From positions 1 to 48,130 of the forward strand of contig JAHDQW010000004.1 of the NCBI GenBank assembly GCA_018433585.1: a stretch of DNA of 48,130 nucleotides, in the 5' to 3' direction. The notes under the pieces are model-generated. The model did no database searches. It was not told the origin of the DNA and was given only the letters and a program-made list of their open reading frames with translations. Origin of the DNA: Candidatus Praeruminimicrobium purgamenti (GTDB lineage Bacteria > Elusimicrobiota > Endomicrobiia > Endomicrobiales > Endomicrobiaceae). Positions 1-48,130 of the stretch are shown here, in pieces; position 1 is the stretch's first letter, and each line of letters starts with the position of its first letter. The translations under genes were made by a program, and so were the position numbers.

Positions 1-2086
1 TCTTCTTCTCTTCTTTCGTTAACTGCAGCTCTTCAGTTTTTGTTCCTTCTGCAACAGTTGCCGCTGCGGCAACAGATGCGGAAGCTTCTGTTTTATTTAA
101 TTCAGCCGATTCCTGCTCCTTCTTTATTTTTTCGGCTTCCTTTTCAGCCTTTATCTTTGCTTCTTCTTTGTTTATTTCCGTTTCTTCAGCCGCTATCTTT
201 TGCGCTTCTATTTCCAATGCCTGTTTTCTGGCTTCTTCTTTTGCAAGTCTCTTTTGTTCTTCCTGCTCGGCTTTTAATCTTATCTTCTCTTCTTTGGCAA
301 GCCTCTTCTGTTCTTCCTTCTCGGCCTTCAGCCTGATTTTCTCTTCTTTCTCCAGTCTCTTCTTCTCTTCTTTCGTTAATACTGCAGGCGCAGCTTCAAG
401 CGCAGAATTTTTTGGCTCAGGCAAAACAGCATCGGCTGTTTTTTCACTTTGGACGGCTTTCAATGTTTCTGTTTCAGTTTTAGCTTTAGACTCTTCTTCG
501 GCGCGCGTATTCAAATCTGTTTTAATTTTAGTTTCGATTGATGTTTTATTTTTGTTCTCGCCCGTAAAATCTCTGTCTGTTTCCTGTTCAGCCAGGGCGT
601 TAATAACAATTGTTTCAGGTTCAAATATAAAGTTATTGCTCGATACTGAAATTTTATATTCAACATTAGGTTTAAGATCGTTTATAATATATTTTCCGTC
701 TTTATTTGTTTTCACGCTTAATTTATCGCCATAAGATACTACGGCATCTTTCAACGGAGCATTTGCCGTTTTTACTGTACCGGAAATTGACAACAAAGCT
801 TCAAAAGTCAACTCACTGTCATTCCCCAAATTTTTAATTGTCTTTTTTGATTCAACAAAAGAATATCCCTGTTTTCTGACTGAAAAATTATATTCTTTAC
901 CGTAATTTAATTTTATTTCACACTTACCGTTTTCATTTGTTTTGAAACTGTCTTTGCTCCCGTTTACAGAAATTTCCGCATCTTTGACAGGAGTTTTACC
1001 TTTTATTACCGTTATGTTAACTTTATACTTTAATATCGAAGCTTTAAAGTCCTGCGAATTGGATTCGGTTATCAGATTTTTTATAGTTCTTGACTGCGGA
1101 TCAAAAGAATATCCTGTACTTGATATGCTCAAATTGTATTCCTGTGTTATTCCCAAATCTTCAATTTTATAATATCCGTTAACGTTTGTTTTATATTCTT
1201 TTTCTCTGCCGCTGATCTTAATAACAGCATCGGCAAAAGGCTTTCCGTTATAGGTAACATTTCCTGAAATATAACCTAAAACTGAAAAATTTAAATCTTC
1301 TTCATCCTGAGTTACTTTCTTAATCGGTATAGATTTAGGCGTTACCGTAAAATTGGCGCTGTTTGATATGTTTATTATGTAATCCCCGTTTGTTTTAAGA
1401 CCTTTGACTTTATAAAATCCCTGATCATCCGTTTTATACTTTACGCCGTTGACGTCAATTTCGATGTTTGCAACGCTTTGCCCCAGAGATGTTACCCTGC
1501 CTGAAGCATAAATGTCTTTTTCAAAATCATGAGTAATATCCTTATCTAAAAACGCTACGGTAAAAGGCTCAAAATAGTGTTCGTCGGAAATAACTGAAAC
1601 TGTATAAGGACCGTCATATTCCAAATTATCTATAACATATGCGCCGTTATAATCTGTAATATATTTTATATTTCTCTGGCTTATCATTATGGTGGCGCCT
1701 CTTACGGGTTTGCCGCCCACAAGAACACGGCCCGATATTGAATAATTGCTTACTGTGGCTATAAAATTTTCGTTTATCTTACTTTCCGTAAGCGCCCTGT
1801 ATGTCTTTGCGTTAGGAGAGAAGCTGTACCCTTCCTTCGAAATCGTCAGCGTATACGTTCCGCCCTTAGGCAGCCCGTGTATGATATAATTTCCGTATCT
1901 GTCCGTTTTAACCCTCATATTGCTTGTTCCGGTAACGTCTATCGTAATATCGTTTAACGATACTCCTGCGGCGGAAGACCTTGATATTCTTCCGCTGATA
2001 GAAACAAATTCTTCTGCAGAATGGACAGCAACGCATAAAAATAATAAACTGAAATTAATCAAAAATATTGAAAAAATTTTTCTCAT
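1..2086 (-). CDS. Secreted multi-domain protein with carboxypeptidase-regulatory-like repeats and a Lys/Glu-rich coiled-coil tail (3' end outside window)
   Basis: The frame opens at an ATG at 2086 behind an AAGGAT ribosome site and stays open to the window edge (at least 695 residues). Residues 1-25 form a signal peptide with likely cleavage after VHSA; there is no lipobox. Six tandem beta-sandwich repeats of about 78-86 residues follow (about residues 29-525), each beginning with an SGxV-like strand and carrying a TDxxGxYxIxxL core, typical of carboxypeptidase-regulatory-like (CarboxypepD_reg) domains. From about residue 568 the chain is almost only K, E, R, L and A and should form a charged helix or coiled coil. 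It is probably an exported structural or surface protein; the partner is unknown. It lies 79 bp after pcrA on the same strand. Confidence 0.75.
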   Translation of the reverse strand, partial: MRKIFSIFLINFSLLFLCVAVHSAEEFVSISGRISRSSAAGVSLNDITIDVTGTSNMRVKTDRYGNYIIHGLPKGGTYTLTISKEGYSFSPNAKTYRALTESKINENFIATVSNYSISGRVLVGGKPVRGATIMISQRNIKYITDYNGAYVIDNLEYDGPYTVSVISDEHYFEPFTVAFLDKDITHDFEKDIYASGRVTSLGQSVANIEIDVNGVKYKTDDQGFYKVKGLKTNGDYIINISNSANFTVTPKSIPIKKVTQDEEDLNFSVLGYISGNVTYNGKPFADAVIKISGREKEYKTNVNGYYKIEDLGITQEYNLSISSTGYSFDPQSRTIKNLITESNSQDFKASILKYKVNITVIKGKTPVKDAEISVNGSKDSFKTNENGKCEIKLNYGKEYNFSVRKQGYSFVESKKTIKNLGNDSELTFEALLSISGTVKTANAPLKDAVVSYGDKLSVKTNKDGKYIINDLKPNVEYKISVSSNNFIFEPETIVINALAEQETDRDFTGENKNKTSIETKIKTDLNTRAEEESKAKTETETLKAVQSEKTADAVLPEPKNSALEAAPAVLTKEEKKRLEKEEKIRLKAEKEEQKRLAKEEKIRLKAEQEEQKRLAKEEARKQALEIEAQKIAAEETEINKEEAKIKAEKEAEKIKKEQESAELNKTEASASVAAAATVAEGTKTEELQLTKEEKK
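242..349 (-). repeat. Two tandem 54-bp units coding an 18-residue K/E-rich repeat
   Basis: Positions 296-349 and 242-295 encode nearly identical 18-residue units starting KEEKIRLKAE and ending EEQKRLA. A related 21-base block recurs exactly at 359-379 and 2-22 (357 bp apart, both encoding LTKEEKK), so the coiled-coil module seems to restart at the window edge. The repeat is in frame and coding, not an intergenic element. Confidence 0.8.
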
Positions 2087-2165
2087 AAATATCCTTTTTG
2101 TTTAAGCTGTTAAAGTTTATATTTATTTTAACCTTTTTAACTTTATTTTTCAACAAAAAAATTGT

Positions 2166-4376
2166 TTATTTGATAACTGTTAAATTTGCAAACTTGGCGA
2201 GTAATTTTTTCCATTGTCCTCCGGCAAACAGGATTATAAGCTTCAAATCATCACCCGAACCGGATTTTTCTATGATTTTACCGTTGCCGAAAACATTATG
2301 AGATACCATTGTCCCGATCTGATACGGACTGTTGTCTGTTTTTTCTTCGCTGCTTATTCGTTCACTGTCCGAACTATTTTCCGAGTATTTGTCTATGCCG
2401 TCAAAATATTTGCTTCTTGAATACGAGTTTCCTGCAATATTATTTGCCGTTCTGTCCGATAGTTGTTCTTTAAATCCGGCTTCAAGCAGAAATCTGGACG
2501 GCACATTCCATTTAGTTTTCCCGAAAACCGTTCTTTCCGACGCCCAAGTCATATATAAATTTTCTTTTGCTCTTGTCATACCGACGTACATCAAACGTCT
2601 TTCTTCTTCCAATTCTTTTTGGTCATAAGCCGACTCTCCTATCGGGAAAAGACCTTCCTCAAGACCCACTAAAAACACATTCTTAAATTCCAATCCTTTT
2701 GCCAAATGTAAAGTCATCAGAGTAACTCTGTCTTCGCTGTCTTCCCAAGAATCTATATCGCTTACCAAAGCTATCTGAGATAAATATCCGGATAAAGATT
2801 TGTCAGGAGATCTTCTTTCAAAATCTTCTACGGCTGAAACCAATTCCTGGATATTCTCAATTTTGCTTTTATTTTCCGGATTGTCCGAAAGTTCAAGTTC
2901 TTTCAAATAACCGGTCTCGTTTATAAGGTCTTCTATTATCTCTTTTACGGTTTTGTTATATTTTACTCTGATATTTTTTTCCAATAAAGTTTTAAAAGAA
3001 TTCAAGCCTGCCAGAGAAGACCCCGACAAGATATTTGAACCGGCAAACTTTAGCGATTCAAACAAAGATAATCCTTTTTCAGCCGCAAAGCTTTCAAGCT
3101 TTGTCATAGACGTTTTTCCAACGCCTCTTTTAGGAACATTTACAACTCTTTTAAAGCTTATATTATCGTTAGGATTATGTATTAATTTCAGGTACGCCAT
3201 TATGTCTTTAATTTCGGCTCTGTCGTAAAACTTTAAAGAGCCGACTATCGTATACGGCAGCCCCTGCCTTCTTAATGCGTCTTCAAGCGCTCTAGACTGC
3301 GCATTCGTTCTGTAAAATACGGCAAAATCATTTAAAGAATAACCGTTTACTTTATTTATTAAAATCATATCGACAACTCTGTGGGCTTCGTCATTTTCAT
3401 TCATATTTTGAAATACGTTTATATTACCCTTATCCTCATTTTGAGTCCATAACTTTTTATCGACTCTTCCGTAATTGTTTTTTACGACATTCCACGCTTT
3501 TGAAAGAATTTTAGGAGTGGAACGGTAATTTTCTTCAAGTTTTACGACTTTACAGGCAGGATAATCTTTTTCGAAATCCAAAATATTGTTTATATCGGCG
3601 CCTCTCCATGAATAAATGCTCTGGTCGTCATCGCCGACTACGCAGATATTTTTGTATTTATCCGTTAACATTTTGGTCAGCAAATACTGTGCATGATTCG
3701 TATCTTGATACTCGTCGACCAAGACATATTTGAATTTTTCCTGGTATTTTGACAGTATTTCCGGATTTTCTTCAAGTTTATAAATCGTCTGCATAATCAA
3801 ATCACCGAAATCAAAAGCGTTATATCTTTGCAGTTTTTTTTGATACAATTCGTATATCGAGCCTACAGTCTGTCCGTAAAAATCGCCTCTGGACTGACAA
3901 TCTGCCTGCATATCCGCCGGTGCATCCAAATCGTCTTTTGCCCTGCTGATTCGGTTTGCAACCCATGAAGGCTTAAATTTTTTATCGTCAAGATTCATTT
4001 CTTTTATACATTCTTTAACAACATTAACCTGCTCCGACATATCGTAAATAAGAAAATTCGAATCTATCCCGAAATTTTTTGCCTCGCTTGACAGCAAATA
4101 TGTGCAAAATGAATGAAAAGTAGACACCCTGACGTCGCTTCCGGCATTTGCAGTTATCTCATTCACCCTTTTTCTCATTTCTCCGGCCGCTTTATTAGTA
4201 AACGTAACGGCAAGAATATTGTAAGGTTTTACTCCGTTTTCCAAAAGATAGGCAATACGGTAAGTAATAACTCTTGTTTTTCCGGTTCCTGCACCGGCAA
4301 AAATTATTAAAGGGCCTTCCGTGTGTAAAACAGCTTCTTTTTGCGATGGATTTAAATCATCAATCGATATTGTCAT
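2166..4376 (-). CDS. pcrA: PcrA/UvrD/Rep-family superfamily 1 DNA helicase
   Basis: This 736-residue protein carries the full SF1A set: LNPSQKEAV Q-motif, Walker A GAGTGKT, motif II VDEYQDTN, motif III GDDDQSIYSWRGA, motif IV LEENYRST, motif V TLHLAKGLEF (often MHAAKG in relatives) and motif VI RRLMYVGMTRA. The C-terminal 50 residues (GTMVSHNVFGNGKI onward) match the Tudor-like tail of PcrA/UvrD that contacts RNA polymerase. It should unwind 3'-5' in excision repair and replication-fork rescue. The length is normal for the family. The start codon sits 9 bp after a consensus -10 box with no Shine-Dalgarno, so the mRNA is probably leaderless. Confidence 0.95.
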   Translation of the reverse strand: MTISIDDLNPSQKEAVLHTEGPLIIFAGAGTGKTRVITYRIAYLLENGVKPYNILAVTFTNKAAGEMRKRVNEITANAGSDVRVSTFHSFCTYLLSSEAKNFGIDSNFLIYDMSEQVNVVKECIKEMNLDDKKFKPSWVANRISRAKDDLDAPADMQADCQSRGDFYGQTVGSIYELYQKKLQRYNAFDFGDLIMQTIYKLEENPEILSKYQEKFKYVLVDEYQDTNHAQYLLTKMLTDKYKNICVVGDDDQSIYSWRGADINNILDFEKDYPACKVVKLEENYRSTPKILSKAWNVVKNNYGRVDKKLWTQNEDKGNINVFQNMNENDEAHRVVDMILINKVNGYSLNDFAVFYRTNAQSRALEDALRRQGLPYTIVGSLKFYDRAEIKDIMAYLKLIHNPNDNISFKRVVNVPKRGVGKTSMTKLESFAAEKGLSLFESLKFAGSNILSGSSLAGLNSFKTLLEKNIRVKYNKTVKEIIEDLINETGYLKELELSDNPENKSKIENIQELVSAVEDFERRSPDKSLSGYLSQIALVSDIDSWEDSEDRVTLMTLHLAKGLEFKNVFLVGLEEGLFPIGESAYDQKELEEERRLMYVGMTRAKENLYMTWASERTVFGKTKWNVPSRFLLEAGFKEQLSDRTANNIAGNSYSRSKYFDGIDKYSENSSDSERISSEEKTDNSPYQIGTMVSHNVFGNGKIIEKSGSGDDLKLIILFAGGQWKKLLAKFANLTVIK

Positions 4377-4385
4377 AATTTGTGT

Positions 4386-4414
4386 ATTATATCATAACAG
4401 AAATATTATGACAA
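4386..4414 (-). promoter_or_regulatory. Sigma70-type promoter of pcrA, predicted leaderless
   Basis: On the minus strand TTGTCA (4414-4409), a 17-bp spacer and TATAAT (4391-4386) precede the pcrA ATG at 4376. Only 9 bp separate the -10 box from the ATG, so transcription should start 2-3 nt before it. The -35 box overlaps that of the divergent cysE promoter. Confidence 0.75.
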
Positions 4415-4438
4415 AAATTTTTATTTTTTTTGTATAAT
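4408..4438 (+). promoter_or_regulatory. Promoter of cysE, predicted leaderless
   Basis: TATAAT at 4433-4438 lies 8 bp before the cysE ATG. A -35-like ATGACA at 4408-4413 (19-bp spacing) or GACAAA at 4410-4415 (17-bp) precedes it, so the -35 call is weak. There is no Shine-Dalgarno between the box and the start. The region is shared back-to-back with the pcrA promoter. Confidence 0.6.
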
Positions 4439-4446
4439 ATGCCGGT

Positions 4447-5103
4447 ATGAATAAATTAGGTTTACTAAAAGAAGATATAAAAACAATATTCCAAAAAGAT
4501 CCGGCCGCTCGTTCATGGGCGGAAGTTTTATTGTGCTATCCCGGACTGCATGCGATATGGGCGCACAGATTTTCGCATTTTTTATGGAAACACAAATTTT
4601 ACTTTTTCGCAAGATTTTTATCCCATATATCAAGACATTTTACCGGAATAGAAATTCATCCGGGAGCCACTATCGGCAGAAGATTCTTTATAGACCACGG
4701 TATGGGAGTTGTGATAGGCGAAACGGCAGAAGTAGGCGATGACGTCCTTATATACAAAGGTGTTGTTTTAGGCGGAACTTCTTTGGAAAAAGAAAAAAGG
4801 CATCCTACCGTAGGAAATAATGTCATCATAGGTTCAAACGCAATTGTAATGGGAGCCATAAACATAGGGCATAATGTGAGAATAGGAGCAGGTTCGGTCG
4901 TCGTTCATGACGTCCCGGCCAATGCCACAGCCGTCGGAGTCCCTGCAAGAATAGGTCTTGGATTTAACCAGCATGAGATAGATCATCTTGAACACGCAAA
5001 ACTTCCGGATCCGGTTGCAGACGCAATGAAATTTGTTCTTAACGAGCAGAAAAAACTTGAAGAAAAACTCAACCGGTTTATAAACAATTCCGATAAAAAA
5101 TAA
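4447..5103 (+). CDS. cysE: Serine O-acetyltransferase (cysteine biosynthesis)
   Basis: The 218-residue protein is the short, Bacillus-type CysE that transfers acetyl from acetyl-CoA to L-serine, giving O-acetylserine for cysteine synthesis in the cytoplasm. An N-terminal helical part (AAPSW-like region, HAIWAHR) is followed by a left-handed beta-helix of hexapeptide repeats with GIEIHPGA, the catalytic [13 protein letters not shown] block and the VVLGGTS turn, then the VGVPAR end of the helix. It stands alone here: no cysK is in the window. It converges on rsmA with a 6-bp gap. The start follows a -10 box by 8 bp with no ribosome site. Confidence 0.93.
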
Positions 5104-5109
5104 TCCGAT

Positions 5110-5865
5110 TTAAGCTTTTAACAAATTGCAGATTTTCAAATAATCTTCCAAACTCAATTTATCAGGACGCAACGAAGAATCCATTTTCAAATTATTTAAG
5201 ATTTCAGCAACTGAAAGTTTATCTTGTTTGAGAAACGAAGACAATCCGTTTAAAATTGTTTTTCTTCTCATTGAAAAACAATGTTTAACAAGAGGAAACA
5301 ACAGACTGTCGGGACTTTTGGGATTTTTATTAGTAAATCTGATAACCGATGACATTACCTGCGGTTTAGGATTAAAACATCCCGGAGGAACGTCAAATAA
5401 AATTTCCGCATCGGCATAATATTGTCTGAATAAAGAAATGTATCCGTAATCTTTTGTTCCCGGACATGACGCCAGTCTGACAATAACGTCTTTCTGAAGC
5501 ATAATAACGGCGGAAACAAAATTTTTACAAGGCAAAAATTTCTGCACTATCGCAGTCCCGACATTATATGGCAGATTCGCAACAATTTTAAAAGGTTTTT
5601 CAGGTAAATCAAATTTTAAAAAATCACGGTTGATAATCGTTACATTGGCATCATTTTTATAATTTTCACGCATATTTTCGGCAAGTTCTCTGTCAATATC
5701 GACAGCCGTTAAGTTATCCGTAAATTTTTTTAAAATATTTGTCAGAGCTCCTTTTCCGGGTCCTACCTCTATAACAACATCATTTCTCGCAATGTTCGCG
5801 GACTGAACTATTTTATTTGCAATATTATTATCTACCAAAAAATTTTGTCCGTGAGGCTGTCTCAT
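5110..5865 (-). CDS. rsmA: 16S rRNA (adenine1518-N6/adenine1519-N6)-dimethyltransferase
   Basis: This KsgA/RsmA enzyme uses S-adenosylmethionine to dimethylate two adenines near the 3' end of 16S rRNA. Motifs seen are HGQNFLVD at the N-terminus, the SAM loop VIEVGPGKGALT, and the NLPYNVGT catalytic motif. An upstream in-frame start at 5943 would add 26 residues inside the preceding gene; I prefer the ATG at 5865 (251 residues) because it gives the usual family N-terminus, has an AAAAGG site 7 bp upstream and lies 2 bp after the preceding stop. It is the last gene of a minus-strand run with a metallophosphoesterase, MFS transporter and DUF4416. Confidence 0.92.
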   Translation of the reverse strand: MRQPHGQNFLVDNNIANKIVQSANIARNDVVIEVGPGKGALTNILKKFTDNLTAVDIDRELAENMRENYKNDANVTIINRDFLKFDLPEKPFKIVANLPYNVGTAIVQKFLPCKNFVSAVIMLQKDVIVRLASCPGTKDYGYISLFRQYYADAEILFDVPPGCFNPKPQVMSSVIRFTNKNPKSPDSLLFPLVKHCFSMRRKTILNGLSSFLKQDKLSVAEILNNLKMDSSLRPDKLSLEDYLKICNLLKA

Positions 5866-5867
5866 AT

Positions 5868-6971
5868 TTATGCCTTTTCCCTGTATAAATTTATGCAGAC
5901 TATCTCGCTTTTTGAAAACAATCTCATAGGAGGCCCCCACCATCTAGTTCCGGAACTTACATAAAGATAAGAATTATTTTCTTTATATAAACCGTAATAA
6001 TATTTAAAAAACACATATTCTATCAGGTCAAACGGAGGTATCTGCCCGGCATGAGTATGCCCTGATAACTGTAAAGAAACAGGATATTTTGAAACTTCCG
6101 AAAAAGAATCAGGCTGGTGAGACAAAAATACAACAGGTTTTGTAAAATCTATGTTTTTCAAAGCCTTTTGTATATCAGCGGGCTGCGAATTGAATCTTTT
6201 TGAAGATTTTGTATCCGGAATACCTGCTATATAAATACCTCCTGCAATGATATTTGTATTGTGAATTACATTTGCTTTTATTTTACCGCAAAAAGAATAA
6301 AATTCTTCTATTCCCATATAATACTCGTGATTGCCGCTGACAGCAAATATTCCGTATTTCGCTTTTATTTTATCGAGATCATACTTTCTGTATTCGTCAC
6401 CTATTCTGCTCTCAAGAATATCTCCGGCAAGTATAACTATATCCGGATTTAAAGCATTAGTCCTTTTAACTATTTTTTTGATCTCTTCGTAAGAAGTATA
6501 AGAATCTATGTGAATATCAGACAATTGCACTATCTTTAGTTTTTCAACGGTTAAATTCGAAACTTTTAAATAAATATTTTTTATTACCGGTTCCCTGAAC
6601 ATTACGTTGAATACGGAATATGCCGAACAAATAACGGCAAGCAGACAGGAGATTAAAGTCGAATAATATATAAACTGGTTATTTCTTACAAATATATGAA
6701 TTATATCTGTTATAAAAAAGAAAAAAAACGTAATCGATAAAACGCCGAACCAAATATATCCGCAGCCTGCAAATGTTCTAAGAATACCGTTTGTTAGCGT
6801 TTTATTTGAAAAATATTCCGCAAGTATTCCCCAGCACGCCAAAATCAGAAAAATGCACAAAACGATAAAGTATGAACCTGCTTCAAACCTGAACACTGTC
6901 ACAAATCTGCTGAAAATATAATAGTGAAGCAATAAATAGATAATCAGAAAACTAATAAAAAACAATCCCAT
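5868..6971 (-). CDS. Membrane-anchored metallophosphoesterase (YkuE/YaeI-like)
   Basis: The 367-residue protein has about four hydrophobic N-terminal segments (residues 1-145) and then a calcineurin-type phosphoesterase domain. The metal-binding motifs are all present: QLSDIHID, ILAGDILE, SGNHEYYMG and LSGHTHAGQ. Members of this group are thought to hydrolyse phosphodiesters or pyrophosphates at the membrane, for example lipid-linked intermediates; the real substrate is not shown by the sequence. The stop lies 2 bp before the rsmA start, so the two are probably co-transcribed. Confidence 0.85.
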   Translation of the reverse strand: MGLFFISFLIIYLLLHYYIFSRFVTVFRFEAGSYFIVLCIFLILACWGILAEYFSNKTLTNGILRTFAGCGYIWFGVLSITFFFFFITDIIHIFVRNNQFIYYSTLISCLLAVICSAYSVFNVMFREPVIKNIYLKVSNLTVEKLKIVQLSDIHIDSYTSYEEIKKIVKRTNALNPDIVILAGDILESRIGDEYRKYDLDKIKAKYGIFAVSGNHEYYMGIEEFYSFCGKIKANVIHNTNIIAGGIYIAGIPDTKSSKRFNSQPADIQKALKNIDFTKPVVFLSHQPDSFSEVSKYPVSLQLSGHTHAGQIPPFDLIEYVFFKYYYGLYKENNSYLYVSSGTRWWGPPMRLFSKSEIVCINLYREKA

Positions 6972-7083
6972 TTTTGACCTTATATTTTATTTTTATGCCG
7001 CTTTACAAATATAAAACTGCATTTGAAAAACAAAAGACGCTGTTTTGCGCAGATTTGATTCTGCTGAATTTACAAACCGCACT

Positions 7084-8301
7084 TTACTTACTTTTAAAGC
7101 CATTTATTAATTTATTTTTAAAATACAAACTTATAATTACGGCTATAAACGCTCCTATAGCCGATGCCGTTTTTGCTCCGAGCTCGTTTGCCATATACCC
7201 GCCTAAGATGCTTCCTATAGGCGTAAAACCCAAAAAAGCCATTATAAAAAAACCGATTACGGTTCCTCTGTGCTGGCTTGGAGCATTTATCTGGATATAT
7301 GTGTTTGTTAAACTCATGCTGACAACCATACAATAGCCTATAACTGCCAAAAACAAACATGCGCTATATATATTTGTTATCAAACTGAAAAGCATTATGG
7401 CGCCGCCGAGGCTCAGAGAGCTGTAAAAAACCCATTTTGATATATTATCGGTATTTTGTTTTCCGGCAACGGTTATCGTAGCCAGCAGCGCGCCGACCCC
7501 TACGGCAGACATGAATAAGCCGAGTCCGTTAGCCGTCATCCCGTAAATATCTTTAACAAAAACAGGCATAAGCACTAAAGGAAATACCGTAACAACGCCG
7601 TTAACCGCTAAAATGATAAGCATCGAAAGAATTATTTTATCTCTTTTTACAAAATTTGAAGCTTCTATAAGTTTATCTTTGAATTTGGCATTATTTGCTT
7701 CAATTGTGTGTTTAATAGGAATAATATGTGCCAACGCAATAATTATTGCTATATAAGAAACCGTATTAAATAAAAAACAAAATGATTCTCCGTATTTGGC
7801 TATAACAATTCCGGCTATTGCGGGTCCGATTACTCTGCCGGTATTAAAAATAAGCGAATTTAACCCAATCGCATTCATAAGGTTTTCTTTCGGAACCAAA
7901 TCAATTATAAAAGATTGTCTTATAGTCATGTCAAAAGCATTAACCAGCCCAAGAAATGTAGATAAAACAAAAATATGCCATATCTGAATTGTTCCCGTCA
8001 TTGTCAAAATAGTCAATACGCCTGCTTCAAGCATTAAAAGTCCCTGAGTCACAAACAGAAGTTTTTTACGGTTGTAATTATCGGCAAAAGTCCCGGCGAA
8101 CGGAGAAATTATTAAAATAAAAATTTGACTTAAAAATGCTACGGTACCGAGTAAAATTGAAGATTTTGTCATACTGTATATAAGCCACGGCATTGCCGTC
8201 ATTTGAAGCCATGAACCTATAACGGATATTATCTGTCCGAAAAAGAAAAGTCTGTAGTTCTTTATATTTAAAGATTTGAATACCGATTTGCTGATTAGCA
8301 T
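7084..8301 (-). CDS. Major facilitator superfamily exporter (MFS_3/EntS-like)
   Basis: The 405-residue protein is hydrophobic throughout with about 11-12 membrane helices. The loop between helices 2 and 3 reads GTFADNYNRKK, the MFS motif A (GxxxDxxxRK), and NTGRVIGPAIAG resembles motif C of drug/H+ antiporters. The general pattern (NYRLFFFGQIIS near the N-terminus) fits the enterobactin-exporter/multidrug branch. Substrate unknown. It starts 1 bp after the stop of the DUF4416 gene, so the two form a unit. Confidence 0.85.
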   Translation of the reverse strand: MLISKSVFKSLNIKNYRLFFFGQIISVIGSWLQMTAMPWLIYSMTKSSILLGTVAFLSQIFILIISPFAGTFADNYNRKKLLFVTQGLLMLEAGVLTILTMTGTIQIWHIFVLSTFLGLVNAFDMTIRQSFIIDLVPKENLMNAIGLNSLIFNTGRVIGPAIAGIVIAKYGESFCFLFNTVSYIAIIIALAHIIPIKHTIEANNAKFKDKLIEASNFVKRDKIILSMLIILAVNGVVTVFPLVLMPVFVKDIYGMTANGLGLFMSAVGVGALLATITVAGKQNTDNISKWVFYSSLSLGGAIMLFSLITNIYSACLFLAVIGYCMVVSMSLTNTYIQINAPSQHRGTVIGFFIMAFLGFTPIGSILGGYMANELGAKTASAIGAFIAVIISLYFKNKLINGFKSK

Positions 8302-8302
8302 T

Positions 8303-8821
8303 TTATTTTTTCAACAAACATTGCCTTGCTTTTAATATGAATTCTGCAGCCGTAGAGCAAATATAATCAGGATACGTCCAAGGCAACTTGATAAATCCCC
8401 CTTTCTTATATATGGTGGTAACTTCGGCATATATGCCTTCGGAAAGGTATATTCTGTGGCTAAAGTCTTTGGTAGAAGCTAAAATAACGTTTGCAGGAGT
8501 TATATATCCCGGATCTATATTTATTATTCTGTTTTTATTTTTTGATATATAAGCTTCCAGATCATTTGTCGCAACTTTTATTCCCGCAAGCCTGCCGGGA
8601 GACAGTAAAGTTTCAAAAGATATCCATTGTCTTTTAAGATTTTCGCCCATTTCGGGATTATAATACTGCGTAAACGAAAAATCTATGATTTCGCTCTTTA
8701 TGTCGATTTTAATATTGAATTTATCTTCAATCAATTTATAAACTTCTTCCGTATTAACGGAAGAATTAAAAATTAAACCGCAGAAAAATTTTGCCAAATG
8801 AACCTGGTTTATCTGTCCCAT
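8303..8821 (-). CDS. DUF4416 family protein
   Basis: The 172-residue soluble protein matches what I know of the DUF4416 family: KFFCGLIF at the N-terminus, FTQYYNPEMG, a central NIDPGYITPANVILAS block, HRIYLSEGIYAEVT and the ending WTYPDYI. No member has a known reaction to my knowledge. It is transcribed divergently from glnA and just ahead of the MFS gene. There is no signal peptide or membrane segment. The start is the ATG at 8821 with no clear Shine-Dalgarno. Confidence 0.75.
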   Translation of the reverse strand: MGQINQVHLAKFFCGLIFNSSVNTEEVYKLIEDKFNIKIDIKSEIIDFSFTQYYNPEMGENLKRQWISFETLLSPGRLAGIKVATNDLEAYISKNKNRIINIDPGYITPANVILASTKDFSHRIYLSEGIYAEVTTIYKKGGFIKLPWTYPDYICSTAAEFILKARQCLLKK

Positions 8822-8951
8822 GATTGCGATATTATTGCAAAAACGGAAAGCATTTTCAATTTTTCATAATTTATACTGATACTTCCCGATATTTGGAATT
8901 TTTAAAAAAACACAAATTCTTTTGCTTTAAACATGCACGCTGATAAAGTAC

Positions 8952-8980
8952 TTGACAAACAAAATTTTTTGTTGTAGAAT
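8952..8980 (+). promoter_or_regulatory. Strong sigma70-type promoter of glnA
   Basis: TTGACA at 8952-8957, a 17-bp spacer and TAGAAT at 8975-8980 predict a start near 8987 and a leader of about 109 nt before the glnA ATG. No sigma54 -24/-12 signature (GG-N10-GC) was noticed here. Confidence 0.8.
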
Positions 8981-9005
8981 TATTACAAATTAAATATAGT
9001 GATTT

Positions 9006-9058
9006 GGGCAAAGGTGCTTAAAAGGTTATGATGAAATCTTTTAAGCATTTTTGTTTTT
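9006..9058 (+). promoter_or_regulatory. Nitrogen-leader hairpin 1: putative attenuator of glnA
   Basis: The element begins GGGCAAAG (9006-9013) and continues into a stem TGCTTAAAAG (9015-9024) paired with CTTTTAAGCA (9038-9047), extendable by G-U and A-U pairs on both sides. A T-rich run (TTTTTGTTTTT, 9048-9058) follows, as in an intrinsic terminator. It lies inside the glnA leader, after the promoter and before the ribosome site, and the upstream gene is divergent, so it cannot terminate an upstream transcript. It shares GGRCAAAG with elements at 10477 and 11941. Confidence 0.7.
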
Positions 9059-9095
9059 AAAAGAACGAAATTAAAAAAATGGAGGTATCTTTATT

Positions 9096-10424
9096 ATGGG
9101 TTACACAAAAGAAGATATTATCAGGATGGTCAAAGAAGAAGACGTAAAATTTATCCGTTTACAATTTACAGATATTTTCGGTATGCTTAAGAATGTTGCT
9201 ATTACTGCAAGCCAAATCGAAAAAGCAATGGATAACAAATGTATGTTTGACGGTTCTACAATTGAAGGTTTTACAAGAATTGAAGAAAGTGATATGTACC
9301 TTTATCCGGATCCTGACACATTCGTAATTTTCCCTTGGAGACCTCAGGACGGAAAAGTTGCAAGACTTATCTGCGACGTTTATACTCCGGACGGAAAGCC
9401 TTTTGCGGGATGTCCTAGAAATATTTTGAAAAGAAACCTAAAAGATGCTGCAGATCTAGGATATACGTTTAACGTAGGTCCAGAGTTGGAATTTTTCTTA
9501 TTCCTTACGGATGAAAAAGGAAAGCCTACTACACAGACCCACGATGACGCGGGATATTTTGATTTAGCTCCTATAGATTTAGGCGAAAGCGCAAGAAGAG
9601 ATATGTGCTTAACGCTTGAAGCAATGGGTTTTGAAATAGAAGCTTCACACCACGAAGTTGCCAGAGGACAGCACGAAATAGACTTCAAATACGGCGATGC
9701 TTTAAAAACTGCCGACAACATCAACACATTTAAGCTTGTTGTTAAATCAATAGCTCAAAAACACGGACTGCATGCTACATTTATGCCGAAGCCGATATTT
9801 GGTATAAACGGTTCCGGTATGCATACAAACCAGTCATTATTTAAAAACGGCAAAAATGCTTTTTATGACGAAAAAGATAAATTGCAGCTGTCAGGAGAAG
9901 CTTACAGCTATATAGCCGGTCTTATGAAGCATATAAAAGCTATGTCTGCTATTACAAATCCTTTGGTCAATTCATATAAGAGATTGGTTCCTGGATATGA
10001 AGCCCCTGTTTACATAGCATGGTCGGCAAGCAACAGAAGTCCTCTTATAAGAATACCTGCAGCAAGAGGCGCATCAACAAGAATAGAACTCCGCTGCCCG
10101 GATCCTTCATCAAATCCTTACTTTGTTTTAGCGGCATGTTTGGCAGCAGGACTTGACGGTATTAAGAATAACTTAAAAGTAAGCCAGTCAACGGACAGAA
10201 ACATATTTAAAATGACCCAGGATGAAAAAGACAAGGCAGGAATCGAAAGTTTGCCTCATAATTTGATTAACGCTGTTCAGGCTATGCAGAAGAGCGATCT
10301 TATGAAGAAAACTCTCGGAGATCATGCTTTTGAACTGTATACCGAAGCTAAGATTAACGAATGGGACGCTTACAGAACAAAAGTTCACCAGTGGGAAATT
10401 GACGAGTATTTAATAAATTATTAG
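9096..10424 (+). CDS. glnA: Type I-alpha glutamine synthetase
   Basis: The 442-residue enzyme makes glutamine from glutamate, ammonium and ATP. It closely follows the Bacillus GSI-alpha pattern: [17 protein letters not shown] (with the feedback-control arginine of the GFxRIEESDM motif), the metal-binding [27 protein letters not shown] and the [12 protein letters not shown] active-site block. The adenylylation tyrosine of GSI-beta enzymes is absent from the region after DRNIF, so covalent control by GlnE is unlikely. A GGAGG site precedes the ATG. Control probably acts through the leader hairpin at 9006-9058. Confidence 0.96.
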
Positions 10425-10476
10425 TATTTAGCAGTATTTAAGCGGTATCGTTCTTAAAATTTAAAATAGACAATAT

Positions 10477-10521
10477 GGACAAAGATGTCCAGGAGAGTAT
10501 CACGTACCTTCTGGACATCTT
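10477..10521 (+). promoter_or_regulatory. Nitrogen-leader hairpin 2, between glnA and purF
   Basis: GGACAAAG (10477-10484) leads into a stem: 10482-10495 pairs with 10508-10521 with one G-U pair, and after a bulged A the pairing continues at 10497-10499 with 10505-10507. The loop region contains CGTA at 10503-10506, also seen in element 3. It is followed by TAACTTTTC rather than a clean T-run, and the purF ribosome site AAGGAG starts 8 bp later. It could attenuate transcription or shield the ribosome site. Confidence 0.65.
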
Positions 10522-10540
10522 AACTTTTCAAGGAGAAGAT

Positions 10541-11911
10541 ATGTGTGGGATATTTGCAATAGAAAATAATGTTGATTCCGCAACCTTAGCTTTTGCAGGT
10601 TTAATTACCCTGCAGCACAGAGGCGAAGAGTCTGCCGGTATAACAGCAAACGGCGACGGCAATACATATAACACACATAAAGCTATGGGGTTGGTATCCC
10701 AGATCTTTAAAGAAAAGGTTTTAAACAATTTATCAGGTAAAGTGGCAATAGGGCATGTCAGATACAGTACGCATTCTGAAAGTTCTTTACTAAACGCCCA
10801 GCCGTTTGTATATAACTGCATTCACGGAAATATTGCAGTAGCGCATAACGGAAATATTACAAATTTTGAAAAGATAAAAAACAGACTTGCTAAAAGCGGT
10901 TCTATTTTCAATCATACGTCTGATACGGAAATAGTTGCTCATTTAATTGCCGAAAATACAGGAAAAACGACAGGTCAGATTATCAAAAAATCAGTTCAAA
11001 GTCTTGAAGGCGCATTTTCCTTGGTATTTATCCACGGAAATAAATTGATAGGAGTAAGAGATTCCTTCGGCTTCAGGCCTTTGGCTCTCGGCAAAATAGA
11101 TAACTCGTATATCCTTGCATCCGAAACAAGCGCAATAGACGCTATAGGCGGCAAATTTATAAGAGATATTAAGCCCGGAGAGATTATAGTAATTGAAAAC
11201 GGGAAAATAACAGAGTCCCTGCAATTTACAAAAAAAGTTAAAGAAAAATTGTGTATCTTTGAACAGGTATATTTTTCAAGACCGGACAGCATACTCTGCG
11301 GAAGAAATATAAAAGATGCCAGAGTTGATATGGGCAGGTATCTGGCGCAGCAAATGAAGCATATAAAAGCCGATGTTGTCGTTCCGGTACCGGACACCGG
11401 ATTATTTTCGGCTCAGGGGTTTTCTCAATATTCCGGAATAGATTTACAGATAGGTTTCATAAGAAACCATTATGTAGGAAGAAGTTTTATAAAACCGTCT
11501 CAAAAAATGAGAGAAATTACGGCAAAATTGAAATTATTCCCGATAAAAGATGTTATCAACGGGAAAAGAATAGTTCTTATAGATGATTCGCTTGTAAGAG
11601 GGACGACTGCACAGAAAATAGTTTCAACTTTAAGAAATGCAGGCGCAAAAGAAATACATTTGGCGTTATCGTCTCCTGCGGTAATATCTCCGTGTTTTTA
11701 CGGTATAGATACTCCGATTAAAAGCAAGCTGATAGCAGCCGTAAAATCTGTTGAAGAAATAAAAGAGTTTTTGAATGTCGACAGTTTGACATTCCTTGAC
11801 ATAAACAATATGAAAAAAGCGTGCGGCAACGGCAAACCTAATAATTTTTGCTGTGCCTGTTTCGACGGCAAATATCCGTCAAAAATAGATAAAAATAAAT
11901 TAAACGCTTAA
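10541..11911 (+). CDS. purF: Amidophosphoribosyltransferase (first step of purine synthesis)
   Basis: This 456-residue PurF converts PRPP and glutamine to phosphoribosylamine. The start is set at 10541, behind AAGGAG, because it gives MCGIF with Cys2 as the N-terminal glutaminase nucleophile; a longer frame from 10475 would bury that cysteine and run through the hairpin. The glutaminase half has LQHRGEESAG, RYSTHSES and AHNGNITN. The C-terminal half has the PRPP loop IVLIDDSLVRGTT. Cysteines in KLCIFEQVYF, ISPCFYG and FCCACF match the 4Fe-4S ligands of the Bacillus-type enzyme, but the usual short propeptide is missing. It lies between glnA and the amtB group, with a hairpin element on each side. 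Confidence 0.92.
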   Translation: MCGIFAIENNVDSATLAFAGLITLQHRGEESAGITANGDGNTYNTHKAMGLVSQIFKEKVLNNLSGKVAIGHVRYSTHSESSLLNAQPFVYNCIHGNIAVAHNGNITNFEKIKNRLAKSGSIFNHTSDTEIVAHLIAENTGKTTGQIIKKSVQSLEGAFSLVFIHGNKLIGVRDSFGFRPLALGKIDNSYILASETSAIDAIGGKFIRDIKPGEIIVIENGKITESLQFTKKVKEKLCIFEQVYFSRPDSILCGRNIKDARVDMGRYLAQQMKHIKADVVVPVPDTGLFSAQGFSQYSGIDLQIGFIRNHYVGRSFIKPSQKMREITAKLKLFPIKDVINGKRIVLIDDSLVRGTTAQKIVSTLRNAGAKEIHLALSSPAVISPCFYGIDTPIKSKLIAAVKSVEEIKEFLNVDSLTFLDINNMKKACGNGKPNNFCCACFDGKYPSKIDKNKLNA

Positions 11912-11940
11912 GTTCTTTATAACTACAAATAAATAAAACT

Positions 11941-11988
11941 GGACAAAGCAGCCCAAGAGATTTTCGTATCTTTTGGGCTGCTTTTTTT
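11941..11988 (+). promoter_or_regulatory. Nitrogen-leader hairpin 3: terminator or attenuator before the porin-amtB-glnB group
   Basis: GGACAAAG (11941-11948) runs into a 17-bp stem (11945-11961 with 11968-11984, one G-U pair) with a six-base loop, followed by seven T (11982-11988). It has all marks of an intrinsic terminator. It shares the GGRCAAAG start and a CGTA loop segment (11965-11968) with the other two elements, so it may be a conditional terminator controlling read-through into the ammonium-uptake genes, or also simply end purF. Confidence 0.75.
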
Positions 11989-12040
11989 ATATTTGTTTTT
12001 TCACAACTGCTTTAAATAATTTTGCAAAGAGGCAAAAAAT

Positions 12041-12049
12041 AAAGGAGGT
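12041..12049 (+). other. Perfect Shine-Dalgarno without a standard start codon behind it
   Basis: AAAGGAGGT stands 53 bp before the porin ATG, which has its own AAAGGAG at 12088-12094. The only start-like codons nearby are ATT at 12059 and TTG at 12064; the TTG frame would encode 13 codons and end in TGA overlapping the porin ATG. It may be a tiny leader ORF, a ribosome standby site, or chance. Confidence 0.35.
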
Positions 12050-12101
12050 ATTTTACCGATTTTTTGTTTCGTTTGTTAAATTTTATTAAAGGAGATTCAA
12101 A

Positions 12102-13130
12102 ATGAAAAAAAGATTTTTATTTGCAGTTTTTGCAGCATTACTTTTAACTGTCACATCATCATCAATCGTAAAAGCCGAAGAACTTTCGGCAGCATCGGTA
12201 GCAAGCGTATTATCCGGATGGAAGTTCAGCGGAGACCTCACAACATTTGCATCTTTTAAATCGGAAGAAAGATCAACGGATTCAAAACTTAATTTTTCTT
12301 ACATGCAGTTTTATGCGGAAAAACAGATTCAAAAAGACATGACGGTTTACTTGTCCATGGTTGTAAACAACAGAGCTTATAATAATGACCAAAACAATTA
12401 TGAAACAACCATCTTGGTTGACACAGCTTTCTTATCTTATGCCGTAAACGACGTTTTAAGCATACACGCAGGTAGAGAGATTATCAATTACGGATATCAA
12501 AATCCAATATCCATAATAGATGAAAAATTTGCAATGCTGCCTGCAATGTCGCTTTCTTATTTCGGAGGTTATGTGTTGAGAGGCGACGGGATAGGAATCG
12601 CCTTAAGAAATTCCGCAGTCGACGTAAATGCGGCTTATATGAATATCCCTACAGATAACACTATCAACGGAAAATCTTATTACGCCAGAGTAAGCAAAAC
12701 CATAGGGCATTTAACTGTCGGAGCAAACGGATTAATTTCAAAAGGTCCTGATTACGCCACAAACGATGATACCGTATCTTATTTTGGTCCTGACGTAAAG
12801 TTCCAAAACGATTTGCTTGATTTCAGAACGGAAGTTATTTTTGCAAACAGGGAAACAGAATTTACGCCCGGTACAGGGACAGAATCTATAAACAGAATAG
12901 GATTTTATTCACAGGTTACGGTAAATCTTCTTTCTGCAAAGAAATTATATGTCGGTTCAAGACTTGATTACGTTGAACCTTATACACAGCCTAAAGAAAT
13001 CAACAGATATCTCAGCGGCGTAGTAGGTTCTTATCTGTATGACAATGTTTTGGTAAGAGCCCAGTTTAAATCAAATATTGACGAAGGAAAAGATTCTGAA
13101 GCAGGGCTTATGCTGACGGTTACATTTTAA
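12102..13130 (+). CDS. Outer-membrane beta-barrel porin of the ammonium operon
   Basis: The 342-residue protein has a clear signal peptide (KKR, hydrophobic core, VKAEE cleavage region) and then alternating polar/hydrophobic strands rich in aromatic residues, ending in the hydrophobic MLTVTF with a C-terminal phenylalanine typical of barrels inserted by BamA. I cannot assign a named family with certainty; it looks like the porins that precede amt genes in some diderms. The start is chosen at ATG 12102 behind AAAGGAG. It is followed 23 bp later by amtB, so it probably admits ammonium or small amines across the outer membrane (inference). Confidence 0.75.
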   Translation: MKKRFLFAVFAALLLTVTSSSIVKAEELSAASVASVLSGWKFSGDLTTFASFKSEERSTDSKLNFSYMQFYAEKQIQKDMTVYLSMVVNNRAYNNDQNNYETTILVDTAFLSYAVNDVLSIHAGREIINYGYQNPISIIDEKFAMLPAMSLSYFGGYVLRGDGIGIALRNSAVDVNAAYMNIPTDNTINGKSYYARVSKTIGHLTVGANGLISKGPDYATNDDTVSYFGPDVKFQNDLLDFRTEVIFANRETEFTPGTGTESINRIGFYSQVTVNLLSAKKLYVGSRLDYVEPYTQPKEINRYLSGVVGSYLYDNVLVRAQFKSNIDEGKDSEAGLMLTVTF

Positions 13131-13153
13131 AATTAATAAAATAGGAGGCTAAA

Positions 13154-14530
13154 ATGAAAAAGGTATTTTTTACACTGTTGTTTTGTTTTGTTTCTCTGTT
13201 TGCGTTTAACATCGTACAAGCAGAGGAAATGGCGGTGACGCAGGAAGCAGTTGCAGTAACGACAGATTCTGTTCAGGCTGTTCCGGCTGCAGCTGTCGCC
13301 GAAGAACCTGCAGCTCCGAAAGTAGATACCGGAGATACTGCATTTATGCTTGTTTGTGCGGCATTGGTTATGTTGATGACTCCGGGGCTTGCTTTGTTTT
13401 ACGGGGGCATGGTAAGAAGAAAAAATATTTTGGGTACAATGATGCAAAGCTTTGTCGCACTGGGAGTAATCACGATAATATGGCTTGTCTACGGATACAG
13501 CCTTGCATTCGGCCCTGACGTAGGACATATTATAGGAAGCTTAAAATGGTCTTTTCTAAAGGGAGTCGGACTTGACCCTAATCCGGACTATTCCGCAACT
13601 ATCCCCCACCAGCTTTTTATGATATTCCAAATGATGTTTGCAATTTTGACGCCTGCTTTGATAACCGGCGCTTTTGCGGAAAGATTTAAATTTAAATCTT
13701 ATCTTATATTCCTTGTTCTGTGGCTTACGATCGTTTATTGCCCTCTGGCGCACTGGGTATGGGGTGTAGGCGGATGGATAAGAAATCTCGGAGGATTGGA
13801 TTTTGCAGGCGGTCTTGTAGTTCATATAGCTTCAGGTACGTCGGCTCTTGCGGCAATATTGATTGTAGGAACAAGAAGAGGTTACAGAAGAGAAAATATG
13901 CCTCCTCACAGTTTGCCTCTTACGCTGCTCGGTACGGCTCTTTTGTGGTTCGGCTGGTTCGGATTCAATGCAGGAAGCGCTTTGTCGGCAGGGCAATTGT
14001 CGGCATCAGCTTTTGTTGCAACACACATAGGTGCAGGAAGCGCAGTGCTGGCATGGATGTTTGCTGAATGGATGCACAGAGGCAAACCTACGGTTTTGGG
14101 TGCTTTGTCTGGGGCGGTAGCCGGTCTTGTCGCAATAACACCCGGTTCCGGCTTCGTAACTCCTATATCTGCAATGTTTATAGGTATAGCAGGCGGACTT
14201 ATATGTTACTTTGCGGTTAACATGAAAGAAAAATTCGGATATGACGATTCTCTCGATGTCGTAGGCGTCCACGGAGTAGGCGGACTTGTAGGAGCACTTT
14301 TGACCGGTGTTTTTGCTACCACTCTTGTAAACCCTGCAGGTGCGGACGCAAGTTTCGGATTATTCAAAATTCAGGCTCTCAGCGCATTGGCTTCAATAAC
14401 TTATTCTTTTGTAGTTTCTTTCATACTGTTGAAGATAGTAGATAAAGTTTTCGGATTGAGAGTTGAAGACAAAGAAGAACTTCAGGGACTTGATTTGTCG
14501 CAGCACGGAGAAAGCGGATATAGATTTTAG
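13154..14530 (+). CDS. amtB: Ammonium transporter (Amt/MEP/Rh family)
   Basis: The 458-residue inner-membrane channel has a cleavable N-terminal signal (about residues 1-23), an Ala/Val/Glu-rich linker to about residue 58 and then the 11-helix Amt core. The ammonium site Asp lies in GLDFAGGLVVH, whose His (residue 224) is the first member of the twin-His pair; the second is in VVGVHGVGG (residue 373). AHWVWGVGGW is the conserved aromatic segment. A GGAGG site precedes the ATG. It is followed by glnB after 26 bp, the classic amtB-PII pair, in which PII blocks the channel when nitrogen is plentiful. The unusually long periplasmic linker is a small oddity. Confidence 0.96.
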   Translation: MKKVFFTLLFCFVSLFAFNIVQAEEMAVTQEAVAVTTDSVQAVPAAAVAEEPAAPKVDTGDTAFMLVCAALVMLMTPGLALFYGGMVRRKNILGTMMQSFVALGVITIIWLVYGYSLAFGPDVGHIIGSLKWSFLKGVGLDPNPDYSATIPHQLFMIFQMMFAILTPALITGAFAERFKFKSYLIFLVLWLTIVYCPLAHWVWGVGGWIRNLGGLDFAGGLVVHIASGTSALAAILIVGTRRGYRRENMPPHSLPLTLLGTALLWFGWFGFNAGSALSAGQLSASAFVATHIGAGSAVLAWMFAEWMHRGKPTVLGALSGAVAGLVAITPGSGFVTPISAMFIGIAGGLICYFAVNMKEKFGYDDSLDVVGVHGVGGLVGALLTGVFATTLVNPAGADASFGLFKIQALSALASITYSFVVSFILLKIVDKVFGLRVEDKEELQGLDLSQHGESGYRF

Positions 14531-14556
14531 TTATAATATAAACGAAGGAGGATAAA

Positions 14557-14895
14557 ATGAAAAAAGTAAGCGCAATAATAAAACCATACATGGTAGAAGA
14601 CGTTAAAAATGCTCTGAAAGAAATAGGCGTTAACGGTCTTACAAAATCCAATGTTGAAGGTTTTGGAAAACAGGGCGGGCATAAAGAAATTTACAGAAGC
14701 AAGGAATACTGCGTTCAATTTGTAGTTAAAGCAAAGATTGACGTTATCGTACAGGATGAGATGGTAGATAAAGTTATAAACGTTATAATAAAAATAACTA
14801 GAAGCGGAGAAATAGGAGACGGCAAGATTTTCGTCTATCCGGTAGAAAGAGTCATTAGAATCAGAACAGGAGAAGAAGGAGAAAAAGCGATATAG
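14557..14895 (+). CDS. glnB: Nitrogen regulatory protein PII (GlnB/GlnK)
   Basis: The 112-residue trimeric signal protein senses 2-oxoglutarate, ATP/ADP and, where a uridylyltransferase exists, glutamine. The T-loop KEIYRSKEY carries Tyr51, the usual uridylylation site, and Tyr46. The C-loop region GEIGDGKIFVYPVERVIRIRTGE is the family signature (here longer than the 20-letter limit is not needed: key part GDGKIFV and RIRTGE). It follows amtB with an AAGGAGG site and therefore is most like GlnK in function: it probably gates the transporter. A strong terminator follows. Confidence 0.94.
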   Translation: MKKVSAIIKPYMVEDVKNALKEIGVNGLTKSNVEGFGKQGGHKEIYRSKEYCVQFVVKAKIDVIVQDEMVDKVINVIIKITRSGEIGDGKIFVYPVERVIRIRTGEEGEKAI

Positions 14896-14917
14896 CATCC
14901 TGTTGCAATATTTTACA

Positions 14918-14960
14918 GAAAAAAATCTCCATCTTTTAATACGGATGGAGATTTTTTTTT
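14918..14960 (+). terminator. Intrinsic terminator after glnB
   Basis: ATCTCCATC (14925-14933) pairs with GATGGAGAT (14944-14952), extended by an A-run on the left pairing with the nine or so T on the right. It ends the porin-amtB-glnB unit before ilvB. Confidence 0.85.
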
Positions 14961-15042
14961 ATATATTTTTTTGTTATAATAATATAGTATACAGCAGAAT
15001 TGTAAAATATTCTGATAAACATGAAAACAGTGAGATATAAAA

Positions 15043-16767
15043 ATGATCAAAACAGGTGCAGAAATATTTGTAGAAAGTTTATTAAAAGAAAACGTTGAGG
15101 TAGTCTTTGGAATGCCTGGCGGAGCCCTGCTCCCTATTTTTGATAAAATCCACGGTTCAAAGTTAAAATTTGTTCTCACAAGACACGAACAAGGCGCATC
15201 CCATATGGCGGACGGATTTGCAAGATCCACAGGCAAAGTCGGAGTATGCCTTGCGACTTCTGGACCGGGCGCAACAAATATAGTAACGGGACTTGCAACG
15301 GCATATATGGATTCGGTTCCTGTTGTTGCTTTTACCGGACAGGTTGCAACTACACTCATCGGCAACGATGCTTTTCAGGAAGCAGATATTACCGGCATTA
15401 CAAGACCGGTTACAAAACATAATTTTTTAGTTAAAGACGTAAAAGAACTTACGACTATAATAAGACAGGCTTTTTATATAGCAAAAAGCGGCAGACCCGG
15501 ACCGGTTCTTGTTGATATTCCTGTAGACGTTCAGAGAGCAAGCTGTGAATTTATATGGAAAGACTTAGTTCATATAACTTCATACCAGCCGAAATTCAAC
15601 GGACATCCGGGACAGATAAAAAAAGCCGTAGATGCAATAAATAAAAGCAAAAGTCCCGTATTATACATCGGAGGCGGAGTCATAAGCTCAGGCGCTGAAG
15701 ATGAAATTGAAGTTCTGTCTAAAAAAACAGATATTCCCGTAACTTCCACTCTGCTTTCAATCGGAGCATTTCACGGACAGGAAAAACTCAATCTCGGAAT
15801 GCTTGGTATGCACGGAACATATTGGGCAAATAAAGCCGTTCAAAACAGTGACCTGATAATCTGCGTAGGCGCAAGATTTGACGACAGATGTACAGGAAAA
15901 GTCTGCGGTTTTGCTCCTAACGCTTCAATTATTCATATAGACATAGACCCTACGTCAATATCGAAAATTGTTAAAGTCGATATACCTGTAGTAGGAGACG
16001 CTAAAAGTATTTTAACCGAAATTATTAAAACCGTAAACTCTAAAGAAAATAAAAAATGGCTTGCCCAAATAGCGGCATGGAAAAAAGAAGTTCCTTTAAC
16101 TTATGACGGTACTAAAGGATTAAAACCGCAATTTATACTTGAAAAAATATCCGAAATAACAAAAGGCGAAGCTATTATAAGTACGGAAGTCGGCCAACAT
16201 CAGATGTGGGCTGCGCAATATTATAAAACGACAAAACCAAGACATTTCATAACTTCCGGAGGTCTCGGAACTATGGGTTTCGGATTTCCTGCGGGTATAG
16301 GGGCAAAAATAGGAAATCCCGACAAAGATGTTATCGTTATTGCCGGAGACGGATCTTTTCAGATGAATATTCAGGAACTTACAACGGCATCTTTATACGG
16401 AGTAGACATTAAAATATTCGTATTAAATAATCAGTTCCTCGGCATGGTAAGACAATGGCAGGAAATGTTCTACGGCAAAAGATATTCAAACACATGTTTA
16501 AGAAAAACTAAAAATTGCCCTGCTTTATGCAATACTCCGAGCGATAAATGTCCTGTATATGTTCCTGATTTTGTAAAATTGGTTGAAGCTTACGGCGGAA
16601 CGGCAAAAAGAGTTACAAAAGCCAAAGACGTAGAAAGCGCAATAAAAACGGCTTTAGCCCATAAAGGCTTTTATCTTATAGATTTTATGACGGATATAGA
16701 AGAGAATGTTTTGCCTATGGTTCCTACAGGAGCCAATCTCGACGAAATAATAACAAGACTGGCTTAG
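15043..16767 (+). CDS. ilvB: Acetolactate synthase large subunit, with a Cys-rich insertion
   Basis: The 574-residue thiamine-diphosphate enzyme condenses two pyruvates (or pyruvate and 2-oxobutyrate) in branched-chain amino acid synthesis. Seen are the catalytic glutamate in RHEQGASHMADG, the AHAS-type QEADITGITRPVTKH, and the ThDP/Mg motif starting GDGSFQMN. Between KRYSNT and PDFVKL there is an extra segment with four cysteines (C485, C492, C496, C503), which most family members I recall lack. No small regulatory subunit (ilvN) is next to it. A -10-like TATAAT lies at 14975-14980; the ribosome site is weak (GTGAG). Confidence 0.9.
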   Translation: MIKTGAEIFVESLLKENVEVVFGMPGGALLPIFDKIHGSKLKFVLTRHEQGASHMADGFARSTGKVGVCLATSGPGATNIVTGLATAYMDSVPVVAFTGQVATTLIGNDAFQEADITGITRPVTKHNFLVKDVKELTTIIRQAFYIAKSGRPGPVLVDIPVDVQRASCEFIWKDLVHITSYQPKFNGHPGQIKKAVDAINKSKSPVLYIGGGVISSGAEDEIEVLSKKTDIPVTSTLLSIGAFHGQEKLNLGMLGMHGTYWANKAVQNSDLIICVGARFDDRCTGKVCGFAPNASIIHIDIDPTSISKIVKVDIPVVGDAKSILTEIIKTVNSKENKKWLAQIAAWKKEVPLTYDGTKGLKPQFILEKISEITKGEAIISTEVGQHQMWAAQYYKTTKPRHFITSGGLGTMGFGFPAGIGAKIGNPDKDVIVIAGDGSFQMNIQELTTASLYGVDIKIFVLNNQFLGMVRQWQEMFYGKRYSNTCLRKTKNCPALCNTPSDKCPVYVPDFVKLVEAYGGTAKRVTKAKDVESAIKTALAHKGFYLIDFMTDIEENVLPMVPTGANLDEIITRLA

Positions 16768-16850
16768 CTTTAAGGCGATATTCCTATTATTTAATATAAA
16801 ATCGTTCTCTCGGATTAACAGTTTTTCTGATATTTTTATTAACAAAGCAG

Positions 16851-16879
16851 TTGACATATTTATTTAATTTGTATATAAT
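16851..16879 (+). promoter_or_regulatory. Consensus promoter of the oxygen-defence operon
   Basis: TTGACA (16851-16856), a 17-bp spacer and TATAAT (16874-16879) form a perfect sigma70-type promoter. The ATG of the Fur-family gene is 11 bp after the -10 box, so the 5' leader is about 4-5 nt and has no Shine-Dalgarno. Confidence 0.85.
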
Positions 16880-16885
16880 ACCAAA

Positions 16886-16900
16886 TTGTAATGATTACAA
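16886..16900 (+). promoter_or_regulatory. PerR/Fur-type operator overlapping the start codon
   Basis: TTGTAAT-G-ATTACAA is a perfect 7-1-7 inverted repeat, the architecture of PerR and Fur boxes. It covers the predicted transcription start and the ATG (16891). Binding by the encoded repressor would block its own promoter and the whole downstream operon. Confidence 0.8.
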
Positions 16901-17289
16901 ATAAATTAAAAAAAGCATCACTTAAGTCAACTTTTCAGAGAGAAAAAATTCTTGAATATATCATATCAAGAAAAGAGCATCCTACTGCCGATATGATATA
17001 CAGATATATGCTTACATTATCTCCGTGCATATCGAAAACAACCGTATATAATACGGTTAAATCTTTAACTAAAACAAACCTTATAAAGTCAGTAAAATTT
17101 TTAGGACAAGATGAAATAAGATATGACGGCACAGTTGACACACATCATCATTTCGTATGTGAAAAATGCGGTAAAATTTATGATATAGAAGTACTATGCC
17201 AAAATTTTAATAAAAAAGAAATTAACGAGCATAAAATAAATAACGTATATGCCTATTTTACAGGCATATGTAAAGAATGTAAAAAATAG
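16891..17289 (+). CDS. Fur-family repressor, PerR-like
   Basis: The 132-residue protein has the Fur winged helix (TFQREKILEYI, ISKTTVYNTVKSL) and then the metal-binding half: VDTHHHFVCEKCGKIYDI supplies regulatory His residues and the first CxxC of the structural zinc site, and GICKEC near the end supplies the second. PerR-type control is suggested by the neighbours (rubredoxin, superoxide reductase, rubrerythrin) and by a PerR-like operator over its own start; I cannot tell peroxide sensing from plain iron sensing. The start at ATG 16891 has no ribosome site and is probably leaderless. Confidence 0.88.
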   Translation: MITNKLKKASLKSTFQREKILEYIISRKEHPTADMIYRYMLTLSPCISKTTVYNTVKSLTKTNLIKSVKFLGQDEIRYDGTVDTHHHFVCEKCGKIYDIEVLCQNFNKKEINEHKINNVYAYFTGICKECKK

Positions 17290-17298
17290 GAGGCTTTT

Positions 17299-17457
17299 AT
17301 GGATAAATTTGTATGTACAGTATGCGGTTATGTTTACGATCCTGCGATAGGAGATCCTGATTCCGGAATACAGCCGGGAACGCCTTTTGAACAAATTCCT
17401 GAAGACTGGGTATGCCCTACCTGCGGAGTAGGCAAAGATTCTTTTGAGAGAGCATAA
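17299..17457 (+). CDS. Rubredoxin
   Basis: The 52-residue protein is a full rubredoxin: [12 protein letters not shown] near the N-terminus and [14 protein letters not shown] near the C-terminus give the four cysteines that hold one iron. The PGTPF and EDW positions are standard. It carries single electrons in the cytoplasm, here most likely to the flavodiiron protein, superoxide reductase and rubrerythrin coded downstream. It starts behind AGGAGG, 9 bp after the repressor gene, and ends 4 bp before the NifS-like gene. Confidence 0.95.
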
Positions 17458-17461
17458 TTCC

Positions 17462-18703
17462 ATGAAACAAATCTATTTAGACAACCAGTCTAATACAAAA
17501 ATGGACGACATTGTTTTTGACGCAATGCTCCCGTATTTAAAAGAAAATTACGGGAACCCGCAAAGTATTTACTCTTTAGGGCAAATATCAAAAGATGCCG
17601 TCGAACAGGCCAGAGTTTCGGTCGCAAAATTAATTAATGCCCAAAGCAGTGAAATAATTTTTACATCCTGCGGATCTGAGTCAAATAACTTGGCAATAAA
17701 AGGTTTTGCTTATGCAAATTCAAAAAAAGGAAAACATATTATTGTCTCTTCAATCGAACATTTTTCAGTATTAAATTCTGTAAAATCATTATCTGCCGAA
17801 GGTTTTGAAATAACATATCTCCCCGTTGATAAAGAAGGTTTTGTAAAGCTTGAAGAATTGGAAAAGTCTATAAGACAGGATACTATTCTTGTTTCGATAC
17901 AGCATGCAAATACGGAAATAGGCGTTATACAGAATATGCAGGCAATATCTAAGATTGTTAAAGAGAAAAAAATTGCATTACATGTTGATGCAGTATGCAC
18001 GGCAGGCATAATTCCTGTAGACGTCTCTTCTTTAAACGTTGATTTGCTTACCTTGGCAAGCTCGGTGATATACGGTCCTAAAGGAGCAGCCGCTCTTTAC
18101 GTTAAAAAAGGGACTGCAATAAAAACACAGATAGACGGAGGAGTCCAGGAATTCTCAAAAAGAGCCGGAACTGAAAACGTGCCCGCTATTGCAGGGTTCG
18201 GAATAGCCTGTGATATTGCAATGTCAGAAATGCAGAAAAACTATGAATACATAAAAGTTTTAAGAGATAAATTAATACACGGATTAAAAGAGAAAATTCA
18301 GCACATTTATCTTAACGGTTCAGTATCTGCCAGACTCCCAAACAATGTTAATTTTTCCATTGAATTTGTTGAGGGAGAAGCGCTGTTTCTGATGTTGGAC
18401 GCCAAAGGAATAATGGCAGCAAGCGGTTCTTCGTGCGCTTCGAAATCGTTAAAAATGTCGCATGTTTTGACGGCGCTTGATGTTGATACCGCAGTCGGAC
18501 AGGGTTCTATAGTATTTACACTGTCAAAGTTTAATACTGCGGAAGAAATAGATTACGTTATAGAAGAATTTCCTAAAATAGTCGAAAGATTAAGAAGCAT
18601 GTCGCCGTTATATGACCATTTCATTAAAACAGGCAGCAGGATGAAAGCGGGTCCGGGCACAAATTACGACGACCATGACCACGAGCATTGTGACAATATT
18701 TGA
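17462..18703 (+). CDS. NifS/IscS-like protein lacking the PLP lysine (probable pseudo-cysteine desulfurase)
   Basis: The 413-residue protein aligns over its whole length with group I cysteine desulfurases: IYLDNQSNT, CGSESNNLAIKG, SSIEHFSVL, HANTEIGVIQ, RAGTENVPAI and the mobile loop SGSSCAS with Cys325. However the PLP-lysine motif (SGHK-IYGPKG in E. coli IscS) reads ASSV-IYGPKG: the Schiff-base lysine is Val202 and the adjacent histidine is Ser. The PLP-contacting Gln is Cys179 and the substrate-binding Arg (SIRFSLGR) is Val351 (SIVFTLSK). It should not act as a normal desulfurase. The C-terminus is His/Asp-rich (YDDHDHEHCDN). The start at ATG 17462 was chosen over an upstream TTG/other start inside rubredoxin because it gives the family N-terminus. 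iscU follows after 20 bp. Confidence 0.88.
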   Translation: MKQIYLDNQSNTKMDDIVFDAMLPYLKENYGNPQSIYSLGQISKDAVEQARVSVAKLINAQSSEIIFTSCGSESNNLAIKGFAYANSKKGKHIIVSSIEHFSVLNSVKSLSAEGFEITYLPVDKEGFVKLEELEKSIRQDTILVSIQHANTEIGVIQNMQAISKIVKEKKIALHVDAVCTAGIIPVDVSSLNVDLLTLASSVIYGPKGAAALYVKKGTAIKTQIDGGVQEFSKRAGTENVPAIAGFGIACDIAMSEMQKNYEYIKVLRDKLIHGLKEKIQHIYLNGSVSARLPNNVNFSIEFVEGEALFLMLDAKGIMAASGSSCASKSLKMSHVLTALDVDTAVGQGSIVFTLSKFNTAEEIDYVIEEFPKIVERLRSMSPLYDHFIKTGSRMKAGPGTNYDDHDHEHCDNI

Positions 18704-18723
18704 TATAAATTTATGGAGGCAGT

Positions 18724-19098
18724 ATGGCGTTTTATTCAGAAAAAGTAATGGATCATTTTGCAAACCCGAGAAATGTCGGAGAAATAAAGGATGCTGACGG
18801 AGTAGGAGAAGTAGGAAATCCTGTATGCGGCGATATGATGAAGTTTTATATCAAAGTAAAAGACAACAAAATAGAAGACGTGAAATTTAAAACTTTCGGA
18901 TGCGGAGCCGCCATAGCCGTATCTTCAATGGTTTCAGAAATGGCGCTCGGCAAAACTCTTGAAGAGGCTTTGGAAATAACAAATGCCGCTGTCGCAAAAG
19001 AGTTGGGAGGTCTTCCTCCTAATAAGATGCACTGTTCAAATCTCGGAGCTGATGCGCTTCATAAAGCGATAGAAGATTATAAAAAAAAGGGTGTGTAA
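18724..19098 (+). CDS. iscU: Iron-sulfur cluster scaffold protein IscU/NifU N-terminal type
   Basis: The 124-residue protein has the three cluster-binding cysteines in GNPVCGDMMKFY, KTFGCGAAIA and KMHCSNLGADAL, plus the conserved Asp of CGD. The HscA-binding LPPVK motif reads LPPNK. The N-terminus (YSEKVMDHFANPRNVG) is typical of the NifU/IscU branch of anaerobes. It should assemble and pass on Fe-S clusters, in partnership with the NifS-like protein just upstream. A TGGAGG site precedes the ATG and the stop overlaps the next start by one base (TAATG). Confidence 0.93.
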   Translation: MAFYSEKVMDHFANPRNVGEIKDADGVGEVGNPVCGDMMKFYIKVKDNKIEDVKFKTFGCGAAIAVSSMVSEMALGKTLEEALEITNAAVAKELGGLPPNKMHCSNLGADALHKAIEDYKKKGV

Positions 19099-19289
19099 TG
19101 GAAAATATAAAAAAATGTAAATGCGGATTTTGTGAAAGCGAGCTGCAGAATTCCTGTCTCGAACCTGAGTTCTGTTCTCCATGCACCGTTGAGTTTGTCA
19201 AATGCGGCGATTGCGGGATAATGTATGAAAAACATTTGGATAAATGCCCTCAATGCGCAGGCATAAACACAAAGGGCGGGTGTAAATAA
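19098..19289 (+). CDS. Cysteine-rich mini-protein, zinc-ribbon-like, unknown function
   Basis: This 63-residue protein has eleven cysteines. The second half holds KCGDCG, about ten residues, then KCPQCAG: two CxxC knuckles as in a zinc ribbon or rubredoxin-like fold. The first half has CKCGFC, a lone cysteine and CSPC. I do not recognise a family. It is translationally coupled to iscU (TAATG) and abuts the flavodiiron gene with no gap, so it is firmly in the operon. It may bind iron or zinc, carry electrons, or deliver metal for the neighbouring iron enzymes; none of this is shown directly. Confidence 0.75.
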   Translation: MENIKKCKCGFCESELQNSCLEPEFCSPCTVEFVKCGDCGIMYEKHLDKCPQCAGINTKGGCK

Positions 19290-20471
19290 ATGAGTAATAT
19301 TGTAACCGGTAACGTTTATGCGGTAGGCGTAGTTGACTGGAATGTAAGAAATTTTCACGGTAATACTTTCATTACAAAAAACGGCGCAACGTATAATTCT
19401 TATCTTGTCTGCGATAAAGAGACTGCTTTAATAGATGTTGTCCATAAAAATTTTGAAGAAGAATTTATAAATAATATTACTAAAATAACTGATCCTGAAA
19501 AGATTAACCATGTTATATTAAATCATCTTGAGCCGGACCATTCAGGCGCAATAGAATATATTGCAAAAGTCTGTAAAAATGCAAAATTTTACGGTACCGC
19601 CAAATTAAAAGAAGGATTGCATAAATATTACAACATTGATATAGAAATCAATATTGTTAAGACCGGAGATTCAATAAATCTAGGTGAAACTTCTTTGACT
19701 TTTGTAGAAGTCCCTATGATTCACTGGCCTGACAGTATGATTACATACTGCCCTGAAAAAAAGGTTTTGTTTTCAAATGACGCGTTTGGGCAGCACGTTT
19801 CGTCAAATAAAATTTTTGCCGATGAAATAAACAATGGCGATTTAACAAAAGAAACAAAAAAGTATTATGCAAATATATTGTGGCCGCTCGGCAGCATAAT
19901 AGAAAGAAAACTTAACGATATCATAAAAATGAACTTGGATATAGAAATAATTGCTCCGAGTCATGGAATGATATGGAGAAAAGAACCCCTAAAAATAATC
20001 GAACAATATCTGTCATGGGCAAAAAATACCACGACAAATAAAGCCGTAATAGTTTACGAAACGATGTGGGGTTCTACAGAAAAAATGGCCAGAGAAATTG
20101 CCGGCGGACTTTCTTCTCAGGGAATAGAAGTAAAATTATTTGATATAGCTTCGACAGATTTTTCAGAACTCGCTTATGAAATGCTTGATGCGAAAGCGTT
20201 TGTTATCGGTTCTTCAACGCATGACAATGAAATGCTTGCATATATAGCAGGTTTTCTTCATTTCTTAAAAGGAATGAAGCCAAAGAACAGAACTGCAATT
20301 GCTTTTGGTTCATACGGATGGGGCGGCGGAGCAGTAAAAGAAATTGCCGAAGAATTAAAATCTTTCGGAGTTGAAGTTTTTGCTTGTCTTGAAGCAAAAT
20401 TTAAACCGAACAAAGAAGAACTGCAGAAGTGTTATGATACTGCCGTGTTATTTGCTCAAAAGTTAAAATAA
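19290..20471 (+). CDS. fprA: A-type flavodiiron protein (FprA, oxygen/NO reductase)
   Basis: The 393-residue protein combines a metallo-beta-lactamase-like diiron domain (about 1-250) with a C-terminal flavodoxin domain (about 255-393). The diiron ligands appear in NHLEPDHSG (HxExDH), MIHWPDSM, FSNDAFGQH and PSHGMIW. The FMN site begins at VYETMWGSTEKMA, and GSYGWGGG is the second flavin loop. It reduces oxygen to water (or NO to N2O) with electrons from rubredoxin, which is coded upstream in the same operon. It starts directly after the Cys-rich gene stop. Confidence 0.95.
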   Translation: MSNIVTGNVYAVGVVDWNVRNFHGNTFITKNGATYNSYLVCDKETALIDVVHKNFEEEFINNITKITDPEKINHVILNHLEPDHSGAIEYIAKVCKNAKFYGTAKLKEGLHKYYNIDIEINIVKTGDSINLGETSLTFVEVPMIHWPDSMITYCPEKKVLFSNDAFGQHVSSNKIFADEINNGDLTKETKKYYANILWPLGSIIERKLNDIIKMNLDIEIIAPSHGMIWRKEPLKIIEQYLSWAKNTTTNKAVIVYETMWGSTEKMAREIAGGLSSQGIEVKLFDIASTDFSELAYEMLDAKAFVIGSSTHDNEMLAYIAGFLHFLKGMKPKNRTAIAFGSYGWGGGAVKEIAEELKSFGVEVFACLEAKFKPNKEELQKCYDTAVLFAQKLK

Positions 20472-20483
20472 CAAAGAGGCAAA

Positions 20484-20639
20484 ATGAATCTTTTTGAATT
20501 AGCAGGATTAACAGGATTTATCTGCTGTATTTTAGCGGTTTTTTTTGCGGCAACTCGAAAATTCAAACTGCATAAAATATTTGCAGGAATAGCTTTAACG
20601 GCTATTTGCATACATGTCGGCATTCACTTTTTCAGATAG
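20484..20639 (+). CDS. 51-residue two-helix membrane peptide with spaced histidines
   Basis: The frame starts at ATG 20484 behind AAGAGG, 12 bp after fprA, and ends 22 bp before the superoxide reductase gene. Two hydrophobic segments (about residues 6-23 and 32-50) are separated by TRKFKLHK. Histidines fall at 30, 44 and 48; the second helix ends IHVGIHFF. The HK-x-FAG...H pattern recalls the helix pairs of small b-type cytochromes (DUF4405-like), so a dimer might hold haem, but this is only a guess. No family is recognised. Confidence 0.65.
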   Translation: MNLFELAGLTGFICCILAVFFAATRKFKLHKIFAGIALTAICIHVGIHFFR

Positions 20640-20661
20640 TATATTTACAGGAGGTTTCATT

Positions 20662-21099
20662 ATGAAAGCATTAGTATGTTCAGTATGCGGTTATGTACAT
20701 TTACAGGATACGGCGCCTGAAAAATGTCCTGTTTGCGGAGCACCTTCAAAAGTTTTTAATTTAAAAGAAGACGGTCTCAAAACAAAAACAGATATAGTAA
20801 CAGCAGGAGAAAGCGAAAAGAAACATCTTCCGTTTATAACGGTTGAAACAAAAAACTGCTGCGGGCAGCAGCCTTGTCATGAAATAAGGGCAAAAATCGG
20901 AGAAATTACGCATCCTATGACGCCTGAACATTCAATCCTCAGGATTGTTTTTTACGCAGATAAAAATTTTATAGGATATACGTCTTTAACGCCGAGTTTA
21001 AATCCTGTCGGAGCAATATGCGTAACAAATATTGAAAATAAAAAAATATCTGTAGTAGCGCTCTGTAATATCCATGGAAGCTGGCTGTCAGAACTTTAA
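20662..21099 (+). CDS. Superoxide reductase (desulfoferrodoxin-like) with an N-terminal rubredoxin-like zinc/iron knuckle
   Basis: The 145-residue protein starts at ATG 20662 behind CAGGAGG; a longer frame from 20614 has no ribosome site and overlaps the small membrane peptide. Residues 1-30 hold VCSVCGYV and KCPVCGAPSKVF, a CxxC...CxxC knuckle like that at the C-terminus of rubrerythrin, instead of the desulforedoxin domain found in class I enzymes. The rest is the superoxide reductase domain with KKHLPF, HPMTPEH and CNIHGSW, giving the Fe(His)4(Cys) site. An insertion with NCCGQQPC adds three cysteines. It reduces superoxide to peroxide in the cytoplasm, with rubredoxin as the likely donor. 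Confidence 0.9.
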   Translation: MKALVCSVCGYVHLQDTAPEKCPVCGAPSKVFNLKEDGLKTKTDIVTAGESEKKHLPFITVETKNCCGQQPCHEIRAKIGEITHPMTPEHSILRIVFYADKNFIGYTSLTPSLNPVGAICVTNIENKKISVVALCNIHGSWLSEL

Positions 21100-21249
21100 G
21101 GAACACATAAATATTTTCGTTTTGAACAAAAGCCCTATTCCGGCGGTACAGTTTCAATACGATAAGCACAAAAGAAAAATATAAAATTGCTGTTTTGGAA
21201 AACGGAACAAAACCTGGTTGGTTTATACGTTAAAACAGAAGGAGAAAAA

Positions 21250-21825
21250 ATGAAAAGTTTAAAAGGAACAAAAACAGAACAAAATCTGCTCAAATCTTTT
21301 GCGGGAGAATCTCAGGCAAGAAACAGATACACATATTTTGCCTCTGCTGCAAAAAAAGAAGGATTTGAACAAATAGCGGCTATATTTACAGAAACTGCAG
21401 ATAACGAAAAAGAACATGCCAAAAGATTTTTTAAATTTTTAGAAGGCGGAGATTTGGAAATTACCGCAACGTATCCTGCAGGTAAAATCGGAACTACGCT
21501 TGAAAATCTCTTAGCGGCGGCAGCCGGTGAAAATGAAGAACATACCGTTCTTTATCCTGAATTTGCAAAGACAGCCGAAAGTGAAGGATTTGAAGAAATA
21601 GCTTCAGTTTTTAAATTTATCTCAACCGTTGAAGCCGAGCATGAAAGAAGATACAGAGCATTAGCGGCAAATGTTAAAAATGAAAAAGTTTTTTCAAAAG
21701 ACGGCACAGTAAAATGGAGATGCAGAAACTGCGGATACGTTTACGAGTCAAAAGAAGCGGTAGATACATGCCCTGCATGCGCGCATCCCAAAGCTTATCA
21801 GGAAGTAGCGGCAGACAACTACTAA
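21250..21825 (+). CDS. Rubrerythrin (peroxide reductase)
   Basis: The 191-residue protein has the erythrin four-helix diiron domain with [26 protein letters not shown] and EAEHERRY supplying Glu/His ligands, then a C-terminal rubredoxin domain with [10 protein letters not shown] and [13 protein letters not shown]. It reduces hydrogen peroxide to water in anaerobes. The ATG at 21250, 6 bp after AAGGAG, is preferred over an upstream start at 21187 because it gives the standard [10 protein letters not shown] start. A 150-bp gap separates it from the superoxide reductase gene; no clear promoter was found there. A hairpin follows. Confidence 0.95.
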
Positions 21826-21847
21826 ATTTTGATATTTAAACAAACAG

Positions 21848-21901
21848 AAATCCAAACCTTATTTGAAGCTTAGGCATTAAATTCAGGTTTGGATTTTCTA
21901 T
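21848..21901 (+). terminator. Likely terminator after rubrerythrin
   Basis: AAATCCAAACCT (21848-21859) pairs perfectly with AGGTTTGGATTT (21885-21896), with a 25-base loop, followed by a T-rich stretch (TTTTCTATTTTT). The long loop is unusual for an intrinsic terminator. Confidence 0.65.
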
Positions 21902-21949
21902 TTTTACAATATATTCCGGAGAAATAAAATATTTTAAAAACAATGTCAT

Positions 21950-21962
21950 TATAATGTATAAT
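21950..21962 (+). promoter_or_regulatory. Tandem -10 boxes before the alginate-export-like gene
   Basis: TATAAT occurs at 21950-21955 and again at 21957-21962. The second ends 10 bp before the ATG at 21973, with no Shine-Dalgarno between, so the transcript is probably leaderless. No good -35 box was identified. Confidence 0.55.
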
Positions 21963-21972
21963 ATACCCTGTT

Positions 21973-23232
21973 ATGAAAAAAATACTGTTTATACTCTTAT
22001 TATGTTTATCTTATGTCCCTTTTGCAAACGCAAACACCGCTGTTTTTACTCCGGATTTAAATATAAGAATAAGACATGTTATTTTGGATATGCAGGACAA
22101 TTACGATAAGTTCAACAGCAACTATATAAGAATAAGAACATCTTTGGGATTAAACACTCAGTTAAATGAAACTTATTCGGCATATATAAAACTCTTAAAT
22201 GAAAACAGAGTTTTCTTCTACAACACAAAAAATGCGGACGATGATTACAAAATAAATGAGTTTATATTTGAAAGTCTTTACTTTGAAGCGCAAAATCTCT
22301 TTGACAATTCTTTGACTCTAAGAATCGGAAGACAAAACCTTAATTACGGCGAAAACTTTTTGGTTTCAGACGGCACTCCCGGAGACGGATCAAGAACGAT
22401 TTATTTCAACGCCGCAAAATTCAGTTTTAAAGCAAAAGACTTTACCGTAGATTTAATCGGACATTTAGGAACCGAATACGACCAGTATTTGCCTGTATTC
22501 AATCAAAATGATCCTAAGACAAGGCTAAACTTACAAAATGAAAAAGCCGTAATGCTTTTCGGCAAAAGCAATTTGTCAGAAAGACTCTACATTGAGCCGT
22601 ATTATATTTTTAAAAGCGAAAATAACAAGATTTACGAACAACTTAACACTTTCGGAAGTTATGTAAAATATAACAGCGATACGCTTACTGTCAGAGGGCA
22701 GCTTGCTTCCCAAATAAGAGAAAAACAATCAAACAGCGCAAACGCTTTTGCAGGATATGCGTTCATAGACAAACAAAAAATTTTATTTAATGATAAAATA
22801 ACGTTTGGATACATATATCTTTCCGGAGATAAGCAGAATACTTCCGGAAATGAAGGCTGGAACGATCTTTTCGGCAGAGGAATGTTTATAAATTCCGATT
22901 TGCTCGGCACATTATATATCCCGGAAACCGGAGACTTCGGTTATTGGACAAATTTACAGATGTATAATATTGAATACAAACTTGATTTAACTTCGAAATT
23001 TTGTTTGTCGGCAAGTTATAACCTTCTTTATGCAAACGAAAACGTCGCCGGCTCGCTTTTCGGGACAGGGAAAACAAGAGGACATTTAACTCTTGCTGGT
23101 TTGTTTTATCAGTTTAACAAAAACACAAAAGCCTTAATATACGCTGAATATTTTAAAGCGGGCGATTTTTATAACACAAACCAATTGGATAATGCAACTT
23201 TCGTTAAAACAGAAATCACGATGAAGTTTTAA
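21973..23232 (+). CDS. Alginate-export-like outer-membrane beta-barrel protein
   Basis: The 419-residue protein has a signal peptide (about 1-20, cleavage near ANAN) and a barrel of alternating strands ending in TEITMKF with a C-terminal phenylalanine. RIGRQNLNYGENFL followed by a DGTPGDGSRT stretch is typical of the alginate_exp family, large 18-strand porins for sugars or polymers. The substrate is unknown; no alginate genes lie nearby. It is flanked by the rubrerythrin terminator and the cell-wall amidase gene, and its start lies 10 bp from a -10 box. Confidence 0.75.
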   Translation: MKKILFILLLCLSYVPFANANTAVFTPDLNIRIRHVILDMQDNYDKFNSNYIRIRTSLGLNTQLNETYSAYIKLLNENRVFFYNTKNADDDYKINEFIFESLYFEAQNLFDNSLTLRIGRQNLNYGENFLVSDGTPGDGSRTIYFNAAKFSFKAKDFTVDLIGHLGTEYDQYLPVFNQNDPKTRLNLQNEKAVMLFGKSNLSERLYIEPYYIFKSENNKIYEQLNTFGSYVKYNSDTLTVRGQLASQIREKQSNSANAFAGYAFIDKQKILFNDKITFGYIYLSGDKQNTSGNEGWNDLFGRGMFINSDLLGTLYIPETGDFGYWTNLQMYNIEYKLDLTSKFCLSASYNLLYANENVAGSLFGTGKTRGHLTLAGLFYQFNKNTKALIYAEYFKAGDFYNTNQLDNATFVKTEITMKF

Positions 23233-23252
23233 TTTTTTATAAAAATATTTTG

Positions 23253-23258
23253 TATAAT
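23253..23258 (+). promoter_or_regulatory. -10 box before the amidase gene
   Basis: TATAAT lies 12 bp before the ATG at 23271, which would give a leader of about 6 nt. A weak AGAGAAG ribosome site overlaps this short leader. The -35 region is A/T-rich and not recognisable. Confidence 0.4.
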
Positions 23259-23270
23259 TAAGAGAAGAAA

Positions 23271-25064
23271 ATGAAAAAAATATTATTAATTTTTTTAATC
23301 GTTTGTACTTGTTTCGGATTATCTTTTGCCAGCGGTAAAAAAGCCGGCTCAACAAGCGTTGAAAGTCAAAAATTAAACGTTGTTTTTGACGGCAAGAGCT
23401 GCGACGGCATGCATCTATATAAAAGTTATGACAGCAATTTCTTGTCATTAAAAGAACTTGCCGCTCTTTTTGACGCAAGATTAGACTGGCAGTCGGTCAG
23501 CGGCAAAGTTTCAATGAAACTTAAAAATACATCAATAGATATTTTCGTAAATTCAAAAAAAGTAATATTCGGAAAAGATAAAGAAAAGCTCAACATTCCG
23601 ACTCTTCAGATAAAAAAAGAAGTATATGTCCCTGTTGAGTTGGTTTTGTCAAAAAAATTCTCGGAACTTCTGGAATGCGAGGCTTCTTTTGACTCTAAAG
23701 CCAGAATACTGGTTATCTCTTCCAAATCAAACATATCGGCTGTAAGGTATTATACGAAAGAAAACAACACTGAAATAGTAATAGAACTTGACGAAAATTT
23801 AACCTATACGATTAAGAAAGGGAAAAAGTCAATAATTGTCGCTTTTCAAAGAGGAAAAATAGTAAAAAACAGCGTTGTGGCAAATAACGGAGCCATAAAA
23901 GACATTGAATACGAAACTGTCGGCAGAGAAGCGGTTTTTACGATAAACCTGGCGCAAAAGCCTAAATTTGTAAAAAGCAAAAAAAACAAAACGCCTCTGC
24001 AGCTTGTAATTAATATTGAGCATTCTTCTCCTGTGGATATGTCAAAACCTTGCGAAATAGTATTGCCTGACACTGTTTCTTCCGCCGGCAAAGATATAAG
24101 CAAAAATATCTCAAAAACAGAGCAGACAGCCGACGAAATCAGCCGAAAATCGTCCGCAGAGCCTCCTGTTCCGGACGAAAGAATAATATCAAACGATTCT
24201 GAAATATTTGACAAACCTGTTCCGGAAGAAGCGGAAAATGACTCTGAAGCACTGTCAAAAGTAAAAATTGTAAGCGTCTCCGAAAATGAAATAATCGATG
24301 ACAGTTACACTCTTGAAGACGACACATCCACGTTTAAAGATATTGCTCCTTCTGCAGAGAAATCAAAAAATGCAAAAATTATAGTTTTAGATGCCGGACA
24401 CGGCGGACATGATACAGGCGCAATAGGTCCTAACGGCACAAAAGAAAAAGATCTCAATTTAGAGATAGTTTTGACTTTAAAGAAAATTTTTGACAATGAT
24501 AAAGATTACAAAGTAATATTAACTAGAGACGACGATACGTTTATTCCTCTTGTAGAGAGAACAAATATCGCAAACAAACAAAAAGCCGATCTTTTTATAT
24601 CGGTTCACTGTAACGCAAACTTTAAGAGAAGCGTAGAAGGGTTCGAAATATATTTCTTATCCGAAAATGCTTCAGATACCGAAGCCATATCAACCGAAAT
24701 TTTAGAAAACTCGGTATTGGCATTGGAAGATAAATCGGATAAACAAAAATCCGTACTTCAGAAAATGCTGTGGTCAATGGTAGTAAATGAATATATTAAC
24801 GAATCATCGGAACTTTGCAGTTTTATAATATGCGAAACCTCGGGAAGACTTAAGAGTCCTACAAGAGGAATAAAACAAGCCAATTTCTGCGTTCTCAGAG
24901 GGTCGCAGATGCCGGCCGTTTTAGTTGAATGCGCATACTTAAGCAATTATTCTGAAGAAACCAAACTACAAACTAAAAGTTTTCAGAGTTCCATAGCTGA
25001 TTCAATATACGAAGGTGTTAAAAAATATTATGCAAGAAAAACAAAACAAGTCTCTAAAAAATAA
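23271..25064 (+). CDS. N-acetylmuramoyl-L-alanine amidase (AmiC-like) with stalk and AMIN domains
   Basis: The 597-residue exported protein has a signal peptide (about 1-20), a copper-amine-oxidase-stalk-like domain (about 30-145), an AMIN-like beta domain (about 155-250), a Ser/Glu/Asp-rich linker (about 255-360) and an Amidase_3 catalytic domain (about 365-590). Zinc ligands and the catalytic Glu are visible in DAGHGGHDTG, GTKEKDLN, SVHCNAN and VECAYLSN. It cleaves the amide bond between MurNAc and the stem peptide, for daughter-cell separation. An insertion within the catalytic domain (about 465-545) may be the autoinhibitory helix region of AmiC-type enzymes. murI overlaps its 3' end. Confidence 0.9.
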   Translation: MKKILLIFLIVCTCFGLSFASGKKAGSTSVESQKLNVVFDGKSCDGMHLYKSYDSNFLSLKELAALFDARLDWQSVSGKVSMKLKNTSIDIFVNSKKVIFGKDKEKLNIPTLQIKKEVYVPVELVLSKKFSELLECEASFDSKARILVISSKSNISAVRYYTKENNTEIVIELDENLTYTIKKGKKSIIVAFQRGKIVKNSVVANNGAIKDIEYETVGREAVFTINLAQKPKFVKSKKNKTPLQLVINIEHSSPVDMSKPCEIVLPDTVSSAGKDISKNISKTEQTADEISRKSSAEPPVPDERIISNDSEIFDKPVPEEAENDSEALSKVKIVSVSENEIIDDSYTLEDDTSTFKDIAPSAEKSKNAKIIVLDAGHGGHDTGAIGPNGTKEKDLNLEIVLTLKKIFDNDKDYKVILTRDDDTFIPLVERTNIANKQKADLFISVHCNANFKRSVEGFEIYFLSENASDTEAISTEILENSVLALEDKSDKQKSVLQKMLWSMVVNEYINESSELCSFIICETSGRLKSPTRGIKQANFCVLRGSQMPAVLVECAYLSNYSEETKLQTKSFQSSIADSIYEGVKKYYARKTKQVSKK

Positions 25065-25851
25065 AGCGGCTATAGGCATTTTCGATTCAGGTTTGGGCGG
25101 GCTTACTGTTATGTCCGCAATTACAAAGCTTATGCCTAAAGAAAACATTATATATTTTGGAGATACGGCTCATGTCCCTTACGGTTCTAAGTCAAAAAAA
25201 GTCGTAACGAATTTTGCGCTCGGAATATCAAAATTTTTGGTCAGGCATAATGTAAAACTTATTGTCGTAGCGTGCAATACCGCTTCCGCTTTCAGTCTTG
25301 AAACGCTGAAAAAATATATAAAAGTTCCGGTAATAGGAGTAATAGAAGCAGGTTCAGTTATGGCGGCGGAAAATACGAAAAATAAAAAAATAGCGGTTAT
25401 CGGAACTGAAGGAACAATTAAAAGCGACGCGTACGCAAAAGAAATTAAAAAACATGACAAAAAGATAAAATGTTTTTCACGGGCATGCCCGTTGTTTGTT
25501 CCTCTTGTCGAAGAAGGCTGGCTTGACAACAAAGTAACCGAACAAATAATAAAAATTTATCTCAATGATATAGTAAATAAAGATATTGATACCGTTATTC
25601 TCGGCTGTACGCATTATCCTCTTTTAAAAAACACTATACAAAAAGTAGTCGGAAAAAAAATAAGCATTATAGATTCAGCTACTGCCGTAGCGTTCGAAGT
25701 TCAAAAACTTTTAAAAGAACAAAATCTTACAAACAGCACAGGGAAAGGATCTCTTGCATTTTTTGTCAGCGACAGCCCTGAAAAATTTCAAAAATTAGGC
25801 AGTAAATTTTTTAACAAAAAAATTATTAACGTAACCAAAGTGGAGATTTAA
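25030..25851 (+). CDS. murI: Glutamate racemase
   Basis: The 273-residue enzyme makes D-glutamate for peptidoglycan. Both catalytic cysteines are visible, in VVACNTASA and GCTHYPLL, with the N-terminal IFDSGLGGLTV and YFGDTAHVPYG motifs. The ATG at 25030 is preferred; a GTG at 25015 in the same frame is possible and would add five residues. Either start overlaps the 3' end of the amidase gene, so the two wall genes are coupled. queD follows after 1 bp. Confidence 0.93.
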   Translation: MQEKQNKSLKNKAAIGIFDSGLGGLTVMSAITKLMPKENIIYFGDTAHVPYGSKSKKVVTNFALGISKFLVRHNVKLIVVACNTASAFSLETLKKYIKVPVIGVIEAGSVMAAENTKNKKIAVIGTEGTIKSDAYAKEIKKHDKKIKCFSRACPLFVPLVEEGWLDNKVTEQIIKIYLNDIVNKDIDTVILGCTHYPLLKNTIQKVVGKKISIIDSATAVAFEVQKLLKEQNLTNSTGKGSLAFFVSDSPEKFQKLGSKFFNKKIINVTKVEI

Positions 25852-25852
25852 A

Positions 25853-26221
25853 ATGAAATACAAACTTTCCGTAATAAAATTTTTTTCTTCGGCGCATGCT
25901 TTGAGAGAATACAAGGGGAAATGTGAAAATCTTCACGGTCATAACTGGAAAGTAAGAGTGTGCTTTGCAGGTACCAAGCTGGATAACTGCGGGATGCTGA
26001 TAGATTTTACCGACATGAAAAAATATCTGGACACTGTCATTTTAAGTTTAGATCATAAATTTTTAAACGACACTCCCCCTTTTAATAAAATAAATCCTAC
26101 GGCGGAAAATATAGCTTCATATATTTTCTCACAAATGCAAAATTTTGAAACCGAAAACGCAAAAGTAAACGAAGTTGAGGTATGGGAAAGCGAAAATTCT
26201 TCTGTAACGGTGAAACTATGA
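25853..26221 (+). CDS. queD: 6-carboxy-5,6,7,8-tetrahydropterin synthase
   Basis: The 122-residue enzyme converts dihydroneopterin triphosphate to 6-carboxytetrahydropterin, the first committed step to the 7-deazaguanine of queuosine. The zinc histidines are in FSSAHAL and NLHGHNW, the catalytic cysteine in GKCENLHGH, and MLIDFTDMK and LDHKFLND are family motifs. It overlaps queC by an ATGA, and queE follows, giving a compact queDCE unit. Confidence 0.94.
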   Translation: MKYKLSVIKFFSSAHALREYKGKCENLHGHNWKVRVCFAGTKLDNCGMLIDFTDMKKYLDTVILSLDHKFLNDTPPFNKINPTAENIASYIFSQMQNFETENAKVNEVEVWESENSSVTVKL

Positions 26222-26865
26222 AAAAGAAAGCTGTAATTTTATTTTCAGGCGGGCTTGATTCGACTACTGTTTTATATTATGCAATGTCAAAAAAATATGA
26301 CTGTCATTGTCTGATATTTGATTACGGACAAAAACATAAAAAAGAAGTTAAAAACGCCGCAAAAATAGCAAAAAGTCTCGGTTTGGTTTCACAAACGGTA
26401 CGCATAAAACTTCCATGGGACAAAAGCGCATTAACCGATAAAACAGTTAATATCCCGAATCATAAAATAATAAAAAAAGGCTTTGTTCCCCCTACATATG
26501 TACCGGGCAGAAACACAATATTTCTTTCTTATGCGATTTCTTATGCCGAAACAATAAAAGCAGATGCTATTTTTCTTGGAATCAACGCCGTTGATTTTTC
26601 ATCTTATCCTGACTGCACCGGGCAATATTTACATGCTATGCAAAGCGTAACAAAAGCTTTAAAAAATAAAATAACAATTCATGCCCCTATAGAACATTTC
26701 TCAAAAGCCCAGATCATTAAAATGGGAATGAAACTTAAAGTCCCGTATGAAAAAACATGGACTTGTTACAGCGGGACAAAAAAACCGTGCGGTATATGCG
26801 ACTCATGCAAATTGAGAGCAAAGGGCTTTGAAGAGGTCGGGAGAGATGACCCTGCTCTTCAATAA
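26218..26865 (+). CDS. queC: 7-cyano-7-deazaguanine synthase
   Basis: The 215-residue ATP-dependent enzyme turns 7-carboxy-7-deazaguanine into preQ0. The PP-loop LFSGGLDSTT lies at the N-terminus and the zinc cluster CGICDSCKLR with the earlier CYSGTKKPC at the C-terminus; PGRNTIFLS is also conserved. The start at ATG 26218 (ATGA overlap with the queD stop) is preferred over an upstream in-frame start at 26182. Confidence 0.94.
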   Translation: MKKKAVILFSGGLDSTTVLYYAMSKKYDCHCLIFDYGQKHKKEVKNAAKIAKSLGLVSQTVRIKLPWDKSALTDKTVNIPNHKIIKKGFVPPTYVPGRNTIFLSYAISYAETIKADAIFLGINAVDFSSYPDCTGQYLHAMQSVTKALKNKITIHAPIEHFSKAQIIKMGMKLKVPYEKTWTCYSGTKKPCGICDSCKLRAKGFEEVGRDDPALQ

Positions 26866-27571
26866 TTTTAAAACGGCTCCCGTTGACGAAGTCTTCTTTT
26901 CTTATCAGGGAGAAGGTATTTTTGCCGGCATGCCGCAGATTTTTGTGAGATTTTCAGGCTGTAATCTTAAATGCAGTTACTGTGATACTAAAAATTCTCT
27001 GAAAATAAACAGCGGAACGAAATACTACTCCCAACAGTCATTATACTCTTTAATATGCGATACCTACAGACAAAATAAAAAATTTTTTTATTCAAAAGCA
27101 CCTTCTGTTTCTTTTACAGGAGGAGAGCCTTTGTTGTATGCAGATTATATAATTGAACTGGCAAAACAATTAAAAAAAGAAAAATTCTGCATTTATCTGG
27201 AAACTAACGGCAGTCTTCCCAAACAATTAAATAAAATAAAAGATTTATGCGATACTGTGGCAATGGATATAAAGTTTAAATCAGCATGCGGAAAAGACTT
27301 ATTTGCGCAGCACAGAAATTTTTTAAAATTGTCATTTAAAAAAACTTTCATCAAAACCGTAATAACAAAATCGACAACATCCGAAGAATTTAAAAAAGCG
27401 GTCATGCTTGTTTCAGGCATATCGCCTGACATTAAATTCGTAATACAGCCTTCGGCATGCAATGACGCATCTTTAAATAAAAAAGTTTTTGAATTTTATA
27501 TTACGGCTTCGCTAAAATTAAAAGATGTAAGAGTATTGCCTCAGCTGCACAAAATTTGGAAAATACGATAA
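26846..27571 (+). CDS. queE: 7-carboxy-7-deazaguanine synthase (radical SAM)
   Basis: The 241-residue radical SAM enzyme contracts the carboxytetrahydropterin ring to 7-carboxy-7-deazaguanine. FFSYQGEG at the N-terminus and SGCNLKCSYCDT, the CxxxCxxC cluster site, are clear, followed by FTGGEPLL. The ATG at 26846 is chosen; a TTG at 26828 in frame is less likely. It overlaps the end of queC by 20 bp. Confidence 0.92.
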   Translation: MTLLFNNFKTAPVDEVFFSYQGEGIFAGMPQIFVRFSGCNLKCSYCDTKNSLKINSGTKYYSQQSLYSLICDTYRQNKKFFYSKAPSVSFTGGEPLLYADYIIELAKQLKKEKFCIYLETNGSLPKQLNKIKDLCDTVAMDIKFKSACGKDLFAQHRNFLKLSFKKTFIKTVITKSTTSEEFKKAVMLVSGISPDIKFVIQPSACNDASLNKKVFEFYITASLKLKDVRVLPQLHKIWKIR

Positions 27572-27582
27572 GCGGAGTTTCT

Positions 27583-28266
27583 ATGACTTTACATAAAAAA
27601 GAGTTGAGCGTTTTCGGGAACAAATTCGTTAAAATACTCAATGATAACGGATTAGCGGCTTCTTTTGATGATTCTTCTTTCAGGGATTACCTTCTGCAGA
27701 TATCGGTTAAAAACAAACTGGTCAATTTGGGAAAAATAAATGTTTATTATAAACCGTCAAAAAAGTCTTTTTCTCTTTTGACATCAAATATCAAAAATCC
27801 GCAAGCGCTCGAAACAATCAATAAATGCTGGGATATTGCAAATAATTTTCAAACATTTTCTCAAGATTCCGGGATACATGAAGTGTTTGTCGACGGTTCA
27901 TACATAAACGGAAAAACAGGTTACGGAGCCGTGATATTTTCAGGAGATACAAATGTAAAAGAATTGTCAGGCAGTCTCAGCGACACGTCTACAAGGCAAT
28001 TCGGCGGAGAACTTTATTCCGTAATACAAGTCTTAAAATGGTGCAATGAAAACAATGTCAAAAAAATAAGAATTAATTACGATTATCTTGGCATAGAATA
28101 TTTCCCGACAGGCAAATGGCAGCCTAAAAATCCGCTCGCAGTCGAATATAAACAAGCTGTTTTATCATCCGGAATTGAAATTTTATGGAGAAAAATCGAC
28201 AGCCATACGGGAAATAAAAAGAATGATATCGCCGATAAACTGGCAAAAGCAGGAGCTTCTTTTTAA
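27583..28266 (+). CDS. RNase H family protein with an unusual N-terminal domain
   Basis: The 227-residue protein ends in an RNase H-type domain (from about residue 108): VFVDGSYINGKTGYGAV gives the first Asp, GGELYSV the Glu, NYDYLGIEYF the second Asp and KNDIADKLAKA the last Asp, so the catalytic set seems complete. The first 80 residues, containing KINVYYKPSKKSFSL, resemble the substrate-binding N-terminal domains of other RNases H (possibly TBP-like as in RNase HIII), but I am unsure. The ATG at 27583 behind CGGAG is chosen over a TTG at 27556. It converges on the sulfatase-fold gene with a 4-bp gap. Confidence 0.78.
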   Translation: MTLHKKELSVFGNKFVKILNDNGLAASFDDSSFRDYLLQISVKNKLVNLGKINVYYKPSKKSFSLLTSNIKNPQALETINKCWDIANNFQTFSQDSGIHEVFVDGSYINGKTGYGAVIFSGDTNVKELSGSLSDTSTRQFGGELYSVIQVLKWCNENNVKKIRINYDYLGIEYFPTGKWQPKNPLAVEYKQAVLSSGIEILWRKIDSHTGNKKNDIADKLAKAGASF

Positions 28267-28270
28267 CGGA

Positions 28271-30313
28271 TTATTTTTTGATTAAAATATCGGAAGCAGT
28301 CATCAAGGCTTTGTAATAGCCGGCAAGTTTTTTATGTTCTTCCGTAGTTTCTGCAGGAGATATTTTTTTTGTCTCTCTGTCAAAATTAAAAGATTTAAAA
28401 CTGTTATCGGTAAAATTATATTTCACGGCAATGTTATCTTTTACGGCTAATCCGTCTATATTAAGAGACACATTATCTGCAACATTTAACAAATCGCTCC
28501 CGACGGACGTATAATCGGCATTTGATAAAGATAATCCGTATAGTGTAGGCATTATATCCATATGTGAACCGTTTATTGAAGTATTTATCTGTTTATTCTT
28601 TAATTTTGGAGGAATATACAGATAAAGAGGAACAGCATATCTCACAAACATATCTTCGGTTGTATAGTTTGAGAGTTCTCTTAAATTATGATCTCCCGTT
28701 ACGGCAATAATAGTGTTTTCTGCAAACGCCGAATCTTTTACCGCTGAAATAAATTTTGCAAGCTCAATATTTGCAAACTGATATAATTCAAAAATAGCTT
28801 TATTGTTAAAATCTTTGGTCGACATCATTCCTTTTATCTGCTGAGGTATAGCCAACGGAAGCGGAATATATCCGTCAGGCCTTTTATACGGAGGATGCGT
28901 GCCGGTAGACATTGCAAAAATAAATTTAGGTTTATTTACTGATTTGTCTTCAAGTTTCTCTTTCAAAAGCTCAAAAAACTGGGCATCGTTTATTCCCCAT
29001 GCATGCCTGTCTTTTGCTTTAACTTTAATATTTCCTTCTCCGACAATTTCGTTAAACCCCTGAGCTTTAAAGAAAGATTCCAAATCTCTCCAGGTCATGC
29101 TGCCACCGTAAAGGGCAATCGAATCATAACCTGCTTTCTTATAAGGCAAAGCTGCGGAGTTAGGAAAAGGCTTGAAAGCGTCCTGTGTCTGCGTAATTTG
29201 ATTTACAAAAGGTCTTTGGGGAATATTCAAAATTATCGATTCTATGCCGTGAATTGTTATATATCCTGCCGGCAGAAAATTATAAAAAACTGTATCTGCG
29301 TCAAAATGTTTTTTTAAATCGCCTAAAACGTTAAACTGAGGGCTGTCTTTTAAAACAGGCAATTCTCCGAAACCTTCCATCACAATTAATATAACGTTTG
29401 GTCTTATCTCTTCGGCAGCCTTGTTTTCTCCGGTTTTTTTATGAAAAACATCGTCTAGAGTTTGTTTGTCTTTGTTAAAACTCAGGTATCTTAGATCATT
29501 TAATATTTGTTCATCGCCGCTGTATTTAAAAACTTCTTTTAAATTCATTGTATTATTGGCATTTTTTATTTTCAAATAAATAGTATCGGCAAGAGGGTGA
29601 ACAGGATTTATGCACAGCTTATTAATGAAATAGTCGGGAGAAATCTGCGAATAAAAAACCCCGAGAGGAAACATAGAAAAAGAACCTCTGGCAACAACAA
29701 AATTAACAGCGATTATAAGCAGAGCGGCAAAAAACTTTGTAGATTTTTTCCAATATAAAGTATTTATTATTCTTTCGTTAAACTTTAATTCTTTGTAGGT
29801 CCAATAAAAAACTTTATTTATAATAAAACATAGCAAGACAAAAATCAAAACGGCTATATACAGTCTATAGTCCGAAGCTATCGTTTTGACGAGAGCAACC
29901 GTATCATCTTCAAAAATGCCGAATATCAATAAATTGTAGTGATCTTTAAAATATGAGAAAAAACCGAAATCGACAAATATAACAAAAAACAGCAGCGAAA
30001 ATATCAAAGTATAATAATAACGGAAAAAAGATATTGAAAACCTGAATATCGAATAACTTTGCAGCAGCAGACAGATTATTAAAATTAAAGTAACGGGAGC
30101 GTTGATATAAGCCATAACGGACATATCAAAACGCAACCCCATAATAAAAGCCTTAAAAACGTATATTTTTAAAGCTCCAAGAGTTGAAAAGTCGGCAAAA
30201 TAAATAAAAAAAACAAATCTGTAAAGAGTAATAAACAAAAGCATTAAAAGATTTACAGGTATGAGTATTAAAAAACTGTTGAAAATTAAATTTGAATTAA
30301 ATCTTTCTTCCAT
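28271..30313 (-). CDS. Membrane sulfatase-fold phosphotransferase (LtaS/MdoB-like)
   Basis: The 680-residue protein has about five membrane helices (to about residue 220) and a large extracytoplasmic alkaline-phosphatase/sulfatase domain starting at NVILIVMEGFGELP. The metal site is supported by MEGFGE, TGDHNL and GSHMD, with the Thr of GYITIHGIES the likely nucleophile. Relatives move glycerol phosphate or phosphoethanolamine onto periplasmic glycans or lipids. In a diderm an OpgB-like or lipid A-modifying role is plausible, but the substrate is not shown. The ATG is 9 bp from a consensus -10 box on the minus strand with no ribosome site, so it may have its own leaderless transcript despite sitting after YfhO. 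Confidence 0.8.
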   Translation of the reverse strand: MEERFNSNLIFNSFLILIPVNLLMLLFITLYRFVFFIYFADFSTLGALKIYVFKAFIMGLRFDMSVMAYINAPVTLILIICLLLQSYSIFRFSISFFRYYYTLIFSLLFFVIFVDFGFFSYFKDHYNLLIFGIFEDDTVALVKTIASDYRLYIAVLIFVLLCFIINKVFYWTYKELKFNERIINTLYWKKSTKFFAALLIIAVNFVVARGSFSMFPLGVFYSQISPDYFINKLCINPVHPLADTIYLKIKNANNTMNLKEVFKYSGDEQILNDLRYLSFNKDKQTLDDVFHKKTGENKAAEEIRPNVILIVMEGFGELPVLKDSPQFNVLGDLKKHFDADTVFYNFLPAGYITIHGIESIILNIPQRPFVNQITQTQDAFKPFPNSAALPYKKAGYDSIALYGGSMTWRDLESFFKAQGFNEIVGEGNIKVKAKDRHAWGINDAQFFELLKEKLEDKSVNKPKFIFAMSTGTHPPYKRPDGYIPLPLAIPQQIKGMMSTKDFNNKAIFELYQFANIELAKFISAVKDSAFAENTIIAVTGDHNLRELSNYTTEDMFVRYAVPLYLYIPPKLKNKQINTSINGSHMDIMPTLYGLSLSNADYTSVGSDLLNVADNVSLNIDGLAVKDNIAVKYNFTDNSFKSFNFDRETKKISPAETTEEHKKLAGYYKALMTASDILIKK

Positions 30314-30322
30314 TTGACGGAA

Positions 30323-30351
30323 ATTATATCATTAAAAGTTTCTTATTTCAA
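30323..30351 (-). promoter_or_regulatory. Promoter inside the yfhO 3' end for the sulfatase-fold gene, predicted leaderless
   Basis: On the minus strand TTGAAA (30351-30346), a 17-bp spacer and TATAAT (30328-30323) end 9 bp before the ATG at 30313. The -35 box lies at the last codons of the upstream gene. Confidence 0.65.
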
Positions 30352-32478
30352 TTTAAGAGACTTCTCTCTGCGTGTAAAAAACACTAAAACGCCGGCAAGC
30401 AACATCCACGAAAAAAAAGAAATCAATAACCCTGCCGTAAAAGATAAAGGTCTGTATTCAAATCTTATTCTGTGTACGCCTTTATCAACAGAAATTGCTC
30501 TGTAAATATAATTCGCAGGTATTATTTCATATTTAACTTTATTATTGTCCATATTATAAGCTCTCCATCCTTTTTCATAATTGCTGCTTATCAATATGAT
30601 TGCCGGTTCGCTCGTTTTACATTCTATCTCTATTTCATTATCGTTTAAAGACAATATATTTACGGTACTTGCTCCCTGTTTTAAAGGTTTGTATAAAGGC
30701 TCTTTTTCCAATACAACCGTATTTAAAAAGTCAAAATTTTTATTAAATAAAATAGAAAATGTTTTTTCTTTATCGCTCTCAACGATATAATTATAGAATA
30801 CGTTAACCCTCTTGAGCATTTCCACATTGTATTGAGATACTCTCTCGGTATTATCATCTATGACGTATTTGCATCTGAGCATACCGAATATATTCTCCAC
30901 ATCCGCATTTGGATCTTCAAGATGCTTGATAAAATCAAGATAATTTTTAAGAACGTCCGAAGTAGTTCCGAATATATTTTCATAATTATATTCCAAAGAA
31001 TATTTCTCGTTTGCAAAATATCTTACATCGTCATTTTTGTAAAAAACCTTTAAGCGTTCATATTTATAATCATTGTCAAAGAAAAAAGGTTTGGCATAAT
31101 TTTTCACAAACATAACAGGCTGTATAGCCGCAATAAGCAGCATTACGGGAATAATGCTTGTGTATTTTCTGAACGATATGAATATTGCAAAAAGCAAAAC
31201 AAACCATCCTGTAAGAATAATTTGTTTTGTGAAAAGAGCCGATACGTTTACATCATTCGTAAATAATCCGGCAATAAAAACTGACAGCCGCGCGTTAAAG
31301 ATAATTGACAACACAGCAAACACAATAATCGTAAAAATAAAATATTTATTTATCTTTAAGTCTTTTGACATAATATGAATTATTCCGTAAGACAACAAAG
31401 GCAATATTAGTATTGAAATAAAAAAATTTATTTTTATAGGACTTCTGAAATTGTTAAATAACGGAATTAAAGATGCCAGAATACCGGAAATAACATGATG
31501 ATACGTGAGTAAATACAATAACACTGCCAGTAAAATGTATTTAAGATAATCCTTTTTAAAATTATTAAATATTAACGTTAAAATAATAAGGAGATTAAAT
31601 ATTCCTATATATATCGCCGTTTCCCAGAAATAAAAACTTGTTAATTCTGTATAAGCCGGAAACAAAAGAGTAAGCAAATGAGATAAATTTGATTTTATTG
31701 AAACATGCTGCAATATTCCTGAAATTCTTGCTCCCTGAAGATAAAATTCTATACTCGGAAGTAATTGTACCGCAGAAAGGCAAGCGGCTGCTAAGTAAGA
31801 TGAAAATAAAGTTATTATCGTGTTTTTATTGAAACAAAAAAATAAGACATATATAAAAGACACCACGGCTGTATAATAAACATACTGAAAATGTCCGGCA
31901 AAGATCTGCAACGCTATAACCGCCGAAACAGGGATAATAAATTTATAATTTTTGCTTTTAAAAGATTTGTCATATAAAAACAACAGCAACGGGAACCATG
32001 CCATAGTTATAATATTTGACAAATGTCCGGCAACTGCATGAAGATAAAAACCTGCACCGAACACTGCTGTTACGGCCGTATAAACAGACACAAATTTATC
32101 TTTTATTTTGTTGTCTATCCATAAAAAAACAGAAAAAGACAAAATAAAAAAATGCAGCAGAAAAGACCAGTTGATTGCTTTACTTATCGGCAAAAACAAA
32201 AAAATAATATTGAAAGGATAGCAGGTTGCGGTTTCGGAATTTGCGAAAAAAGGATGTCCTGAAAAAATCTGCAGAGTCCATAAAGGGACAGATCCTGAAA
32301 GAAGGCTGTCAGCTACATACTGTCTGATGTTTATATAATAGTTCAAATCTTTTAAATCGAATTTTGAAAAATAATAACCCGCCGGAGCAAAAATAATATC
32401 GGTATGAACCAGCAATATTATAAAAAAAAGCATCAAAGCTATATGAAAATAATTAAACTTCTCAAAAAACTTTCTCAT
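30343..32478 (-). CDS. YfhO-family polytopic membrane protein
   Basis: The 711-residue protein has about 12 membrane helices (to about residue 440), a soluble C-terminal part and a final membrane segment. FSKFDLKDLNYY, a PLWTLQIFSGHPFFANSET-like loop early on and ISSNYEKGWRAY near the end are typical of the YfhO family, in which Bacillus and Listeria members take part in glycosylating cell-surface polymers (GT-C-like fold). The start at ATG 32478 overlaps the aldolase stop (TAATG); a longer frame from 32544 lies inside that gene. The substrate is unknown. Confidence 0.82.
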   Translation of the reverse strand: MRKFFEKFNYFHIALMLFFIILLVHTDIIFAPAGYYFSKFDLKDLNYYINIRQYVADSLLSGSVPLWTLQIFSGHPFFANSETATCYPFNIIFLFLPISKAINWSFLLHFFILSFSVFLWIDNKIKDKFVSVYTAVTAVFGAGFYLHAVAGHLSNIITMAWFPLLLFLYDKSFKSKNYKFIIPVSAVIALQIFAGHFQYVYYTAVVSFIYVLFFCFNKNTIITLFSSYLAAACLSAVQLLPSIEFYLQGARISGILQHVSIKSNLSHLLTLLFPAYTELTSFYFWETAIYIGIFNLLIILTLIFNNFKKDYLKYILLAVLLYLLTYHHVISGILASLIPLFNNFRSPIKINFFISILILPLLSYGIIHIMSKDLKINKYFIFTIIVFAVLSIIFNARLSVFIAGLFTNDVNVSALFTKQIILTGWFVLLFAIFISFRKYTSIIPVMLLIAAIQPVMFVKNYAKPFFFDNDYKYERLKVFYKNDDVRYFANEKYSLEYNYENIFGTTSDVLKNYLDFIKHLEDPNADVENIFGMLRCKYVIDDNTERVSQYNVEMLKRVNVFYNYIVESDKEKTFSILFNKNFDFLNTVVLEKEPLYKPLKQGASTVNILSLNDNEIEIECKTSEPAIILISSNYEKGWRAYNMDNNKVKYEIIPANYIYRAISVDKGVHRIRFEYRPLSFTAGLLISFFSWMLLAGVLVFFTRREKSLKLK

Positions 32479-33038
32479 TATTTTTGCAAACCGCTTAAAT
32501 ATATTATTTTTGACGCACTTTCCACAACAGACAGATATAAACATGCTTCGCTTAAAGTTTTTCCTCCGGCAAAAGCTCCGTGTCCTCTGACAAATGCCGC
32601 CTTATACTTTGATATAAGCGCCGGTATTTTTGCGGCAACTTCATCGGAACATATAGTTTGGCTGCATGAAATAACCGGAATCTCCGGCAAATATAAAGAG
32701 CCTTCGGAATCAACAGGCTTTATCACTTTGCTTTTTAAAGACAATACCGTAGCATAAATGGTATGGGCATGAGCTACCGCAGTAACTCCAGGATTACTCA
32801 GATATATATTTCTGTGAACTTTCGCTTCTACCGAAGCTTCTTTATCTTTGCCGTCGTTGTCAAGATTAATGCTTACTATATCTTTTTCGGTGAGATATCC
32901 CAGCATAACGCCGTGTTTTTTTATCAATATATTATTCCCGTCTCTTACGCTTATATTGCCTGAATGCGAATGGTTTAATCCCTGTTCATACAAAACTTTG
33001 CCGAATAAAATTATTTCTTTTATTATTTTTTTATTCAT
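32478..33038 (-). CDS. Class II aldolase/adducin-family protein
   Basis: The 186-residue protein carries the class II aldolase fold: SHSGNISVRDG, the zinc ligands VAHAHTIYAT and RGHGAFAGG, and the acidic DSEGSLYLPEIP. Relatives include L-fuculose-phosphate aldolase and methylthioribulose-phosphate dehydratase; the exact substrate cannot be read from the sequence. An AGGA site precedes the ATG. The stop is fused to the yfhO start by a one-base overlap. Confidence 0.82.
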   Translation of the reverse strand: MNKKIIKEIILFGKVLYEQGLNHSHSGNISVRDGNNILIKKHGVMLGYLTEKDIVSINLDNDGKDKEASVEAKVHRNIYLSNPGVTAVAHAHTIYATVLSLKSKVIKPVDSEGSLYLPEIPVISCSQTICSDEVAAKIPALISKYKAAFVRGHGAFAGGKTLSEACLYLSVVESASKIIYLSGLQK

Positions 33039-33049
33039 AATTAAGATTC

Positions 33050-33883
33050 CTACCAGGTTTTAGATTTTTCAAGTATGTAAACAGTAACTTCCCTGTGCAT
33101 CCATGCTTCTTCTTCGCTCGGGTTGTTAACGCCTAAATCGACTCTGTTGCCTATAATTGCAGAGCCTGTGTCTCCAGCATAAGCATATCCGTATCCGGAA
33201 ATGTAAAGTCTTGTTCTTAACGGTATTACTTTAGGGTCGACGGCAACTATTCCCCTCTGCATTTTGTCACCTAAACAAGTAACCGTTCCGTCTCCCCATG
33301 CAAGAGGATCCCCGGGATAATACGCCGTAGCTATCATTTTTATCCTTTTTGCCTTGGATAAATCATAAATTTTTTCTATTTTATTATTATGCTTTAAAAG
33401 CAGCAGCCTGTAGAATGTTTTTGATATGGTTCTTTCGCTGTCGTATACTGCGCTGTGAAATTTATTATCGTAATATGTTTCCGTGATATCATAGCTTGTG
33501 TTTTTTACTATACCTTTCTGCAGTTCGACTTTTCTCAAATTAGAAGCATACTCTTTTCTCCATACAGGTCTGAAAGAAGACTGCTTTGACGCTTTTGATT
33601 TAACTTTTTTTACTCTTATTATTTTTATTCTGGCATCCGGATTAACCGGTTTGTCCAAATCATTGTATATGATGTCATCCGGGTTTAACACAATATTTTG
33701 TTCTTTTAAAATATCCCGCAACAATTTATCTTTATCATAAACAACCGATATAAGCTTGTCATCGGCAAGTATGTAAATTTTTCTGAACTGCAGAGAATTG
33801 GTGTTTAATACAAACACCAATAAAAAAATCACACACGGGATATATAAAAACCTGAATATTTTTTTTGTTTCAATTCTCTTCAT
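33050..33883 (-). CDS. Membrane-anchored 3D-domain protein (YabE/RpfB-like, putative murein hydrolase)
   Basis: The protein (277 residues from ATG 33883; a second ATG at 33889 is equally possible) has an N-terminal signal anchor (about 10-30), a DUF348-like domain (LLRDILKEQNIVLNPDD), a basic linker and a C-terminal 3D domain: MIATAYYPGDP, GIVAVDPKVIPL, GDTGSAIIGNRVDLGV. The three Asp residues match the MltA-type lytic transglycosylase core, so peptidoglycan cleavage is likely. The start overlaps the end of the radical SAM gene, and the aldolase follows after 11 bp. Confidence 0.8.
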   Translation of the reverse strand: MKRIETKKIFRFLYIPCVIFLLVFVLNTNSLQFRKIYILADDKLISVVYDKDKLLRDILKEQNIVLNPDDIIYNDLDKPVNPDARIKIIRVKKVKSKASKQSSFRPVWRKEYASNLRKVELQKGIVKNTSYDITETYYDNKFHSAVYDSERTISKTFYRLLLLKHNNKIEKIYDLSKAKRIKMIATAYYPGDPLAWGDGTVTCLGDKMQRGIVAVDPKVIPLRTRLYISGYGYAYAGDTGSAIIGNRVDLGVNNPSEEEAWMHREVTVYILEKSKTW

Positions 33884-34475
33884 ATTCATCCAAATACGGT
33901 CTGGCTCTGAATGAAACACCTATTGATTTTGCTATCGCTTCAACTTTTGACACATCCAAATTCTGCAATTCAACGGCAGTAAGAACAACAACTGGAATAT
34001 AATTTTTTGCGAGTTCTGCAAAAGCGATTACTTCTTTAAACGATTCTTCTCCGAACATAGGATTGTTCAACCTGTTGTGTTCCTGAGGAGTTGTTCCGTT
34101 TAAACTTATTGAGATAATGTCAACAAGACCTTTAAGTTCAGGCAATATATTTTTTTTATGATATTTATTTGCAAGACCAGCCGTATTTATTCTTACTTTC
34201 GCATTTTTTGATTTCAGCCATGCCGCTATTTCTTTCACTTCTTCCAATCGCACCAAAGAATCGCCGTATCCGCAAAAAATAATTTCTTTATATTTTGAAG
34301 GATCTCCTATTGAATCTATAACTTCCTTTACGGTCGGTTCTTTATCAAGTTTCAAAGAGTGTCCTCTGAAGTACCCTGACCATTTTTGTTTGATGCAGTA
34401 AGGACAAGCCATCATGCATCTGTTTGTTATATTTAAATACAGACTGTCGAGATACTGATAAGACAAAGTATTCAT
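33870..34475 (-). CDS. TatD-linked radical SAM protein
   Basis: The 201-residue protein has a radical SAM cluster motif in NRCMMACPYCIKQ (CxxxCxxC), then FCGYGDSL, RINTAGLAN and ISISLNGTTPQEHN. It fits the small family known as TatD-linked or TatD-associated radical SAM proteins, and it lies 2 bp after tatD with an AAGGAG site in the tatD end. The reaction is unknown. The short length (no C-terminal extension) means a minimal radical SAM barrel. Confidence 0.85.
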   Translation of the reverse strand: MNTLSYQYLDSLYLNITNRCMMACPYCIKQKWSGYFRGHSLKLDKEPTVKEVIDSIGDPSKYKEIIFCGYGDSLVRLEEVKEIAAWLKSKNAKVRINTAGLANKYHKKNILPELKGLVDIISISLNGTTPQEHNRLNNPMFGEESFKEVIAFAELAKNYIPVVVLTAVELQNLDVSKVEAIAKSIGVSFRARPYLDEYEEN

Positions 34476-34477
34476 TT

Positions 34478-35242
34478 TCAGCTCCTTAAATTAAATAAAT
34501 TTACGGTATTAGCGGCAGTCGCATTGCAAACTTCTTCAAACTGCATTCCTTTTACTTCCGCTATTTTTTTCGCAACCTCTGCGACATAAGACGGTTCGTT
34601 TCTTTGTCCTCTGAATAATTGAGGCGCCAAATAAGGACAGTCCGTTTCAACCAAAAGTTTGTTTATCGGGACATTTGCAATAACATCTTTTAACTTATCA
34701 GATTTCGGATATGTGCACGGACCGTCTATTCCTATTAAAAAGCCCATATCCAAAACTTCTTTTGCTTCGTTAAGATTTCCTGAAAAACAATGTATTACGC
34801 CTTTAGGAATTTTATTTAAAGTTCTTAATATTTTCAGCATATCTTCATATGCCGATCTGCAATGAATGCTTACGGGCTTATTTATTTCTACGGCAAGTTC
34901 CATCTGTTTTATAAAAACTTCTTTCTGTACGTTTTTTGGAGAGTATTCATAATGATAATCCAGCCCTATTTCTCCGACGGCAACGCATTTTTTGTCATTT
35001 AACAAATTTTTCATTCTGTTTAAAGAAGCTTCGTTAAATTTTGAAGCGTCCTGAGGATGAATACCGAACATTGAAAAAACATTTTCTTTTCTTGACAATT
35101 CGAAAACTTTATCCCATGATTCGGGTTCGCAGCCAACTTCTATTATATATTTTACTCCTCCGGCAAAAGCTCTTGCCAGAGTTTCTTCTCTGTCATTGTC
35201 AAATTTTTCATCGCATGTGTGAGCGTGAGAATCTATAAGCAT
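34478..35242 (-). CDS. tatD: TatD-family metal-dependent hydrolase (DNase-like)
   Basis: The 254-residue amidohydrolase-fold enzyme has the metal motifs MLIDSHAHT, GEIGLDYHY, SIHCRSAYED, IHCFSGN and ETDCPYL. TatD members act as 3'-5' nucleases or D-amino-acyl-tRNA-like deacylases depending on the branch. It follows metG by 13 bp (a common pairing) and starts behind CGGAG. Confidence 0.92.
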   Translation of the reverse strand: MLIDSHAHTCDEKFDNDREETLARAFAGGVKYIIEVGCEPESWDKVFELSRKENVFSMFGIHPQDASKFNEASLNRMKNLLNDKKCVAVGEIGLDYHYEYSPKNVQKEVFIKQMELAVEINKPVSIHCRSAYEDMLKILRTLNKIPKGVIHCFSGNLNEAKEVLDMGFLIGIDGPCTYPKSDKLKDVIANVPINKLLVETDCPYLAPQLFRGQRNEPSYVAEVAKKIAEVKGMQFEEVCNATAANTVNLFNLRS

Positions 35243-35255
35243 TCTTGAATCTCCG

Positions 35256-36809
35256 TTATTTCTTTTCCAAATCTATTCTAGGGAACAATATTTCAAATTT
35301 CCCCAAAGATGCGCCTTTTGGCGAAAAACCGCCGCGAGGCAAAATTTTATCCGTAAAATATTTTTTTGCCGTATCGTTAACATTGCCGGCAGCGCCGTTT
35401 AATTCCCATATTTTTTGAGAAATTGTCGGCATGAAAGGTATTAAATATAAAGCTATTAAATCCGTAGCCTGAAAATAGCAATACATACATTTTGCAAGTT
35501 TTTCTGTGTCTGTTTTCGCAAGTTTCCAAGGAGCATCATTTTCTATCTGCTGGTTAATTAAAGTAATTGCATTTTGTAAAATTTCAGCCGCCCTGTTAAA
35601 CTGCATATTTTCCAAAGACTGCCCGTATCCTTCTTCCATTATTTTCATGACATCTTTTGTAAGAGTATCTTCAACCATGCAGTCAGGAATTTTGCCTTCA
35701 AAATATTTCTCGGCCATTTTGTTTGTTCTTGAAACTAAATTGCCCAGATTATTAGCCAAATCAATATTATATTTATGCGCCAACGCTGAAATCGAAATAT
35801 CTCCGTCAGGGCCGAAAGGAATAAGAGAAACGGCCAAATACCTTGCAGGATCCACTCCGAATTTTTCAATAAGTTCCGCCGGGGTTATTACGTTTCCTAT
35901 AGTTTTAGACATCTTTTCGCCGTTAATGGTAAAAAAACCGTGGGCATAAACTTTTTTGTGAACGGCAATTCCTGCCCCCATTAAAATTGCAGGCCATATT
36001 ACGCTGTGAAACCATAAAATATCTTTTGCCATCAAATGTATATCGGCAGGCCAGTATTTTTCAAAAAGAGCCTTATCGTTTTTATAACCTATCGCCGAAA
36101 CATAATTAATTAATGCATCAATCCAGACATAAACTGTCTGGCTGTTGTCAAACGGCAAAGGGATTCCCCAGTCAAGAGCGGCTCTTGAAATACTTATATC
36201 TTCCAAACCGAGTTTCAATTTTCCCAATATTTCATTTCTTCTTGTTTCCGGAAGTATTTCTATATGCTGAGGATGATCAGGGCTTTCAATCATCTCGATT
36301 AATTTTTCATTAAAAGAAGACAATTTAAAAAAATAATTTTCTTCCGACTGGACTTTTGGAGGTTTTTTATGGTCAGGACAGCACCCGTTTTCATCCAAAT
36401 CTTTTTCCGAAATAAATTTTTCACAATGAATACAATATAAACCTTCATATTTTTTCTTATATATTAATTGTTTGTCATATAACGTCTGCATTATCATCTG
36501 CACTGTTTCTTCATGTATCTTATCCGTGGTTCTGATAAAGCCGGAATAATCAATATCGAGCAATTTCCACGCTTCTTTAAAATGACCGCTCATTTCATCG
36601 CATAATTCTTTAGGCGTTATCTGCTTTGCCTGCGCAGACTGGCATATTTTTGCCCCGTGTTCATCTGTGCCTGTAAGGAAGAAGACGTCAAATCCCTGAA
36701 GTTTTTTCCATCTTGCGACTATATCTGTCGCAATAGTTGTATATGCGTGACCTATATGAGGTCTGTCGTTTACGTAATAAATAGGCGTTGTAATATAATA
36801 TTTTTTCAT
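35256..36809 (-). CDS. metG: Methionyl-tRNA synthetase
   Basis: The 517-residue class I enzyme charges tRNA-Met. HIGH appears in NDRPHIGHAYTTI, KMSKS as GEKMSKTIGNV, and the zinc knuckle in CIHCEKF and CCPDHKKP. The anticodon-binding helical domain follows and the protein ends there, with no EMAP-like tRNA-binding domain, as in short bacterial forms. An AAGGA site precedes the ATG and a TATACT -10-like box lies about 35 bp upstream. It heads tatD and the radical SAM gene. Confidence 0.96.
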   Translation of the reverse strand: MKKYYITTPIYYVNDRPHIGHAYTTIATDIVARWKKLQGFDVFFLTGTDEHGAKICQSAQAKQITPKELCDEMSGHFKEAWKLLDIDYSGFIRTTDKIHEETVQMIMQTLYDKQLIYKKKYEGLYCIHCEKFISEKDLDENGCCPDHKKPPKVQSEENYFFKLSSFNEKLIEMIESPDHPQHIEILPETRRNEILGKLKLGLEDISISRAALDWGIPLPFDNSQTVYVWIDALINYVSAIGYKNDKALFEKYWPADIHLMAKDILWFHSVIWPAILMGAGIAVHKKVYAHGFFTINGEKMSKTIGNVITPAELIEKFGVDPARYLAVSLIPFGPDGDISISALAHKYNIDLANNLGNLVSRTNKMAEKYFEGKIPDCMVEDTLTKDVMKIMEEGYGQSLENMQFNRAAEILQNAITLINQQIENDAPWKLAKTDTEKLAKCMYCYFQATDLIALYLIPFMPTISQKIWELNGAAGNVNDTAKKYFTDKILPRGGFSPKGASLGKFEILFPRIDLEKK

Positions 36810-36903
36810 GATTATTCCTTCTTATTGTGATTATTTTATTAGTATATCAAAATTTGTTTTTTTTAAATAGTTTCAACGGAACCGGCTGATTCTCAAGCAA
36901 ATT

Positions 36904-37554
36904 TTATTTTTTTTGTTTTTCTTCCGCCCATGATTTCCTTATATATAAAGGCTCAATATTTTTGTATGATACGCCTTCTTTCCCGGCAGCTATAACTGCC
37001 AGCGTTGAAGCTTTAGGAAAATGCAGAGACGGCATTAAACTTACGGATATTTTTCCAAATTCTTTTATAAATAATTTTTTATAAATTTCAACTGAATTAC
37101 CGGTTATGATTATGTTATTTTTATACTTTTTATATTTTTCTATAAATTTATCAACCGGCATTATTACAACCTTTCCGTTTTGTTTTACATACAATTCTTC
37201 TCTCAATGCATCTACCGCCGCGACAACTTTGATATTTTTTATACCCGTATTTGCTTCCAGAACTGACAATGTATCTACAGAAACCACGGGTTTTGTTAAA
37301 GCCTGAGACAATGTTTTTACGGCAGTCATAGCAACTCTTATGCCGGTAAAACTTCCCGGTCCGCTTGAAACGGCAAATTTATCTAGATCTTTTAATTTCC
37401 AGGCGACGTCATTTAAAATTCTTTCCGTCAAAGGAATCAGCATATCGGAATGTATTTTCCCCGCATTATAAAAACACTCGGCAATTATTTTAACGTCATC
37501 GCTGATTGCCACGCTTAATGATTCACCTGAAGACTCTATTGCCAAAATTTTCAT
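36904..37554 (-). CDS. tsaB: tRNA threonylcarbamoyladenosine biosynthesis protein TsaB
   Basis: The 216-residue protein is the inactive ASKHA-fold partner of TsaD. MKILAIESSGESLSVAI and the SSGPGSFTGIRVAMT block identify it. With TsaD and TsaE it transfers threonylcarbamoyl to A37 of ANN-decoding tRNAs. The start overlaps the tsaE stop (ATGA), so the two are coupled. RimI, often next, is not in the window. Confidence 0.92.
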   Translation of the reverse strand: MKILAIESSGESLSVAISDDVKIIAECFYNAGKIHSDMLIPLTERILNDVAWKLKDLDKFAVSSGPGSFTGIRVAMTAVKTLSQALTKPVVSVDTLSVLEANTGIKNIKVVAAVDALREELYVKQNGKVVIMPVDKFIEKYKKYKNNIIITGNSVEIYKKLFIKEFGKISVSLMPSLHFPKASTLAVIAAGKEGVSYKNIEPLYIRKSWAEEKQKK

Positions 37555-38021
37555 AAATGTCTCTTTATTTTTATTTTTCTTCCGTTTTCAGTATAGTCGA
37601 TTTTTACTTCCCATCTTTTCTTTATATTGTAATGGTTTATCCTGTCGCTCCACTCTATAAAAGAAATCCCGTCACCGAATAAATATTCATCTATGCCCAG
37701 ATCAAAAACGTTATTTTCATCGAGCCTGTACAAATCCAGATGATATAATTTGCATTTTTGGCTTTCAAATTCGCTCACAAGCATAAAACTCGCGCTTCTG
37801 ACAAAGCCGTTTACCCCGAATCCTGACATTATCCCCTGTATAAAAGTTGTTTTGCCGGCTCCCAAATCGCCGTTTAAAAAGACTATGTCCTTAGGTTTTA
37901 AAACACCGGCAAAATCAGATCCGAGTTTTCTTGTCTCAGCATCCGTCAAAGTATAAAAAACTTTATTGTTAAAAGTGTTTAAAGCCGCAATACTCGACTT
38001 TTTGTTTTTTCCCGTTTTCAA
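37551..38021 (-). CDS. tsaE: tRNA threonylcarbamoyladenosine biosynthesis ATPase TsaE
   Basis: The 156-residue protein has the P-loop NGDLGAGKTTF and the LYHLDLYRL motif of TsaE. No ATG is available; the start is a TTG at 38021 behind ACGGAG, 9 bp away. This start lies inside the 3' end of thiL and gives a 53-bp overlap, large for bacteria. Starting at the later NNKVF region would have no start codon, so the overlap is likely real. Confidence 0.86.
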   Translation of the reverse strand: MKTGKNKKSSIAALNTFNNKVFYTLTDAETRKLGSDFAGVLKPKDIVFLNGDLGAGKTTFIQGIMSGFGVNGFVRSASFMLVSEFESQKCKLYHLDLYRLDENNVFDLGIDEYLFGDGISFIEWSDRINHYNIKKRWEVKIDYTENGRKIKIKRHL

Positions 38022-38976
38022 AATATTTAACTCCGTTTGTATTGTTAACCGTTCCTATGTAAGAAACCTGCGGAACAAGTCTTTGTAGTTTCGGTTTATC
38101 CTTAGGATTTATCGTAAAGACAAGTTCAAATTCTTCAGCTCCGAACAATGCGTAAGAATACAACTTCTTTTTATCGCCTCCGGAAAACTTGCGCAAAGCT
38201 TTTGAAACAGGAATTTTCTCGATATCTATACATGCTCCTTGATTATTATCGGCAGTCAAAAGCTCTATAGATTTAAACAGCCCGTCCGAAGAATCCGTCA
38301 TGGCAGTAATATTTATATTCTTAGCCATAAGATTTGCCGTTTTTATTCTGGCCTGCGGCAAAAGATGTTTTTTGACAAGCTGTTTTTCAAACAGCTTTAA
38401 AGTTTTAATGTCCGATTTTTGCAGAATATCCAGTCCTGCTCCGGAATCCCCGAACGTTCCCGTAACGCATATTAAATCATTATTCGCAGCTTTGTTTCTT
38501 GTTATAACTCCGTCAAAAGCCATACCTATAAGAGTAATTGAAACCGTAATAAATTCGCTGCTTACAGTATCGCCGCCTGAAATATGAATACCGTGCTTAT
38601 CACATGCGGCTTTTATAGATTTAAACAGTCTTTTAACATAACTTTCCTGCGTATCTTTAGGGATTCCTAAAGATATAAAAAGATACAGCGGTTTTGCGGC
38701 GCCCATTGAGGCAATATCGCTTACATTTACCTCAACCGCTTTTTCTCCGATTTGTTCAGGAGTAGACCACTGTCTTTTAAAATGAGTGTTTTCTATTAAG
38801 ATATCCGTTGTTACCAGATATTTAGAGTTTCGTTCTGATTTAAAACAAAAACAATCATCGCCTATATCAATGCAGACATTATGATATTTTTGAGGACGCG
38901 TATTGTTTTTTTTAATAAAATCAATTAGTCCGAATTCTCCAAGAGAAGATAATGTTTTATTTCTTTTCATATTCAC
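37969..38976 (-). CDS. thiL: Thiamine-monophosphate kinase
   Basis: The 335-residue (GTG start) or 333-residue (ATG at 38970) enzyme phosphorylates thiamine monophosphate to thiamine diphosphate, the cofactor of ilvB. Conserved parts are LGEFGLIDFI, IGDDCFCF, TTDILIENTHFKRQW, NVSDIASMGA, SGGDTV, TGTFGDSGAG and SSDGLFKSI. The GTG is 8 bp after a -10 box and the ATG 14 bp after it. It leads the thiL-tsaE-tsaB unit. Confidence 0.92.
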   Translation of the reverse strand: MNMKRNKTLSSLGEFGLIDFIKKNNTRPQKYHNVCIDIGDDCFCFKSERNSKYLVTTDILIENTHFKRQWSTPEQIGEKAVEVNVSDIASMGAAKPLYLFISLGIPKDTQESYVKRLFKSIKAACDKHGIHISGGDTVSSEFITVSITLIGMAFDGVITRNKAANNDLICVTGTFGDSGAGLDILQKSDIKTLKLFEKQLVKKHLLPQARIKTANLMAKNINITAMTDSSDGLFKSIELLTADNNQGACIDIEKIPVSKALRKFSGGDKKKLYSYALFGAEEFELVFTINPKDKPKLQRLVPQVSYIGTVNNTNGVKYFENGKKQKVEYCGFKHF

Positions 38977-38984
38977 AATTTAAA

Positions 38985-38990
38985 ATTATA
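38985..38990 (-). promoter_or_regulatory. -10 box of thiL, predicted leaderless
   Basis: TATAAT on the minus strand (38990-38985) lies 8 bp before the GTG at 38976. The -35 region (TACAAA, 17-bp spacing) is weak. Confidence 0.5.
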
Positions 38991-39073
38991 CTATTTTCAC
39001 AAAATAATTTGTACAATAAATTTTCAAGAAACGCTTTATAATACAAATGTTTATACCGTTTGTTTGCCACAGT

Positions 39074-39102
39074 TTGAAAAACGGCTGATAATTTTGTAGA
39101 AT
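39074..39102 (+). promoter_or_regulatory. Promoter of the glmU-prs-rplY-pth operon
   Basis: TTGAAA (39074-39079), 17 bp and TAGAAT (39097-39102) predict a start near 39109 and a 23-nt leader to the ATG at 39132. No Shine-Dalgarno is visible in that leader. Confidence 0.6.
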
Positions 39103-39131
39103 CAGCAAGTTGACTTAAAACAAATATTATT

Positions 39132-40502
39132 ATGAACAATGTTTACGGTGTTATACTTGGGGCTGGCGAAGGCACAAGAATGAAATCTTGTCTGCCTAAA
39201 GTTTTACATAAGGTAGCGGGGAAAGAATTAATATCCCATGTTATCGGGTGTTTGAACCATGTAAAAATGCAGAAATTGTTTGTAGTTATCGGAAACGGTT
39301 CCGAATTAGTTTCAAAGCATCTGGAAGAACTTAATAAAAAAATAAATATTGCTCCCGTCCTTCAGGAAAAAAGACTTGGGTCGGGTCATGCTCTTTTACA
39401 AGTTAAAAAATATGCGGCCGGCTTAAAAGGACATTTGATTGTTATGTGCGGGGATACTCCTCTCGTTAAACAAACAACAATCAAACAACTTCTCAGGTAT
39501 CATATTAAAAATAAAAATTTCGCCACTGTGCTGTCGGGTATTGCAGAGAATCCTTACGGATACGGCAGAATTGTCAGAAATTCTTCAGGCAATGTAAGCT
39601 GTATAGTTGAAGAAAAATCAGCGGATGCTGAACAAAAACTGATAAAAGAAATTAACAGCGGCATATATTGTTTTGATTTGCAGGCTCTATGGCAGGCATT
39701 GTCAAAAGTAAAAAACAATAACAGCAAAAAAGAATATTATTTGACGGACGTTATTTCAATATTGAATAAATCAGGTTATAAAACTGATGCTGTATCATTA
39801 ACGACCGAAGAAGAAATTTTAGGGATTAATGACAGGAAACAGCTTGCTTATGCGGAGAAAATTTTACGAAACAGGAAATTGGAAGAACTTATGGCAGGCG
39901 GCGTTACGGTAACAGACCCTTCTTCTACTTATATAGATAATGATGTAATTATAGGACAGGATACTGTTATAAAGCCTAATACTTTGATTGAAGGAAAAGT
40001 TAAAATAGGCAAAAACTGCATCATCGGCCCAAATACTTGTATTTCCGATTCATTAATCGGAGACAATACGGCTGTTTTATATTCATATGTGGAAAAAGCC
40101 GATATAAGAAATAATATAAAAATCGGGCCTTTTTCACACATAAGACCGGGAACTGTTTTAAAAGACAACGTTAAGGTTGGAAATTTCAGCGAAGTAAAGA
40201 AATCGGTTATAGATCAGGGATCTAAAATAAACCATTTGTCATATATAGGCGATGCCGCAATAGGAAAAGGAGTTAACATAGGAGCAGGAACAATTACCTG
40301 CAACTATGACGGTACTAAAAAATACCGCACAATTATACACGATGACGTTTTTGTAGGTTCAAACGTCAATCTTGTTGCTCCGGTAAAAATAGGGAAAAAA
40401 GTTCTTATAGCAGCAGGCTCAACAATAACAGAAAATGTTTTGCCCAATAAGCTTACAATAGCAAGAGCAAGACAAATAATAAAAGTTCGTAAAAAGAAAT
40501 AA
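39132..40502 (+). CDS. glmU: Bifunctional N-acetylglucosamine-1-phosphate uridyltransferase/glucosamine-1-phosphate acetyltransferase
   Basis: The 456-residue enzyme makes UDP-GlcNAc for peptidoglycan and lipopolysaccharide. The N-terminal half has ILGAGEGTRMKS, LPKVLHKVAG and CGDTPLV of the uridyltransferase; the C-terminal half is a left-handed beta-helix with FSHIRPGT, NFSEVKKS, GAGTITCNYDG and KYRT of the acetyltransferase. Length is typical. The ATG has no obvious ribosome site. It leads a classic operon with prs, rplY and pth. Confidence 0.96.
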   Translation: MNNVYGVILGAGEGTRMKSCLPKVLHKVAGKELISHVIGCLNHVKMQKLFVVIGNGSELVSKHLEELNKKINIAPVLQEKRLGSGHALLQVKKYAAGLKGHLIVMCGDTPLVKQTTIKQLLRYHIKNKNFATVLSGIAENPYGYGRIVRNSSGNVSCIVEEKSADAEQKLIKEINSGIYCFDLQALWQALSKVKNNNSKKEYYLTDVISILNKSGYKTDAVSLTTEEEILGINDRKQLAYAEKILRNRKLEELMAGGVTVTDPSSTYIDNDVIIGQDTVIKPNTLIEGKVKIGKNCIIGPNTCISDSLIGDNTAVLYSYVEKADIRNNIKIGPFSHIRPGTVLKDNVKVGNFSEVKKSVIDQGSKINHLSYIGDAAIGKGVNIGAGTITCNYDGTKKYRTIIHDDVFVGSNVNLVAPVKIGKKVLIAAGSTITENVLPNKLTIARARQIIKVRKKK

Positions 40503-40511
40503 GAGGACAAA

Positions 40512-41438
40512 ATGAAGCTTAAACTTATTGCAGGTAGCGCAAATCCTATTTTGGCTCAGGAAATTTCAAAAAAATTAGGAGTTGAATTGAGCGCAGCGAA
40601 GATCGGACATTTCAGCGACGGCGAAATACAGGTAAAAATAATAGACAATGTCAGAGGCGCCGATTGCTACATTTTACAGCCTACGTGTTCCCCTGTAAAC
40701 GAAAACATTATGGAACTGCTGATAGTTGCAGATGCTTTGAAAAGAGCTTCCGCAAAAAGAATTACGGCCGTTATGCCTTATTACGGCTATGCAAGACAGG
40801 ACAGAAAAGCCGAACCAAGAGTACCTATAACATCAAAGCTTATAGCAAATCTTATCACGGCTTCAGGCATTAACAGAATTTTAACAATGGACCTGCACGC
40901 CGGGCAAATACAGGGTTTTTTCGATATCCCTGTAGACCACTTATACGGAACGCCGGTACTGTTAAAATATTTTGAAGAATTAAAATTAAATAACCCTATA
41001 GTCGTTTCCCCTGACGCAGGCGGCGTGGAAAGAGCAAGAGCTTTTGCAAAACATTTAAATGCGGATTTGGCTATAGTTGATAAAAGAAGGCCTAGACCTA
41101 ACGAAGCGGCTATAATGAATATCATCGGAGACGTAAACGGAAGAAATGCTATCATTTTAGACGATATGGTTGATACAGCCGGCACCCTTACAAAAGTAGC
41201 AGAAGCTATAAAAAATGCCGGAGCTATTACGGTTTATGCGGCGTCTTCCCACGGAGTTTTATCAGGTGAAGCTTTGGAAAAAATTAAAAACTCATGTTTG
41301 CAGGAAGTCGTAATAACAGATTCGATTCCGCACAGCGGAGAAAATAAAAAAATAAAAGTATTGTCTATCGCGTCTCTTTTAGCGGAAGCAATTATGAGAA
41401 TATCTAACGATGAGTCTATAAGTGCACTTTTCGTTTAA
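40512..41438 (+). CDS. prs: Ribose-phosphate pyrophosphokinase
   Basis: The 308-residue enzyme makes PRPP from ribose 5-phosphate and ATP, the substrate of PurF at 10541. Seen are FSDGEIQVKI, YYGYARQDRK, TMDLHAGQIQGFF, the flexible DKRRPRPNEA and the PRPP loop LDDMVDTAGT. It starts 9 bp after glmU behind AGAGGA. Confidence 0.96.
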   Translation: MKLKLIAGSANPILAQEISKKLGVELSAAKIGHFSDGEIQVKIIDNVRGADCYILQPTCSPVNENIMELLIVADALKRASAKRITAVMPYYGYARQDRKAEPRVPITSKLIANLITASGINRILTMDLHAGQIQGFFDIPVDHLYGTPVLLKYFEELKLNNPIVVSPDAGGVERARAFAKHLNADLAIVDKRRPRPNEAAIMNIIGDVNGRNAIILDDMVDTAGTLTKVAEAIKNAGAITVYAASSHGVLSGEALEKIKNSCLQEVVITDSIPHSGENKKIKVLSIASLLAEAIMRISNDESISALFV

Positions 41439-41473
41439 AATAAAAAAAGCAGAAATATAAATGGAGGAACCCC

Positions 41474-42127
41474 ATGAAGCAAGTAGTATTAGAAGTAGAA
41501 GTCAGAGAAGTATCACAAAATTTAAACACAATAAGAAGCGCAGGCAAAATTCCTGCGGTATTCTATGGGAAAAATGAAAGTCCTATAGCTGTTACTGTCG
41601 ATACAAAGAAATTTTTGACAATAGTTGACAATGAAGGCGCAAACGTTATTATTGAATTAAAATTCAAAGATTTCTCCAAAACGGCTATTATTAAAGAATT
41701 GCAGAGACACATTCTTACGCAGGCACCGAACCATGTTGATTTTCAGGCAATATCTCTTAAGGAAAAAATTGATATTCTTGTTCCTGTACACATTAACGGA
41801 GTCGCAGACGGAGTAAAAAATGCAGGCGGAACATTGGAACATATTCTGAGAGAAGTCAAAGTCAGATGTTTGCCTACAGATATCCCTTCTAAGATCAGCG
41901 TTGATGTTTCGGCATTAAAAATCGGTGAAGCTCTTACTGTTGCACAACTGCCTAAGATTGAAGGCGTAGAATACGAAAATGATCCTACAAATATTGTCGT
42001 CAATATATTGGCTCAAGTAGTTGAAGAAGAAAAGCCGGCAGAAGCTGTTGCGGCTGAACCTCAGGCACCTGAAGTTATTTCAAAAGGCAAGAAAGAAGAA
42101 GAAGGTGCGGCGGAAACGAAAAAATAA
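41474..42127 (+). CDS. rplY: 50S ribosomal protein bL25 (Ctc type)
   Basis: The 217-residue protein is the long two-domain bL25/Ctc form: an N-terminal 5S rRNA-binding beta-barrel (RSAGKIPAVFYGK) and a C-terminal TL5-like domain (LREVKVRCLPTDIP, PTNIVVNI), ending in an Ala/Glu/Lys-rich tail. A GGAGG site precedes the ATG. It lies in its usual place between prs and pth. Confidence 0.93.
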   Translation: MKQVVLEVEVREVSQNLNTIRSAGKIPAVFYGKNESPIAVTVDTKKFLTIVDNEGANVIIELKFKDFSKTAIIKELQRHILTQAPNHVDFQAISLKEKIDILVPVHINGVADGVKNAGGTLEHILREVKVRCLPTDIPSKISVDVSALKIGEALTVAQLPKIEGVEYENDPTNIVVNILAQVVEEEKPAEAVAAEPQAPEVISKGKKEEEGAAETKK

Positions 42128-42133
42128 TTGTCT

Positions 42134-42712
42134 ATGTCTGATATTAAATTTATTATCGGACTCGGCAATCCAGGCGAAAAATATACCAATACTCGCCATA
42201 ATTTTGGTTTTAAAGCGGTTGACAAGATTATTTCTCTTGAAGGACTTGCGTGGAAAAACTGGAACGATATGGCGGGTATTGCTTTTTATACGAGAAACCA
42301 AAAGAAAATTTTGTTTGCAAAGCCTATGACATTTATGAATAATTCCGGGTTTGCAGTAAGCGCTCTTTTGAAATATTATAAAATTACGCCGGCGGAAATG
42401 CTTGTTCTTTATGATGATTTTTCAATTCCGGCAGGAGAGTTCCGTTTCAGAACAAACGGTTCTTCCGGAGGGCACAACGGCGTTAATTCAATAATAAACC
42501 AAACCGCGACAAAAAATTTCCCGAGAATGAAGCTTGGAATAGGCCCTTTGGCAAACTGTTCCGACACGGCTGATTTTGTATTGAACAAATTCAGCGGTTC
42601 CGACGAAGAAAAAGTTGAGAAAGTTTTAAATTCAATAAAAGATATTGTCGACTTAATAATTGATTTGGGTTTTGACAAAGCAGTTTCAAAAATTGCCTTA
42701 AAAAAAGATTAA
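42134..42712 (+). CDS. pth: Peptidyl-tRNA hydrolase
   Basis: The 192-residue enzyme frees tRNA from stalled peptidyl-tRNA. FIIGLGNPGEKY, TRHNFGF with the catalytic His, KPMTFMNNSG, LYDDFSIPAG and GHNGVNSII are all present. The ATG at 42134 is preferred over a TTG at 42128. It starts 6 bp after rplY. Confidence 0.95.
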   Translation: MSDIKFIIGLGNPGEKYTNTRHNFGFKAVDKIISLEGLAWKNWNDMAGIAFYTRNQKKILFAKPMTFMNNSGFAVSALLKYYKITPAEMLVLYDDFSIPAGEFRFRTNGSSGGHNGVNSIINQTATKNFPRMKLGIGPLANCSDTADFVLNKFSGSDEEKVEKVLNSIKDIVDLIIDLGFDKAVSKIALKKD

Positions 42713-42714
42713 CA

Positions 42715-43353
42715 ATGATAATAACAGTTAAAAAAAATTTTACCGATTTACTTGCGCAAACTGCCGAACGAGACAAAATTTTTATTGTCGGATGTGCCGG
42801 ATGCGCGACAAAATGCAGCACGGGAAACGAAGCCGCTATTTCTGAACTGACCGGGAAATTCGCGCAAAACGGAAGAACAGTAAACGGTTTTGCCGTTTTG
42901 GACACTGCCTGCGATATAAGAATTGCAAAAAAAGATTTGGGTAAAAACAAAAGTTTTCTTGATTCTACCGTCATTGTCGCTCTTACATGCGGAGCAGGAA
43001 TTCAGGCTATAGAAAAAATAACGGATTTAAAAATATTAGCCGGTCTCGACGGGTTATTTGTCGGAACAACAGAAAGAATCGGAGTTTACAACCAGTACTG
43101 CAGCACCTGCGGACAATGTATAGTCGATAAAACGGCAGGAATATGCCCTGTTACAAGATGTTCGAAAGGCCTGATAAACGGACCTTGCGGAGGTTTTATA
43201 AACGGCAAATGCGAAGTCGACCCTGAAAAAGACTGTGCATGGGTTCTTATTTACGAAAAACTTAAAAAGACTGATTCTGAGTATAAAATAAAAGAGACTT
43301 ATCTGCCGCCAAGAAACATAGTAAAGCCTAAAAATATAATTAAGAATAAGTGA
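42715..43353 (+). CDS. metV: Methylenetetrahydrofolate reductase C-terminal-domain protein (MetV-like)
   Basis: The 212-residue protein is rich in cysteines: GCAGCATKC near the N-terminus, YCSTCGQC, GICPVTRC, GPCGG and KCEVD...DC in the C-terminal half. This fits the MetV/MTHFR_C protein that partners MetF in acetogens and holds zinc and Fe-S ligands. It starts 2 bp after pth and is followed by metF after 4 bp, so the pair is probably a MetVF complex taking electrons from ferredoxin or an Hdr-type donor instead of NADH (inference). Confidence 0.87.
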   Translation: MIITVKKNFTDLLAQTAERDKIFIVGCAGCATKCSTGNEAAISELTGKFAQNGRTVNGFAVLDTACDIRIAKKDLGKNKSFLDSTVIVALTCGAGIQAIEKITDLKILAGLDGLFVGTTERIGVYNQYCSTCGQCIVDKTAGICPVTRCSKGLINGPCGGFINGKCEVDPEKDCAWVLIYEKLKKTDSEYKIKETYLPPRNIVKPKNIIKNK

Positions 43354-43357
43354 AACC

Positions 43358-44233
43358 ATGAAATTTAAAGATAAATTAGCGTCTAATGATTTTATTGTAA
43401 CGGCTGAGCTTTTCCCTCCTAAAGGAACCGATGTATCAGTATTGCTGGGAAAAGCCGATATACTTTCAAAAGCCGTGGATGCGATAAATATTACAGACAA
43501 CCAAAGAGCTTCTATGAGAGTAGGTTCTCTGGCTATATGCAAACTTTTAAAAGACAAAGGTTACGAACCGATACTGCAAATGACTTGCAGAGACAGAAAC
43601 AGAATAGCTTTGCAGTCGGATTTATTAAGCGCAAGCGTTTTAGGAATAGAAAATGTTCTTATCCTCAGCGGAGACCATACATCGGCGGGCGAATATGCAG
43701 GCACAAAAGCGGTATATGATCTTGACCCTGTTCAACTGATAAAAACAGCAAGACTGCTTGAAACGGGAGTTGATCTTGCGGGTAAAAAACTTAAAGGCAG
43801 TCCTAAATTTTGTATCGGAGCCGTCGCAAACCCTACCGCAAGCCCAATAGATCTGCAAATCTTAATGCTTGAAAAAAAATTCAATTCAGGAATAGAATTC
43901 GTTCAAACACAGACCGTCTTTGACATAGTGCAATTTCAAACATTTTTTGATAAAATAAAAACCAAGAATATTAACAATATTAAAATATTACCGGGAGTCA
44001 CAGTGATTAAATCTGTTGCTTTTATGGATTTTCTTAAGAAGCTTCCGGGGGTAAACATCCCTCAAAACATTCAGGACAGAATCATCGCTGCAAAAAATCC
44101 GTTTGAAGAAGGCATGCAGATTTGTGCGGAAACCATACGCAAATTAAGAGATTTTGCGGACGGTGTGCATATAATGGCTATAGGAATAGAAGAAAACATT
44201 CCTTACATATTGGAAAAATCGGGGCAATTATGA
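43358..44233 (+). CDS. metF: 5,10-Methylenetetrahydrofolate reductase
   Basis: The 291-residue flavin enzyme of the MetF family reduces methylene- to methyl-tetrahydrofolate. TAELFPPKGTDV carries the N-terminal catalytic Glu, NITDNQRASMR and LQMTCRDRNR are the folate/flavin parts, LILSGDHT and FVQTQTVFD further signatures. Its partner metV lies upstream. The stop overlaps the start of the PorV-like gene (ATGA). Confidence 0.92.
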   Translation: MKFKDKLASNDFIVTAELFPPKGTDVSVLLGKADILSKAVDAINITDNQRASMRVGSLAICKLLKDKGYEPILQMTCRDRNRIALQSDLLSASVLGIENVLILSGDHTSAGEYAGTKAVYDLDPVQLIKTARLLETGVDLAGKKLKGSPKFCIGAVANPTASPIDLQILMLEKKFNSGIEFVQTQTVFDIVQFQTFFDKIKTKNINNIKILPGVTVIKSVAFMDFLKKLPGVNIPQNIQDRIIAAKNPFEEGMQICAETIRKLRDFADGVHIMAIGIEENIPYILEKSGQL

Positions 44234-45138
44234 GAAAAAAGATATCATTAACCTTGATGTTTGTCGCTTTGTCGTTTCAGCCTTTGTTTGCCGGAGGATC
44301 GGGAACCACTGCTTTTCAGGTTCTGCAAATTCCTATGACCGCTTATGAAGCGGCTCTTGCAAACAATTATATTTCAGATGCGTCATCATGCGTTACAAAT
44401 CCCGCTGTAGTTCCTTTTGCTCCGAGATCGGTAATATTAACTCATGCCGTTTACCTTGAAGATACAAATTACAGCGTTGCCGGATTCAATCTTCCCCTTA
44501 ACGAAAAATCAGGGTTAAACATTTCATGTATTTATTTTGATTTAGGCTCTATGACAAGAACTCTTGATAACGGAGCCGGAGGATATATAGAGCAGGGAAA
44601 ATTCGGCGCAGAAGACAAAGCTCTTAATATTTCTTACGGCTTTAAAATAAACAATTCTTTTTCCGCAGGCGTCACAGCAAAATACATTAAACAAACTATT
44701 GACGACGTTTCATACGAAGGATATGCCGGGCATTTAAGCGGACTTTATTTCGCGAATGATTCTTTATATTTCGGAGCAGGCATAAATAATTTCGGAACTC
44801 AGGTAGCCGGATATGATTTACCTACAAATCTATATCTTTCATGCTCCGGCAACGTAAATGAAAATACTGTTTTAATAGCTCAGCTCGACGAATATTTTAA
44901 TGACGATATATATGAGCTAAAGATTGCAAGCGAGGTAAGTCTGGAAAAAATATTGTTTTTCAGAGTCGGATACACAATACCTTTAAAAAAAGAAATTGAA
45001 GATTTTACATATGAATTTGTTTCGAATTTAACCGCGGGAGTAGGTTTAAAATTCGACTTTTTGTCTGTTGATTACGCATGGCTGCCGTCGGGCGATTTAG
45101 GCAATACTCATATGTTTTCCTTATTAGTTAAATTTTAA
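44230..45138 (+). CDS. PorV/PorQ-like outer-membrane beta-barrel protein
   Basis: The 302-residue protein begins with a signal peptide (RKKISLTLMFVALSF... LFAGG) at ATG 44230; a longer frame from 44122 lies inside metF. The mature start GGSGTTAFQVLQIP, then an AL-ANNYISDASSCVTNPA pattern (bioinformatic hallmark of PorV/UPF0164 barrels: 'D.....NPA'), many beta-strands and a C-terminal LLVKF point to the FadL-like PorV/PorQ group. In Bacteroidota PorV shuttles type IX cargo on the cell surface. It is followed 15 bp later by a protease with a type A-like sorting tail, supporting that role here. Confidence 0.78.
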   Translation: MRKKISLTLMFVALSFQPLFAGGSGTTAFQVLQIPMTAYEAALANNYISDASSCVTNPAVVPFAPRSVILTHAVYLEDTNYSVAGFNLPLNEKSGLNISCIYFDLGSMTRTLDNGAGGYIEQGKFGAEDKALNISYGFKINNSFSAGVTAKYIKQTIDDVSYEGYAGHLSGLYFANDSLYFGAGINNFGTQVAGYDLPTNLYLSCSGNVNENTVLIAQLDEYFNDDIYELKIASEVSLEKILFFRVGYTIPLKKEIEDFTYEFVSNLTAGVGLKFDFLSVDYAWLPSGDLGNTHMFSLLVKF

Positions 45139-45153
45139 TTTGAGAGAATAATA

Positions 45154-47691
45154 ATGGATAGAATTAAAAGAAATTTTTGCTTTTATTTTATTTGTGCATT
45201 TTTTGTATTTTCCGCAAACAATCTTTTTGCTGTCCCGGCAAATCCCGAACCGGCTGAAATTTCACAGCCTGACGGAACAACAATAAAACTTAAATTAAGA
45301 GGCGACGAATTTTATCACTGGCATGAAACCGCCGACGGGTACACAGTATTAAAAGACACTCAGACAAAATTTTGGACATATGCCCAGAAAAAATATGACG
45401 GAAGTCTTGAACCTTCGTCTTATGTCGTAGGGAAAACTTCTCCTTTGTCAGCCGGACTCAGCAAGTCTTTAAGGGATGAAGTCAAATTGGGCGCGGCCCA
45501 AATAAAGGTAAAAGAATTTAATTCCGATCTGCAAAAAACATATCAGAAAATCTCACAAGCGCAGAAGACATCTTCAATAAGCAAAACCGTATCGGCTTCC
45601 GGAACAAAAAAGAATTTAGTCATATTAGTACAGTTCAGCGATTTGGGATTCAGAGACAATAAGCCTTTTTCATCCTCTTCTTCCGATGATGACATAATAG
45701 CAGCCTATTACAATCTGTTTAACACTACAAATTATACGGAAGACGGAGCTGTAGGTTCGGTAAAAGATTTTTTTTACGAAGCCTCATACGGAACTTTAAC
45801 TATGGAATCGGTCATATCTCCCATAGTAACTCTTGATTCAAGTTACGTAGCATACGGAGAAAGCTCAAGCGCCACAAAGACTTCAAGAGATATGGTTAAA
45901 GAAGCTTTGGCAAAACTTAAAGCGGCAGGATTTGATTTTAAAGCCGTATGGCCTTCATCGGACGAACCGGAAGGATTAACATTCATTCATGCAGGCGGCG
46001 GAGCAGAATACAGCGGCAATAACAGCGCTTATATATGGTCTCATAAATGGAACCTTGCAACGCCGGTAATATATGACGGAATTACTTTCAGTTTGTATCA
46101 TACGGAACCTGCAAGAAGAGGATTTGACAGCATTTCTTCGACACAAGGAATAACCAGAATTGGAGTTATCTGCCACGAAGCGACTCATTTTTTCGGAATG
46201 CCTGATTTATACGATTATACATATACAAGCGCCGGTCTTGGGAACTTCTGTTTAATGTCCGGAGGAAACTGGAATGCGTCATCCTCGAACGTAAACTATT
46301 CGGGAAATGCTCCTGCTCATCCTTCGGCGTGGATAAAATATAAACTCGGCTGGATAACCCCTGCAACTGCCAGCGGAGGAACAAACACAATAGGCACATC
46401 TGCAACATCAAGTACGGCTTTTTATAAATTTACAGGAGAATCTTTCAGTTCGACCGAATATTTTTTGATGGAAAACAGACAAAGTTCCGGATTTGACAAA
46501 TATTTACCAGGAAGCACAAGAGGTCTTTTAATATATCATGTGGACGAATCACAATCTAACAACGACGACAAAACGCATTATCTTGTCGATTTGGAAGAAG
46601 CCGACGGAACTGCAGTATGGACAAACGACCATCTGGCAAATTATGTAAACAGCGGGCTGGATTCTGATTACTTTAGAAGCAATACGGTTACGGTATTTAA
46701 CGACAACTGCACCTCTTCTCCTAACAGCAAAAGCTATACTTCACAATCTTCCGGAATAAATATTTACGGAATTTCCGCCAGCGGTTCTACGATGTCATTT
46801 TCTATACCCGAAGCTTCAAACTATTCGACTTTTATAGATTCTCTTACAGATTCAAAAGGCTTGAAATTTTTAAATATGATAATGAAATATTCTCCTGAAA
46901 AAACGAAAGCAGAATTAAAGCTTTTAAGCGAATCGGAACAAACTAAAATAAACCAGTACTTCACGTTTACCGCATCAGGAGCCTTAGAAGCCGATAACAT
47001 GTATGATATTTATTATGCTTATACAAATGATTCCGCAATATACGGCATAGCAAAAACGCAGACGGGTCTTGTTTCGGCAGCGCATGCAAACTTAATAAAC
47101 AAATTAAATTATAATCTTAAAACTTCTTCTCAAAGTATTACCACGGTAGGTAACATAAGCAGCGGGAATGATTCCCCTTTAACAGAAGACACGTCAACCG
47201 CTTCGGGAACAAAACGTTTTACCGGAACCGACGCTCTTACAAACATAACGGCATATTCTAAAAATCTCGGATATCTTATGTATAAATTTATTAACATGTA
47301 CTCGGGAGAAGGTTATGATATTATAGAAATCACTTCTTCTACAATAATATCAAATTATACGACTTACGCTTATATCAAAGGAGAAAAAAGCATATCTTTT
47401 GATAATTTATCAAACGTAGTTTTTTATCCTAATCCTGTAAGAAACGGACAGCTTAATATAATTAATATGCCTTCAGGCACAACCGTTCTTGATATTCAAA
47501 TTTATACCATGGTTGGGAAAATAGTAAAAACCTTCAGTATTTCCGATACGCAGCTGAACGGAGACGGCTCAAGAACTCTTAAATGGGACTGTAAAAATGA
47601 CGGCGGAAGCAATGTCGCGCCGGGAGTATATCTGCTTCTGATTAAAACGTCATCCGATAAAAAAGTATCGAAAATTGCAGTTATCAGGTAA
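45154..47691 (+). CDS. Secreted M6-family metalloprotease with a type A sorting-like C-terminal domain
   Basis: The 845-residue protein has a signal peptide (about 1-26), an M6 propeptide (about 27-150, with GDEFYHWHETADGY), the catalytic domain (about 150-560) with zinc motif CHEATHFFGMPDLYD (His341, Glu342, His345) and SGGNWN, a middle region (about 560-750) I cannot assign, and a C-terminal domain (about 755-845) starting VVFYPNPVRNGQ and ending APGVYLLLIK...SKIAVIR. The tail matches type IX type A sorting domains or FlgD-like Ig domains. It should be an immune inhibitor A-like protease exported and anchored or released with the PorV-like partner upstream. Confidence 0.87.
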   Translation: MDRIKRNFCFYFICAFFVFSANNLFAVPANPEPAEISQPDGTTIKLKLRGDEFYHWHETADGYTVLKDTQTKFWTYAQKKYDGSLEPSSYVVGKTSPLSAGLSKSLRDEVKLGAAQIKVKEFNSDLQKTYQKISQAQKTSSISKTVSASGTKKNLVILVQFSDLGFRDNKPFSSSSSDDDIIAAYYNLFNTTNYTEDGAVGSVKDFFYEASYGTLTMESVISPIVTLDSSYVAYGESSSATKTSRDMVKEALAKLKAAGFDFKAVWPSSDEPEGLTFIHAGGGAEYSGNNSAYIWSHKWNLATPVIYDGITFSLYHTEPARRGFDSISSTQGITRIGVICHEATHFFGMPDLYDYTYTSAGLGNFCLMSGGNWNASSSNVNYSGNAPAHPSAWIKYKLGWITPATASGGTNTIGTSATSSTAFYKFTGESFSSTEYFLMENRQSSGFDKYLPGSTRGLLIYHVDESQSNNDDKTHYLVDLEEADGTAVWTNDHLANYVNSGLDSDYFRSNTVTVFNDNCTSSPNSKSYTSQSSGINIYGISASGSTMSFSIPEASNYSTFIDSLTDSKGLKFLNMIMKYSPEKTKAELKLLSESEQTKINQYFTFTASGALEADNMYDIYYAYTNDSAIYGIAKTQTGLVSAAHANLINKLNYNLKTSSQSITTVGNISSGNDSPLTEDTSTASGTKRFTGTDALTNITAYSKNLGYLMYKFINMYSGEGYDIIEITSSTIISNYTTYAYIKGEKSISFDNLSNVVFYPNPVRNGQLNIINMPSGTTVLDIQIYTMVGKIVKTFSISDTQLNGDGSRTLKWDCKNDGGSNVAPGVYLLLIKTSSDKKVSKIAVIR

Positions 47692-47694
47692 TCG

Positions 47695-48130
47695 ATGCTG
47701 AAGATTTCAAAAACAAAAATCATATTTATATCGATAGCGGTTTGGTATGCAGTCGGGAATTTTATATGGTGGCACATAAATACGCCAATCATTCCTTTTG
47801 CTATTTCAGCCAGACATTTTCTGGATGTTTTTACAGAAGGTTATTTATTTTATAACGCCCCTTTTATGGCATATCTGACAAAATTTTTCTTTTTTTTATT
47901 CGGAAAGGAATATTTTGATTTAATAATAATATTCATTAACTATATTTTCTTCTTACTTCCTCTTTACTTTATTTATAAAATAGGAGCCAAGCTGAAAGAT
48001 AAAGAAACAGGAAACATAGCAATGATCTTGTTTGCCCTTGTTCCTGCAATATACGGGATGAGCAGACAATACGGACATCAGGATTATCATATAATAGCTC
48101 CTCTCGTATTCAACATATATTGCCTGATAA
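47695..48130 (+). CDS. GT-C-like polytopic membrane protein, N-terminal part (runs off the right edge)
   Basis: The frame opens at ATG 47695, 3 bp after the protease stop, and stays open for 145 residues to the window end. It has at least three hydrophobic segments (about 8-26, 66-98 interrupted, 112-130) and, between the first two, ARHFLDVFTEGYLFYNAPF, like the first loop of dolichyl-phosphate-mannose-type glycosyltransferases (GT39/ArnT/PMT). SRQYGHQDYHI follows a membrane segment. Family and substrate are not certain. The tight spacing suggests it belongs to the PorV-protease unit. Confidence 0.6.
   Translation, partial: MLKISKTKIIFISIAVWYAVGNFIWWHINTPIIPFAISARHFLDVFTEGYLFYNAPFMAYLTKFFFFLFGKEYFDLIIIFINYIFFLLPLYFIYKIGAKLKDKETGNIAMILFALVPAIYGMSRQYGHQDYHIIAPLVFNIYCLI

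Follow-up and report, generated by a model that had tools for sequence, protein, structure and literature searches.

The glutamine synthetase gene glnA in the genome of an uncultured Endomicrobiaceae bacterium (Elusimicrobiota) is preceded by a terminator-like hairpin located inside its own leader, which raises the question of how transcription passes this hairpin and what decides that it does. The window, the whole stretch of 48,130 nucleotides that was analysed, is contig C17 of this genome; the features discussed are listed in Table 1. The leader very probably represents an attenuator that is opened by an ANTAR protein through a single hexaloop, and is one gate of a nitrogen regulon.

Table 1. 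Features of the glnA-glnK region and the ANTAR gene. Positions refer to the window unless another locus is named.
Feature	Position	Strand	Evidence or remark
DUF4416 gene upstream of glnA, divergent	8303-8821	-	ORF and domain
Sigma-70-type promoter of glnA, TTGACA-17-TAGAAT	8952-8980	+	sequence, promoter-match scan
Predicted leader 5' of the antiterminator, ~19 nt	8987-9005	+	transcription start inferred from the -10 box
Putative antiterminator (P2-type) hairpin GGGC[AAAGGU]GCUU, hexaloop with A1 and G4	9006-9019	+	folding; covariation over 64 distinct sites
Intrinsic terminator, U-rich tail to 9058	9010-9058	+	folding; 5' arm includes antiterminator loop and 3' half
RBS of glnA, GGAGG	9081-9085	+	sequence
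glnA, glutamine synthetase GSI-alpha (Bacillota-like)	9096-10424	+	ATG at 9096, protein comparison, tree
Putative antiterminator hairpin of purF, GGAC[AAAGAU]GUCC	10477-10490	+	folding, motif
Terminator overlapping it in the glnA-purF gap, dG -24.6	10481-10528	+	folding
purF, amidophosphoribosyltransferase	10541-11911	+	ORF, protein match
Putative antiterminator hairpin of the porin-amtB-glnK operon, GGAC[AAAGCA]GCCC	11941-11954	+	folding, motif
Terminator overlapping the porin-leader hairpin, dG -27.1	11945-11990	+	folding
Second hexaloop hairpin of the porin-amtB-glnK leader, UUGC[AAAGAG]GCAA	12022-12035	+	present in four genomes
Porin-like ORF	12102-13130	+	candidate regulated gene
amtB	13154-14530	+	candidate regulated gene
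P-II (glnK)	14557-14895	+	candidate regulated gene
ANTAR gene (L145)	1475-2068 of locus L145 (C10 of the genome)	-	domain search

Two hairpins in the glnA leader

The first-pass annotation had described a promoter, a stem-loop with a T-run, a ribosome site followed by glnA, and a divergent gene upstream, and all of these are present. The -35 box (8952-8957) is perfect and is separated by 17 nt from the -10 box (8975-8980); with 11/12 matching letters, this promoter is among the two best sigma-70-like matches on the plus strand in 14 kb. The region 9006-9058 folds with a dG of -22.5 kcal/mol, compared to -7.0 +/- 2.3 in shuffled sequences (z = -6.85; 0/200 shuffles), positions 9010-9027 being paired with 9035-9052 in a stem which is extendable to 9006/7-9055.

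The most conserved part of the leader is not the terminator stem; it is GGGCAAAGGUGCUU at the terminator foot, which had been overlooked. The glnA leaders of relatives share a short (T)KGGCAAAGGYGCYY at this place, and their terminator stems vary with compensation (15 pairs, 9 of which changed on both sides). The predicted folded form of the conserved element is N-N-R-C[A..G..]G-Y-N-N, namely, a 4-bp stem closed by a hexaloop with A at position 1 and G at position 4 (A1 and G4), and the 3' half of this hairpin is the 5' arm of the terminator. Judged from sequence and predicted fold, it is the type of hairpin recognised by ANTAR antiterminator proteins. In the glnA leader its stem contains two G.U pairs (-1.6 kcal/mol). 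Stepwise folding of the lengthening leader yields a weak hairpin near this position early, while the terminator becomes dominant once about position 9046 has been reached; unaided folding prefers a slightly shifted small hairpin and, therefore, the 4-bp form would need a protein.

The encoded GlnA matches 4lnf- and 7tdp-type enzymes over the full length, and the Salmonella-type 2gls only partially. The adenylylation tyrosine is missing, as had been noted (NIF, versus NIY in the best solved relative), and GlnE was not found in a genome search in which controls behaved as expected; the full-length matches and the GlnE result identify the protein as a GSI-alpha enzyme without adenylylation. GSI-alpha enzymes generally are not adenylylated and are subject to feedback inhibition instead, so that the missing tyrosine offers no basis for the earlier proposal that attenuation is the main control of glnA expression. 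This role is plausible on other grounds, since sigma-54, and hence NtrC-type control, was likewise not found in the genome search (controls again as expected), nor was GlnE.

Conservation of the hexaloop hairpin and its regulon

A covariance model made from 16 leaders was run over 60 genomes. Anchoring on C[A..G..]G retained 73 sites in 24 genomes, while four of the 77 model matches (in G056, G059, G016:C76 and G012:C8) were dropped for a missing hexaloop; matches on the opposite strand (e.g. 11940-12003 minus) were rejected as palindrome artefacts. Both A1 and G4 occur at 73/73 sites, although the invariance of these letters and of the closing C-G pair is weaker proof than covariation, since the anchor fixes them: A1 and the closing pair are partly built in by the initial regular expression and the anchor rule, G4 and stem pairs 2-4 being less predetermined. 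Loop positions 3, 5 and 6 are variable, and among the loops AATG, AAGG, AACG and AGCG position 3 differs with G4 retained. Stem positions 2-4 covary over the 73 sites, 94.5% of the cells being paired versus 78.4% after shuffling, and the covariation score of the mini-hairpin is 0.625 versus 0.283, a value reached by 0/500 shuffles. The signal is far above that of all slid registers and is abolished by a one-base shift of the partners.

At 70/73 sites the terminator stem includes both the loop and the 3' arm of the hairpin, so that the antiterminator and terminator folds are mutually exclusive. The mean dG is -20.6 for the terminator versus -2.6 for the 4-bp hairpin alone, which therefore needs stabilising. 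In the ANTAR targets described earlier (Ramesh 2012, PMC3369931) the second hairpin, P2, is located at the 5' base of the terminator. Three features of that description are found here, namely, an A1/G4 hexaloop whose stem has 3 bp or more, the overlap of P2 with an intrinsic terminator at the 70/73 sites, and an ANTAR protein encoded in the genome that carries the sites.

Among the 36 Endomicrobiaceae genomes, sites were found in 21/23 with an ANTAR gene and in 2/13 without one (Fisher p = 8.7e-6, which overstates independence because the genomes are related). A laxer search of the 13 ANTAR-negative genomes added one weak match only. The exceptions are G042 and G046, with ANTAR and no match, and G050, which is 86% complete and has matches with no ANTAR gene found. 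In genus g8, 6/6 genomes checked contain neither ANTAR nor sites. Genus g8 and most of g11 have no ANTAR gene and no GSI-type glnA, with sites absent or weak; the whole system was apparently lost in these lineages. Transcription attenuation, as suggested in the first-pass annotation, is thus well supported by a conserved and covarying terminator, a competing conserved antiterminator hairpin and the tracking of sites with the ANTAR gene; the likely agent, the antiterminator and the membership in a regulon had not been noticed.

The genes downstream of the 73 sites are mostly nitrogen genes. In relatives they include amt, glnA, purF, the ANTAR gene, porin, dapF and diaminopimelate dehydrogenase, as well as genes for a urea-amidolyase-associated protein (UAAP2), glutamate dehydrogenase, a GSIII-type synthetase, a polyamine-binding-protein-like product and an AbgT-type transporter. 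The ANTAR gene is located just 3' of glnA in many relatives, and in six genomes a site immediately precedes it. Outside Endomicrobiaceae, G032 has a single good site ahead of a glutamate dehydrogenase gene, and G025 has one close to a GSIII-type gene. Two or three gates in tandem were observed before amt, purF or glnA (G010:C25 18578-18866, G044:C72, G047:C43, G019:C15, G004:C246 and G002:C17).

In the genome studied the model recognises five such leaders, the other operons for ammonium assimilation being included. They precede glnA and purF, porin-amtB-glnK, the gene for a glutamate-synthase amidotransferase, and the operon with the only ANTAR gene. Within the window, GGGCAAAGGUGCUU recurs twice after glnA, each time with its own terminator. 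The start of purF is likely the ATG of MCGIFAIEN rather than the mechanical ORF start at 10475. No clear promoter was seen before the purF and porin gates, so that glnA-purF-porin-amtB-glnK may be one transcript (8952-14895), on which serial gates may each also terminate the preceding gene, with read-through from glnA. The hairpin at 12022-12035 is followed by a weak terminator-like stem consisting of A/U pairs only, and may act as a weak second gate or in translation control.

Several other features of this region were recorded. The porin-leader hairpin has an A.C mismatch at the second stem pair, both in the window and in G001, G007 and G017. The longer form of the second hairpin, UUUUGC[AAAGAG]GCAAAA, corresponds to UUUUGC[AAAGGA]GCAAAA or UUUUAC[AAAGGC]GUAAAA in relatives, with a conserved GGAGGU after each. 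The porin-like protein contains a signal peptide, has no Pfam match and shares its leader with amtB-glnK. Behind the P-II gene, at 14917-14960, there is a terminator-like repeat in which the motif is missing; it resembles an ordinary terminator. Glutamate synthase is apparently split, its amidotransferase, GXGXG and ferredoxin/FAD parts being encoded separately in two operons, each of which has a gate at its head (G000:C10 5335-9438 and ~19900, minus strand).

The single ANTAR gene of the genome encodes a 197 aa protein with a REC-like domain and an ANTAR domain. It belongs to an operon on contig C10 in the order ferredoxin, FAD oxidoreductase, glutamate-synthase-like GXGXG protein, ANTAR and carA, which is headed by a gate of the same family (9646-9720). 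Of the EutV residues that contact the hexaloop (PMC8934654), Arg142, Lys143, Glu160 and Met172 are invariant in 30/30 Elusimicrobiota ANTAR domains, while Tyr164 is Tyr in 22, including the protein of this genome, and Phe or His in 8. The substitutions here relative to EutV are Lys147 and Lys149 to Arg, Arg168 to Gln and Asn173 to Asp. The REC-like domain retains the phospho-acceptor Asp in 17/17 proteins; its acidic pair and Thr are lost across the family, making control by phosphorylation uncertain, and the signal input may be other than ordinary phosphorylation. The ANTAR proteins of Elusimicrobiota outside Endomicrobiaceae are alignable over the ANTAR domain only, and their N-terminal parts appear GAF-like by eye.

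The upstream region and alternative explanations

EutV requires a pair of hairpins, P1 and P2, separated by 5-12 nt, and P1 is needed in vivo (PMC3369931). In the leaders analysed here, an upstream hairpin with an A1/G4 hexaloop was found at 6/71 sites compared to a mean of 5.6 in dinucleotide shuffles, i.e. at chance level, and with Watson-Crick pairs only at 6 of 71 versus 2.8; a P1 at a short linker, the remaining feature in the description of Ramesh 2012, was therefore not detected above chance at these sites. The 32 nt upstream of the hairpin show slightly less structure than their shuffled counterparts (z = +1.5). There is also little room for P1, since at most sites with a promoter the distance from the end of the -10 box to the hairpin is about 20-27 nt; a -35/-10 pair is present at many sites in relatives, at a distance similar to that in the glnA leader. 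In place of P1, a loose linear AACUUAAUA box stands upstream, and in the form AACTTAATA, 4-9 nt before the hairpin, it matches 8/9 letters at 26/70 sites versus 3.5 in shuffles. At the glnA site of the window no AACTTAATA box was found at that match level, and AACUUAAUA is weak there.

These data bear on whether the leader is a canonical dual-hairpin ANTAR target with a weak P1. The EutV requirement speaks for such a reading, as does a 3-4 bp hairpin with an A1/G4 loop, AAAU[AUAGUG]AUUU, drawable at the glnA site alone. This structure is not conserved and has zero linker, while positions 8987-9005 contain no canonical P1 with a 5-12 nt linker; together with the chance-level frequency of upstream hexaloops and the lack of excess structure, this makes a dual-hairpin target unlikely. 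An AUAG 'loop without stem' noticed upstream by eye failed as a hairpin.

Readings that dispense with an ANTAR protein are less probable still. A short conserved leader with a terminator ahead of glnA would suit a riboswitch binding glutamine or another metabolite, but no Rfam family, including the glutamine riboswitch, was matched at gathering score (at a permissive threshold there were weak matches to eukaryotic miRNA-like hairpins only), and the 14-nt conserved core fits the ANTAR rules exactly and tracks with the ANTAR gene, so that a riboswitch is very improbable. We assign a similarly low probability to an unregulated constitutive terminator, an mRNA-stabilising hairpin or a chance inverted repeat: AT-rich genomes are rich in terminator-like repeats (14 found in 14 kb versus 11.4 expected), but neither the covariation within a short hairpin that takes no part in termination nor the distribution over nitrogen genes is accounted for in this way. 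The least probable of all is attenuation through a leader peptide, the 10-codon ORF MMKSFKHFCF starting at 9031 inside the hairpin. Its ATGATG has AAAGG upstream at 9010-9014, but a leader of the same genus reads GGTTAGAACAAATC at that place, with no ATG; the ORF contains no glutamine codons, and no such ORF occurs at other sites.

Proposed mechanism and comparison with known ANTAR systems

The hairpin, its terminator overlap, covariation and A1/G4 loop, the list of sites, their co-occurrence with the ANTAR gene and the conserved RNA-contact residues are the observations from which we infer ANTAR binding, antitermination, a nitrogen signal and autoregulation. By default, the nascent RNA would form the long terminator and transcription would end about 70 nt from the start. 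In the active state, presumably triggered by nitrogen limitation, as for NitR, an ANTAR dimer would bind the hexaloop of the hairpin at 9006-9019 as it emerges and hold it; because the held hairpin uses the 5' arm of the terminator, the latter could not form, and glnA would be transcribed. The same gate would operate ahead of purF, porin-amtB-glnK, the glutamate-synthase amidotransferase and the ANTAR operon, in which case the ANTAR protein would regulate its own synthesis.

In the phylogenetic tree, GlnA of Endomicrobiaceae nests with strong support within Bacillota, apart from GlnA of other Elusimicrobiota. By this placement glnA is of Bacillota origin, and the linked ANTAR gene probably is as well; the simplest reading would be that a glnA-ANTAR module was transferred and that the gate then spread to further nitrogen genes. 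In clostridial glnA leaders (loci L037-L111), an A1/G4 hexaloop over a terminator was found at 20 strictly scored leaders, and 21/26 glnA loci with the hexaloop hairpin have a linked ANTAR gene. Unlike the single hairpin of Endomicrobiaceae, some clostridial leaders (L038 and L040) carry two hexaloop hairpins; P1 candidates occurred in 7/20 clostridial leaders, compared to a chance expectation of 2.2, and most of them have odd linkers.

The structure of the EutV complex raised the question of why two hexaloops are used if the EutV dimer binds one, defined a single hexaloop as the minimal site and called for bioinformatic and experimental work on such sites (Walshe 2022, PMC8934654). The structural feature of this minimal site appears to be present here on sequence grounds, and the contact residues are mostly conserved. 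With about 70 natural single-hexaloop sites overlapping terminators, the two-hexaloop question becomes directly testable. The sites also provide a testable nitrogen regulon for a mostly uncultured lineage that includes gut symbionts, in a genome where the enterobacterial nitrogen controls sigma-54/NtrC and GlnE were not found. More broadly, in Endomicrobiaceae and perhaps in NitR-type systems generally, P1-independent ANTAR antitermination could be achieved by one hexaloop, located no more than ~20 nt from the 5' end and assisted by a linear element of the AACUUAAUA type, whereby a single ANTAR protein whose receiver-like domain is atypical would run the nitrogen-assimilation network; we consider this wider proposal evenly poised.

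The closest known system is that of NitR, the ANTAR regulator of the GS/GOGAT cluster in Clostridium saccharobutylicum (Stutz et al. 2007, as summarised in PMC6316151). As in a NitR-type system, an ANTAR regulator is found together with sites at genes of the GS/GOGAT cycle, antitermination is the inferred mode of action, and the ANTAR gene adjoins glnA in many relatives. The differences are the phylum, the location of the ANTAR gene in a glutamate-synthase-like/carA operon, and a regulon that appears to include purF and porin-amtB-glnK, with dapF, ddh and genes associated with urea added in relatives. With the targets of EutV, NasR and AmiR (Ramesh 2012, PMC3369931; Walshe 2022, PMC8934654) the leaders share the A1/G4 hexaloop, a short covarying stem, the overlap with an intrinsic terminator and a dispersed regulon. 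Unlike those targets, they contain a single hexaloop with no P1 and, at many sites, a linear upstream box, and the REC-like domain of the protein keeps the phospho-Asp without a conserved acidic pair and Thr. As read from the leaders, the single-hexaloop form without P1 is what is new relative to known ANTAR targets.
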